From assembly GCF_003473485.1 (NCBI RefSeq), contig NC_053046.1, positions 40,881,832-40,945,831 on the forward strand: DNA of 64,000 bases. Reading direction: 5' to 3'. The notes under the pieces were generated by a model. That model was not told where the DNA came from. It was given only the letters and a program-made list of their open reading frames with translations, and did not search any database. This DNA comes from Medicago truncatula (Eukaryota; Streptophyta; Magnoliopsida; Fabales; Fabaceae). Position 1 is the stretch's first letter. Each line of letters opens with the position of its first letter. Of the stretch, positions 1 through 64,000 are shown piece by piece. Both the position numbers and the translations under genes were made by a program.

Positions 1-300
1 TATAATGTTAAAATTTAGCAAGGACTGGAAATAGAAAGAGTTTGTAGAGGAACTGGAATTGTGTGGCAGATCAAATAATACTACAAAAGAAAAACATAAT
101 TTAGACAATTAAATAGTAATTCAATGTTAATTGATAGCTCAACAATTAAACACAGAAGACTAGACAAGAAATGTATTACTGATTTAATCTTCCTTATAGA
201 CCAGATCCAAGTACAACACCAAAAAAGACATGGTTTTCTCCTAACAATGATTCTATTCCTTCCACTAATATGACAAAATCGCTAAACAATAATCAGTATG

Positions 301-463
301 CTATGAAGCACGGATACGGACACTGACACGCTGACACAGCTAATAATTTGAAAAAATCACATAATTCAGTGTAATTACAAGTGTCAGTGTCGTGTCGGTG
401 TCGGACACGACATGTATCCGACACCGAGACACGCCTAATCCGAGGAGTGTCCGTGCTTCATAG
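301..463. mobile_element. hAT-like MITE with CTATGAAGCACGG ends
   Basis: The element starts CTATGAAGCACGG and ends CCGTGCTTCATAG, perfect inverted ends. It is flanked by the direct repeat TCAGTATG at 293-300 and 464-471. An 8-bp duplication is typical of hAT transposons. The interior is rich in GTGTCGGTGTC-like repeats. Further copies lie at 60031-60167 and, more decayed, at about 33959-34112. Confidence 0.8.
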
Positions 464-912
464 TCAGTATGACTTCTACACAACTTACACCATATATTAA
501 TACAAACAATAATAACTGGCACATGCAAGCATAACTGCCTCTTAAATAAATAAACAATAACTTCCTCTGTGGCATCATTAGATCAAACCATGAAGTTCTG
601 TGACAATTGCAATTAATAATAATTTTTAGCCATAACCATTTCCTTTAGCAACCCCTAATAATTCAGCTTATCGTTCATACAACTTTTGCAGGGAAAAAGA
701 AATCTTGACATTTATTTTCTGATAATGAATCTAAAATTGATAGTTTGATAAGCATTCAACGGACATTGTTAGTTGGCATTATTTTTTTTACTAGCCAATA
801 CATGAGTACATGCAATAAGCCATAAATTCCTAATGCATTCAATGATTAATCATCATCTTTTTCTATAACCTGTATGCAATAAAATACGTAGACAGAAAAT
901 ATTGGAAAGATA

Positions 913-1185
913 TACTCCCTCTGTCTCATTATTAGTGTTCTATATCAAATATTTTTGTCTCAAATTGTTTGTCACTTGAGAATGCCAATGCAGTATGTGT
1001 TTTATTAACTTTCCTATAATCCACTCAATTAATTAGTCCACCTAACTACTACTTTCAACCACTTCAATTAATGTGGTAGTTTAGTCTTAACATATTATTT
1101 TACTACACAAATTAGCATGACAAATCATTTTCTTAAGAAATATACATTACCTTAAAGGACACTCATAATGAGAAGAGAGAGAGTA
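913..1185. mobile_element. Stowaway-like MITE (TACTCCCTCTGTC ends)
   Basis: The left end reads TACTCCCTCTGTCTCATTAT and the right end is its imperfect inverse (CACTCATAATGAGAAGAG, then GAGTA). The TA at each border fits a Tc1/mariner-type target site. It lies inside the methyltransferase intron. Confidence 0.65.
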
Positions 1186-1272
1186 TTAATTAGAGTGTTT
1201 AATGCTTTCTCTAATGTGTAAATTCATAGCAAATCAGCAAATAGCAACTAGCAGTATGGGAATAGAACTTAC

Positions 1273-4200
1273 CCACCATTTTCCTCCAAAGTCTCAGTTT
1301 TAAAACTTTCGGTAACAAGAGGTGACATTCTTTCTACTTGCAAATTTGAAGACACTTGATTTTTCACATCATTTGTGGCATTATTGTGGCATGTATCAAT
1401 ATCATTTCTTTGAGAAACAGATTTAAGAGCATCTAACTTGAATGCTTTAATGCAACTCAAGCCCAATTCAGCTGCTAATTTCTCAATATCCAGCACCTAG
1501 ACACCGTCAAAAATTGGTATGTTAAGAAACCATAAATTTATCAGAAGTCTACAAGATTCAAATACAGTTTGGAATTTCCACCTTGTTATGAGATCTATCA
1601 GTTGCAATGACCTCTCCTTTATCCTTCATAAGTATTGCAATTGCAGTTGTTTTCCCTCCTGGTGCAGCACACATATCTAGTATCCGCTCACCCATTTGTG
1701 GATCTGAATAACAAAAAATTGATCTATATAAAGGAACTAAGACAAAAATTTATAAAGAGATGAGAGGATAACAAACACAACAGCAAAAACTAAAAATAAA
1801 TGCGGAAAGTATGACATTTATAGTAACATTTAGTTTTATTCATCACAGTATAAAATGTCCACAATACAAAAGTAGAAGTCCCTTTTCAAGATAATAGAAG
1901 AAGAAAGCAAAACAATCCAAAAAATCAATATAACTTTTTTATATTTGTCAAAATATAAATATTTAAATAAAGAAAATATTGAAAGAAATGAATAAGTAAA
2001 CAGAGCTATATATGTTTACCTTTTCAAACCTAAACATAATTTTTATAAACATTTAAAATTATTTGTCAACACATACTTTTCAATCTGAGTGCCTACTTGG
2101 CTTAATAGTAAATAAACTTTTGATTAAGAGTACAATTCATGCCATGTGTAAATGCAAAAGAATTTACACAATGAAATAAGAAAGGTGTATTGGCTCAAAG
2201 GATCATTTTAATCCCTTTGCTGATCTAGCATCCAACCTACACTACCCCACTACAAGGCCATGTTCTGAGGTTCCTATGAATGCCAGAAAACCGCTATCCA
2301 ATTTTGGTTCAAATTCAACTTCTCACAGTTGTGTTTGACACTCTTGTTAATCATGGATAGCGGTGCGGAGTACCAGACCCCAAAACAACTATAGAGGAAT
2401 AGCTGCTATTACAAAGACTAAAAAACATTATACAAACTAAACACTCGAAATAGAAAAATACACAAAATTAAAAGGACAGTCATATTTAATAATCTATGAA
2501 TCCCAGATACAAGGTACGTGTGCGGGTACACAGATACGCAAAATTTTTAAACTAAAACTTATATGCATGTAAAACACTTGAAAAAAATAAGCATTGATTG
2601 CTCTTCATTATTATATTATTATAAAATTCAAATTTATTAAAAATAATACATGTAATCAAACTAAAAAAATGTAAATTTTTCGTATAAATCATATTCTATT
2701 TTCATTCATATGTTAAGATATATCAAGAAAAGAACTCAACAAATTGTCTAATTATTGACCGAATCTCCTCTCTCTTGTTACCTTCATTCACAAAAAAAAA
2801 AAAAACATAATTGTAAGTGGTTAATTGAGAAACAATTCTACTGATTCATATCTCTAATACATTTGCAAATCTGACATAGAACCTTCTCTCCCTCCCCTAC
2901 AAAGGATGTGTGCTGAGACTCACATGAATGCCGGAAAAACACTATCTTATGTGGGTTCAAAATCAACTTCTCAAAGTTGTGTTTAATCAGGAGATTTTAC
3001 TAATAGGATGAAGTACAAAAGCATTTGCAACCAAGGAAAACAAATAGACAATCATTGTAAATCACACCAAAGGAGGGAAATAAGAAATGAGACTGTAACT
3101 TACGTACCTAATGCATGAGCAGCAATAATGCTTGGCAGGTTTTGAAGAAATATTTCGCCCTCAAGCACATCTGGAAAACCAAAGGAAATAATATTAGCGT
3201 AGGCATACGCATGGACTCGAATACAGAAGGCAAAGATGTTGCTACGAAGGAAATGAACCAAAGTATGCTAAAATAAACAGAATGAAGTCTTCTAAATGCA
3301 GAGTAAACATATTGAGTTTAGGAAACAAGATGTTGCTTCACTCGCACAAACTTATTAGGAAACAAAATAAAAAAGAATGTGATAGGAACTGATATCAAAA
3401 TATAAACTAATAGTAAGATTACAATATAATCCCAAGAAATTCGAGAGTCTTGGTTCTCTCCCCTCCAAGTATTCGAGAGCTTGGTCTCTCCCTACCAATC
3501 CTTTATCCCAATCCCTGAATGCCTTTCTTTTCCTCTGCATCTTATTTATAATACTAACTCTCTCCTATAGCAGTTACATAGAAGTTTAGTAGACAGCAAT
3601 TACTGCACATAAGTAACAGTTACTAATTTTAAATAAACAATCTACTAATATTCTGTAACTTCTGCCCTTAGGAGTCCTATTGCTAACAGAATGTTATGCT
3701 AAATGCATGGCTTGGCTCATCATATCATACAAGGTTCACCTTGTCCTCAAGGTGAAGGATAATATAAGTGTCCACCAGGGTCCCAAAACTTGAAGTACAA
3801 TGACAGAGCAAGGCGTGAAACCTGATAACTAATGCATGGATCAAACACTCTATTTTGGGGTGGTATTTTTGATCCAAAAGAAAGTGGCAGCAATAAGAAT
3901 AGTGCCAGTTCAATCAAACCAGAGGACAATCCACCCTTCACCGCAAACGCGTTTGGATCTGGTGACGGCGGTGCTGGAAGGCCGTCCAACTCAAGTGAAA
4001 CCCATCCCTCTCCGGTAGTTGTTCTAGGCAATCCCACCCTCAATTCGAACACAATACTCACGCCATGTTCATCAAATAGTTTGTTGATACCAAGAAATTT
4101 GCACAAATCTACTTTGGTCTCTTGTTGCTTTTCCACATTGATGACATTCACAGAGGAACTTTCTTCTAAGTTCTCTACCTTTTCCTCGATTTCCTCTTCT

Positions 4201-7200
4201 GTTGTCTGAATGAGAGCAGAATTTCCTTGGTCAGATTCTTCTGGATGAAGGCTGAACGTGTGAGACGTCAATGACTCCCATACCAATGCAGATTCCTCAT
4301 CTTCATCAGATATAGGTAGAATGTCTCTATACTCTGGCTTAAAATGCCAAAGTAGTGCAACATGAAACGTTCGCCAACTCGCATGTAGATGGCATCGACT
4401 CCACCACTTCCACCATATGAGAGCACGGTTTCACAATACTTTCACCGCCTCCAGCAATTTCTCACCCTCCGGTGTTCCCACAACATCAAAATGTTTCTCA
4501 ATACAAATCAACCACCAATAGGCATCACTGCTGCCGTCAAATGTTGGCATGTCCATTATCCCTCTATTGAGAATTTCTTGCTCCGGATCAGAATTGCTCT
4601 GATACCAGTTGATAGGAACTGATATCAAAATATAAACTAATAGTAAGATTACAATATAATCCCAAGAAATTCGAGAGTCTTGGTTCTCTCCCCTCCAAGT
4701 ATTCGAGAGCTTGGTCTCTCCCTACCGATCCTTTATCCCAATCCCTGAATGCCTTTCTTTTCCTTTGCAACTTATTTATAATACAAACTCTCTCCTATAG
4801 CAGTTACATAGAAGTTTAGTAGACAGCAAATACTGCACATAAGTAACAGTTACTAATTTTAAATAAACAATCTACTAATATTCTGTAACTTCTGCCCTTA
4901 GGAGTCCTATTGCTAACAGAATGTTATGCTAAATGCATGGCTTGGCTCATCATATCATACAAGTGAAACTTCATAAGAATCAAGCAAATTCATCTGAAGC
5001 CAAAGAAACATAAAATATAACTAAACCAGACTTTACTCTCTTACCAGTTTAGAGCAACCACAAGACTGAAACAATAAAAAAAAACATATATTGAAATAAA
5101 CAATGGTATATATACTAAAAAGAAAGAAATAAAAAAGAATACAATTTTTTTGTCAAAAAAAAAAAAAAAATACAATTTTAAGAGGATTAGTAATCTGTAA
5201 AATTGCAGAAGTACTCAAAATTGGTTTAACACAAAATCATAATTGCAAAATGTGAAGGGATGATGGAAAAACTACAATAATCAGTTTGGGCGAAACCAGC
5301 AACAGAATATCCCATGTAAATAAGATATTAAACTTACTGTGAAAAGAATGAAGTTCGTATACTCTATCCTTCATATCCACACCAAGTCCTTCAGTAACCC
5401 GAAACATTCCAGCCCTTGACAACATCGCAGTTCCTTGGCCAATATATAGCCCATTTCGTTCAAGATAGTATGGATCTGTGAAACAAAAGAAGCTAAGAAA
5501 ACATATCGACCATGTTCCAAAAAGTTTACTCGATGGCTGAAACAGAAGAAATTATCGTCCAAAGCAAGCCATTGTAATTATAAGCATAACATATATACAG
5601 ACCTTGTAAAAAACAAATATCTGCTTATGTTTACTATTTAAAGCTTTACCTTTTTTAATAAAAAAAGTAGAGGAAAAAAGTTACAATGCCAATGTCTATT
5701 TGAAAATACAAGTCCATCGTCGACCCAATGACCTTATCCGCCAACATATAAATCCAATTATTATGGTATATAACTTTTCACCAAGCAAGACTTCAAAGAA
5801 ATAATACAACGATTACAAGTCTTTTAACTAATAGTTTCTTATATTAGTTGCAATGAGCTCCTACATCAGAATTTTTTCAAAAGCTCTCTTGTGTAACTTC
5901 TCCATACCCCCCTACAAATTTATAGGGGCTTATCTTTTAGTTAAATACTTCTCTGTTAAGAAACTCCTATAAGCCAGAAACTAATCCAAGCTCAGCAGTA
6001 AACAACTATGCTTTTGCAGGTTCTAAAACTTCATGTTAGAATGCTAAGTACACAACAAAAGTATACCGAATCATCCCCAGAATGCAGGCATAAATACACT
6101 TGCTAGTACCTGTCTCGGATCCTTGAAGAACAATACCGCGCGTCATACCAGAACTCCAGCCCCCGTCTGAACCCTGCTGCTCTATCGCAACCGAGACAGC
6201 GACTGTATCTCCTTTCTCAACATGAGCACTACAAGCCATTATACCAGGAACATACACCTAAACAAAACAAAAAACACATAATCAGAAAAGAGCCAATCAC
6301 AATTCACAAACTAAAATCCCTATATTATAAATGAGAAAATAGGATACACACTGAAAGTGTAGGTTAATTTTACACACATCCAATAGTAACCGTGTGTTCC
6401 GCCAAATCACCCCACTTTAATGGTATGAGTTGTAGAAACAACTGATTCCTATCGGATGTGAGTGTGAAATTAACTTACACGGACAAAGCATATCCATTAA
6501 ACTCGTTATAAATTACAAAAAAAAAAAAAAAAACTAATCATATCCAACCTGAGCTCCCCTCAGAACAGCTTCAGCGCATTTCCTGCTAACAATAACCTCT
6601 TTAGGAGCTACATTACCATAATCAACATGATGCGGTCCCGAACCCCAAACAAAAACAACATAATCCAATCCAGGAATCTTGCACTTAAATAATAAACTTG
6701 AATCTGAATCCAAATCCTCCTTCAAAGGATTGACCGCATCATCAACATCTTCACAATCACTTCCATTCAATTTTTCCTTCACAGTCGATCTTAGCTTCTC
6801 AATAACAGCATCACTCGTTGAACAAAGCGTGTTTACTCGAATACACGAATATCGCGAAGGTCTCCTGCAAAATAAAAAATCGAGTTACATAAGATAAACT
6901 TCAATTATCGAATTACATAAGCTAAAATTCAATTAAGCATGGAAGATTTAGGGTTTAGTGTGATGTACGTTAAAGCGGAGGAGATGCGAGAGAAGTGATC
7001 GGAGCCATAAGCATTGATGAAGTAGTTGTGAAGTTGAGGGTTCCAGTTAAGGGTAGGATTGAAGGAGTAGCGTTGTGAATGAGAAGAATTGTGATCGGAA
7101 GATTGCATTGTTTCGTGAAATGCGGTGGCGGTGATGGAGTTGGATGAGTTTGGGGTTTTGTGAAGGGTTCTGCAAGTGGTGAAGAAGAACAAGTCCCTCC

Positions 7201-7210
7201 CTTTCTTCAT
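1273..7210 (-). CDS. NSUN6-like tRNA/RNA cytosine-5 methyltransferase with PUA domain (partial, 3' end outside window)
   Basis: Seven exons read on the minus strand: 7210-6969, 6864-6549, 6257-6110, 5475-5338, 3170-3108, 1703-1582 and 1496-1273, all with GT-AG borders and matching phases. The N-terminal part resembles the NSUN6 leader; exons 2-3 carry a PUA-type RNA-binding domain (VVFVWGSGPHHVDYGN, then the run around CSAHVEKGDTVAVSVA). Exon 6 holds the SAM-binding motif I, DMCAAPGGKTT, and exon 7 starts after ATDRSHNKVLDI. The family transfers methyl from SAM to C5 of cytosine; animal NSUN6 acts on C72 of tRNAs, and that specificity is inferred here. The catalytic cysteine exons (motifs IV and VI) were not found in 1-1272 and must lie beyond the left edge. 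The first Met (7210) gives a Ser/Thr-rich leader; a second in-frame Met (MQSSDHN) is an alternative start that would drop about 34 residues. Intron 4 contains an LTR element. Confidence 0.88.
2250..2985. repeat. Pair of about 95-bp diverged direct repeats in an intron
   Basis: About 95 bp at 2250-2340 recurs, diverged, at 2895-2985. Both contain GAATGCC, CTATC and TTCAACTTCTC-type blocks and end near AGTTGTGTTT. They sit in intron 5 of the methyltransferase gene and have no coding content. Their origin is unknown. Confidence 0.5.
3380..4961 (-). mobile_element. Short LTR retrotransposon (Ty3-type, non-autonomous) in intron 4 of the NSUN6-like gene
   Basis: Two direct long terminal repeats of 352 bp lie at 3380-3731 and 4610-4961, with TG...CA ends on the minus strand. 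Just inside the upstream LTR (minus sense) is TGGTATCAGAGC, the classical primer-binding site for initiator tRNA-Met. The roughly 880-bp interior carries a gag-like N-terminal stretch (MPTFDGSSDAYWW) and a second open stretch of unknown function (3747-4286), but no protease, reverse transcriptase or integrase. It is a deletion derivative that would depend on other copies. The LTRs look about 98% alike, so insertion was recent, probably within about a million years. It lies in the same orientation as the host gene. No clear target duplication was found. Confidence 0.85.
6346..6490. mobile_element. Small MITE in intron 2 of the NSUN6-like gene
   Basis: The inverted ends are GTGTAGGTTAATTTTACAC near 6357 and GTGTGAAATTAACTTACAC near 6462-6480. 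The unit is about 145 bp and AT-rich, with no coding content. Confidence 0.6.
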
Positions 7211-7845
7211 TCAAAAGAATATGTAGACTTCGAATAAGTTAGGGAGTGGAAGTTGAGTTTGATTAGTTCATTTGACAATGTCGATACAGTTAAATTCGAA
7301 TGTTTTTTATTTTTTTTGTCACGATTAAGTTCTAATGTTTATGTTAATTCATTTGACAATATCAATATAATTAAGTTATAATGTTTACGTCGGTCTAAAG
7401 TTGGAATCTCGCGTTTGTGTTTTTATGTTGTATGTGATTGGCATCAAATTCAAACCAAGAATCTCGAAGTTGAAACATCAACTTTCTACTAAGAAAGCTC
7501 GTGGAAAGCAAGTCACATTTGTATTTGACTTTCGTGTATAATGGTCGGGAAAAGATGACAAGATATAATAAATTTATCATATCATAAAGTTAAGTATTTC
7601 CTAATCCTATGTTAATTTGACTTTGTAATTTTTACCCTAAGTATGATCTATGTAAGAAACTATATGATTAAAAATCTAATCCTTTTTTATTATCATGATA
7701 TCATTATGTTTTAAAAATATTTAATTAATTATGAGAGTAATTTTGTCTTTTAATTATGATAAAATAATGATATCTTGTTTGTTATCATATGCACATTAAA
7801 CATATGATAGAACTAGTGATTGTCATGTTTATATCATATATTGTA

Positions 7846-8228
7846 GGCTAAATTGCATTTTTGGTCTCTTAACTATTTATGTACGCTTTGGTCCTTTAAT
7901 TAAAATTCGATTTATTTTGGTCCCTTAACTTCTCTCAGTTAGATATTTTGGTCTTTTCCGTTAGTTTTAATTCAAAAACGTTAGGTTTTCTTTATTTTCT
8001 TCTGATTTTTTTTTGGGATTCTTGTTGTTGAAGGTTGATAGAGATGATATGAAGATGAAAAAGAGGAGAAGAAGATGAAGAAAATCCAACGTTTTTGAAT
8101 TGAAACTAACAAAAATGACCAAAATGTGTAACGGAGAGAAGTTAAGGGACCAAAATAAATCGAATTTTAATTAAGGGACCAAAAGAATACTACCTAAATA
8201 GTTAAGGGACCAAAAATGCAATTTGGCA
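7846..8228. mobile_element. Foldback MITE, MULE-like, 'GGTCCCTTAACT' family
   Basis: Long inverted arms begin GGCTAAATTGCATTTTTGGT and end with the inverse ACCAAAAATGCAATTTGGC. Each arm contains several TTGGTCCCTTAA-like repeats, and the arms continue inward to AAACGTTGG. The flanks TATATTGTA and TGTATTGTA (8 of 9 bases) fit a 9-bp Mutator-type target duplication. It lies between the methyltransferase and the first eL20 gene. Confidence 0.7.
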
Positions 8229-9265
8229 TGTATTGTATTTATCCAACTTCATATCATATCATGTCTCTAGAGTATCTTAACCATCAAACGGTAGTGTTTG
8301 TAGTTTCCTCCACATGTAAAAAAAATCATAATAAAATTTGTGAAACATAAAAAACAAAAACATGATTTTATCAAACATCTATCAAATATCCTTCCATCGA
8401 TTTTCTACGTGGCACTGTCGCGTGTGCAAAAAGGACATGACATGTCATAAATGACGATTTGCTTCTTCATGAGATCACATGTTAAATATCCTTCCATCGA
8501 TTTTCTACGTTTTTTTTAATATGCAAAAATTTATTAAAAACCCGATCCCTGCATACAAACAAAAGGTGTCGTATATCGATGGAATACATGAAAATAAAAC
8601 ACCAACAAAGACACCCTACAATCAAAACCTAAAGATCAACACCCAAAATGACATCACCCACTAAAAATAAACATCCCCGCCTAAAATACATCATTTACTT
8701 ACTTGAAAATTATAGTTGCAAAAAACTACTCCGTGCAACCCAAATGATAAGTCGTTTTGAAAAATAATTGTCTTAAATTATAAGCCGTTTTGGAAAAAAT
8801 TGTCTCAAGTTACATGTCGTTTGACAATAACTTTGTAACATTAACGTTACTTTTTCTATCATGCATTTATATATTGTTTGCTCTCTTTTATTTCAGTTTA
8901 TTCATTTATCTTTCTCATACAATTAACAAGGATAATTGTGTAAAGCAATTGATAATTTCTCTTTATCTTATGATTAATTACATTTTTTAATTTGTCGCTA
9001 TCAAAGAAAAATCTTACTATCAAACATCATTTTTCTTACTATCAAACATCATTTTCATCTCCAAAACATAAAACTCATTCATCTGATTATTTAACATGTG
9101 ATTTTTATCTTCGATGTTCTATAATCAGATCCTACTTATCATTAAAGGTAAATTACCCCTAATTCATCAAAAAAGTAATGTAGGTATCACAATTTTGATT
9201 CATTTTTATTACTACACTTTTTACTTATGTGTCTCTCCCTCCTTTAAAAACAACGGTCTTCAAAA

Positions 9266-9325
9266 TGGGCTTATTTTTACAGAAAAACTGTGACCCGCTT
9301 CGAAAGCCCATATTGATTAGGGTTT
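9266..9325 (+). promoter_or_regulatory. Site II and telo-box elements of eL20 copy 1
   Basis: TGGGCT (9266-9271) and its inverse AGCCCA (9305-9310) are site II motifs. TAGGGTTT (9318-9325) is a telo-box. This pairing is the known promoter signature of plant ribosomal protein genes bound by TCP and telo-box proteins. The ATG is about 90 bp downstream. Confidence 0.75.
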
Positions 9326-9412
9326 TAGACACTCCATATAAATGCTGCATCCTTCATTTTCATTCACCCTTTGCACAAAACTACAATCAGCGGCAATCGG
9401 TGTTTGTAAAAA

Positions 9413-11512
<2,100 letters not shown>

Positions 11513-13911
11513 TTCAGTGAATCACATTTCGCTTCTCATATTGGGAGTTGCTTGATTGATCAGTTAGCACATTAAGAGCTTTCTGAAGATAATCTTGTTT
11601 TAAGAAACTTCATTATCAGCAAGACAATTGTGTTTTTCCTAGTTTGTTACTTACCGAGAATTTTGTTTTATCTTTTTGTTATGCAGTTATTTATTTTTCT
11701 CTTTATGATGTACTGGTACAAGCTTGATTTTGAATCTAGCGATCACTTTATTTCGAAGGAGGGTTTATAATTTTCTATTGTTTGTGCACTCTAATTGCTG
11801 GAAAAAAGGAAGGTAATTCCAGATGCTCATAGCTAATGAGCTAGGTTTTGTGAAAGGGGATGAACAAAGCTGTGTTGGTAATTGTGTCCAGCCTTCTAGG
11901 TTTTTATTGCTCATTCATTATTGTTCTGAGTTCGGACTGTTGTTTTTCTTGAACTTATTTTAAAATTCAGTTCGTTTTCAAAACTGAATACAAGCAATGC
12001 ATACTGAGTTAAAACAGTTTTCAAGAGTACAAATGCACATTAAACAGTATCAGTTAAAATAGTGTCTAAAACATTTTATTTAGCTTGATTTGAATATACG
12101 ATTTGCAGAACGACCTAGTTTTGATTTTTTTTTTTTTATAAATGTTTGTAGTTACTTTCATCGGCTCAGCATTAATAGTGATGAAACACCCGATATCTTA
12201 AACTCAGCATTAAATTGTACACCTTATGGTGACTATTTTAAGCAAAATTTTGCATTTTAGATTCATAATGATATATGTTGTCTATAATAGTGATTGGAGG
12301 GTGTAAATTTCAATCTTTTATGTATTAGATTTGCACAATTTTTAAGATATAATTTCCATCTTTGATATCTTAACATATACCCTTAGCATTTTCCAAATAT
12401 CAAATGGGTCTCAATAATAACTTTGTATCATTAATTTCAAATTTTCAACAAATAATTTATTTATTAAATCATAATCATTTAGTTTTTGAATTGTAAAATT
12501 GGTCAAATTCCTTTTGTTTATCTTTGCTTGCCTATTAGAGGGGAACCCCATTGTTTATCCTTGTGGAGTTTGTTCATTGAAAAGATTTGTAAAAAATTAT
12601 CTGGTTGAAAAAGTAAAAAGCAATCTATGGATGATCGGTTTGCGCTCTTAAAACTTGTCTTGTCATCCTTCCAATTTATTTTCTTTCATTCTTCTAGACT
12701 CCCACAAATATTATTATTTTTATACAGAATCTCTGTCTTGATTTTTTTTTGGGTGTATTAGAAGAGGTGGTAGAAATGTTTCCGTGTGGTGGAAGGATTT
12801 ATGTGCTATCAGGCATGCTGGTGTGATCCTAGGTTGGTTGGAGGGTGTTTACGGACTCGATTGAAGTACTTGTTTGATCTCTATGTTGATAAAAATGTAA
12901 TTGTAGACAATATGATGAGGTATGAGTGGGGGTAGATGGGCAAGAGTGATGTTAGAGAAAACGCCTTTTTGTATAGAGAAATGTTCAATTAGAACAATAT
13001 ATTACAGTACCTTATTATATAATATTTTTAGAATAATGATATATGAATATCTTACTTGTACAAACAACAATCTATTTATTATTTTTTGACTGATTTCGAT
13101 TTATGTGCTTTACACAATGTTGTATGATATTACATTAATTGTCCTATTTTGATGGTACAAATAGCCTAACTCATATTTTTATGTATGTCAAAGTTGCTGA
13201 TGAATGGGTCTAATAAATAACTTATAGAGGACTCACATGACAGGTGGATTTACCTCCTTGTATTATTTATTTAAGTGACAGGTGGATTTGTCTTTGGTAT
13301 ATCTTCCACTATGTAGTAGGAAGCCAAAGACAATGACTAGTTTTGGCTCAAAAACTCTGACCAGCGACTAGAGTTTTGTTTTACTACACCAAATTTGGTG
13401 ACAAAACGAGTTTGTACTTTTGCTCTTACTTTGACTTTTCAAGTTGCATTCTAGCCAGGTAACATTAAAAACCGTGACACACTACACATTCATGGTATTC
13501 ACAAAACACAAATGGTTCAGGAAACTGACAGGAAATCCCTTCTTAAAACAAGACCATGTAGTTGTACTATAGTTATAATTTTAATTTTTAATCATCTTAT
13601 GACATTTTGCTACATTAAATAATATAAAGATAAAAACCTTTGTTATTAGTAATATTAATCAAAACCGCGTTTTTGTACTATACTTTGACATTTGGTTACA
13701 AATTTCTCATTCATTTCTACCAATAAAATCATCATCACACAACTCAAATTTCATTTTCATTATTCTTTCTTCCCTCTCTCATCCTCTTAATTAAGCTCAA
13801 ATTTAGATAAATTTTTATTCTTTTCTTATTTGGTTCACAAATTTTTTCCATTAAGTTTCCTAAGGTGCTTGATTTTAGGATTTTCATTGGATCAAACAAA
13901 GTCATTAATCA
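11513..13911. other. 3' flank of eL20 copy 1 and spacer before the aspartic protease
   Basis: The first 300 bases resemble the flank of the second eL20 copy (3' UTR). The rest is AT-rich spacer with a LINE fragment near 12740-12965. Two GACAGGTGGATTT direct repeats lie near 13240 and 13277. No gene is visible. Confidence 0.5.
12740..12965 (+). mobile_element. LINE fragment (C-terminal reverse-transcriptase flank)
   Basis: Forward translation gives a stretch like SVWWKDLCAIRHAG followed by GWLEGVYGLD. This resembles the segment after the reverse transcriptase of plant L1-type LINEs, with a typical WW(R/K)D motif. The piece is short, has stop codons and no ends, so it is a dead remnant. Confidence 0.5.
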
Positions 13912-15582
13912 ATGGTTTTGAAGGTTTTTTCCTTTTTGATTCTACTTGTGATATGCTCTTTTGCTGTGGAAGCCATTAATCACAATCACAATAGTCTCAA
14001 GAAGAATGGATCTTCTCTTGCTGCAATAAAGTTTCCTCAACATCCAAGTTTCAATGTTGTTTCTTCTTCAGAAGACACTGATTGTAGTTTCTCAAATTCA
14101 GATAAATTTGGAACTACCATGAAATCAAGTGAAGAAAGTGATGATAAAGGTCAAAAAGGTGATGATTTTTCAGCTGAAAATCCACAGAACCAATCTGTGA
14201 AGTTTCATTTGAAACACATCTCAATGAAGAATGAAATTGAGCCTAAAAAATCTGTGATTGATTATTCTATAAGGGATTTAACAAGAATTCAAACTCTTCA
14301 TACAAGGGTCATTGAAAAAAAGAATCAAAACACAATTTCAAGGCTGCAAAAATCAACAAAGAAGCAAACAAATTCAAAGCAGTCCTACAAGCCAGCAGTT
14401 TCTCCGGTTGCGGCGGCCTCGCCGGAATATTCAAGTCAGCTTGTGGCAACTTTGGAATCAGGGGTGAGTCTTGGCTCTGGTGAGTATTTCATGGATGTGT
14501 TTATAGGTACACCACCTAAGCATTATTCTTTGATACTTGATACTGGTAGTGATCTTAATTGGATTCAATGTGTTCCTTGCATTGCTTGTTTTGAACAAAG
14601 TGGTCCATATTATGATCCTAAAGAATCTAGTTCTTTTGAAAATATAACATGTCATGATCCTAGGTGTAAATTAGTTTCATCACCAGATCCACCTAAGCCT
14701 TGTAAAGATGAGAATCAAACTTGTCCTTACTTCTATTGGTATGGTGATAGTTCCAATACAACTGGTGATTTTGCTTTGGAAACTTTTACTGTTAATCTCA
14801 CTACTCCTAATGGAAAATCAGAACAAAAACATGTGGAAAATGTTATGTTTGGTTGTGGTCATTGGAATAGAGGACTATTTCACGGTGCTGCTGGTTTGTT
14901 AGGATTAGGAAGAGGACCATTATCATTTGCTTCACAGCTTCAATCTATCTATGGTCATTCCTTTTCATATTGTCTTGTGGATAGAAATAGTGACACAAGT
15001 GTTAGTAGCAAGTTGATATTTGGCGAGGATAAAGAACTTCTTAGCCACCCTAATTTGAATTTCACTTCTTTTGTTGGTGGTGAAGAGAATTCTGTTGATA
15101 CATTTTACTATGTTGGGATAAAATCTATTATGGTTGATGGTGAGGTGTTGAAGATACCAGAAGAAACTTGGCATTTGTCAAAAGAAGGTGGTGGTGGTAC
15201 AATAATTGATTCTGGAACTACTTTAACTTATTTTGCTGAACCTGCTTATGAGATTATCAAAGAGGCTTTCATGAAAAAGATTAAGGGTTATGAACTTGTT
15301 GAGGGTTTTCCACCTCTTAAGCCATGTTATAATGTGTCAGGAATTGAAAAAATGGAGCTACCTGATTTTGGGATATTATTTTCTGATGGAGCAATGTGGG
15401 ATTTTCCTGTGGAGAATTACTTTATACAGATTGAGCCTGATCTTGTTTGTTTGGCTATTTTGGGGACTCCTAAATCTGCACTTTCAATTATTGGGAACTA
15501 TCAGCAGCAAAATTTTCATATACTTTATGATATGAAGAAATCTAGACTTGGTTATGCACCAATGAAGTGTGCTGATGTTTAA
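13912..15582 (+). CDS. Nepenthesin-type aspartic protease (A1 family), secreted
   Basis: One exon, 556 residues. An N-terminal hydrophobic signal peptide (VFSFLILLVICSFAVEA) is followed by a polar, Ser-rich prosegment to about residue 185. The first catalytic motif is DTGSDLNWIQC with Asp210, the second is IIDSGTTLTYF with Asp433. Between them lies the Cys-rich nepenthesin insert (CVPCIACFEQSGPYYDP and the CKLVSSPDPPKPC region). The C-terminus SIIGNYQQQNFHILYD is typical. The family cleaves proteins in the apoplast or vacuole; the prosegment would be removed on activation. The motif VIDYSIRDLTRIQTLH points to the subgroup of plant atypical aspartic proteases without a plant-specific insert. 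It lies between the two eL20 copies but has no duplicate here. The substrate is unknown. Confidence 0.93.
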   Translation: MVLKVFSFLILLVICSFAVEAINHNHNSLKKNGSSLAAIKFPQHPSFNVVSSSEDTDCSFSNSDKFGTTMKSSEESDDKGQKGDDFSAENPQNQSVKFHLKHISMKNEIEPKKSVIDYSIRDLTRIQTLHTRVIEKKNQNTISRLQKSTKKQTNSKQSYKPAVSPVAAASPEYSSQLVATLESGVSLGSGEYFMDVFIGTPPKHYSLILDTGSDLNWIQCVPCIACFEQSGPYYDPKESSSFENITCHDPRCKLVSSPDPPKPCKDENQTCPYFYWYGDSSNTTGDFALETFTVNLTTPNGKSEQKHVENVMFGCGHWNRGLFHGAAGLLGLGRGPLSFASQLQSIYGHSFSYCLVDRNSDTSVSSKLIFGEDKELLSHPNLNFTSFVGGEENSVDTFYYVGIKSIMVDGEVLKIPEETWHLSKEGGGGTIIDSGTTLTYFAEPAYEIIKEAFMKKIKGYELVEGFPPLKPCYNVSGIEKMELPDFGILFSDGAMWDFPVENYFIQIEPDLVCLAILGTPKSALSIIGNYQQQNFHILYDMKKSRLGYAPMKCADV

Positions 15583-15607
15583 CATTTTTTCAGGTTCTAA
15601 CTTTGGA

Positions 15608-15629
15608 CCGTCCGATATTATTCGGACGG
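15608..15629. other. Short perfect hairpin just after the protease stop codon
   Basis: CCGTCCGA (15608-15615) and TCGGACGG (15622-15629) form an 8-bp stem with a 6-base AT loop, 26 bases past the stop codon. It would sit in the 3' UTR. GC-rich arms stand out in an AT-rich flank. No function is known. Confidence 0.5.
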
Positions 15630-15899
15630 CCATAGATGTGCAAACCATGCAATCCTAATGGATTTGAAAGGTGTATACTGTATATTCTCATAATTGTAAA
15701 CATGGTGATTCAGAGGGTAGATTTTTGGTTTTTCATTAGATGGAAAGTTATATATACATAGAAAAGAAATAAGTTTAGGTTATATTTTTCAAGTGATAAT
15801 AGAATTTAGCCTTCAGAAAATTTCTGAAAGTCTGAAATTGGGTTATGACCAAACAGAAGCTTGTTTTGTATACATTTTAACAGATTCAATTGAGTTTAT

Positions 15900-18120
15900 T
15901 GTTTATTCAATTACTGTGTATGCTATTCTGTTATCTCTTTTGCTGCAACATTTTACTTTCTCATGAACCATTTCATTTTGTACATTTTTTATTTCACTTT
16001 GAAAATAAATGATCAAATAGTATAGTAGTTGTATTATTCAATGGTCTTTTTCTGTTAGGCCACTCAAACTTTTTGAATATAAAAGTAACAAATGCATGCC
16101 ACCAAGGAATTGGTCAACTGAATTGCAAAGAGTTCATGTACCATACATTTTGCCATCTATGTCTATTGGTTTATGGAATTTTACATTTGACAGATTTCTA
16201 ACCTGATTAGTGATAATCCTTTTTGTTTACTTGTTTTGTATGACTTTTATCTTTTGGTGGATTGGTATGTTTGCCAAAACATATACTAATAAAATGCAGT
16301 TTACCAACTACACCATTATTTAATTTCGTATGAGTGTGAAGTATGAAAGCTAAGTTTTCCATTCAATTGGTCTTGTGTGTATAAGCTGGAAAACCTTTAT
16401 TTGACTAATAGCATATGCATATTTTCCTCTTTCAATGTCCATTCAAACTTAGGCATGATGAAACAGAAATTATATTTTATTTGAGACCCATGTTTCACCT
16501 TGTGAATATTGACTTCCAGTTAAGTAAGCCATCAATTAGGTGAACATATATATTTCTTCTTTGCTGCCATGTGTTACTCTTAAACGTGTTTTTACAAATT
16601 TGTAAAAGAGAAATTTTCTAGTATTTTATAAAGAATAAAATAAAATGAAATGCAGCGACTAACTGTCGCTCATGAATTAGTTAGTGTAGCCCCACCTTAT
16701 ATTAGCTCTCACGTTTATGATGATGTACGGTCATATATTAAATAATTGATATTTAATGAAAAACTATGAATTTCTTTCCTAAAAAAAAAAAAAAACTACA
16801 TAGTTCGTATTTCGTCAGGAAAAAAGAAAACTATATAGTTCATATTTTGTCAAGAATTAATTTTACTAAACAATCCTTTGTCAAAATGCTCATTACAAAC
16901 AATGAATAGTTTCTCATGATATTTATAGAGGTCTAGTATGATCAAATAATTTATTATTTTTAAAGTAGTCTCTTACAAAAATTCCAAAAAAAAAAAACTT
17001 TCTTAGAAATTGTACTACGAGCTTTCTTCTCTCTCACAGGAGACTACGGTGTTGGGGTTTCTTTTGTCGGATTGAACAAGCATCACATTGTCACCAAGAA
17101 TGAATTACCTCCACGTCCCTGAACTCACAAGGGGAAACACAAGCAACGGGGTTCACTTCGTGAGGAACCTCATTAGATAGGTTGCTTCTTATGAGAAGTC
17201 TATTACGTTTTAACTCAAATAAGTTGAACTACTAAATCACATATGGATCAATTATCTTGTTTTTCTTTGTATCAATTTTCTTAACTTTTTCTTTTATTTT
17301 TTTTATCAAGAAGTTTAGTGGCTATAAATTCACTTTATAAGATGACTAGGTGAAATATTTGAGGTTCTGACCCCTGCATATTGCAACCTCACTGTCAACT
17401 ATGTTATGTTCACAGAGACTTTTCTAGAGTTTCTATACATGCTTGTGATTGATAAAAACTATTTTTTTTTAAACGAAATTATTTATCTCTCATGAAAAAA
17501 TGAAATATTTATGTATTTATTAACATAAACTTGTAAGTTTTTTAAAGAGTTAAATATGTTATTAATCATTATAAAATTACAAATCTTTCAAGTTTAATCC
17601 CTACCTTTTTTATAAAAAAATGGATGTTAAGCCCCAATTTTTTAATTTTTTAAGAACATTTCACTTTAGACCCTTCAATATCTCCTAGGCTCCATAAATG
17701 CACATAATTATGTATTGGATGTATGTTTGACAAAAAAATGTACATCTCATACATAACTATCATATGTGTACTTACAAGGTTTTAGAGACATTAGAGGTCT
17801 AAAGATAAAAACCGATTTTCAAATGACTCAATTGGGCTTATTTTATAAAAATATCCGAAGATTTTTTTTTAGACCCGCTCCATATCTCTTTAGCCACCTA
17901 AAATTATGAAATTACCCTTAATAACACATGATATATAACAACCGGAGCATCAGATACTTAACTACTGAACGTTCAGTTTAAAAAAATTTACTTAAAATTT
18001 CCATTTAGTACATCCGAATAGATAACTAAATGATGTTAATTTTAAAAATTCAAAATATTACAAAAAAAGATATAGAGGGGGCGTAAATAGAAATTTTCAA
18101 CATATAATGTTTCACTTCAA
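15900..18120. other. Intergenic spacer between protease and eL20 copy 2
   Basis: AT-rich with no convincing gene. A SINE-like piece at about 17325-17405 is listed separately. Confidence 0.45.
17325..17405 (+). repeat. SINE-like fragment
   Basis: The piece has GTTTAGTGGCTATAAATTCA followed by a stretch like GAGGTTCTGACCCCTGCATA. This matches in layout the inverse of the better preserved SINE at 61857-61988 (A-box-like AGTGGCTA, then a B-box-like GGTTC and CCCCTGCATAT). Confidence 0.45.
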
Positions 18121-18121
18121 T

Positions 18122-18168
18122 TGGGCCGAACTCATTGGCCCAAAAAAGCCCACATTCCATTAGGGTTT
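18122..18168 (+). promoter_or_regulatory. Site II and telo-box elements of eL20 copy 2
   Basis: TGGGCC (18122-18127), the inverse GGCCCA (18137-18142), AGCCCA (18147-18152) and the telo-box TAGGGTTT (18161-18168) lie about 100-140 bp before the ATG. The arrangement matches copy 1 but with one more site II motif. Confidence 0.75.
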
Positions 18169-18263
18169 TAGGTATAAACGATGCAGCTTCTTCCTCATTC
18201 ACCCTTTAGACAGCTACGACCAGCGGCGGCGATTCGCAATCTGAATCGGTGTTTGTCGCGAAA

Positions 18264-20160
<1,897 letters not shown>

Positions 20161-20599
20161 TTCAGTGAATCACATTTCCCCAGTGGAGTTGCTTGATTTA
20201 TCGGTTAGCACATTAAGAGCTTTTTGAAGATAATATTGTTTTAAGAAACTTATTTCCATCAAGACATAGTTTGCGTTTTTTCCTAGTTTGTTATTTACTG
20301 AGGATTTTGTTTTATCTTTTTGTTATGCAGTTATTTATTTTTCTCTTTTTGATGTACTGTTACAATCTCGGTTTTGAATTTAGCGATCACTTTGTTTCAA
20401 AGGAGGGTTTATAATTTTCTATTGTTTGCGCACTCTTATTGCTGCAAAAAATGTAAATCCAGATGCTCGAACCGAATGAACTAAGTTTTGCGATAGGGAA
20501 TGAACAAAGCTGTCTTGGTAATTGTGTCCAGCCTTGTAGGTTGTTTATTATGACTTCAGGCATTGTAAGCATTCGTTATTGTTTGGAGTTTGGACTATT

Positions 20600-22560
20600 G
20601 TTTTTCATGAACTTATTTTAAAATATCAGTTGGTTTTCTAAAGAACTTAATACAACGATGCATAGTGAGTGCAGGCAGTTTTCAATCGTATAAATGTACA
20701 TTAAACTGTATCAGTTACAATGCTGCCTAAAACATGAATGCAGAGAGACAGTAATGTGCCCTAGCCTAGCTTGATTGGTAATATAAGATTATTTCAGTGT
20801 CTTAGTTTTACAATGCCAATCTTAGTTGTTGGTCCCTCGTCTCCTTTTCAATGCGATTGTGTTTTAAAATGTAACATTATCTATTTGATCTATTTGATTT
20901 AATTACACTTTTGGCTCCTCAATGTATAGAAACATGCCAACTTGCAATACGGTCTATATATTAAAAAAAAAAATGCATCGACACTATTATGAAGATATCT
21001 ATCTTAAAATTTACATATTATCCCGTGGATACAAGACAAACACATATTGTATGCATACTATTCTATGAATATCCATCATCATCTAAATATTAAAATAAAA
21101 AGGTGAGTTAAAAAATTGTAAGAGAAATTCCCTAAAATAAAGATAGAGTTTGGATTCCACATTTGTCATTGTAGCGAGAATGTCACGTAACATTGCAAAA
21201 CCATAATTGGACATGTGACTTTATCATTTAAAAATGAAAAAAATAAAAAAGTTATACGTCACACTGTGGTTGGACAATGTAAATGACATTTCCGCTACCA
21301 TGTCACACATGTGATATCCAATTCATGAAGAATGATTGTCACACATGTGATATCTAGTTCACGAACAATGACACTATTATGCTAGATCTAGATGTTGCAT
21401 TAATCAAAGTTATTTAATGTATTTAAGATCTTTTATGTTCTGTGATCGATTGGGAATATTGTTTGTCGGTGTTTATGAAGAAAGAAAAATGTTAAAAAGG
21501 AGTTTGTTAGTTTGTAAAAAAAAAAAAAAAAAAATAGAGATAAAAAGAGTATGTTACTTTGTTTAAAAAACAAAAATAGAGATAAAACATAGTTTGTGTT
21601 AAAATGTGTGGTGCGTGGATCTTAATATTGTGTTGGTGGTCAAATCTTTCATCAAATTATAATCCCTTTTGATTCATCCAATTAATTATAATCCTTTTTG
21701 ATTCGCCTCTTCAAAAAAGAAAAATCCTTTTTGATTCATTCGGATGTTCGCTTCTCATATTTTTTTGTAAAATAGTTTCGTGCTCGTACGTGGGTTCGTT
21801 GGGTTGGTTGTACCTGGGTCGGGTTTAATGCCTTCAGTTTTTGTATCTTTTTATTTTAATTTAATATATTTCTCTTTTTCCCCAAAAAAACAATGTATGG
21901 TGCATTTGAAATTCATTTTTTTTTTTCGGATAAGGTTTGTATTTTATTTTGATTAGCTCTAAGTTTACCTTTTTTCTTCTTCTTTCATATATATCTTCTC
22001 TTCAATGTATTACATACTTTCTAACAAATAGACTTGGATATCTTAAGTTGTAGTTTGTAAAATCAATATGCAATTTCATAAGCTTGATGACTAAGCCATC
22101 AAACTAAAGAACAATACTTTATAGCCTTCAGTGTTTATCAATGTTTCAAGTTTCATATAGTTAACTGATTTTCAGCGTAAAAGTAAAAACTAAAGAACAA
22201 AATTAAGCACAAAAGCATAATATTTCATGCAAAATGTATTGAAGTTCAAACAAACCTATATAAATTATTTTTATGTATCCCTGACAGCTATTCAGTAAAA
22301 GGTAGAAAACAAAACTTTCTTGCGGTTGAAATAGAAAACAAATTAATTTGCAAATAGTTTGAACGTAAACCTTCAAAAAAATTAAATTGATACAACGTAA
22401 TTCATACCATCGTATTCACACGACTTCTTACTATTAGCAAAAAAAAAAAAAAAAAAAACCCACATGACTTCATATACTTAATAATAATTATAATATGTGC
22501 CATTAACAACCCACTTCAAATACTAGGCAAAATCAAATGCATGTGAAATCGTCATATACA
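20600..22560. other. Spacer between eL20 copy 2 and the first F-box pseudogene
   Basis: No gene was found. It contains A/T homopolymers and the 36-bp tandem pair at 21301-21372. Confidence 0.45.
21301..21372. repeat. 36-bp unit repeated twice in tandem, with a palindromic core
   Basis: Units 21301-21336 and 21337-21372 both begin TGTCACACATGTGATAT and differ at a few bases near their ends. TCACACATGTGA is close to a palindrome. Confidence 0.75.
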
Positions 22561-22589
22561 TATTGGATGAAAACAAGAAAAAAAATTAA

Positions 22590-23836
22590 TTATTCATTCC
22601 TCCTATTGGAAGAAAGCTTTTTTTGTACTTTCCTATATGAGAAGTGAGAACCAAACCTCCATGCTTTAACACCAAGATCCTCCTCAATCATCTTAGTACT
22701 TAAATCAACCCAAGCTAGTTTGCCATCAGTTTTCTGAAAGAATACTATATTGCAATTCTTCCCAACTCCGATGGGGTACTCAATGAAAGGTATGTGTTCA
22801 ACGGTAAAGACATTGGTCCATGATTCTCTAACATCGAGTTCGCCTAAAATTGATATATAAAAAGTATATGTCTCTAGATAAGTTGAGATCAATGCAATGG
22901 ACTCATTTAAAAGCACCAAGCGTTTCGCTTTGTATTCAACACATCGAGGACTAACATCCAAGTATGAGGGTGTGGGTGTTGTAATCAACACCTCATTACT
23001 AAAGTCAAATGATACCAAACATTCTTCAAAATTATCTGAATCATCAGTTCTAGCACACCAATGACACACTCCGTTCGTGTACAATCCGATACCTCGCTTG
23101 AACGTATACAAATAACAGTTCGGTATACAAACATCAAGCTTCCTCCAACAGTTACTTCTTAAAGAATATATCTCCCAAAAGGTCTCATAAGATGATCTAT
23201 CATTAATATAACTATCATCTTCAACTATATTATCTTCAACTAAGGGAAGATAATCTACAAATTGAACCACTTTATAGTCATTTGTTGCACAATCATAACC
23301 AAATCCTTGAAGAACATACCATGGGATCCGAGAAGGCAATACACACTAAAGACGGTTGGGAGGAATGACCTTGAATTCCCGAGTAGTTGGGTTCCATAGT
23401 ACAAGAATGCCATTAATTTTTCTTTTGAGACAAAAATTCCATTAATATTAACGGAACCCAAAATATAAATATGACGGTCATTCTCTTGAAATGGAGGTGG
23501 CCAATCAATTTTGACCTTATTTTTAAACCTCTCGCCTGAGAGCAAATAAAACTCACAAGGGATATGGTATTCATCTGTCGGTTCACCATGTAGAACGAGA
23601 TATGTATCATCGTAATGATTATTACTAGAAGTAGATGTCAAATTGTTGCGGTACATAATAATGAAATAAGAGTTTTGAAATAAGAGGGACCATGGCTTAC
23701 ATACACATTTGAATCTTTTCGACGATTTTAGAGGGAGTTTTGATAGAATACAAGATGTGATATCATCCGATATATATTTCCTAACCTTTTTCCTTGTTGT
23801 AGCAACAACCTCTGTTTCTTCGATCATCGTCTCCAT
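22590..23836 (-). pseudogene. F-box/FBA-domain protein, broken (copy 1)
   Basis: Minus strand. From METMIEETEVV (start codon at 23836) the F-box reads YISDDITSCILSKLPLKS followed by CVCKPWSLLFQNSYF. The FBA-type interaction domain follows (EFYLLSGERFKNKVKIDW). Near 23420 the frame shifts: the family motif LWNPTTREFKVIPPNRL continues only in another frame. An in-frame TAG follows that motif (about 23347) before CVLPSRIPWYVLQGFGYD. The rest (22590-23339) stays open and ends SSNRRNE. One frameshift plus one stop suggest a young pseudogene; gene-finders may call two short genes. Intact relatives act as substrate receptors of SCF ubiquitin ligases. Confidence 0.82.
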
Positions 23837-23914
23837 GTATGGAAACAGGTGGGAATGAGATTGAGAGAAAATTGTGTTGCAGTATCGAATATTTATTCCA
23901 TCCGGTAAAGCCAT

Positions 23915-24770
23915 TCCTGTATGAATACTTGTTAAAAATAACTTTTACATTGACATAAATATAGAAAAATATAATTCATATATTTTTAATTTTAAAGTAG
24001 TGTAAAAATATAAATTATATTTGAAGAATTTATCCAAACCCTCTATTTTTTCCTTCCTTTTTACAATCACCTCCTTCTAAACTCTCAAACAAACTCGTCG
24101 ATTTCATTTGAGAGTTTAAGGGGAGGACTTTGATAAAAGTAATGATAAAGAGGAAATAATTAAGAGTTTTGAGAGGGAAAGACTTTGAGAGTTTAGTTTT
24201 ATTCATAATATAAAACCAAGAAGGTTTTGGAGAGTTTATATAAATTCAAATTCAACCCCTACTATTGCACCTACATACGACAAGGTATTTCCCTTTCAAT
24301 TGAGCTACAATTATAAGCATTAATCTATCATTTTCTAAAAATAAATCTTTAAAAAATATGAAAGACTTCTTAATTATTTTAATCCCAAAGCCCTACCTCC
24401 GTCGAGCTATAGAGATTTTTTAACAACTTGGGTTTATCGGAATTAGATTATTTCAATTTTAACGATTTATTTTTTCTTTCTAATGGTGAAAATAAAATCA
24501 TCAAATCAAAGGATCTATTATTCAATTTCGATATGGAATTTATGAACTGGATTGAGGAAGTATTTTACATTGGATAGCGATGACTAGAATTAGTGTTTAA
24601 AAGTAGGGTAATCTTTATCTCACAAGTCGACCACGTTTTCTAAGATAGTGTCAAAGTAAAATTATTTCTGACCACGTCAATTAAAATTATAGAGACATGT
24701 CATTTGCTTTAACCAAAATTATTTCCATTAGGATTTGATAGCGTCAAAGTGACTGACTGAAGCCCTTTTT
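23915..24770. other. Spacer upstream of F-box copy 1
   Basis: AT-rich; GAGAGTTTAG-like motifs recur at 24090-24200. No gene was recognised. Confidence 0.4.
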
Positions 24771-25010
24771 GCTGGGCTCACTCTGTTTGGCAAGCTGACT
24801 TTTTGAAGATCATATGCTACTCTGACTCACTTTATATGGTGCAGTCACTGACTATGAACACTCACTCACCGTTTTCATCATTATGGCAACATGTTAGAGA
24901 TTACATGAAGAAAGATTGGAATGTTACGCTCCACCGCATCCTTTGTGAGAAAATGAGACAGAAATGGAATGCAAAGCTAATGGCAAAGAGCAACCTACAA
25001 GTATCAGCCA
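24730..25010 (+). pseudogene. RNase H-like domain fragment, probably from a LINE
   Basis: Forward translation gives EALFAGLTLFGKL in one frame and then KIICYSDSLYMVQSLTMN and HVRDYMKKDWNVTLHRILCEK in another. The order matches the plant RNase H-like domain (an acidic YSDS site and a late H-R-I-x-C-E-K run) found in LINEs and some host genes. A frame change and the short length mark it as a remnant. A host-derived RNase H pseudogene is the alternative. Confidence 0.5.
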
Positions 25011-25059
25011 GAATTTCATGTAAAGCATCAAGTAACATGCAATATATATTAAAGTGAAG

Positions 25060-26160
25060 TTTCAGAGAATCCAAGAATGAGTAACATGCAGTTAGAGATT
25101 GTGTAAAAATTCTGAGTATGTCTTGAGATCTCAAGATATTATAAGATGTTCCCTAATTCACATATTTTTCTCATGTGTTGAATCCACAACTTGATAAAAG
25201 TTTGTCCAGAATTGATGGAACATGCTCTTATGATCCATCTAGTCGTATCAATTTGGTAAGGACCAAATCTAGTCATATCAATACCATCTTGCTCTTGTGT
25301 GCAATTTGGAGTCTATTCTAAAGATTTTGCCACATATATGTCCCTCAAATCTCTGCCGGTACGAGATATAGGCATATAAAATTATTCAACAGCAGCACAA
25401 CATGAAATATCATTAGCAATATCAGTTGACTCAACATCAGTCATGTCCATATCCTCAGATTGTTCTCTTTTGGCTTTTGAGTTCCATTCAAGGAAGCTTG
25501 CATTTTATAGTATGCAAACAAGACATGATTTGTATCCTAAAGTTTAAGGCAAACTATTTCTCAAAAGAAATTTTATGTTCCTGCAAAATATTGCATCCAC
25601 ATGCTCAATTGTTTAGCTGCCACACTACAAGATAGCTGATGTGCAACATCTGTAGCAGAAGCAATGCTTGCATTGTTGACTGAAGTGAGCAAAAGTGAAC
25701 ACAACTAAAATGTACATTAAAAGCTGTTTTGTAGAAGCAGAACAATTGAATAACAATGATTCTTATCAAAATAAATACTAGCAGATTCGGTTATTGGTCG
25801 TGAGAGAGTGTCTCTTGTCATGTTCAAAGAAAAATAAACTCTAAATGGTTCTAATGATATGTGTGATCCAATGATGAAAGGAGTTGTTGGAATGGACAAC
25901 ATGATGAAAGTCAGATTTTTCAAGTAGAATGTAATGAAATTTATAAGCTATTTCTGTATAAAATCGGTAAAAGAGCATTCATACAATTGAAATAGAAACC
26001 GGAACAGTTTACATATAGAAAAAGAGTAAACTATCAAAATAAAAATAATAAAGAACAATTCTGTTATCTAACAGTTTGTTAATTTGGCAACACAATAAGC
26101 CACTCTACAAGGGAAAAATCTAGTAGGCTTAACTTCTGAGTGAAAACAGAAAACAAAAAT
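25060..26160. other. Spacer between RNase H fragment and F-box copy 2
   Basis: No convincing coding region, RNA gene or complete mobile element was seen. Confidence 0.4.
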
Positions 26161-26165
26161 CAATT

Positions 26166-27359
26166 CTAATTTATTCCTCCAATTGGAAGAATGCTTTCTT
26201 TATGGAGTACTATTTTACCATAAGAATGCCTTGTTATAACACCAATCTCCTCAATCATCTCGTTACTTACATCAAACCAGGCTAGTTCACCGTCTCTTTT
26301 CCTAAACAATATCTTGCCCTTCTTACCCGCTCCGATTGGATAATCAAGGCAAGGTAAAGGTCCAACAATGAAGAGTTTAGTCCATGATTCTTTTATACCG
26401 AGTTCCCCCAAAATTGATATGTGAAATGTACATGCCCCGATATATTTAAAATGAAAGCAATAGACCCATTTAATAGCACCAGTCGTCTCTTGAGAAACCA
26501 ACCAAAACTATCATCCACGTAAGAGGGTATGGGAGTTGTAAGCACAGATTCGTTGTTGAAGTTAAATGACACCAATTGAAAATGTTTTTCAGTTTTACTC
26601 AACCAATGACACACACTATTCATGTACACATCTCTATTGTCATAAGAGCGAGGTATATCGACCTCAATTTTCCTCCAAGAGTTACTATTTAAGCTATATA
26701 TCTCCCAAAAACAAACAGGTAGCAATTCACGGGTTATAGAAAATTCTGTAGGAGCCGAACCACCTTATAGTCATCTTCAACATAGTCATAACCAAATCGA
26801 GCGCCGCGATTATTGGCAACAACTTGCTTAATAGGGCTCGGTGGAATGGATTTGAACTCATGTGTAACTGGGTTCCAAAATGAAAGTGGGGTTCCACGAT
26901 TACAATAGAGACAAATAGTGGCATTAATACTAACGGAACCCAACATTTCAAAACGAGCATCAGCATGCAGATATGCTAAGTATGCGTCTACAAATACTGA
27001 GTCATCATATGGCGGTAGGTCATCCTCTTGAAATGGAGGGTTTGGCCAATCTAATTTGACCATATTCTCACACCTTTCACCGGAGAGAGAAGACAAAACA
27101 TTTTTATAATCTTAATAGCCAGCATCATCATCCGGCGTCGTTTGTACGAGTACAGATGCACCGTCATAATAAGAATGATCCTTCAGTAATAAATGGTTCC
27201 GGTACATAGTCATGAAATAAGAGTTATCAAATAAGAGGGACATACACATTCAAATCGCTTCAAAGATTTGAAAGGAAGTTTTGACAGAATAGAGAAGACA
27301 ATATCATCAGGTACATGATTGCTAACCTGAAAATGTGTATCATTAAACCATTTCTCCAT
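26166..27359 (-). pseudogene. F-box/FBA-domain protein, broken (copy 2)
   Basis: Minus strand, starting MEKWFNDTHFQVSNHVPDD and with F-box DDIVFSILSKLPFKSLKRFE. It is a paralogue of the copy at 22590-23836: both share ILSKLP(F/L)KS, the SGER motif, the WEIYSL motif, and C-terminal LGEL...ESWT...YPIG blocks. At least four breaks are visible: a small deletion inside the F-box after FECVC, a TAA before NVLSSLSGERCEN (near 27110), a frame change near 26740 and another near 26430. It ends ESILPIGGIN. It is clearly older or less constrained than copy 1. Its 5' end faces the NMD3-like gene across 190 bp. Confidence 0.85.
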
Positions 27360-27549
27360 TTCCAACAACGATTTTGGATTGCAGCTGTAATGAACAAGGC
27401 TTCTGTTTGAAAGTGATGTGATCTAGGGTTATTTTTGTCTGGACTCAATAATTTGCGGTTACTATTTTTAACTTTCAGATTAATAGTAATTTTTTTTTTT
27501 AACTCAAAGGAAATTAATTAATTTTTTATAAAGTGAATTAGGTCAAAAA

Positions 27550-28584
27550 GTGGAGAAGATGGAGCAAGGGTGGCGTTCTGTTGTGAAAGTTCGTCAACAA
27601 CATGTTTCTCAACTTCGTACTGTCTTTCATTTGGAGCAGATCAGCGTTATGACCAATCTTGCTATCGTTGATCGTGTTGAGAGAATCATATACGACGTTG
27701 ATCAAGGTTTTTCTTTCTGTTTCAATATAACATCTTGTGCTTGGCATTTTGCGAGACTTATAGGGGAAATAGTTCCTGTCAAGTCTGCTTGGGCTATGAT
27801 TATTCCTAGAACTGAAAGATACCTTTTTTCTGTTGAAATCGTCCCCATTTGCTGCGGGGATTTGATCTTTCTGCCTCCTAACGTTGTTGCTTCTTTGGGT
27901 CCAAATATTGTCATATGCACTAGGGTTGCCAAAACATTTACTTTGCTTGATCCATTTACCTTGACCCACTGTTTCTTAGATGCTCATCAGTACTGGAAAG
28001 CACCATTCACACATTCATTCAATAGGACTCAGTTAGTCGAATATGTTGTTCTCGATATTGTCCTCCTCCAGGACAACCAACAGGACAACCAAGATGAAGA
28101 AGAAGAGGTGGTGGAGGAGAACAAGGAGAAGAAGGATGCTGCTGCTGCTGCTGCCGCCAAAAAATATCGTTTAGCTGATGCTGTGGTTGCTCGTGTGAAA
28201 GATACTGGAAATAATGACACAACTTTTCAAATCAGGACTCATCTCGGTCGTATCTTAAAACCCGGTGACCATGCTCTTGGTTATGACCTGTCTGGAGGAG
28301 TAGGAGAAGGAGGAGCTGACACCAACACCAATAACAACCTTCCTGCTGCCATTTTGATCAGCAAGATTAGTTATGCCGAAGTGAATGGTAGAGTTGTTGC
28401 TGTCAAGGATAAGTGGGAATCTGATTATCAACTCTTCTTCAATGATCTACAACAAGACCCTCAACTACTCTTCAAGATAACAGCACCCTACCGAAATCCA
28501 AACAACCACTACACATATGACGGGCCCTTCGTAGACCCCCCTATCAGACCTTTTGATCCATTGGAGGACTTGCTTGACGGATGA
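27550..28584 (+). CDS. NMD3-like protein, C-terminal part only (intronless)
   Basis: One 344-residue exon. WRSVVKVRQQHVSQLRTVFHL, SVEIVPICCGDLIFLPP and LLDPFTLTHCFLDAHQYWKAPF match the middle of NMD3, the 60S subunit nuclear export adaptor. QLVEYVVLDI and RTHLGRILKPGDHALGYDL match its later eIF5A/OB-like part. The end, PFDPLEDLLDG, resembles the C-terminal leucine-rich export signal region. The N-terminal zinc-binding part with paired CxxC motifs, about the first third of NMD3, is absent. An acidic, lysine- and alanine-rich insert sits at about residues 175-207. Lack of introns suggests a retrocopy or an exon-derived partial copy, but the frame is open throughout. It might be an expressed truncated paralogue or a recent pseudogene. 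Confidence 0.8.
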   Translation: MEKMEQGWRSVVKVRQQHVSQLRTVFHLEQISVMTNLAIVDRVERIIYDVDQGFSFCFNITSCAWHFARLIGEIVPVKSAWAMIIPRTERYLFSVEIVPICCGDLIFLPPNVVASLGPNIVICTRVAKTFTLLDPFTLTHCFLDAHQYWKAPFTHSFNRTQLVEYVVLDIVLLQDNQQDNQDEEEEVVEENKEKKDAAAAAAAKKYRLADAVVARVKDTGNNDTTFQIRTHLGRILKPGDHALGYDLSGGVGEGGADTNTNNNLPAAILISKISYAEVNGRVVAVKDKWESDYQLFFNDLQQDPQLLFKITAPYRNPNNHYTYDGPFVDPPIRPFDPLEDLLDG

Positions 28585-28599
28585 TCTAGCTAGTTACTA

Positions 28600-29400
28600 G
28601 CTTAAACAAAAATCACCTTTGTTGATGTTTTGTTTGTTCCAATAATAACAACAACAATCAAGGAAGATGCTTTTCATTTATTAGGTTCTTTCTATTTCTA
28701 TTTGCAATTTCTGTTTAATGTTTATGTTTAGTAGCCTAAAGTACACCAAAGTATATTAATAATGTGTGATATTTACACCTTCACCATTCTGTTGCAGAAA
28801 ACTCTTCACTATTCACTAGGCATCTTGGCACCAATGTGATCATAATTCATATATCTCTATTTTTGTTTCACAACTTGCAAAGGCTGCATTAAGTGATGAT
28901 TTATCATGGAATCTGCAAACTCTTGCTTATGAAAAATCCAATATTGGTTTTTGACCTTAATCACGCAGCTAACAATTAAGCAACCCATCTATTAGGAAAT
29001 TTCCAACTACCTAAATAGTTGAAAATATGTTGTGGCTGGATGGTATTTGGGGCTTACTCTTACCGGAAACTTTGCCAACTTGGTAAGCCTAAGTTATCCA
29101 AAAAAACAGTATCCTTTCATTACATATGACACCATTGGAGTTATTTTAAGATGATGTTGCTCAATAAGTCTCACAAAATAACCTTTGGCGGAAATCTTTA
29201 TTGGAGTTTTTCTGTTTTTTGGGTAAGCATTGAAGTTACTCATATAAATTTCCACATATCTGTTTTGGACTCTTTTTACAAGTGTCCCAAGGTCACCCCT
29301 GCATTGACCATTATGCACAATGACAGTAAAAAAACGAGGAAAAATGCACATAATTGTAGACAAGGAGCACCTATGCGTTGGTTACAAGGAAAAATGCTTG
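28600..29400. other. 3' flank of the NMD3-like gene
   Basis: AT-rich, with no gene recognised. The downstream part grades into a retroelement remnant. Confidence 0.4.
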
Positions 29401-29559
29401 AACAATAAAGTGATTGAGTTGTTTCGGCGGTCAAAAGCAGACGTCATTTAATGTTTTCAAGGTATCATCATTGGTTACACTCTTGTCAATTGAGGATTTA
29501 TGTACAAGCACTAATGTGATTATATAGAATAAGGCTGCCTAATAATTCTTGGTAAAGAA

Positions 29560-30090
29560 TTCTGTTCAATAGTTACATATATAGCTAAATATGTACCGAG
29601 AATATTCTATCCTAAATGGGCGCCAATTGCATATTTACAACTCTCCCTTCAAGCAATGTCAATCATTCCCTGCTTGCAAGATCTTGAAACCACTTTGTTG
29701 GAAGTCCTCCCTTAGTGAAAACATTTGCGAATTGAAGTCCAAAAGACCAGGTCACTATCTAATTTCTCCTTGATGAAGGGTCAATGTATCTATATGTATT
29801 TGATTCTATCATGCGTGTTGGGTTACATGCATTGCTAATGGAAGAAGTATTATCACAGACAGATTAGCCTCATATGATCTTTGTACTTTATTTCGAGGTC
29901 ATGGAGTATGATCTTCATCCATAACACCTCGTAGATCCTATGAGCCATATAGCTAGAGTTTTTCTGCCTTTACACTTGATCTTGCAAGTACATTTAGCTT
30001 TTACTCCTCTATGTCATTGAGTATCTTCCCAAAAACATGCAACACCTTCAATTTTCTTACAAGAGATTTAATGCCCTATAAGACATGTTT
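29560..30090 (-). mobile_element. Ty1-copia remnant (RNase H end of pol and start of 3' LTR region)
   Basis: On the minus strand the piece between about 29650 and 29900 matches the end of copia pol: CDNTSSISNACNP, then the segment leading to the integral FTKGGLP-like end. A purine-rich tract (GAAGGGAGAG) near 29641-29655 follows, as expected before a 3' LTR. The element is heavily broken with no second LTR recognised. It is a fossil of considerable age. Confidence 0.65.
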
Positions 30091-30122
30091 CCCCCTTCAT
30101 TGTCAAAGTATTGAAATTTGAA

Positions 30123-30295
30123 ACCAAGTTGTTTGGGCTCCAGTGGCAAGGAGCTCTTTCCAAGAACGTACCCGGGGAATACCAGGTTCGATTATCAGAG
30201 GAAACAACACTTGGCCAGTGTGCATGCCTCTACGCTCGAGTCGAATTAGTCGCTCACCTTTGATACGTCGGAAACCGGTGCAAAAGCCAAAATAA
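30123..30295 (+). mobile_element. tRNA-derived SINE with perfect 18-bp target duplication
   Basis: The body starts near GTTTGGGCTCCAGTGGCAAG (A-box like) and has CAGGTTCGATTATC (B-box like) about 60 bp later. It ends in an A-rich tail (AAAGCCAAAATAA). The sequence AAAGTATTGAAATTTGAA occurs at 30105-30122 and again at 30296-30313, a perfect target duplication. Layout matches legume SINEs of the Au-like group. It inserted beside the copia remnant. Confidence 0.85.
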
Positions 30296-30735
30296 AAAGT
30301 ATTGAAATTTGAATGTCACCCGAAAGTAATTTAGGAATATTGATTAATGTCATTACAACTTCAATTTTCCCATTCTTCAAAAAAAACTTCAATTTTCCTT
30401 TGTGTGATGATTCTGGCCTGACATCATAGGTAACTCATAGTTAATAATCATGTCCTTAGTTAAGCCCAGTAAAGCATGTTGCCTAGAAGAAGAAAAAATT
30501 GGGTTTAGTGCATTGACTTTTGGTGCTACTCTCAAAATTTTGCACAATTCCGATTCATGCCCAATTTTATTCTTCACATTTTCTTTGATAAAATCAATAC
30601 TTCATTTCATAAGTTCGATTACTAAGCCATCAAGCTTGAACACGCTTGATCTGGAATGTAAAAGTAAAAAATTAGGCCGAGGAGCACTATGCATAGCGAA
30701 AAATGTATTCAAGAAATTTTCACTATGTCTATTTT

Positions 30736-31190
30736 GAGTTAAATATGCTTTTGATCCCTATAAATATATCAATTTTTTGTTTTAATCTCTCTAAAATTTT
30801 CCTTCAACTTTTAGTCCCTATAAAATTTTCAATCACTATTTTTTATCCCTCTTTTGAAGTAAACTCATATGTAGAATTCATATTTTTGTAAAATTTTCAA
30901 GAAAAATTCATAATATTTTAAGAATCTCTTCCTAAAAAAATTAGAATTTTTTAACAAAACATGAATTTTTACGGTTAAAAATTCAAATTAAATTTGTGTT
31001 TTGTTAAAAAATTCTAATTTTTTTTACAATATTCTACACATTTCATTAAAAAATATAAAAAATAACTGAAAAATAGGGACTAAAAGTAGTGACTCAAAAT
31101 TTTATAGGGGCTAAAAGTTGAAGGAAATTTTTAGAGGGACTAAAACGAAAAGTTGGAATATTTATAGGAACCAAAAATATATTTAACCCT
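30736..31190. mobile_element. Foldback MITE, 'GTTAAATATG...GGTCCCTATAAATAT' family, copy 1
   Basis: The inverted ends are GTTAAATATGCTTTTGATCC and its inverse (CCAAAAATATATTTAACCCT). The arms repeat TTAGTCCCTATAAAATTTT-type motifs. The centre holds ACAAAACATGAAT/GTTTTGTTAAAAAATTC. Related copies lie at 42765-43172 (interior in the opposite orientation) and 33036-33155 (right part only). Confidence 0.75.
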
Positions 31191-31350
31191 AAAAAGAAAA
31201 TTGCAAACTGTCCTTAAAAAAAATAAAAAATAAAATTGCACACTGCCTTTTGTTTTGGAAAAGACGGAAATCACCTTTGGTAGTGAGCATACAAATAACT
31301 ATCGCGATGAATTCGGGATAGATATTCTCGTGACATATAGCATTTTCATA

Positions 31351-31630
31351 CTCCCTCCGTCCCAAATTGTATGACGTTTTGGACATTTCACATATATTAA
31401 GAAATGTAATTAATATTGTGTGGAAAAGAGATATTATGATTTGTTTTACAAAATTATCCTTAATAAATAATATGGGAAAGATAAATGAAAGAATTGAAAG
31501 AAAAGAGAGTAATAAATAGTTAAGGTTATAATAGGAAAAGTAACATTAATGTTGCATTGGTATTGTAAAGCGACATATAATTTGGGACAAATTTTTCTCT
31601 CTAAAGCGACATACAATTTGGGACAAGCCT
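31351..31630. mobile_element. MITE with CTCCCTCCGTCCC end
   Basis: GTCCCAAATTGTATGACG near 31359 is inverted as CGACATACAATTTGGGAC near 31608-31625. The left border shows TACTCCCTCCGT, typical of Stowaway-like ends; the right end is less clear. Confidence 0.6.
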
Positions 31631-31699
31631 GATGTCATAAATATTTGATGCAGAATGTGAAGAAGTTCAAACAGATATGTTGTTCATTAATCACAACAA

Positions 31700-31979
31700 A
31701 TACTATTCCCTCTCTTTCAAAATGAATGTCGTTTTAGCAAAAAAAATATATTTCAAAATGAATGTTATTTTCAGTTTCCAATGCAATAATAACTTTTTCT
31801 TTTCAATTAATACTATGTTACACTACTTCCAAAATATTATTTTTTCTTTAATGAAAAACAAACGAATAGTTGATTAGGATAATTTGGTAAAATTGCTATG
31901 ACATTTGACTACTTTATTCCATTCCTTAATATGTGTGCAATTGCCTAAAACGACACTCATTTTAAAACGAATAGAGTAT
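31700..31979. mobile_element. MITE with CTTTCAAAATGAATGTCG ends
   Basis: The left end, CTATTCCCTCTCTTTCAAAA then TGAATGTCGTTTTAG, is inverted at the right as CTAAAACGACACTCATTTTA then AAACGAATAGAGTA. It lies close after the previous MITE. Confidence 0.65.
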
Positions 31980-33035
31980 AAGTTATTTCTTATAAAAAAT
32001 GAAAAAAGTTATTTCTATCTCTGCTGAAGGTCATTAATGATGAGGCCTATGTTACCCCTAATCATAAATAAGATTCAATTTTAGAACAAAGTAAATGAAG
32101 ATCATGTTAAATGAAAGAGATGAAAAAGTTTGATGTTCTTGAGATGAAAATGGTGATCCTACATTTTTCTTGAATGAATTGATGGTAATTTACCCCTCAT
32201 GACATATACAATTCGATTTTGGAACGAACGAGATGTATATTACATCTTCGATGAAGGAGATAAAGAAGTTCGAAGTTTTTAAGATGGTAATGATAACTGA
32301 TTGTAAGAAGAAAAAAAAACTATGAAGTCCGGGTACGATACGATACAGGTACGCGAATACGTGATTTTTTTAAAATTTAGGATACGATACAATTATGATA
32401 TGTTAACAAAAATTTTATAATAAAACTTATATGTCATTTTATAAAACTTTTCATTGAGTTTTTATAAGTATTGGTCTAGGTGAGATATGTTTAATTACAT
32501 TTTTCTTATGTTGCAGTTCGGTTTGGTTTTGTTTGGTTGGTAAAATGAAAACCGCAAACCATATGGTTGAACAAGAAAATGATCCGATTACATCTGAACT
32601 AAATGCGGTTTTTTGCGATTTCGGTTTGAATTGGTTCGATTTGTGATTTTTCTATTTGGTTGGTTCGGTTTTGAACACCCCTAAATCAATCTTCATTACT
32701 ATATTACTAGCAAAAAGACGAAACTCATAGAAAAATATAATCTAATTTTTTTATAATGACATCAATACCAATCTTTATTATAAAAAAAATTCTTTAAAAA
32801 ATAAAAACTTAGACCAACAAAAAAACATGAAGGTCTAAGTTAACAAAGGTACACATTTTTATTTAGACAAAAATACCCTTTATCATTATTTTAAATCAGT
32901 TTTAAGTTAGAGGATAATTTGGTAAACTTCATTTATTTTATATTTACAAAAAGAAAAAACCATATAACATTGAAACGGTTTCCTTATTTGCCGTAAATCT
33001 TTGTTCACCTTCAACATATATATAATTTGACACTT
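31980..33035. other. Repeat-rich spacer
   Basis: No gene. It contains GGTACGATACGATAC-like repeats near 32330-32400 and CGGTTTGGTTTGGTTCGGTT-like inverted pieces at 32515-32680, probably the ends of an old terminal-inverted-repeat element. Confidence 0.4.
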
Positions 33036-33155
33036 TAAAAGGGACTAAAATGAAAGATCGAAAACTTTACAAGGACTAAAAGTTGAAGGAAAATTTTAGA
33101 GGAATTAAAATAAAAAATTGATATATTTATAAGGACCAAAAACATATTTAACCCT
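33036..33155. mobile_element. Partial copy of the 30736-31190 foldback family
   Basis: Only one arm is present: GGGACTAAAATGAAAGATCG, AGTTGAAGGAAAATTTTAGA, and the end CCAAAAACATATTTAACCC. The partner arm is missing. Confidence 0.6.
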
Positions 33156-33778
33156 TTTAAGATTAAGTTTATTCTCGTTAGTGTTGTCTTTTTTTATTTT
33201 GGTTTGTTTAATGTTTTTAATTGTTTCTTTGAGGCATAAACACGTTGATAATAAAAGTGGAACCGAGTTAAAAAGAAATATGTTTTAATTAAAATTACTA
33301 AAATAAACTTCAAGATATTAGTTTAAACAAATAAAGAAGAAGGTTAAATTTGTCAATTACAACAACTCTTGCATGGTTTCCCCTTTTCAACCCTGCTGCA
33401 GCACCCTATTGTCCAATGGTCTACTCAAACACTGCACCATTTTCGCCACCCATTGATTCAAAACACAGCAGAGAACAAACAAAGATACCATTTTTCTTCT
33501 TCTTCTTCTACTTCTCTATTAAGGAAGCAACTTTTGTTGACACACTGATATAGCCATTATCAGGTTTCATTAGCTTTTTTCCAAAACTTTTCCCTTTTTC
33601 CATTTTATGTTAACAACAAAAAAGCTTCTACCTTTTTTACTTTCTTTTCACTTTTCATTATAATCAAATGAAGAGTGTTGGGAATGTATATGTATGTTTG
33701 TTTTCAAAACTGTAATTGCATTTTGGGTCTGTGTTGGTTCTCTCTCATTTCAAAATGAATAATATCACCACAGGCTAG

Positions 33779-36700
33779 ATGGCAAGAGAACTCGTAGATG
33801 AAAGAAGTACCTCTTTTGCAGCTCATAAGAGAAGAAAGACAACAGATTCAGGTATTCAATGTCATCATCATCTTTTACCGATTTGATTACTAGTAATGTC
33901 TTTTTTATTTTTATAAATAAATAGCAGTAATGTCTTCTTTGCTATGTAACATGATATGCTATGAAACTAGCTAGTAATGTCTTTTATTTTATTTTATTTA
34001 TAAATAAATATATTTGTAGCGGTGTCGGTGTCCAATGTTTTTTGCATTTATTTAGTAGTGTCAACATGTCAGTGTCGTGTCAGGTGTTCGTGTCGGAGTC
34101 CATGCTTCATAGGTAATATGTAACTTAAAGGTCCATAAGTCAATCTGGTAAACACGGATGAATGATTTACGATACGGTTATGTGGGCTTATTTTGGTATA
34201 TGGTTCATGAACTTCAAAATCATATTCACAAACTCATGACATATACACCAATCATGTTCATGTACTTCTTTAGCCATTCTACATTGCTGGACTAAACATC
34301 TGCGGGACTACTCTTATTTGTTTTACCTCTCCAAGTTTTCAGATAATTCAAGTCTTGATACTTACTTAATTGCTCTTTTCATTTATTTTTATGAACATTA
34401 GTAGGTCCTCAACCTGAAAATGCCACCATTGTGGATAGCCAGCCTGGCAAGGATCCTTCTCCATTTAAATTCACATGGAGAATTGAAAGATTTTCTTGGA
34501 GGAACGAGATAAAGCTCTGTTCAGATGTATTTGATGTTGGGGGCTATAAATGGTATCCCCCGAATCTATTCATGATGTTTATCTTTCTATTTCAGTTGAC
34601 GTGATATACAATATAATATTTTGGTTTTGTTTGAGCCATGTAGATTCTATCTATTGGAGGAACTGATTTTGTTGTAGTTGTTACATTAGTTCCTGTGTGT
34701 ATTTATCATCTGTGATCCCTTCTAATGTTTTTTCTTTTATCTGATCAGGCATGTAATTATTTTCCCAGAAGGGGACAATGCGATGGACCATTTGTCCATG
34801 TATTTTGGCGTTGCAGATTCAGAAAATTTGCCCAACGGTTGGAGTATTTATGCACAGTTTACCATGTCTTTAGTTAATCAAATCAATGCTGAGGACTCTG
34901 TGACAAAAGGTACCCTATTCAGTATTCAGTTTGTTCCTTACCGTTGTTATAAAATGAGCAATGCTGGAATTAAAAGCAAAGAATGTTGTAAATTTTTTAT
35001 TGCATTTGTTGAAAGAGAATTTTATACTTGTTGCACTGCCCTTTCTCCAAGAAGTCTGCATGATTGTGGTAGGTTGTTTTCTGATTAACCAATAATGTTT
35101 TAACCTCGCGGAAAAATGCTTTTGGTGTTGATATAAATTTCAGAATCTTGCTAAATTAGTTTCTTTCCACGTGCCTACCTCCCCATCTTCTCATTCAAAT
35201 TTTACGTCATTGAACTTTTCTACTTGACTTGAAACTACCACTTGTACATTACTCTTTCCCTGATAAGATATATTTTTGGATCAAAATCTGAAAATAATTA
35301 GTCTTTTTTTTTTTTAATTTAAATTGTCAATGTTGGTATTGTTAGTATTATATATGTTGGCAGTGGGGTTGAACCCTTGACCTCCTTATCACTCCCTAGC
35401 CAACCTCCTTATCACTCCCTAGCCGCCAAGTCATCCTTATATCCTCAATCATATTACTTGTCTTCAATAGACTTTTGTTAGTATTGACATGTTGAATAAA
35501 AGAAGGGTCTAACTACCCAGTGGAAAAGTATCCTCTACCTTTACCGCGGGAAACTCACCATGACTTTTGGGTAGTTTATGAGAGAAAAATGTGGGAGAGA
35601 AAGAAGAGATAACATGAGAGAGCAGCCACTTTGGTGTAGTCACCACCATGACTTCAATTCTCTTTTTTGAACTCTTTCCAAGCCCCGGAAGGCACCCCTT
35701 AAAAAAAAGTGAAAATGCACATATTTTTGGGCAAAGCTGTGTTATTTTTGTAACTTTGTTTGTACTATGCAGACTTGCGGCACCGATTCAATGAACAAGA
35801 ATGTGATTGGGGCGAGCCGTCCTTCATACCTCTTGATGAATTATCTGATCCTTCAAGAGGGTATGTTGTGAATAATACTCTTGTAGTTGAAGTTGAGGTA
35901 ACACGCAATGTGGATGAGAAAGACATCGCTGACCATGTAAGGGTAAGTAGATATTCTTACGTACTTTAGAGCCCAAAATAAATCAAGCCAGGTAGCGACC
36001 TATCATCTTTTGCAGCAAGTTTAACTTCCAAATAAGTTTAGAGCTCTGATTTATTTTATGATTGATATAAGAACGCGTGTCATATTCGACTATTGCAATC
36101 AATGACTGTTCCCGACCAAAAGTATTTCCTAAACCAATACTTTAATTATTTATTTCTCATGAGATGTTCCTTATGAGTATTTCAAGACAATAAAACCAAC
36201 CTATGTTTGCCACTAACTTTTAATTTCTGTTCTACTTTTTCTGTTGGTCTATTCTGTAAAATCTGCACTGGTTTTGTACAATGGGTTTATGCAGGAGAGG
36301 TTGAAGAAAGACCAGAAAGTACAAAAGCACAAAAATAAAGAAAACACAGAGGCTCACCTCTACACTATTATAAGGGTGTTCTAAGCTTGCTTCCCTAGAA
36401 ACTAGTAATGTTTGTTTCTTTAGATTCATCTTGTTAATTGCTCAATCAGATTGTATTTATGTTTATACTGATAACTTAGGTGGTACGAGATGAAGACCTT
36501 GCACAACAGATTGGAAAGGATATATATTTTGATCTTGTTGACCCTGACAAAGTGAGCAGTTTTCGTGTTCCCAAGAATACGACATTTAAAGATTTCAAGG
36601 TATCATCATTAGTTAGGCAATTACCTTGTGAATAATTGCATTAACTTTTTGTACCATCTTCTCAAATTTTTATACACATAAAGAGTCATGGAAGTTGGGA

Positions 36701-39700
36701 AAGTTTTGTTTGTGAAGTGCCGATAGGAAAATCATTATTTTCGATGCATCCTCATAGAGAACAATTTTTTTTAAAAACTGTACTAAAATATTAAAAGCAT
36801 GATGCTAGTTGGAAGAAGAAAAAAATTCCTCATATTAAATCCTTGTGGTTTTTACACTTTTGATTTTGTAATTTAAAATATATTTTATAATGTCTTTTTG
36901 TAAAGTTTGATTTTCTGTTTGATTGTTAATGTGATATGTAGAAATTGCTTGCTAAAGAGTTTGACATACCGGCTGGATTCCAGCGCTTTTGGTATTGGGC
37001 AAGGAGTCAAAACCATACATATCGTCCTATTCGGCCAATGAGACAAACAGAGGAAGCAAGAAGCGTAAGTTCATTTGCTATATGTTGACTCTGTTCATGA
37101 CATTTTACACCAACAGTTAATTCTACGTGTTTGCTTTGTTTGTCTTTATCGTTATTTTTTCCATCCTTGGCTACCTTTAATTTTTTTGAATGACAAATGT
37201 TAGTAGTTAGTTTGTTATATTAATATTTACTCATTTGTTCGGGTTTGAATCCAGGACCCCCAGCTTCTTTTCACTTGGCTCAAACCCGTTGAGCCATCCA
37301 ACCCCCTATCTTCGACTACCTTCTTTTTATTTCTTCAAATTGTATAATGTATATAGGGATGCATCTAATATGGGTCTCAAAAAAAGGGTCTAAATGTGGA
37401 CCATACCATTTTTAGTAAAACATTAGATCTCTTTCCTTTTTTTATATTATAAAATCAATTATATTACTAAAAACAGTAAGTGTTCATCTTTGCACCTTTT
37501 TTAATAGGTCTGTATCAATGCACAAATGTATATGCAGTAAATGCAAGTGGTTTTTTGTATGATTATTTTGGATCGCATGTTTTTTTTTTTCTTTCTCATG
37601 TTAATTGGAGATTCATTTTCTGTGCAGCACATCAATTTCTCTATGAACTGAAGTTTTTTCAATATTTTTCTCATTCTGATTCAAATTGCAGGTTGGACAA
37701 ATTGTATTGTTTTTGGAAGTCGAGCGTGGACCGGTAACATTTAAATTGTGAAGTTGTATGCTATTTTAATGTTATATAACATCATTCAAGCATAGTCCTG
37801 TTGACAAACTACGTTATTATTTAGGATTTACGCCCCATGGCACCAGTACCAGTCACTATGAGAAAGCATGACATATTACTTTTTTTCAAGTTATATGATC
37901 CTGAAAAAGAAGAGCTGCGGTACTGAATAATTTTTTGTGCTGATTTTAATATTTGTTGGTGTACAAGGTGGACCTGAGTTGACTTCAAATGTATTTTCCT
38001 TCTATGGCAGTTATGTTGGAAGGCTCTTTGTTAACTGTTATAGTAACCCGTCAGCAATTTTAGCAAGGATAAATAAATTGGCTGGTTATGATCTTGATGA
38101 AGAGATTGAACTTTATGAGGTTAGTTTGTGTTGTCTGATTTAGCAAGTGTTTGCTTCTGCGGTAGGTTTTAGCCAGACGTGTTTTTTTTTTTTAAGCTAC
38201 CCTTTATAGCTTCTTGATTTTCACGGTAGAACGCAAGCTGGCTGGACGTGCGACTGCGGTGGATAGACGTGGATCCAAACACGCTATTAATTTATATACA
38301 CTGTCGGCGTAAAGATTTTTTTTACGTTGTCAATCAATCATAATTGTCAAGAGTATTAAAAATGTTTGACTTAAATTATTGTGATTTGCTGACATTCTAA
38401 AACTTACATTTTCTGACAATGTATAAAAATTAAACTCTTCATGATTTATCTGTTGTACAACATAAAAATTTCAAATTGTAGTGCATCCTTGCATGTGCAG
38501 AAAAAATATACTTTGTTATTTTGTTTGGGTCAAGCAGTCATGGTTTCAGTTGTTCAGTAACCAAGCTTGCGGTGATTAATTGCAAATAAAGTGCATCGTG
38601 GTCTATGGAAGTTAATCATTCTTGCATATGACTTACCACAAGGGAAAGGGCTTTTTCTTTTGTCATCTTTAGGTGCTGGATCTTTTAATCTCTATGGGCG
38701 ACTTTAATCATGTAGCGTTACTGAGTTAATTGTGTGTGTATTGTTGTGCAGGAAATTGAGTTTGAACCAAATGTTAAATGTGATCCTGTTGACAAGAAAT
38801 TAACATTTACAGAAAGCAAGGTATAGTACATACCCAGTCGATGCTCACTAAGTTACTTTATCATTGATTTTCATATTGATTTGTTTTTCCATGAATGCAG
38901 TTGAACAATGGTGCTATTATATGCTTTCAGAAAGCTTCTGCAGTGGATAACGAGAAACATTTCCGCTATCCCGATGTGCCTTCATACATGAAATATGTGC
39001 ACAATCGCCAGGTATTTTCTTTTTGAGGTTTATTTAAAGGAAATTAGTTTTGTTTGATGTGATGCAAAAATGAAAGCTACTTATTTATTCTTATCCCTTT
39101 TCTAGGCTTCTCTTGAACTGAACTCAGTTTCTTGTTTTCTTGTTCAGGTTCCTATTTGTCTCTCAGACATAGAACCCAAAGATGAAGAATCGTTAGAGGA
39201 GAAAAACGAAAATATTATATCCGAAGAAACAAATGTTGACAAAAACATTGAAGCTCAACAGTCAAAAGGGGAAAATGAAGGTACCAGCAAATCCAACACT
39301 TCAAAATTAGTCAGCATAGACTCTGAAGAATTTGATGCTATGGTAGATGAGGATGTCATTGCGGCAATTGACAGAGTTTTATCGGAAGGGATTACTCTTT
39401 CCTTAAAATCCCAGCATTCTGTCCAAGGACGAGAATACTCAAAACGGGATCCCAATCTCCCTGAGCAACTTCTTCAGGAATTAAGGGATATTGCTTTTAA
39501 AGGAGACTTGGTTGAAAAACTTAAAGAAGGTCTCACTTCTAAAGTTAATTTCAACGCAGTCAAGGAAAAAATTGACGCTAATGCTGATGCATTTTCCTCT
39601 CTCCAATTAGAACAAGTCGGTGCTGTTGTTAACCTTCTCAACAACATTGTGAGGATGCTTGAAAAAATTGAAAATTTGAAAAAAGAGCGAAACATAGCCA

Positions 39701-39981
39701 AGAAGAGCACTGACCAAGATAGTGAAGCATTGAAGGAAACCAGACAGAAAATATTGAACTCAATGACTTCCTTTACAAACGACCAAACAGAACTCAACTC
39801 TCTTGATGCTCAGATTGCAAAACTACAAGAAGACAGGGCCAAAATTGCTGAGATTCAAGATCAAGAGAAAGATAAGATTACATCTTTGAATAAAGATGTT
39901 AAGTCAATTTTCCAGCACCTCGTTGATGATCAAATCAAGTTGAAAAGTGTTGGAAGATCAAATTCCGGAAACTCAATCTGA
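33779..39981 (+). CDS. MATH + USP7/ICP0-binding-like + coiled-coil protein (UBP12/13-like without the peptidase)
   Basis: Thirteen exons: 33779-33851, 34405-34552, 34749-34909, 35773-35942, 36295-36375, 36480-36599, 36942-37064, 37692-37733, 37825-37919, 38011-38119, 38752-38820, 38901-39011 and 39148-39981. All phases fit and give about 711 residues. Residues about 46-180 are a MATH domain (FKFTWRIERFSW, VGGYKWHVIIFPEGDN, WGEPSFIPLDELSDPSRGY). Residues about 185-430 match the USP7_ICP0-binding region of plant UBP12/13 (AHLYTIIRVVRDEDLAQQIG, RFWYWARSQNHTYRPIRP). The Cys-box and His-box peptidase domain that separates these in UBP12/13 is absent; exon 4 splices straight to exon 5. Exon 13 adds an acidic linker and a long coiled coil like that of plant MATH/coiled-coil proteins. 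It could bind UBP12/13 partners without deubiquitinating them; that role is inference. Confidence 0.87.
33959..34112. mobile_element. Decayed hAT-like MITE (CTATGAAGC family) in intron 1
   Basis: The left end CTATGAAAC and right end GCTTCATAG bracket GTGTCGGTGTC repeats. The flanks ATGATATG and GTAATATG match at 6 of 8 bases. It belongs to the family at 301-463 and 60031-60167. Confidence 0.5.
35300..35470 (-). repeat. SINE-like fragment in intron 3 of the MATH gene
   Basis: GGGGTTGAACCCTTGACCTC resembles a SINE B-box region. A 21-base block beginning CCTCCTTATCACTCCC occurs twice in a row at about 35380-35422. No target duplication was established. Confidence 0.4.
37195..37310 (-). repeat. 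SINE-like fragment in intron 7 of the MATH gene
   Basis: GGGTTTGAATCCAGGACCCC and CTCAAACCCGTTGAGCCATC have the layout of the inverse of a tRNA-derived SINE. The ends are not clear. Confidence 0.4.
38142..38286. mobile_element. Small MITE in intron 10 of the MATH gene
   Basis: The left part, AGTGTTTGCTTCTGCGGT then AGCCAGACGTG, is inverted as CACG and ACTGCGGTGGATAG near the right, ending GGATCCAAACACGCTA. This is a common legume short-inverted-repeat element. Confidence 0.5.
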
Positions 39982-40179
39982 ATTGGAAGGTTATGAGAAG
40001 CTCTTTCAAATCTTCAAGAAAATCCCTCCATTTTGATTTATGTATTTGGTTAGCCTTTTTTACCACAACATTTTTACTTCAATACCAATTTAGCTTATCA
40101 GAAAACACATTTTCTACTGTGAATTTTCCTTCCTAATTTGAAGACTATTTCTTAGACTGTAAGGCTTCAATTATGTAGG

Positions 40180-40760
40180 CTAATCTTAGAATATGGTTCA
40201 TGAATTTTGAAATCCATTATGCATAATTGCATGACTAATTATTAATGTTAGTATCATGCAGTCTTTCTGCATTGTAGGACAACTCTGAATTGTTTTACAC
40301 TTCCAAGTTTTCAGCTAATTTCTCTTTTCATTTACAATTACGATTCAAATAGAGAATTGACAGATTTTCTCAGTTGAATCAACACATTTCTCGAATCAAC
40401 GCATGATGGTCATTTTTCTATTTCAGTAGACATATATACAATATAATATTTTGGTTTCGGTTGACCCGATATATATAGCTGGCTCTATCTTGTGCTTGAA
40501 GTGATTTTTTATTTTATTTTCTGTAGTTGTTATGTTAGGTCCTATCCTATGTGTATTTATCTGCAGTGATCCCTTTTGATGTTATTTTTTTTCACTCTGA
40601 TCAGTCGTGCACTGATTTTCCTAAATGGGAACAATGTGTGTGGACTATTTCTCCAAGTATTTGGATGTTGCAGATTCAGATAGTTTACCCTATGGTGAGT
40701 AGATATGCACAGTTTAATTTGACAGTAGTTGATCAATTCCATAATAACTGTGAGAAAAGG
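40180..40760 (+). pseudogene. Decayed fragment of the MATH gene (intron 1 to exon 3 copy)
   Basis: The stretch from ATATGGTTCATGAA to GTGAGAAAAGGTAGCC parallels 34180-34920. It keeps intron landmarks (ATACAATATAATATTTTGGTT) and a copy of exon 3 near 40606-40760 (compare GATCAGGCATGTAATT with GATCAGTCGTGCACTGAT; TATTTGGATGTTGCAGATTC with TATTTTGGCGTTGCAGATTC). Exon 2 is mostly lost and the frame is broken. It is a partial tandem duplication about 200 bp after the parent gene. Confidence 0.75.
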
Positions 40761-41071
40761 TAGCCTTTAATATATAAGGTAGCAAGCAAATAAGAGAACA
40801 CAGTCATCCTCACTCCAATAGCTATTTTGTTGTATCAACTCATTAAATGATAAATATATTCACTTACTCACTTAAAGGGAAGCTCAAATGATATAACCGT
40901 TGAAGAGTGAGTTATGTGGTGATGGAAGAGAAAGTGCTTCCTTAGAGGAATTTGATCACTTGTTGACTAAACTAAATGCAAAAAAGATAATAGACAGACC
41001 TTAACAGTAAAATGGGGCTAATAAAGTCATATGTAAATTTTTTTATCAAGTATCAGTAAATATATTATGAC

Positions 41072-42481
41072 TCAAGGTAAAAGCTGTACATAACCAGTTA
41101 ATATAGCTATTCCTAGAATTATAAGAGGTGGAAGAAGCACAAATGCTCCTATAGTTGCAAAAAAAGTTGAATCATTCCTTTGAGACACTTCATTTAGATA
41201 ACTCTGTCTCTTGATATTTCTCCTTTGTGATGTTGTTAAGAACTTTGCACTCACTTTCTTCAAGTTTTTACCTAAGGGAAGACTGAAATCATCATCCCTT
41301 TCTCCAACCAACTGTGCAAGCTGTTCCCGAATTGTAAGTCTCTGAGAGCTGCCATCACTTTCATAACCTAGAAACCAGAAATGCTCCCATAGTTGTTATC
41401 CAAAATCAAAGAAAGAAGTTAAACCAAATCTAAGAAATAGGTTACGGAGACATTCAGATAAATCTTTGAGACATACATGCATATCAGTCTGTGCGATATC
41501 ATATCAGTAGTGACACATGAACATAGAGATGAAGAAATAGGAAATTAACTATTTGATATGAACGTGTCTATCTCTTCATAGGCATGGCATTAATTTTGGG
41601 CTATAACATATGCCAGTTTCATGTGAAGGTAATGTAAAGTTTTGAAACCAGGATTCCTTCTCTGGTATATATTATCATTCCACATTTCTTATATCACTTA
41701 AATTTTCAATGATATGATAGCAACATAATCACTTTGCAAAACCATTGAACAATTTGTTTTTCTCTGCTAAACATTTTCATTGATTCTGATTTAAAGAGAA
41801 GAAGTCAACTTGCATACCAATGACTGATGAGCTTGTAGATGTAAATTGCTCCAAAAGATCGAGTTGTGCACGAGAAGAAGATAAAGATCCTAACAATAAA
41901 AGTCATCAAAAACAAGTCAGTCATTTCTCCTTTATTGACATGAACTAGAAGAACATTGTATCAAGTTTTGCTAGCATTATACTTCATTATTTGGTTTAAA
42001 TACATTATTCTAAACCCACAATTAAGTTTAGTCCTCTGTTATACTAGTAGATAAGGACTAAAATAATTATTACACAGACAAATTTCAATATTAAACAAAT
42101 TCTTGAATTGAATATTAAACAAATTCTGAAAGGCTAAAAAAACCAAAAAGACCAATTTATCTTTCAATATGAGACATGGATTCTTTTTCTCCTCCTTGTG
42201 GCTGGAAATGAGTCAGGTGTATATAAAAATAAAATATTATAAAAATACATACAACTGACACAATCTGAGAAAGAACAAACATTTAATATGGAATATATAC
42301 ATACATACATACCAATAGAAGATGCATCCTCAGAAACACCAGGTTCAGTCCCTTGTGATTGAGCACATGTTTTGGTTAAAGAAGAAGCATGGTGGAATTT
42401 GATGTTATTATATTTTCGTGTGAGAAAGGAAGGGCTTGGATGAAGAGAAGAAGTGATGGTGGCCATGGAACTTTGCTTCAT
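41072..42481 (-). CDS. Small putative plastid membrane protein, family not named
   Basis: Three exons on the minus strand: 42481-42313, 41889-41818 and 41367-41072, phases 1 and 1, 178 residues. The first 40 residues are Ser/Thr- and basic-rich with almost no acidic residues (MATITSSLHPSPSFLTRKYN), as in chloroplast transit peptides. The middle has LTIREQLAQLVGERDDDFSL and KNLKKVSAKFLTTSQRRNIK. One C-terminal transmembrane segment follows (FFATIGAFVLLPPLIILGIA), leaving a short tail GYVQLLP. I recognise this as a conserved plant plastid type of protein but cannot name a function. An alternative start five codons downstream (MATITSS) is equally good. It is transcribed towards the MATH gene. 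Confidence 0.75.
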
Positions 42482-42764
42482 GAGAACTCAAAAGTATAGT
42501 TGCTGAGTGTGATAATTGGCATTTTTGGTATGAGAATTTTGCATTTTCAATTTGGTTTTATATTAAACAAAGGCGGTAGCTCACTACCACAAATATTAAG
42601 TTAATTACCGACTTATGTGGTGATCAAGGATTCTAGTTCTATGTAGGACCAACCTTGGACATGTGTCTCAAAATTCTAGCAAAATTATTGACTTGAGCTT
42701 TTATGCTGGATTTTTTTAGCGATGCATCCAACCCAACCCACACACATTTTAATACACAAATAAT

Positions 42765-43172
42765 TTTATTTGTCCCAATAAAATTTTCAATCACTACTTT
42801 TGATCTCTATTTGATAGTTAATTTTAATATTTTTTTTAATAAAATTATGCAGAAATGTGTAGAATATTGTAAAAATCTTTTCAAAAAAAAAATTAGAATT
42901 TTTAAATAAAACATAAATTTAATACAAATGTTTAACTATCAAAAATATAAAAAATCATATTAAATTCATGTTTTGTTAAAAAATTCTAATTTTTTTTGGA
43001 GAGATTCTTATAATATTATGAATTTATCTGCAAAATTTTATTCAAAAATATGAATTCTACATATCAAAAGTGAAGATGAAATTCTTTTGAGGGACTAAAA
43101 GCTGAAGGAAAATTATAGAGGGACTAAAACGAAAAGTTGATATATTTATAGGGACCAAAAACATATTTAACC
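42765..43172. mobile_element. Foldback MITE of the 30736-31190 family, copy 2 (left arm shortened)
   Basis: The interior matches copy 1 in inverse orientation (TGTGTAGAATATTGTAAAAAT and ATTCTAATTTTTTTTGGAG). The right arm ends GACCAAAAACATATTTAACC. The left arm begins only at GTCCCAATAAAATTTTCAAT, so its outer end is missing. Confidence 0.65.
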
Positions 43173-43664
43173 ATAAATTTTAAATATCGTGAAATATGAT
43201 CTGAAGATGAAAAAAGATCAACATCGATGAAATTATAACGAAATTCCCTTGAAAACTTCATTTAAAACATATCATATCACAATATTTTAGACAAAATATT
43301 TGATAGAGGGATCAAAATTATCGAATTTTAAAATAAGGAGATCAAATTCACAAAATGATGAAAATAGAGGGACTAAAACTGCAATTAAACTTTTTTTTTT
43401 TTTATGAGAGACCATAATAGACATGAAAATCAGTTTCAATTCCACTTCTTACTTAACTGGTCAACCGCAATTTCCACTCCACTTGTTCCAAATTTCATCA
43501 TTGATATATCAATTCATTTCATTTGTTACAAAGTTAGCAAAGTATAAACTTGTGATTTCGATCTTCTCCATGACTATCCTTTTATTTATTGGTTTTGGTT
43601 TTGATTGTTGGGAAATTGAATTGAGAAATATTCAAATAAGAGAAATATTTTTTGTTTTGTTTTA

Positions 43665-44241
43665 ATCATAGTTTTAAAAATCGGATCAGAAAAACTGATT
43701 GAATCGGTTTGATCGAAAATCGGATGGGACATGTATGATGCTCGCTTTGCCATTTGCACCATGATTCTCTTTTAAAATTTAATGCTTCTACTTATTTAAA
43801 ATTTATGAGTTCTTTATTTATTCTTATGAGTTCTTTTTTTTTTTTTTTTTTTTTTTCATATATAATAATCACAATTTTGATTGAGATGACAACTTATTTC
43901 TGTACGAAATGGTTTGAGAATTGAGATTACCATGTCATCATACTATTTTTTCATTAAAAATAACAATACTATCAAAAAGAACACTACTATCAAGAATATA
44001 TGCAAAAAATATATGCAGCTAAATTCAGGGCACCTATCAAGAAGTTTCTATTCATATTGTAAAAAATGTACTTTTATTTATGAAAAAAAAAAATATAATA
44101 GACCGAGTCATATAACCGAGTATTTCAATTAAATCTTATTTAGTTGCGTGGTTCGACCAGTGACCCAATAGTTCAACCATTAAACTAGTGAACCAGTACC
44201 CTTACCAAGTCGATCACCGATCCGGATTTTAAAACTATGAT
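43665..44241. mobile_element. Terminal-inverted-repeat element, ATCATAGTTTTAAAA family
   Basis: The left end ATCATAGTTTTAAAAATCGG is inverted at the right as CCGGATTTTAAAACTATGAT. The interior has GAATCGGTTTGATCG and GTTCGACCAGTGACCC subterminal blocks. It carries no recognised transposase, so it is non-autonomous. Confidence 0.7.
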
Positions 44242-44325
44242 TTTGATGCAAATAAGATGAGAGGATGTCAGTGTTTGAAAATTTTGATATTTGCTTCTTG
44301 AGAATTGCTGTTTACACATGTTATA

Positions 44326-45051
44326 GGGCTGAGAAACACCAGTAAAATACCAAAATACCCCCTCTGCAGTTAACTGCCGAGGAAAAATAAAACCGACTGC
44401 AGTTAACTGCCGAGGAAAACCTCAGCAGTTAACTACCGAGGAAATTAAAACCCAGTCATCATCATCATACATGTAACATGATGCAGCGTTAGAAAGAAAA
44501 GACAAATATAAATCATAGCAGGTTTGAAGCACCATCATTTGTATTCAATGTATAAATAATCAGCACCATAGATAAAAACAATTAAATAATGACACTTGTT
44601 ATGTTAACATAGATTACATCCGAAATCATTGATAAAAAAATTCATATACACAAAGTTTCAATGGATTCATCTGGGTTAAAATTGCAATTGTAATTGCAAA
44701 TGAAATCATCACTATCACACAGTTATCTCTGTTCTCCTGATACCCTTTTCACCAACAATTCAAAACACTCCAATTCCATCATTTTCACAAACCATTTCAC
44801 CAAAAACTTTGTTAGAAACCTTCAATGTTGATGTTCATAGAGTAGAAAATAGTGGGTTTCAAATCTTTGTTAGAAACCGTTTCTCTGTTCATATTACATG
44901 TATGATGATGATGATGATAATTATGGGTTTTAATTTCCTCGGTGGTTAACTGCCGAGGTTTTCCTCGGCAGTTAACTGCAGTCGAATTTCAAATTCCTCG
45001 GCAGTTAACTGTCGAGGGGGCAAAATCATATTTTACTAGTGTGGCACAGCC
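44326..45051. mobile_element. Foldback element with six near-palindromic GCAGTTAACTGC units
   Basis: The arms run inward from GGCTGAGAAACACCAGTAAA (left) and the inverse of CTAGTGTGGCACAGCC (right). Each arm holds three 22-bp units centred on GTTAAC: 44361-44382, 44394-44415 and 44420-44441; then 44937-44958, 44963-44984 and 44996-45017. The arms also share ATCATCATCATACATGTAA and its inverse. No coding region is present and no clear target duplication was found. Confidence 0.75.
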
Positions 45052-45654
45052 TTATCAAATGTGGGAACAACAATTCTCTTGCTTCTTTTTTTTTTTGGGT
45101 AAAAAATACAAAGTAAATGTTTATAACAGTTTTCCAAAATGTGGGGGTAAAGTGTGAACTCGTATTTATGATTAGCTCTAAAAAAATGCTAGTATATTAT
45201 AGGAAAATGCTAACTCTTGCCCTTAAGATATAAGTTAAGAAATAAAAGATAGAAACATTTTATTGAAAATTGTGTATTTTATACTTTAGAAATTTAAAAT
45301 CATATATTTTTAAGATAAAATTTATGTTTAAATTTTATTTTAAACTTCTTAACTTATGTTCTTAAAACACAAGTTAACATGACTATATATTATATTTTAG
45401 ACATAAATTCTCGCTTCAGTATTGTAATATACTCTTCATATGGAGTCCTATAAATTAAAAGAACTCATAAATTTTAAGCATTAAAGAGAGTGTGAAAAAG
45501 TGTGGGGCAATTGTACCTAAACAAAAAAAAGAGAAGGTGTTGGACCAAAAAATGTGTTCCAACTAACAATCACATCTCATAACATGATTCATGAATCTAA
45601 TCACAATGCCAGTAATTGTATATATATTTTCAGCTAGTAAAATAATTTTACTTC

Positions 45655-46502
45655 GGTTCTGTTTGGTAAAAATAGCGGATAACTGATAAGCTAGCTGATA
45701 GCTTTTAACTGATAAGCTAGTTGATAGCTTTTAGCTGATAAGCTAACTGAAGTGTTTGGTAAAAATAGCGGTTCAACTAGCTGATAAATGTAAAATGACA
45801 TAAAGGGTATTCTTAATTCATAATAAAAATTATATCATTAATTTAAGTAATTGTAATTTTGTAAACTAATTTTTCTTTAAAAAAAAACTTTAAATTTATT
45901 AATTTAATATATCCTATGTATTATAAATTAAATTAAATTTTATTCACTAAAATTTTATCTTATATTTATTATCATTTAAGTGTTTCTACTTTATAAAGAA
46001 AATAACATTTGCCTAAAAAACAAAAAAAAGGTAGCACTAATAGAGTAATACTAATAGCAGAGAATAAAGAAAATAACACTTACTTACCTCAAAAAAAAAA
46101 AAAAAACTAACACTAATAGAATAATAGTATTTTGTTCCGTAAAAAAAAAACGAAGGTATATATTTTTTCAAAAAAAAAAAAAAGCCCAGCTGATATATAT
46201 ACAAAAATTGGAATAAAGGGATAGTAGTCTTTATTACGTAGCTTATTATAAAAATTATAATGGATAAAAATACAATTTAAATGAAATAATAAGGGTAAAA
46301 TTGGAAGAAAAAGTGAGAAGCTATAAGCTATAAGCTCAAACGCTACTTGGAATAGCTTCTGAAAAATAGCTTATAAGCTCGTGAAATAAGCTATAAGCTC
46401 ATGGTGAAAAAATGTTACAAAACAGAGCTTTTTTTGTCAAACGAGCTTATAAGCTATAAGCTAAAAGCTAAAAGCTCTTTTTTTGGTTTCCCAAACAGAC
46501 CC
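45655..46502. mobile_element. Non-autonomous TIR element with TAAGCTATAAGCT subterminal repeats
   Basis: The ends are GGTTCTGTTTGGTAAA and TTTCCCAAACAGACCC, inverted. Many AGCTTATAAGCT and GATAAGCTAGCTGATAGC units lie near both ends. The bases TTC flank both sides, which would fit a 3-bp Harbinger-type target, but a hAT origin is not excluded. Confidence 0.65.
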
Positions 46503-46892
46503 TTCGTATATCCATGAATTAATATTTTTTAAAAGGTCAATAAATTAATAATTTCATTAAGAACTAAATAAATAAAAAAAGTTAACGTATATTGTCAAAA
46601 AAAAAAGTGCATGATTATTATGAATGAACACTGACCGTTACTTAAGCATCAAAAGAACAAAAATGAAAAAGCTAATTTCAACTTTTTTTGGTTCATCCAT
46701 TGATTAAGTAAAGGGCCATACCATACACATACCGAATAGGATCTCATCTCCAACTTGCTTTCACACTTGAAAGTCATTACCTTCATAAAAGGATCATAAC
46801 ATCACACGTACAATGCAAATAAAACAACATAACTAAGAAACCAACAAACAACAAGAACAACTGTGTTGTATTGTGTTCTTTGCTATGTGATC

Positions 46893-49129
46893 ATGGCAAA
46901 CCGTGTTGTTCCAAATCCACGTGAAGCTCATCCTGATGCTTTTCATGTCTCTGGTCCTAGAAATGTCACTTCCCTTAATTGGAGAGATCTTATAAGCTCT
47001 AGTTGGTAAGTCTATGTACCATCATGTATCCATTTCAATTCTTATATATCATCAATTTAGTAACATCTTTGTTTTGAATAATCTTTCTAGTTAATAGGGT
47101 GTACTTTTGCAAGAGAGAAATACTAGTGGTTTGTGTGATTTTTTTTTTTTTGCAAGTGTTTGTTTATTTTTTTTTGGACCAAATTCTCATTTGTTACAAA
47201 GTATTTTATTGAAAAAAATTTAAGTTAATAATTTTTTCAATATTTTAATGTGTTATCTAGACTATTGGTTAATGGTGGTGTTGAAAGAGAGGTATATTAG
47301 TAGTTTGTGTGAATTTTTGTGTTAAGTATTTGTTTATTTTTTGATCAATTTTGAAGATGTTAGCACAATGATTTGGAGCATATTGTGTAAAGTTGTGAAC
47401 TTTTGTTAGATGAGTATGTAAAGTTTTTGAATTTAAAGGATTCCATGTTTGGTAATAAATTGGAGATTAGTTACTTGGATTTGAGAGATCTAATTGATTG
47501 AATTGTGCTGTCAATCAGGGACTGCGTTTATAATCTTCATTCTGATGCCTAGTTTCTTAGCTACCTTAGTATTTAATAATTTGGAATGGTGTTTTAGGAC
47601 CCTAATTTTCATCATTTCCTTAACTTGTTCAACTTGAGTTTTACCAGGGTCATGATAAAGAAAAGTGCTTACGGATTTTAATTTAACATTCGAATTTTTT
47701 AAATAACTTCAATAGCTTGATTTACCGGCCCATGGATATTTAACTGTACAAATTTTGTTGTAGGTGTATTAAGTATTAATCTGACCTGAATTCTCTCTCA
47801 TAATAAAATCAAGCATTTCATGTGTCCTGTAAATCGGAACCATTGGATCAGACACTCACATTGCAATTTCTTTTTTTGAATCTAAAACATGAGCATATAA
47901 TCTTTGTTCAATAATTTTTATAAATTGACCATAGTAAATGCATGAATTTGTGACTTCAGCAATTTCACATTAACTTTGCAAAACCTCTTTAGCATTCATT
48001 TGTCAAATTTGATGGAAAGACACTCAAGTTTTAGTGACATTCACATTCTTTAATTGCATATATGTGTTCTGATAGTTATTCATTTTGTTAATACAGGAAG
48101 GATCCAAAGTACAAGCGAACAGTCATTGCCTGCTTTATACAGGCAGTGTACTTGCTTGAACTTGATAGACACGAGAAAAGAGCACCGGACAATGCCCTAG
48201 CCCCGAATTGGTGGATTCCCTTCAAATACAAGCTCACGAAAACATTAATTGACGAACGAGATAAATCCATTTTTGGCGCAATACTTGAATGGGATCAGTC
48301 CGCAGCACTGGCTGACTTAGTACTAATTAGACCAAGTGGTGCCCCTAGAGCTGTTTTAGTACTCCGAGGAACATTACTCAGAAGTCCTACAATGCGAAGA
48401 GACATTGAAGATGACCTCCGTTTCGTTGCTTGGGAAAGCTTGAAAGGGTCTGTCAGGTTTAAGGTGACTTTGGAGACTCTAAAATCAATTTGTGAAACCT
48501 ATGGAAGTAGCAATGTATGCATTGCAGGCCATTCCTTAGGGGCTGGTTTTGCTCTTCAAGTAGGAAAAGAACTAGCGAAACAAGGAATCTATGTGGAGGC
48601 ACATTTATTCAATCCACCTTCCGTTTCACTGGCGATGAGTCTAAAAAATATAGGAGAAAAGGCTGAATACGTTTGGAGTAGAGTTAAATCTGTGCTTCCT
48701 TATGGTAAGGAAGCAAAAGTTAGCAACGATGTGGATAAGACCTCGGCTGTCGCATCGAAAAGTTGGATGTCTCGGTTACCCCGTTCCGGTTCCGGTTTGA
48801 AGGATGCTAGTGTTGTTGGTATAACAAAATGGATTCCTCATTTGTATGTTAACAATAGTGACTATATATGTTGCTATTACAATGACACTAATGGAACAGC
48901 GGAGAAAGTGGTTGATAAGGAGAATGTAGGTGGACAAATTGCAGCAAAATTGTTTGTTGTGTCTAAGGAAAAACAAAAATTTCTTGAGGCTCATGGATTG
49001 GAACAATGGTGGTCAAGCGATGCAGAGCTTCAACAGGTTATTCATAACAGCAAACTCATAAGTAGACAACTTTCATCTTTATACACTTCTACTCCTTCCC
49101 GAATTGTAACAATTGTTAAGGCATTGTAA
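46893..49129 (+). CDS. At4g10955-like alpha/beta-hydrolase (lipase class 3-like), copy 1
   Basis: Two exons, 46893-47005 and 48097-49129, 381 residues. The start is MANRVVPNPREAHPDAFHVS, with SLNWRDLISSSW at the exon junction. FIQAVYLLELDRHEKRAP, GAPRAVLVLRGTLLRSPTM and the nucleophile elbow IAGHSLGAGF (Ser184) are typical of plant lipase class 3-like proteins annotated as At4g10955-like. LFNPPSVSL follows. The C-terminal region with KLFVVSKEKQKFLEAHGLEQ and WWSSD is shared with copy 2. The substrate is unknown; an esterase/lipase activity is inferred from the GHSLG motif. It appears intact and is the reference member of the three-gene cluster in this window. Confidence 0.88.
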
Positions 49130-49139
49130 TAAATGCATT

Positions 49140-50840
49140 GCACTGGATACATTGCAACTCTCATTTTTCAAACTTAATAATACAGCCTGTACTTGGTTTA
49201 TATTCAAACCTTATTATCTTACAGAAGCCAATGAATAAGAGGTACATACTGTGTGAGTTCAACTTGTTCAAATAACACCTTGAGAAATTCAAGTCCACAT
49301 TTTATTTTCAAAAGATTTCTGGAATGACTCCTTTGTTTTCTCACAGAATTAGTTTGCACGTCATGATCAACCAGAGATTGTAATGTCTAGGAAGAACTTT
49401 GATGCCTCTTCTATGTCATTAACCTGTTAATCAAAATAAATATGACAAATACGATGAGCTCGCAACAAGGTCAACAAGTGTCATGAACTATATTCTAAAA
49501 AGTTTTTCATATGCCTAGTCGTCATGAACTATTTCTAAAAAGTTAAGGTTTGATGAAGACACATTTTACATCTAATCAATATGTGTATTACGCAAAATAA
49601 AGCTCACTATGCTTGTTGAGATTAAAATAATCACATTTTCGGAGATGGTAACGCATGTGAGCTCTTTAAAAGCATCTGCAATTTTGCCAAGAGGATTTTC
49701 ATTTATGGCTGTCTTGAAAGCTGCCTTGCTTCTTCTTTTAAGATCTCCTCCGGCTCCGTGTTGTTGTCAACATGATCATGTACATATTGCTGCTGTTCTG
49801 GCAGTAGCATAAAAGCACTTCAGGAAGAAAAGCAGCAGGTGCTTTAAGCGCTTTCCTTTTACGTCCATGTTGTTCATTATTTGCCAGGGAATGGAAGAAA
49901 GAATAGATGATTATCCTTCTTCTCTTTGCCTTAGTTTTCGCACCTTATCTTCATATATATACATATTTGTGTTTGAATGTGTGGAGTGGATGCGAGTTCA
50001 AATTCGGATTCAAGGTATGAAGAAAGATTACTTTGAACATACAATATCACTGCCTCTCCTATTTAATCCCTTAGTAGAAAGTACAATAACTTCATAATGA
50101 CATGATGCAATTAGAATTTTAATTTCTTAAAAAGAAAAATGGCTAGTGACTAATAACACTTGCAATTTTGGATTTCTAAAAATGAAAAAGGAAAAACAAG
50201 TTTCATTTGGAATCAACAACTTATATTTTAATGAATAAAACATAAAGTTGCATGCTAGTGCTATTAAAAATAACAAGTCTAGTAATTAATTTGAAGATAA
50301 AGGTGTTCCTAGTGTGAAATAAATAAAACAAAAGCTAAATCTAAAGCTTCATGTGGAAGAAAATAAAGTATAAAAAACATGACATAGATTGCTTTTACTT
50401 CTTTCTAGGAAAGTATACTGTCCACATCCACAGCACTGAATGGGAACAAAAAGTCCATGCTGAAGTGGAATGTGACAGTGAGAATCAAGAGCCCCACAGA
50501 ATTCATTTTGCTTTTCAAGTCTTTAAAAAAGTGAAAAAAAGGAATAAGTCTCTTTAACCTGTGCATTAATCTTTAATTTATAACAAGATAGGATTTGATT
50601 TTCAACTTGATATTCTTCTGTTGTTTTTTCCTGTACAGGTTAGGATTTGCAAACTTGCTATAGTAGTTTCAAGTTTAACTTTGCGTTGTCTGCAAGGAAA
50701 GCATAAATATATTCCAATTCCAACTCTTATATTGGAAAGAGACAAATGAGTGTGATTGTGCATGGTAACCTTAACTTCTGCAGCTTTTGATTATCCATCT
50801 GAATCAGTTTTCAGCTTCTATAACCAAACAAAGTTTTTCA
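49140..50840. other. Spacer between hydrolase copy 1 and the ankyrin gene
   Basis: No intact gene. The minus strand near 49605-49760 has a possible fragment of an ACD11-like glycolipid-transfer protein, listed separately. Confidence 0.4.
49605..49760 (-). pseudogene. Possible fragment of an ACD11-like glycolipid-transfer protein
   Basis: Minus-strand translation gives KAAFKTAINENPLGKIADAF then KEL, resembling the N-terminus of ACD11-type proteins (PLxKIAxAFKEL). Only this short run matches, and the rest of the domain was not found. It may be chance. Confidence 0.3.
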
Positions 50841-50846
50841 ATAGAA

Positions 50847-53800
50847 ATGGCATCTGCAGAATCAAGTCCATTGATGTCTTTTGATCATGTCCAGGCTTCT
50901 GTCACTGAGTTCGGTATGTGTTTCAGAATATGTTAGACTATGATCCTTATTTCCTAGTTTCTTAATATAGATTCAATTGGTTTCAGAAACCAACTATGGA
51001 TTAGTAGAAATAAATAATGTTTTGGATTGTATTGGTACTTAGTAGGCAGAAGGATGTACACAAAAAATGATCATACAAACGTACTCATGTATTCAAATGT
51101 ACTTTGTACGGATACTTGATTCATACAAACGCTTCTATAGTTTGCGATCACATTAAAAACAAATGAGGCATTTTTATGAAGTGGTATTATGCTTAAAAAA
51201 TTTGTAGTCTATTGGCCATTACATTTTCTTCCTTCCATATAAACTCATGTTGTCACTATATTTTTGCCATAAGCTAGGGGATTTAACCACAGTTACTACC
51301 AACCCCTGCACTTAGCAATACTAAATGGCGATTGGGAATCCACAAAGGCTTTCCTTGATAACGATCCAAGCACATTGACAGCGAAGATTACAATACTTGG
51401 TAGGACTGCACTTCATGTTGCAGCGGTAGGAGCTCAATGGAAACTTGTTGAGAAATTGGTGCAATATATGCCTGCAAATATGCTATCGGAATTGGATTTG
51501 ATGGGTTGTACTTGCCTTCACTATGTTGCTATGGGCGAAAGTGTAGATTCTGCTAAGACGTTGGCGGCAAAATATCCTTCTCTTACACAAGTAACTGATT
51601 TTAAAGGATTCACACCACTCATCTATAGTATTACCTCTACAAGATGTAAGGACATGGTTTGGTATCTTGTTTTGAGTACTACTGATGAGAGACCTGGCTG
51701 TCCATTCTCTGGTCCCTCAGCTAGTCAACTTGTTGCTTTGCTTACTGCCGCCGGATTTCATGGTAATTAAACCTATGATCTTTAAACTATTGTCGACAAC
51801 ATTGAAGCTGTTTGGATAAACAACTTAATTAAGTGCTCATAACATAAGTCCACTATAAGTGTTTATGTTTAAGTTATTGATAATTTGATTTAACAAAAGA
51901 TAAAATAAAGTCAAACTATTTTCATATAAGTTATAACCTGTTTTCACAAGTACCGAAGTATCCAAAGTTTCAAACATTTAATGTTCCATACACAGATATC
52001 ACCATGTATCTTCTTCAGCGCTACCCTAACTTGGCAACAATTTCTGATTCAAATGGAAGCATTATACTTAATGTTCTGTCAAAATTGCCATCACACTTTC
52101 AAAGTGGACACAAGCTTGGATTTTGGAAAAGATGCATTTACCACTGTAAGTACATTTTCTTTAGGTGTACTTTTCTAGTACAATGTTTGATGGTAAGACT
52201 TTTATGCTACGAAACACTAATATTGACCCTGGATATGAGACCGAAAGTGACACATATGCACCGGTTATCTATTTATAATATTGAGGAGATTTAATGTAAT
52301 CACGTGTATCGTTGTCATATCGGTATAAGATGCTAAACATGCCTTCAATCTGAAGTATTGGTGCTATGTAGTTCTGTTTCCTTATCGCAAAATAACATTC
52401 TTAAACTATAACAGGCGTTCCTGTAGAACTCGAGCATTTGCCACCCAATCAGTCAAGCCATCACCAGTCTTATTTTGGAAATACAATATGGGATGCCCTT
52501 CAAACTCTTGGTATGTTATCCTTGTAAGGAAGTTCATTCCCAGAGATTCTCTAAATGTATCATTCTCTATGAAATTCTGACACAAACACATACATTAGAT
52601 ACGACACTGATATGTAGACACTAATGATAATTTGAAATAATGAAGTAATTGAATGTAACCACGCGTGTCAGTGCGGTGTTGGTGTCTCACACCAGACACA
52701 CCTTCAATCTTAAGGGTAGGTGCTACATAATTCATTCTCTTAATCTTAACTTATGTTTCGTAGTTTATTTAAATTGATAAAATAGACAAATTCTTTTGCA
52801 GTTCCTAGCATAAAGCTAGTTAGAGATACAAAGTTGAGACATGTAAATGCTGTGAGATTGGTAGAGTTTGTTTCCTCACAAGCTTCAAACCTGAATGACT
52901 GTCAATTCTGGCAATCTTTTGTGAGTGCAGACATTATTTTCAGTGCAACATCATCTGGCATTGTTGAAATTTTAAGGATCTGTTTTAGGTTTTTTCCTGA
53001 TTTGATTTGGACTCACATGCCAAATGAAGGGTATGTTGCTCAAATTGCCATAAAGAATAGGCAACAAAAAGTTTTTAGTCTTCTATGCAAGATGCCAATA
53101 ATTTTCAAGCTTTTAGTCCTGGCATTAGATGAATCACAGAACACTACATCACATCTGGCCGCAAGGTTGGCTTCTCAAGTAGAGTCAATTTCAGGTTCAG
53201 CATTTCAAATGCAAAGAGAGTTACAGTGGTTTAAGGTTTGTTTAACTTAATCTCTTAACTACTTAGTAATTTTTACGTTAAATTCCAGAAAGGAAGAAAA
53301 GTATACCATGTACTTCAACTTAATTTAGAGTTTCAAACAGGTCATTTATAAATTCTCGTTCAAATTAGTCCTTTCATTTTAAAAATGATTACACTGTTGA
53401 ACAAATTTTTATTCCTAGTCCACTTATGTTACACATTTGTACATATACTATAAAGAATATTTCACCACTTAGGACCACAATTAGAACCCCCATTGACAAC
53501 GACGTGAAAAAATGACCAACTCGACACGAAAAAAGACATAGGATCTGTTTGAAACTTTAAATAAGTTATTGATAACATAACTATATCACCAACAGGAAGT
53601 AGAGAAATTGGATCACCCTCTCCATAAAGAAGTTAAAAACCAAGAAGGTAAAACAGCATGGCAAGTGTTCAAGGAAGAACATAAAGCATTGCTTGAAGAA
53701 GGGAAAAATTGGATGAAGGATACATCAAACTCTTGTATGTTAGTAGCAACTCTTATTGCGACAATCGCCTTTGCAGCCGCAATAACTGTACCTGGAGGTA

Positions 53801-54180
53801 ACAACCAGGACAAAGGAATACCAATATTCTTGTCAGACAACACATTCATGGTATTTGTTGTGTCAGATGCACTAGCCTTATTTTCCTCAATGGCTTCTCT
53901 TCTAATGTTTCTAGCAATCCTAAATGCACGATACACCGAAGAAGATTTTATGATGGCATTGCCTGAGAGATTAATATTAGGTATGGCTTCTTTGTTCTTT
54001 GCTGTTGTGACTACAATGGTAGCATTTGGTGCAGCTTTGTCTATGTTGCTAAAGGAGAGACTTACATGGGCTCCAATTCCTATTGCTCTTTTGGCTTGTG
54101 TTCCAATTGCTCTATTTGCAAAGCTTCAACTTCCTTTGTTCATAGAAATGGTCATATCAACATATGAATCTCAATTTTGA
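50847..54180 (+). CDS. Ankyrin-repeat protein with PGG domain (ACD6/ITN1-like)
   Basis: Six exons fit in phase: 50847-50913, 51274-51762, 51996-52145, 52415-52510, 52802-53235 and 53596-54180, about 606 residues. The second exon needs the acceptor at CCATAAG; the nearby CTAG acceptor breaks the frame. Ankyrin repeats start at YYQPLHLAILNGDWESTKAF and GRTALHVAAVGAQWKLVEKL. Exon 6 holds the PGG domain (NSCMLVATLIATIAFAAAIT, VPGG) and four predicted membrane helices. Plant members of this family act at the plasma membrane in salicylic-acid defence or salt responses; which applies here is unknown. Introns 3 and 4 carry degenerate repeats related to the CTATGAAGC MITE family. It sits inside the hydrolase cluster. 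Confidence 0.85.
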
Positions 54181-54189
54181 CATGTAAAT

Positions 54190-55220
54190 AATAGATGCAT
54201 ATAAACAAAGGAAGAGTTTTAGAATATTAAACTTATTTCATGTACAATCTTCACTCTATGACAGCATACCTAAACCTGTATTCATATTCCATGTGACATG
54301 TCAAGTAAACTTGTCACATTGCACACTCACCCTACGTTCAAGTAAGCTCTCATTAAGAATTAATTTGTTGTGAAATTTAGATCATCTTTTAGAACAAAAA
54401 TATTAGTAATTACAAGTATAAAGACTATCTTTCAAAAAAAAGAAAATATTGTACAAAGACTAATTTCCGACAAATTAGTCTTTAAAATATCTAAATTTTA
54501 TAGACAAGTTTGTGTGGTGTGACATTAAGGCCAGAATGACGTATAAGGGTTGAATATATCATGTTATAACAAATGCTTTTTCTTTTAGGGATCATGTTTT
54601 AACAATAAAAGTTAACATATGAACTATTTCGAGCGTACATTTCATAATTTGATTGATGTATTTGTCAATTTAAATAAAAATATAAGGACTATTTTCACGG
54701 ATCAATAAAACTTGGATGATCAATTTGTCCATTCACTCTTTATATTCGTGTGATACAATACATAAAAATTCAAAGTACAAAATCTTAGATTATTAATCGA
54801 GCGGTTAGATTCAAGTGGTTAATGAGTTTCACTAAATAATCAATTGTTTATAAGAATTTAAATTCGATTTCATAATGGAACAACTCATCATCAAACTTTA
54901 GGTACCTTTCGGCCGAATCCTACCTTGCTAGACCTTCTTTCTCCTGAAAATAGGGTTAACAAAAAAAATTCTTAGATTATTAATTCTTTTAAAAGAATCT
55001 CCTCTAAAAAATTATTTTAAAAAAAAATACTATTTGTTATGTTTACTAGAGAGAAATAAATAAGGGTCATGTTAACTAGTGCCCCGTTAAGGAAACTAAG
55101 AAAATGAAGTTTTAAAATGAAAGTAATACTTTTTATGCTTTTGAAGAGTTGACAGCACAAGTTTCAATGTAATACTCTACATTTGGCTCACCCATAAAAT
55201 AATTAAGAGAATGAGAGTTT
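54190..55220. other. Spacer after the ankyrin gene, with a SINE
   Basis: AT-rich and without a gene apart from the SINE at 54798-54970. Confidence 0.4.
54798..54970 (+). mobile_element. SINE with 14-bp target duplication
   Basis: CTTAGATTATTAAT occurs at 54784-54797 and 54971-54984. The body begins CGAGCGGTTAGATTCAAGTGG (A-box-like) and ends with an A-rich run (AACAAAAAAAATT). The B-box-like CGGCCGAATCCTACC lies late in the body, so the promoter layout is unusual. Confidence 0.7.
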
Positions 55221-55221
55221 A

Positions 55222-57210
55222 GGGGGTGTATTGGATTGTGATTTCAACGGATTTTAGAAGACTTTTTTTAAATAAAAAAGTTTGGTGGTATTCAATCAAG
55301 ACTTTTATAAAATATAAAAAAATCTTGTGATATTCAATCAAGACAATCATGACTTTTATTTCAGGGCAACCAATTCCATTGGTATTCAACTGAGATTTCT
55401 CATGACTTGTAAATTGTCTTTTGATATTCAAAAGTCTATAGACTTTTCAGTCAAAAGTATAAATACTACTCCCATCCAACAATCTCACACAAACCCCCCT
55501 TGAGATTTTGCCATTCTCTTCCAAAACCTTCTTTGTCGTCATCTGTTCCATTCCAGATTTCTTCTTCTTCTTTTCTCTTTGTTAAATTCATCAAAAGTCT
55601 ATATATATTTGTTATAATTTCTAGTTTTTTGTACCGATTTTGTTTTCTCTTTTGGTATGATTTCTTGTCTTTTTTTATGCTATGTTTTTTCCTTCCAATT
55701 TCTTGTTTTTTTGTACTGATTTAACTTTTTATGATATGTTGTTTTTTTTGTCTAAGTTTTCTCTACGCCGTTTTTTTTTTAATTTCAATTTCTTATTTTT
55801 TTAGCCTCTTTTTCATTTTCCAATTTGTTTCATTTTTACAGAAATTCATTGCTTTTTTATAGCCTCTTATTAGTTTAACAAACTTGTTTAATTTTCTATT
55901 TTTTTTATATATTCACTATACTTTTGACAATTAGGAAACAACAATTGTTCTTGTGAAAAATAGTTGGTTCCTTCTTTTGTCAAAAAAGAAACAAATTAGT
56001 TTGTTCCTTATATATATTAGTGATCAAATGCGAGATTCACAACAAAAAAATAACAAACAAGAAAATAACGGAGAAAAGGGTAAAGACAAAGATAGTTATG
56101 TCGCTTGGTCCATAGATAATCGTAAGTTGTTGCTCCTCCTAGTGGATGCTATAAATTAGAGCTGTCAAAACGGGCCGGGCCGTACGGGCTGACCCGTTTA
56201 GCCCGATTAATTATTGGGCTTGGGCCTTGAGCCTGAATTTTAATAGGGCTTTTTAGCCCGGTCCTAAAAGGCCCTCTACCCGTTAGGGCTAGCCCTAACG
56301 GGCCGAGGGTAGTCTGCTAGCCTGCATAACAAAAAAAAATCCTATAAATTATATATATTTTTCAAATAATTCCTACTTAGTTAATTATCAAAGTAATAAA
56401 TAAAAGTGAAAATTCAATGAATTACCACAAATATACATGTAATATAAAATTATATTTACTCGTTTCGTTATTTATAATTTTAAAGATCGAATATATAAAG
56501 ATCTATAACCATAACGTATCTAATTTATTTAAAATTGTTTTCCTCGCCATTTTAGTTTACAACGTTTGTACAAAAATGTTTACAATTTATTTTTGTTCTA
56601 TGCATTATTTAAACATATTTAAAATATTATTTATAAAAAAAAAAATTATAGGAGTATTTTATAGTACTTTTTTTAAAAAAAAATATATAATTTTTAATAC
56701 GGATCGGCCCGTTAAGCCCGCGACCTGTGTAGGGCCGGGCTCGGGTAGTATATTTCAAGCTCATTCTTCAACCGGGCTTTTTGAGCCGGCCCGATAAAGT
56801 CCGAAGCCCGTTAGGACCCGGCCGCCCGTTTTGACAGCTCTATTATAAATAGGGGGTTGGGGATGCGTGATGTTAATGAGTCGCTAATAAAATGTAGATC
56901 GAATTATCATTCCTCGACTCAATGTCAAAACTAATCACTTTGTTATAAAATTTTTTACGCAATAATCATTTTTTTAACGGAAAAGCGATAATCACTTCAT
57001 TGGTAAAAATATTCATTGAATCATTTGAAATCCTAAAAATCCATAAAGTCCATTGAAATTAATTAAAATCTGTATCATAAATCTTAATTGTAAAAAGTCT
57101 TTTAAAAAATATCTTTTAAAATATAATAGAATCAACGCAATCCTATCAAGTCTTTTAAAATCTTTCTAGCAAAACAGTCTTTTAACCTAAACTAATCTAA
57201 TCCGATACCA
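55222..57210 (+). mobile_element. Harbinger-like DNA transposon remnant with a MYB/SANT-type ORF
   Basis: The left end is GGGGGTGTATTGGATTGTGA; the right end AATCTAATCCGATACC is a weak inverse. TCAATCAAGAC-like subterminal repeats lie near 55290-55350. A short ORF starts MRDSQQKNNKQENNGEKG (from 56026) and has DSYVAWSIDNRKLLLLLVDA then IN, like the MYB/SANT-type protein of Harbinger transposons. It stops where a MITE (56157-56842) inserted, and the frame resumes as RGLGMRDVNESL after it. No DDE transposase was found. Confidence 0.65.
56157..56842. mobile_element. hAT-like MITE inserted in the MYB/SANT-type ORF (GAGCTGTCAAAACGGGC ends)
   Basis: The ends are TAGAGCTGTCAAAACGGGC and GCCCGTTTTGACAGCTCTA, perfect inverted repeats. 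Flanks CTATAAAT (56149-56156) and TTATAAAT (56843-56850) match at 7 of 8 bases, fitting an 8-bp hAT duplication. The arms are GC-rich (GGGCCGGGCC, AGGGCTAGCCC) while the core is very AT-rich. Removing element and one duplication restores the host ORF. Confidence 0.85.
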
Positions 57211-57219
57211 GTTTTTTTT

Positions 57220-57330
57220 TTATCTTAATAGCTAGATTCACACTCATGTGAAAAAGCGAAGAATCTGGGGTCGAACCAGAAAACATTTACCGGACTCTAA
57301 TCCGATACACTTATCTCCGATCGAATGACA
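57220..57330 (+). repeat. SINE-like fragment
   Basis: AATAGCTAGATTCACACTCA with GGGGTCGAACCAGAAAACAT some 40 bp later resembles SINE A- and B-box order. The ends are unclear. Confidence 0.35.
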
Positions 57331-57438
57331 CAACAGCGATAGTTGACATTGAACCATATAATCTCAATGTTATTTCAACAAATAAAGAAACATTATTATT
57401 ATCGTTTGAGTTTGTTGCATAGGAAATTGGTTACATTG

Positions 57439-59927
57439 ATGGCAAAACATGTTGTTGTTCCTCCCTTAGATGGAATAAAATTGGAGGAACTTCATCGATT
57501 GTACCTAGTCAGTATCCATTTTATTTTCAGATTTTTACTGTTACTCTTTCACTTTTTGATTTGATGATGATAAATGATCTTAGAAGTGAAGAATTTGTTA
57601 GTGTTATTACTGTGGTATTAGAGACACACTAATGCTAGTTGCATTACATGCATATGATTTCTTGTTGAAATTTTTTAGGATGTTGCCATTATGGGTTGTA
57701 ACAAATTTGTATAGATTAATTATAAGTTGACACCCTTTTTTTACCATCCTTGTACACCCCCATGTGACACTAGGAGAAGAGAGAGTGAGAGACAAAGTTG
57801 GGTAGTGTGTGTGTGGGGGGGGGGCACTCGCCACGTGTCACTTTTGTGTGTGGAGGTACAAGGGGTGTATGCCACATTGGGTGGTCAACCTATCATTGCT
57901 CGTTTGTATAAGAGTGAAGACTTAATTTGGTTCTGACAATTTTCGCATGACCCAATTTAATTCGGACAAAAAATAATACCAAATGTCTCCCTACAATTTC
58001 AAATTGGGGACAAATTAATCCATCTATTATAATGAAGGATTAGTTCATAAGGATTGTTCGAAACTGAGCTTACATTCAATTTTTTTCATTTTCGCAAATT
58101 ACGTCCCATGTCCACATGTTAGTGTCAGGTCTAGTGTCTTTGTGCGTGCTTCATAGGTTTTAATTCAGAAACTTCTCTTAGCTAGAAGCTAAATCGAGTC
58201 GTAGATTCCTTGTGTCTAATTACTCGGTTCCTTTATGCTGTCAATCAGAGACTATCGTTATAAAGTCCATGTCAAACCGACACAAATATTGATTGATGAA
58301 AGAGATGGGTCCATTTTCGGTGCAATATTTGAATGGGATCGGTCTGCAGCATTGTCTGAATTCAAACCATTCAAACCAGTTGGAGCCCCAAGAGCTGTTT
58401 TAGCACTCAGAGGAACGCTGGTCAGATTTCCTACTATGCGAAGAGATTTTGAAGACGATTTCCGCTTTGTTGCTTGGGAAAGCTTGAAGGATTCTGTGAG
58501 GTTTAAAGTAGCTATGGATGCAGTAAAATCGGTTTATGATACATATGGAAGCAGAAATGTATGCATTGCAGGGCATTCTTTAGGTGCTGAATTTGGTCTT
58601 CAGGTGGGAAAAGAATTGGCAAAGGAAAGGATTAATGTGGAAACGCATTTATTTAATCCACCTTCTGTTTCACTTGCTCTGAGTCGGGGAAACATTGGAG
58701 AAAAGGCGGAATATGTTTGGAATAGAATTAAAACTGTGCTTCCTTCAAGTAGTGAAGCTCATGTCAGTAACGATGTGGACGAGACTTGTGTTATGCGATT
58801 GAAGAGAATGATACCTCGATTATCATGCTTGATGGATGCTGGTTTTGGAAAAAGAAAATGGATTCTGCATCTTTATGTTAACAGCAATGATTGGATTCGT
58901 TACTTTTATGTCCATTCCAATGGAACAAGAGAAAATATGGGCGAAGTTGAGAGTATGGATCCTACAAATCAGCAAAATGAAGCCAAGTTGTTTGTTGTCT
59001 CAAAGGAAAACCAGAAATTTCTCGAGGCTCATAGCATGAAACAATGGTGGTCAAGTGACGGAAACATAGAGCTTAGGCATGATATCCGCAATAGCAAACT
59101 CGTAAGCGCGCAACTAAAATCTTTGAATAGTAGTACACCTTCTCAGGTCATACTTTTCTATTATCTACGGTATATTTCATTAGCCACGAGTCGCGTAAAT
59201 ATTAGAGATGCGACAGATTATCTTTGGAGTATACTTAAATGTGTGCCTCGTATAAGTGGTAAAGCTCAAATCAGCAATGGTGGAGAAGTGAAGATAGCTA
59301 GAAAGGAGAATATGGATCCTGAAGAGGGTAAAATTTCTGCAACTCATGGCAAACAATGGTGGCCAAGTGACACAAAACTTCACCAAGCTCTCCGTGATAG
59401 CAAACTACACATAAGAAGGCAAGTTAGATCGTTATACATCGTTACACCTTGGGAAGTAATAAAAAGATTAAATCCTTTTATTTCACATCCCAATTGTCTC
59501 AATAATATTGGACAAAAAGAAGAATTTGTATGGAAATGGAATAGTATTAAATCCATACTTCTTTCAAGTAGTGAAACTCAAATGAAAAATGACAATAACA
59601 ACAAGATATCAAGTGTACCGTTGAAGAGTTGGATGCCTTCACTATCAGGCTTCAGGGATGTTGGTTTTGCTTTGGTCAGAAAGGCTTCTCCTATGTTTAA
59701 TCTACCTTTTGTTTCATCAGTCATACGTCGTTGAAATAGTGGAGAAAAGGAAAAATTTGTTTCGAAGTAGTGAAACTCAAGACAGCAATGATTCAGAGCA
59801 GACTTCAATACTTAAGGATGCTACTTTTGGGGTGGGAAAATTTGTTCCCTATTTGTATGCTAACAAGAGAAGTGGTGGCATAGGAGAGAAAATGGTTGAC
59901 AAGGAGGACAAGGGTCCTTTGCAATGA
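57439..59927 (+). pseudogene. At4g10955-like hydrolase, copy 2, rearranged with repeated C-terminal modules
   Basis: A degenerate first exon (57439, MAKHVVVPPLDG) lacks the SDPRNMTTNLNWRDF part of copy 3. A MITE lies at 57726-57889. The long ORF 58235-59734 (499 residues) starts in sequence matching copy 1's intron (TGCTGTCAATCAG) and joins exon 2 at LIDERDGSIFGAIFEWDRS, so the first ~45 exon-2 residues are gone. GAPRAVLALRGTLVRFPTMR and the elbow IAGHSLGAEF (Ser115) remain. After STPSQVI the C-terminal module recurs in shortened form (DYLWSILKCVPRISGKAQIS; then EEFVWKWNSIKSILLSSSET) and once more past the stop codon in a shifted frame to about 59927. The family motif LFNPPSVSL is echoed as FNLPFVSS. 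It may be transcribed but is probably not an active enzyme. Confidence 0.75.
57726..57889. mobile_element. MITE inside hydrolase copy 2 (GTTGACACCC ends)
   Basis: The left end GTTGACACCCTTTTTT is inverted at the right as GGGTGGTCAAC. Internal GTACACCCCCATGTGACAC and GTGTCACTTTTGTGTG pair as well. The unit is about 164 bp. Confidence 0.65.
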
Positions 59928-60030
59928 CACAAAAAAAGCCTCAAGTTAACAATGGATTTACTACATAGTTTGCTAGCTTCAATCATAATAATGCAGTTGC
60001 AGTCTGCTTTTGCTTTTAAGCTGTTAAAAC

Positions 60031-60167
60031 CTATGAAACACGGATACGGACACGACACGGACACAGCTAAATTTTTTAGAAAATCACATAATTCAGTGTA
60101 ATTATATGTGTCGGTATTGTATCGTGTCCGGAACACGCCTTATCCGAGGAGTGTCCATGCTTCATAG
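60031..60167. mobile_element. hAT-like MITE, CTATGAAGC family, with perfect 8-bp duplication
   Basis: The ends are CTATGAAACACGGATACGG and the inverse at GTGTCCATGCTTCATAG. GTTAAAAC occurs at 60023-60030 and 60168-60175. It is 137 bp, the same family as 301-463. Confidence 0.85.
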
Positions 60168-60679
60168 GTTAAAACTCTAGAAGTAGAAACTCCAATAGCA
60201 TTATGAAGTGTCCATCTATCTGTTATTGCCACCGAATATTTGTAGGTAATGCATAAGAATGAAATATTGATTGTATTTGATAAGAACTAAAATACCACTT
60301 TCTCCATTTGATAGTTTTTTTAAAAGGTATTTGATAGTATTGTTAAGAACTAAAACATGGGTTGTGTTCTTATAAGTTATAAGATGCATATAAAAAAATC
60401 AAATAATGATTGAAATATTTCTTTAAAATATTATTAGATACTTAAATGATCCTAAATTTCATCACATGACGCGTAGGCAGCGTGACACATTTTTTAAGGT
60501 CTATTATTAGATTCTAGTTGACTAGCTAGGGAAGCAAGGAATAAAAGTTGTGGAGTCATAGTAGAAAACATTTCATCGAAATTTAAGAATAAAGTTGTCT
60601 TTGTTCGCTTCTTTTACTACTCTTTTTTTCCTTATGTTAACAAAAAAAACGACCAAAATGTTGATAATGCCCTAAATTA

Positions 60680-60973
60680 TACTATTTCCGTCCCTAATTA
60701 TCAGACCTTTTTGAAAAAAAAATTTGTCCCTTTTTACAAGACCTTTATTTCCAACTACATTAATTATTTCTTTACATACATGCCCTTATTTATTATTCAT
60801 CTTTTTCTTCAATCAGCAATAAATAACATGTTGAAAATATAAACCAACTTTCTCTCTTGAAGGATAAATTTGTAAAAACAATTGTAATTACAAACATATT
60901 TAATACAAACATCCACTATCTTAATTCCCGTTATTTTTTTAAAAGGGCCCTATAATTAGGGACGGAGGTAGTA
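60680..60973. mobile_element. Stowaway-like MITE
   Basis: TACTATTTCCGTCCCTAATT at the left is inverted at the right as AATTAGGGACGGAGGTAGTA. TA borders fit a Tc1/mariner-type target. The arms also share CAAGACCTTTA-like runs. Confidence 0.75.
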
Positions 60974-62202
60974 TCATATAGGATGCTACCTTTTTTAACT
61001 TTAGCATCAATTTTTTTTCTTTATCTTTTTTATCAATAAGATATTTATTTTATTTATAAAATATATTTTTATTAAATCCCATTTAAATTTATCTATAATT
61101 TGTAACAACATTTTTCATTATTTAAAAATATGCTTCTTTCTTTTACTTATTTTTTTACATTTTCACACACATAAAAAAATATTAAATAATCATCTCATAT
61201 TTTCTGCATTTTATTTTCCTCTACTTTCTATCATCTATCTTGTTCTCATAAACCAAACAATGAGAAATTTTTACTTTTGAAATAAATAAGAAAAATGTGT
61301 GATTGGATAGGGATCTACTTCTTTAATGTGAGTAATTCATTTTTAGAAGGTAAAATAAATTATATCAACCGTTATTTAAGAAATCAAAGGGAAATAGGTA
61401 TACAATAACAAACCATGAGTTTGTTAAAAACTAAAAATAATTTTTACAAGCTTTACGTTTTATTCACTTTAAAGGATTTAAATCCAATTAGGTAGTTTAT
61501 TCACTTTAGAGAAAGTGTTGTGGTTTGATTGTCTTTAAAGAAAAACAATTTTACTCAGATAATAGGTGACAAGTTTCTTTTTGGATGATCAGGGAAGATT
61601 GTTTTATGAATGGAAAGGATGGGTATATTCTTTTTTGGATATTGTAGTAGTTGGAATAAAGTTGTTTGAGTTTGACCGGTCAAAATGATAACATTTAAGA
61701 GCAAGACTAGTGGAATAATAACATCTAAGGTTGTGATTTAATCTAAAGTATTCACATGGTTCATCCATCTTTGTGGACCTAACATTTTGCTCTATAGTAC
61801 ACACTAAACTCTAAACAGAGTATTTTTAAAATATTATTAACTTTTAATAAATTTTGGTCCCGTGAGTTTAATTTGGTTGGTAGGACAATGTATTATTATA
61901 TGCAGGGGTTGGAGTTTGAACCCCGAACATCCCATTTATTCACCTTATAATAAGGTGAATTCTAGCCACTGGTCTACCTGACAAAAAAAACTTTTAATAA
62001 ATTTTGTTAATATTAAGAATGTTAAAATGTTACAATTATGCATTGACATGTAACATTCAACTATGTCATTTATTTTGTGACAGGAGTAATATATATGATC
62101 AGATGACACACTGAGACACAGGATGGTTCATTTTGAACCAAATGATCACAATGTGATTTCAGTTGTAAAGTGTGAATTACTGTACATTGTTACATGTCAT
62201 CA
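60974..62202. other. AT-rich spacer with a SINE
   Basis: No gene was found; it contains the SINE at 61857-61988. Confidence 0.4.
61857..61988 (-). mobile_element. SINE on the minus strand with perfect 18-bp target duplication
   Basis: AACTTTTAATAAATTTTG occurs at 61839-61856 and 61989-62006. On the minus strand the body has GTAGACCAGTGGCTAGAATT (A-box like) and GGGGTTCAAACTCCAACCCC (B-box like). It ends ...CTCACGGGACC. Confidence 0.82.
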
Positions 62203-62211
62203 ATCATGTTA

Positions 62212-63477
62212 GGCTTAAATATTGCACTCGTCCCTGCAAATATGGTCCGTTTAAGTTTTGGTCCTTGTAAAATAAAAATTCAGAAATTAGTCCCCGCAAA
62301 AATTTTTGTTTTTGAAAATAGTCCCTCTAGGGACTATTTTCAAAAACAAAAAATTTGAGTAAATAGTCAATTTCCCCCCTGAAATTGTAAGTTTCATCAA
62401 TTACCCCCCTGAAATTAACAAAACTTCAATTACCCCCCTGAAATTTCACAACGTTAGTCAATTTACCCCTCCGTCAAATTTTTCTGTTAGTGAACATGAC
62501 GTTTTGCAAATACCCCCCTGAAGTTTTGCACTTATGTGCAAAATGTCCCCCAAACTTAAAAATTTATATTATTTTTTTCTTAAAAACAAACAATTAATAG
62601 TTAAATATTAAAACTAACTATTAATTTTAGAATTTGGGAAAACTACATGCATATATACATCAAAATAGGCTCCAAAATGGGGGAAAATATGTATTTTTTA
62701 AAGTGACAATAATGGGATGATTTGTGGATTAATATTGGGGGTTGTGTAGTTTAAATGGTTTGAGCAAATTGTTGAAGGAGTTGGAGGAGTTAAAAGACTA
62801 AGATGGTGAAGGAGAAAATATAAATTTAAATCTGATTATTAATTTGTTTATAAACCTCTAAAAATAATAATTTGTCTATTAGAAATAACCATTATTGTCA
62901 CTTTAAAAATACATATTTTTCCCTATTTTGATGTATATATGTATGTAGTTTTTCCAAACTTCAAAATTAATAGTTAGCTTTAATATTTAACTATTAATTG
63001 TTTGTTTTTAAGAAAAAAAATAATATAAATTTTTAAGTTTGGGGGGCATTTTGCACATAAGTGCAAAACTTTAGGGGGGTATTTGCAAAACGTCATGTTC
63101 ACTAACAGAAAAATTTGACGGAGGGGGTAAATTGACTAACGTTGTGAAATTTCAGGGGGGTAATTGAAGTTTTGTTAATTTCAAGGGGGTAATTGATGAA
63201 ACTTACAATTTCAGGGGGGAAATTGACTATTTACTCCAAAAAATTTTGCGGGGACCTTTTTAAAAAACAAAATATTTTGCAGGGACCAAAAACTACAAAA
63301 TGGGTTCAATCAGCGTGTGCCACGTAAGCATTTTGGTGACTTGTCATGACTTAAATGGGCCCAGGGGTATTTTTAAAAGATAGATTTTTTTGCAGGGACT
63401 GATTTCTGAATTTTTATTTTACAAGGACCAAAACTTAAACGTGCCATATTTGCAGGGACAAGTGCAATATTTAAGCC
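62212..63477. mobile_element. Foldback MULE-like element (outer) with perfect 9-bp target duplication
   Basis: The left arm starts GGCTTAAATATTGCACTCGT and the right arm ends with ACAAGTGCAATATTTAAGCC, its near inverse; the arms pair for about 90 bp. ATCATGTTA flanks both sides (62203-62211 and 63478-63486). A 9-bp duplication is typical of Mutator-type elements. The arms carry GGTCCNTG and AGTCCCCGC motifs. A second foldback element sits inside it. Confidence 0.88.
62357..63237. mobile_element. Foldback MULE-like element (inner) with perfect 9-bp target duplication
   Basis: The arms are GAGTAAATAGTCAATTTCCC at the left and its inverse GGGAAATTGACTATTTACTC at the right. They continue through repeated TTACCCCCCTGAAATT blocks for about 300 bp, so most of the 881 bp can fold. 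AAAAAATTT flanks both ends (62348-62356 and 63238-63246). The core at 62640-62960 also pairs with itself (AAAGTGACAATAATGG against CCATTATTGTCACTTT). No coding region. Confidence 0.88.
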
Positions 63478-63573
63478 ATCATGTTATAGTGCAAAGGTAC
63501 GCATGAACAGAAAAACCAAATAAAGAAACATTATTACATAGGAAATTGGAAGAAACCTTTGTTGCAAACATTG

Positions 63574-64000
63574 ATGGCAAACCATGTTGTTGTTCCTCCC
63601 TTAGATGAAAGTAAATCATCTGATCCTCGTAACATGACCACAAACCTTAACTGGAGGGACTTCATTGATTCTAGCTGGTTAGTATCCATTTCATTTCATA
63701 GATTAATTGTTACTCTTTCACTTTTTTATTTGATGATGATTGATGATCTTAGAAGTGAAGAATTTGTTAGTGTTACATATACCAACACTAGTTGCAACTG
63801 CATGCATATGATTTCTTGTTGATGTTTTTTAGGATGATGGCATCATGGGTTGTAACAAATTTGTATAAAGCTGAAAACTTTACCAAATTGGTTTGCTTGC
63901 TTTCTGGTTTTACTGTTTCTGAGAGAAGTAACCAACAATCATAAATGGAAAAAGTCTGTTACTGATTTTTGTCTTGTTTTAGAACATTGTTGGATAAACA
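63574..64000 (+). CDS. At4g10955-like hydrolase, copy 3 (5' part, runs off the right edge)
   Basis: Exon 1 is 63574-63677: MANHVVVPPLDESKSSDPRN, then NLNWRDFIDSSW, ending in the same split Trp codon as copy 1. A probable exon 2 starts at 63833 after TTTTTTAG (MMASWVVTNLYKAENF, continuing in phase). The frame meets a stop near 63943, so a further intron or decay is possible; the window ends before the hydrolase core. Exon 1 is better preserved than that of copy 2. Confidence 0.65.

Follow-up and report, generated by a model that had tools for sequence, protein, structure and literature searches.

A small, fast-evolving gene family on contig C5 of Medicago truncatula is, as comparison of its exons with those of full-length genes indicates, one made from a ubiquitin-removing enzyme by deletion of the enzymatic part and addition of a coiled-coil tail. 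The parent would have been a gene of the UBP12/13 type, UBP12 and UBP13 being the plant orthologues of USP7. The member at the centre of this study (hereafter the window gene) occupies positions 33779-39981 of the window, that is, of the whole stretch of 64,000 nucleotides that was analysed (C5:40881832-40945831, in a genome of 430 Mb and 42 contigs).

Exon-by-exon reconstruction, after correction of the borders, gives a gene of 13 exons and 712 codons plus the stop, with zero internal stops (Table 1); its 12 introns are all GT...AG, and the 24 splice sites are canonical and the phases compatible, which upholds the statement of the preliminary description that 13 exons fit with no break. The start of exon 1 is the first ATG downstream of an in-frame TAG (33776-33778), and its phase is the same as that of the first exon of P41.05, the second complete gene of the family; as to its source, no other DNA match to 33300-33952 was found among the matches listed (40 of 57 candidates scored). 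From 33953 onward the matches are those of a dispersed repeat.

Table 1. Features of the window gene in window positions; the UBL limits within exons 5-12 are approximate, being taken from the USP7 alignment.
Feature	Position	Strand	Content	Basis
Exon 1	33779..33851	+	residues 1-24, including basic HKRRK; least certain exon of the model	
Exon 2	34402..34552	+	MATH domain begins	rebuild, Pfam, paralogue/UBP exon search
Exon 3	34749..34909	+	MATH domain	rebuild, Pfam, paralogue/UBP exon search
Exon 4	35773..35942	+	chimeric: end of MATH domain and tail of last UBP peptidase exon (NVDEKDIA...)	
Peptidase-deletion breakpoint	35897..35900	+	about; inside exon 4; 2-nt GT overlap	read by eye
Intron 4	35943..36294	+	352 nt; without peptidase exon	no UCH match listed
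Exon 5	36295..36375	+	linker, start of UBL1	rebuild, USP7 alignment, exon search
Exon 6	36480..36599	+	UBL1	rebuild, USP7 alignment, exon search
Exon 7	36942..37064	+	UBL1	rebuild, USP7 alignment, exon search
Exon 8	37692..37733	+	UBL1-UBL2	rebuild, USP7 alignment, exon search
Exon 9	37825..37919	+	UBL2	rebuild, USP7 alignment, exon search
Exon 10	38011..38119	+	UBL2	rebuild, USP7 alignment, exon search
Exon 11	38752..38820	+	UBL2; last codon is K at USP7 position 759	
Exon 12	38901..39011	+	end of UBL2; N, A at USP7 positions 762, 764	
Intron 12	39012..39147	+	aligns with U5 intron up to 39094 (83 nt) and not beyond: breakpoint of C-terminal swap	
Exon 13	39148..39981	+	277 aa: acidic linker, coiled coil; stop 39979-39981	

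In the predicted protein, Pfam recognises MATH_2 at residues 47-171 (1.6e-36) and USP7_ICP0_bdg at residues 266-436 (6.4e-41, over profile positions 1-171 of 241 only), and matches neither a peptidase family or UCH domain nor USP7_C2 (UBL3-5), only UBL1-UBL2 being retained; in the genome, the three USP7_C2 matches listed are all at the three loci of full UBP genes. Against the full-length human USP7 chain (solved structures), residues 1-435 give two matches, residues 42-172 with USP7 67-196 and residues 170-431 with USP7 526-790, and the gap between them indicates that the missing part is the whole peptidase. Nor, among the 61 UCH matches that the genome-wide search lists (best candidates scored), does any fall at C5:40.1-41.1 Mb. 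Thus, the proposal of a UBP12/13-type protein without its deubiquitinase domain and with an added coiled coil is supported (MATH_2 and USP7_ICP0_bdg, no UCH), and the “USP7/ICP0-binding-like region” that had been described is present as UBL1-UBL2, but the UBL3-5 region is gone. Having MATH and UBL1-2 only, the protein should not deubiquitinate, because the peptidase domain is absent.

Six further related loci lie on C5, one at 40.15 Mb (+) and the others at 41.03, 41.04, 41.05, 41.08, and 41.10 Mb (-), and MATH exons were found at four of the seven (the window, 41.05, 41.08, and 41.10). P41.05 (C5:41046633-41052129, minus strand, ~125 kb from the window gene) is complete: it has 13 exons in the phases of the window gene, canonical sites, and an open frame of 792 aa; its exons 2-12 come from a search that imposes those phases, the check being the open frame and the canonical sites. 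The structure is not due to chance, since a second locus carries an open 13-exon frame of the same phases. The loci at 41.03 and 41.04 have UBL and coil and no MATH match; the coil exon is disrupted at 41.08 and at 41.10, 41.08 also being without an open exon 9; and at 40.15 six of the 11 exons searched for are missing and the coil contains a stop. The gene models of the paralogues are homology-based, the genome-wide searches for the family scored the best candidates, and the search for relatives covered one plant genome.

Three full UBP12/13-type genes, defined as the three places where the listed USP7_ICP0_bdg, UCH, and USP7_C2 matches coincide, are found in this genome: U5 (C5:38.66 Mb), U3 (C3:39.52), and U1 (C1:18.86). 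A phase-imposed search finds in them the counterparts of MATH exons 2-3, of the 5′ part of exon 4, and of UBL1-UBL2 exons 5-12 of the window gene. In the UBP genes, an exon reading ...TQHQFNARESDWGF spans MATH into the peptidase and contains CYMNS, which we take to be the catalytic Cys region, and another, ending ...NVDEKDIA, comes after the peptidase; in exon 4 of the window gene the former contributes its 5′ part and the latter its tail, with the reading frame kept across the join, and this junction is common to all four MATH-bearing loci of the family. We infer from it that the peptidase was lost through a single deletion with both ends in exons, the corresponding span being about 6746 bp in U5 (~6.7 kb), 6407 in U3, and 3929 in U1. 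The earlier view that the MATH exons splice directly to the UBL exons is therefore right in effect, but the join sits inside exon 4 and not at a splice site. The C-terminus was replaced separately, with a second breakpoint in intron 12: for the two family genes compared there, the window gene and P41.05, the alignment with U5 extends to the end of exon 12 and over 83 and 82 nt of the intron, respectively, and breaks off at the same point in both, whereas that of U3 with U5 runs past it.

As to what replaced it, a profile of four exon-13 copies of the family matches C8:6210193-6211005 (L052) from end to end at 44.6 bits (the best of 1000 local shuffles reaching 10.8), and the pre-coil part of the profile alone gives 23.4 bits (shuffles at most 8.9). 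L052, first met by a consensus query, recovers the family in the reciprocal search at 9.4e-6 and 2.0e-5, and has a 91% copy at C8:6172242-6173054. It is a single ORF of 22-25% identity to exon 13, and both end in PPF in intact relatives, but it stands alone, with no MATH, UCH, or USP7 match near it among those listed. By these alignments it is the nearest relative of the coil exon found outside the family, and the coil may be inferred to have been acquired from a stand-alone ORF like that on C8. Of the coil ORFs on C3 and C7 considered as a source, L054 was the one scored, and its score lay inside the range of its shuffles, 13 of the 988 with a score being equal or better. A single-sequence AlphaFold model of exon 13 gives one helix, at exon residues 154-270, with low confidence (mean pLDDT 59.4), and a Foldseek search with this model returned nothing at E<=0.001 (best E 2.3).

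In a codon tree of exons 5-12 from nine genes (40.15 being omitted as incomplete), the family is one clade adjoining U5, with a support of 99/100 when all codon positions are used. The AU test on all positions gives 0.995 to the family with U5, versus 0.008 to U3 with U5 and 0.005 to the family with U3; with third positions alone the test is not decisive (0.82, 0.22, and 0.025), and protein trees do not settle the order of U5, U3, and U1. The dS between the window gene and U5 (0.28 in MATH, 0.37 in exons 5-12) is lower than that between U5 and U3 (0.48 and 0.74), and is thus in line with an origin of the family after the U5/U3 split.

The dN/dS between U5 and U3 is 0.07 in exons 5-12 and 0.10 in MATH, which, against the values of the family, indicates that the constraint on the latter has changed. 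Between the window gene and P41.05, it is 0.56 (0.44-0.74) over the whole gene, but neither exons 5-12 alone (0.75, 0.50-1.21) nor MATH alone (0.79, 0.50-1.46) can be distinguished from neutral. MATH of the window gene gives 0.88 (0.53-1.69) against U5, and 1.06 and 1.21 against 41.08 and 41.10; that of P41.05 gives 0.45 (0.26-0.77) against U5. For the same pair of complete genes, the coil has 0.34 versus 0.77 for MATH plus UBL (a difference absent in 0.1% of bootstraps); the coil value becomes 0.38 (0.25-0.61) if the out-of-frame tail is counted, and for other pairs of coils the values lie between 0.42 and 0.94. In the pair of complete genes, therefore, constraint is strongest on the coil, and the UBP-derived heads change fast, whether through what may be relaxed constraint, diversification, or both. 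When neutral change was simulated at 0.185 substitutions per site (the length of the window branch, calculated manually from pairwise dS values for exons 5-12), the mean number of stops was 12.9 and no run in 2000 was stop-free; at 0.10 per site two of 2000 runs were without a stop. Because its frame has stayed open where the simulation would close it, and its whole-gene dN/dS is below 1, the window gene looks maintained by selection. Of the marks of a pseudogene, a broken frame or a neutral dN/dS, it has neither, yet its final nine residues are out of frame with respect to four relatives, which continue to ...PPF, and this change of frame shortens its C-terminus.

The contact residues have changed as well. 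In human USP7, according to the available text of PMC4457826, E759A, D762A, and D764A each abolished the binding of ligand peptide by UBL2 in pull-downs, and D762R/D764R only halved, without abolishing, the recovery of full ligand protein in cells. The equivalents of 759/762/764 are Q/D/D in U5, U3, and U1, K/N/A in the window gene, and E/N/D in the six other family copies, so that N stands at 762 in all seven family rows, and D and D at 762/764 in the three UBPs; the alignment is gap-free beside these residues. At 759 even the UBPs carry Q instead of E, and the role of the pocket is carried over from the human data. By analogy with USP7, the predicted pocket of the window UBL2 has lost its acidic charge. 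For MATH, the contacts given in the accessible part of a preprint (PMC13142314) include R104, D164, W165, G166, and S168, whose equivalents are K, D, W, G, T in the UBPs and identically in 41.05, and E, D, W, G, P in the window gene; 41.08 has E at R104 and Q replacing W, and 41.10 has R, D, W, G, K. At four of the 12 tabulated contacts, the window gene has a residue found in none of the three UBPs (I for L at M100, E for K at R104, E for F at F167, and P for T at S168), one of these being conservative, and it retains the D-W-G core, that is, its predicted groove is kept at the core and changed in its surroundings; P41.05 has a UBP-like pocket at 11 of the 12. The preliminary description held that the protein “keeps substrate and partner contacts”; as stated, this finds no support in the K/N/A pocket, the four changed MATH contacts, and the MATH dN/dS of 0.79 and 0.88.

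With respect to known systems, the window gene differs from UBP12/13 in being without the peptidase and UBL3-5, in its coiled-coil last exon, in a dN/dS several times higher, and in the changed UBL2 pocket. The order MATH-UBL-coil without a peptidase is absent from the MATH classes named in the available text of two plant surveys (PMC3664471, PMC10218331), whose MATH-USP7 groups are not broken down and could contain such members, and a literature search over partial texts found no published description of a MATH-UBL-coil family. The MATH genes named in the portions available of two papers on disease in M. truncatula (PMC10140629 and PMC11285230) are those of chromosomes 1 and 4.

Several explanations must be weighed. 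It is highly improbable that the gene model joins two neighbours or misses a peptidase exon: the MATH/UBL join is within one exon, a complete paralogue has the same order, which leads us to reject the misjoining of two genes that the preliminary description had allowed for, and the peptidase exon that it had looked to in intron 4 is not there, the intron being only 352 nt, with no UCH match listed either in it or in the window. There is likewise very little probability in an ordinary plant MATH-plus-coiled-coil protein of the RTM3 type, represented in this genome by two proteins named by eye (L045 and L046). These share the order of MATH followed by a coiled coil; no UBL stretch was seen in them, the MATH and UBL exons of the window gene are exons of UBP genes, and its exon-13 coil does not align with theirs (hhalign probability 0.1%, a weak comparison of four versus two sequences), so that the shared order is probably convergent. 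A fusion duplicate drifting towards a pseudogene would agree with the high dN/dS in MATH and UBL, the out-of-frame tail, and the broken relatives at 40.15, 41.08, and 41.10 Mb, but such a decaying by-product is made unlikely by the 712 codons free of stops where 12.9 would be expected neutrally, the canonical splice sites, and the whole-gene dN/dS.

Of these rivals, the one to be taken most into account, though still doubtful, is that raised in the preliminary description, a natural competitor of UBP12/13, which would act as a dominant negative, its MATH head occupying the clients of UBP12/13 and keeping the active enzyme away. Such competition hinges on client binding, and, in the available texts, the MATH domains of Arabidopsis UBP12/13 are necessary for GI binding (PMC6704089), MATH is called essential and sufficient for target contact (PMC11511944), and a MATH-plus-peptidase fragment binds BES1, being inactive without the C-terminal UBL region (PMC9483116). 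The D-W-G core of the window MATH speaks for this, but the four positions unlike all three UBPs, the MATH dN/dS intervals that include 1, and the UBL2 pocket without acids weaken it for the window copy, for which competition, though possible, is not the preferred interpretation; its residues and rates point rather to what would be a new specificity. P41.05, with its UBP-like pocket and its MATH dN/dS of 0.45 against U5, is the better candidate, and for it competition is plausible.

Since the window gene looks maintained by selection, its product is probably a binding scaffold and not an enzyme. We hold with moderate confidence that it would be a catalytically dead adaptor, oligomerised by its coil, with partners differing from those of UBP12/13, and clustering or shielding the proteins that it binds. 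The coil would drive oligomerisation with itself, with paralogues, or with stand-alone coil proteins, and the oligomers would display MATH and UBL1-2 heads in many copies; the D-W-G groove core with altered flanking charges, together with a UBL2 without its acidic pocket, would lead to a partner set different from that of UBP12/13, and the fate of the bound proteins would be altered by clustering or shielding, without removal of ubiquitin. In a wider reading, which we think improbable as it stands, these would be lineage-specific, locally expanding, peptidase-less copies of UBP12/13, in which the borrowed coil assembles rapidly diversifying MATH heads into a polymer that, as a decoy or scaffold, intercepts traffic linked to UBP12/13, such as microbial proteins or immune regulators targeting the parent enzyme.

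UBP12/13 act on regulators of the clock (GI, ZTL) and of the brassinosteroid response (BES1), and the family offers a natural domain deletion of these enzymes, with the prediction that competition for clients should be retained by P41.05 but not by the window gene. It would also be a case, at the level of the bases, in which a strongly constrained deubiquitinase (U5-U3 dN/dS about 0.1) has given rise to a non-enzymatic, fast-evolving protein via two mapped breakpoints.

The coil exon of the window gene (exon 13) is related to a small family of stand-alone coiled-coil ORFs on contig C8, and a Pfam search of one of these regions, L052, returned no family above its cut-off. Isolated fragments of the coil exon are also scattered through the genome, on C3, C4 and C6, most of them carrying stops.

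Just 3′ of the window gene lies a degenerate duplicate of parts of its first two introns and third exon, in which 40392-40766 is 72.6% alike to 34561-34916 and 40277-40320 is 84% alike to 34305-34348. A short dispersed repeat occupies four places in the window, its copies being 81-85% alike, and two ORF stretches with identical translation, separated by about 8.6 kb, are possibly the ends of one retroelement. Judged by eye, the further ORFs resemble genes for ankyrin-repeat proteins, lipase-like hydrolases and F-box proteins.

Positions of repeats, ORFs and coil-exon relatives (window positions unless a contig is named)
Feature	Position	Strand
ORF stretch	11150-11509	+
ORF stretch	19813-20157	+
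Dispersed repeat	30738-30860	
Dispersed repeat	31072-31190	
Dispersed repeat	33032-33155	
Dispersed repeat	43073-43172	
Partial duplicate	40277-40766	
Further ORF	22593-27111	-
Further ORF	48092-49126	+
Further ORF	51273-54177	+
Further ORF	58220-59731	+
Coil-exon fragment	C3:56916093-56916687	
Coil-exon fragment	C4:40782894-40783163	
Coil-exon fragment	C6:15503909-15504140	
Stand-alone coil ORF	C8:6172242-6173054	
Region with a stand-alone coil ORF (L052)	C8:6209700-6211700	
Stand-alone coil ORF	C8:6220490-6221182	

In the family relative at 41.08 Mb (L033, C5:41080000-41089999), residue alignment shows that the tryptophan of the MATH pocket, encoded in exon 4, has been replaced by glutamine, whereas the other six plant rows of the alignment retain it.
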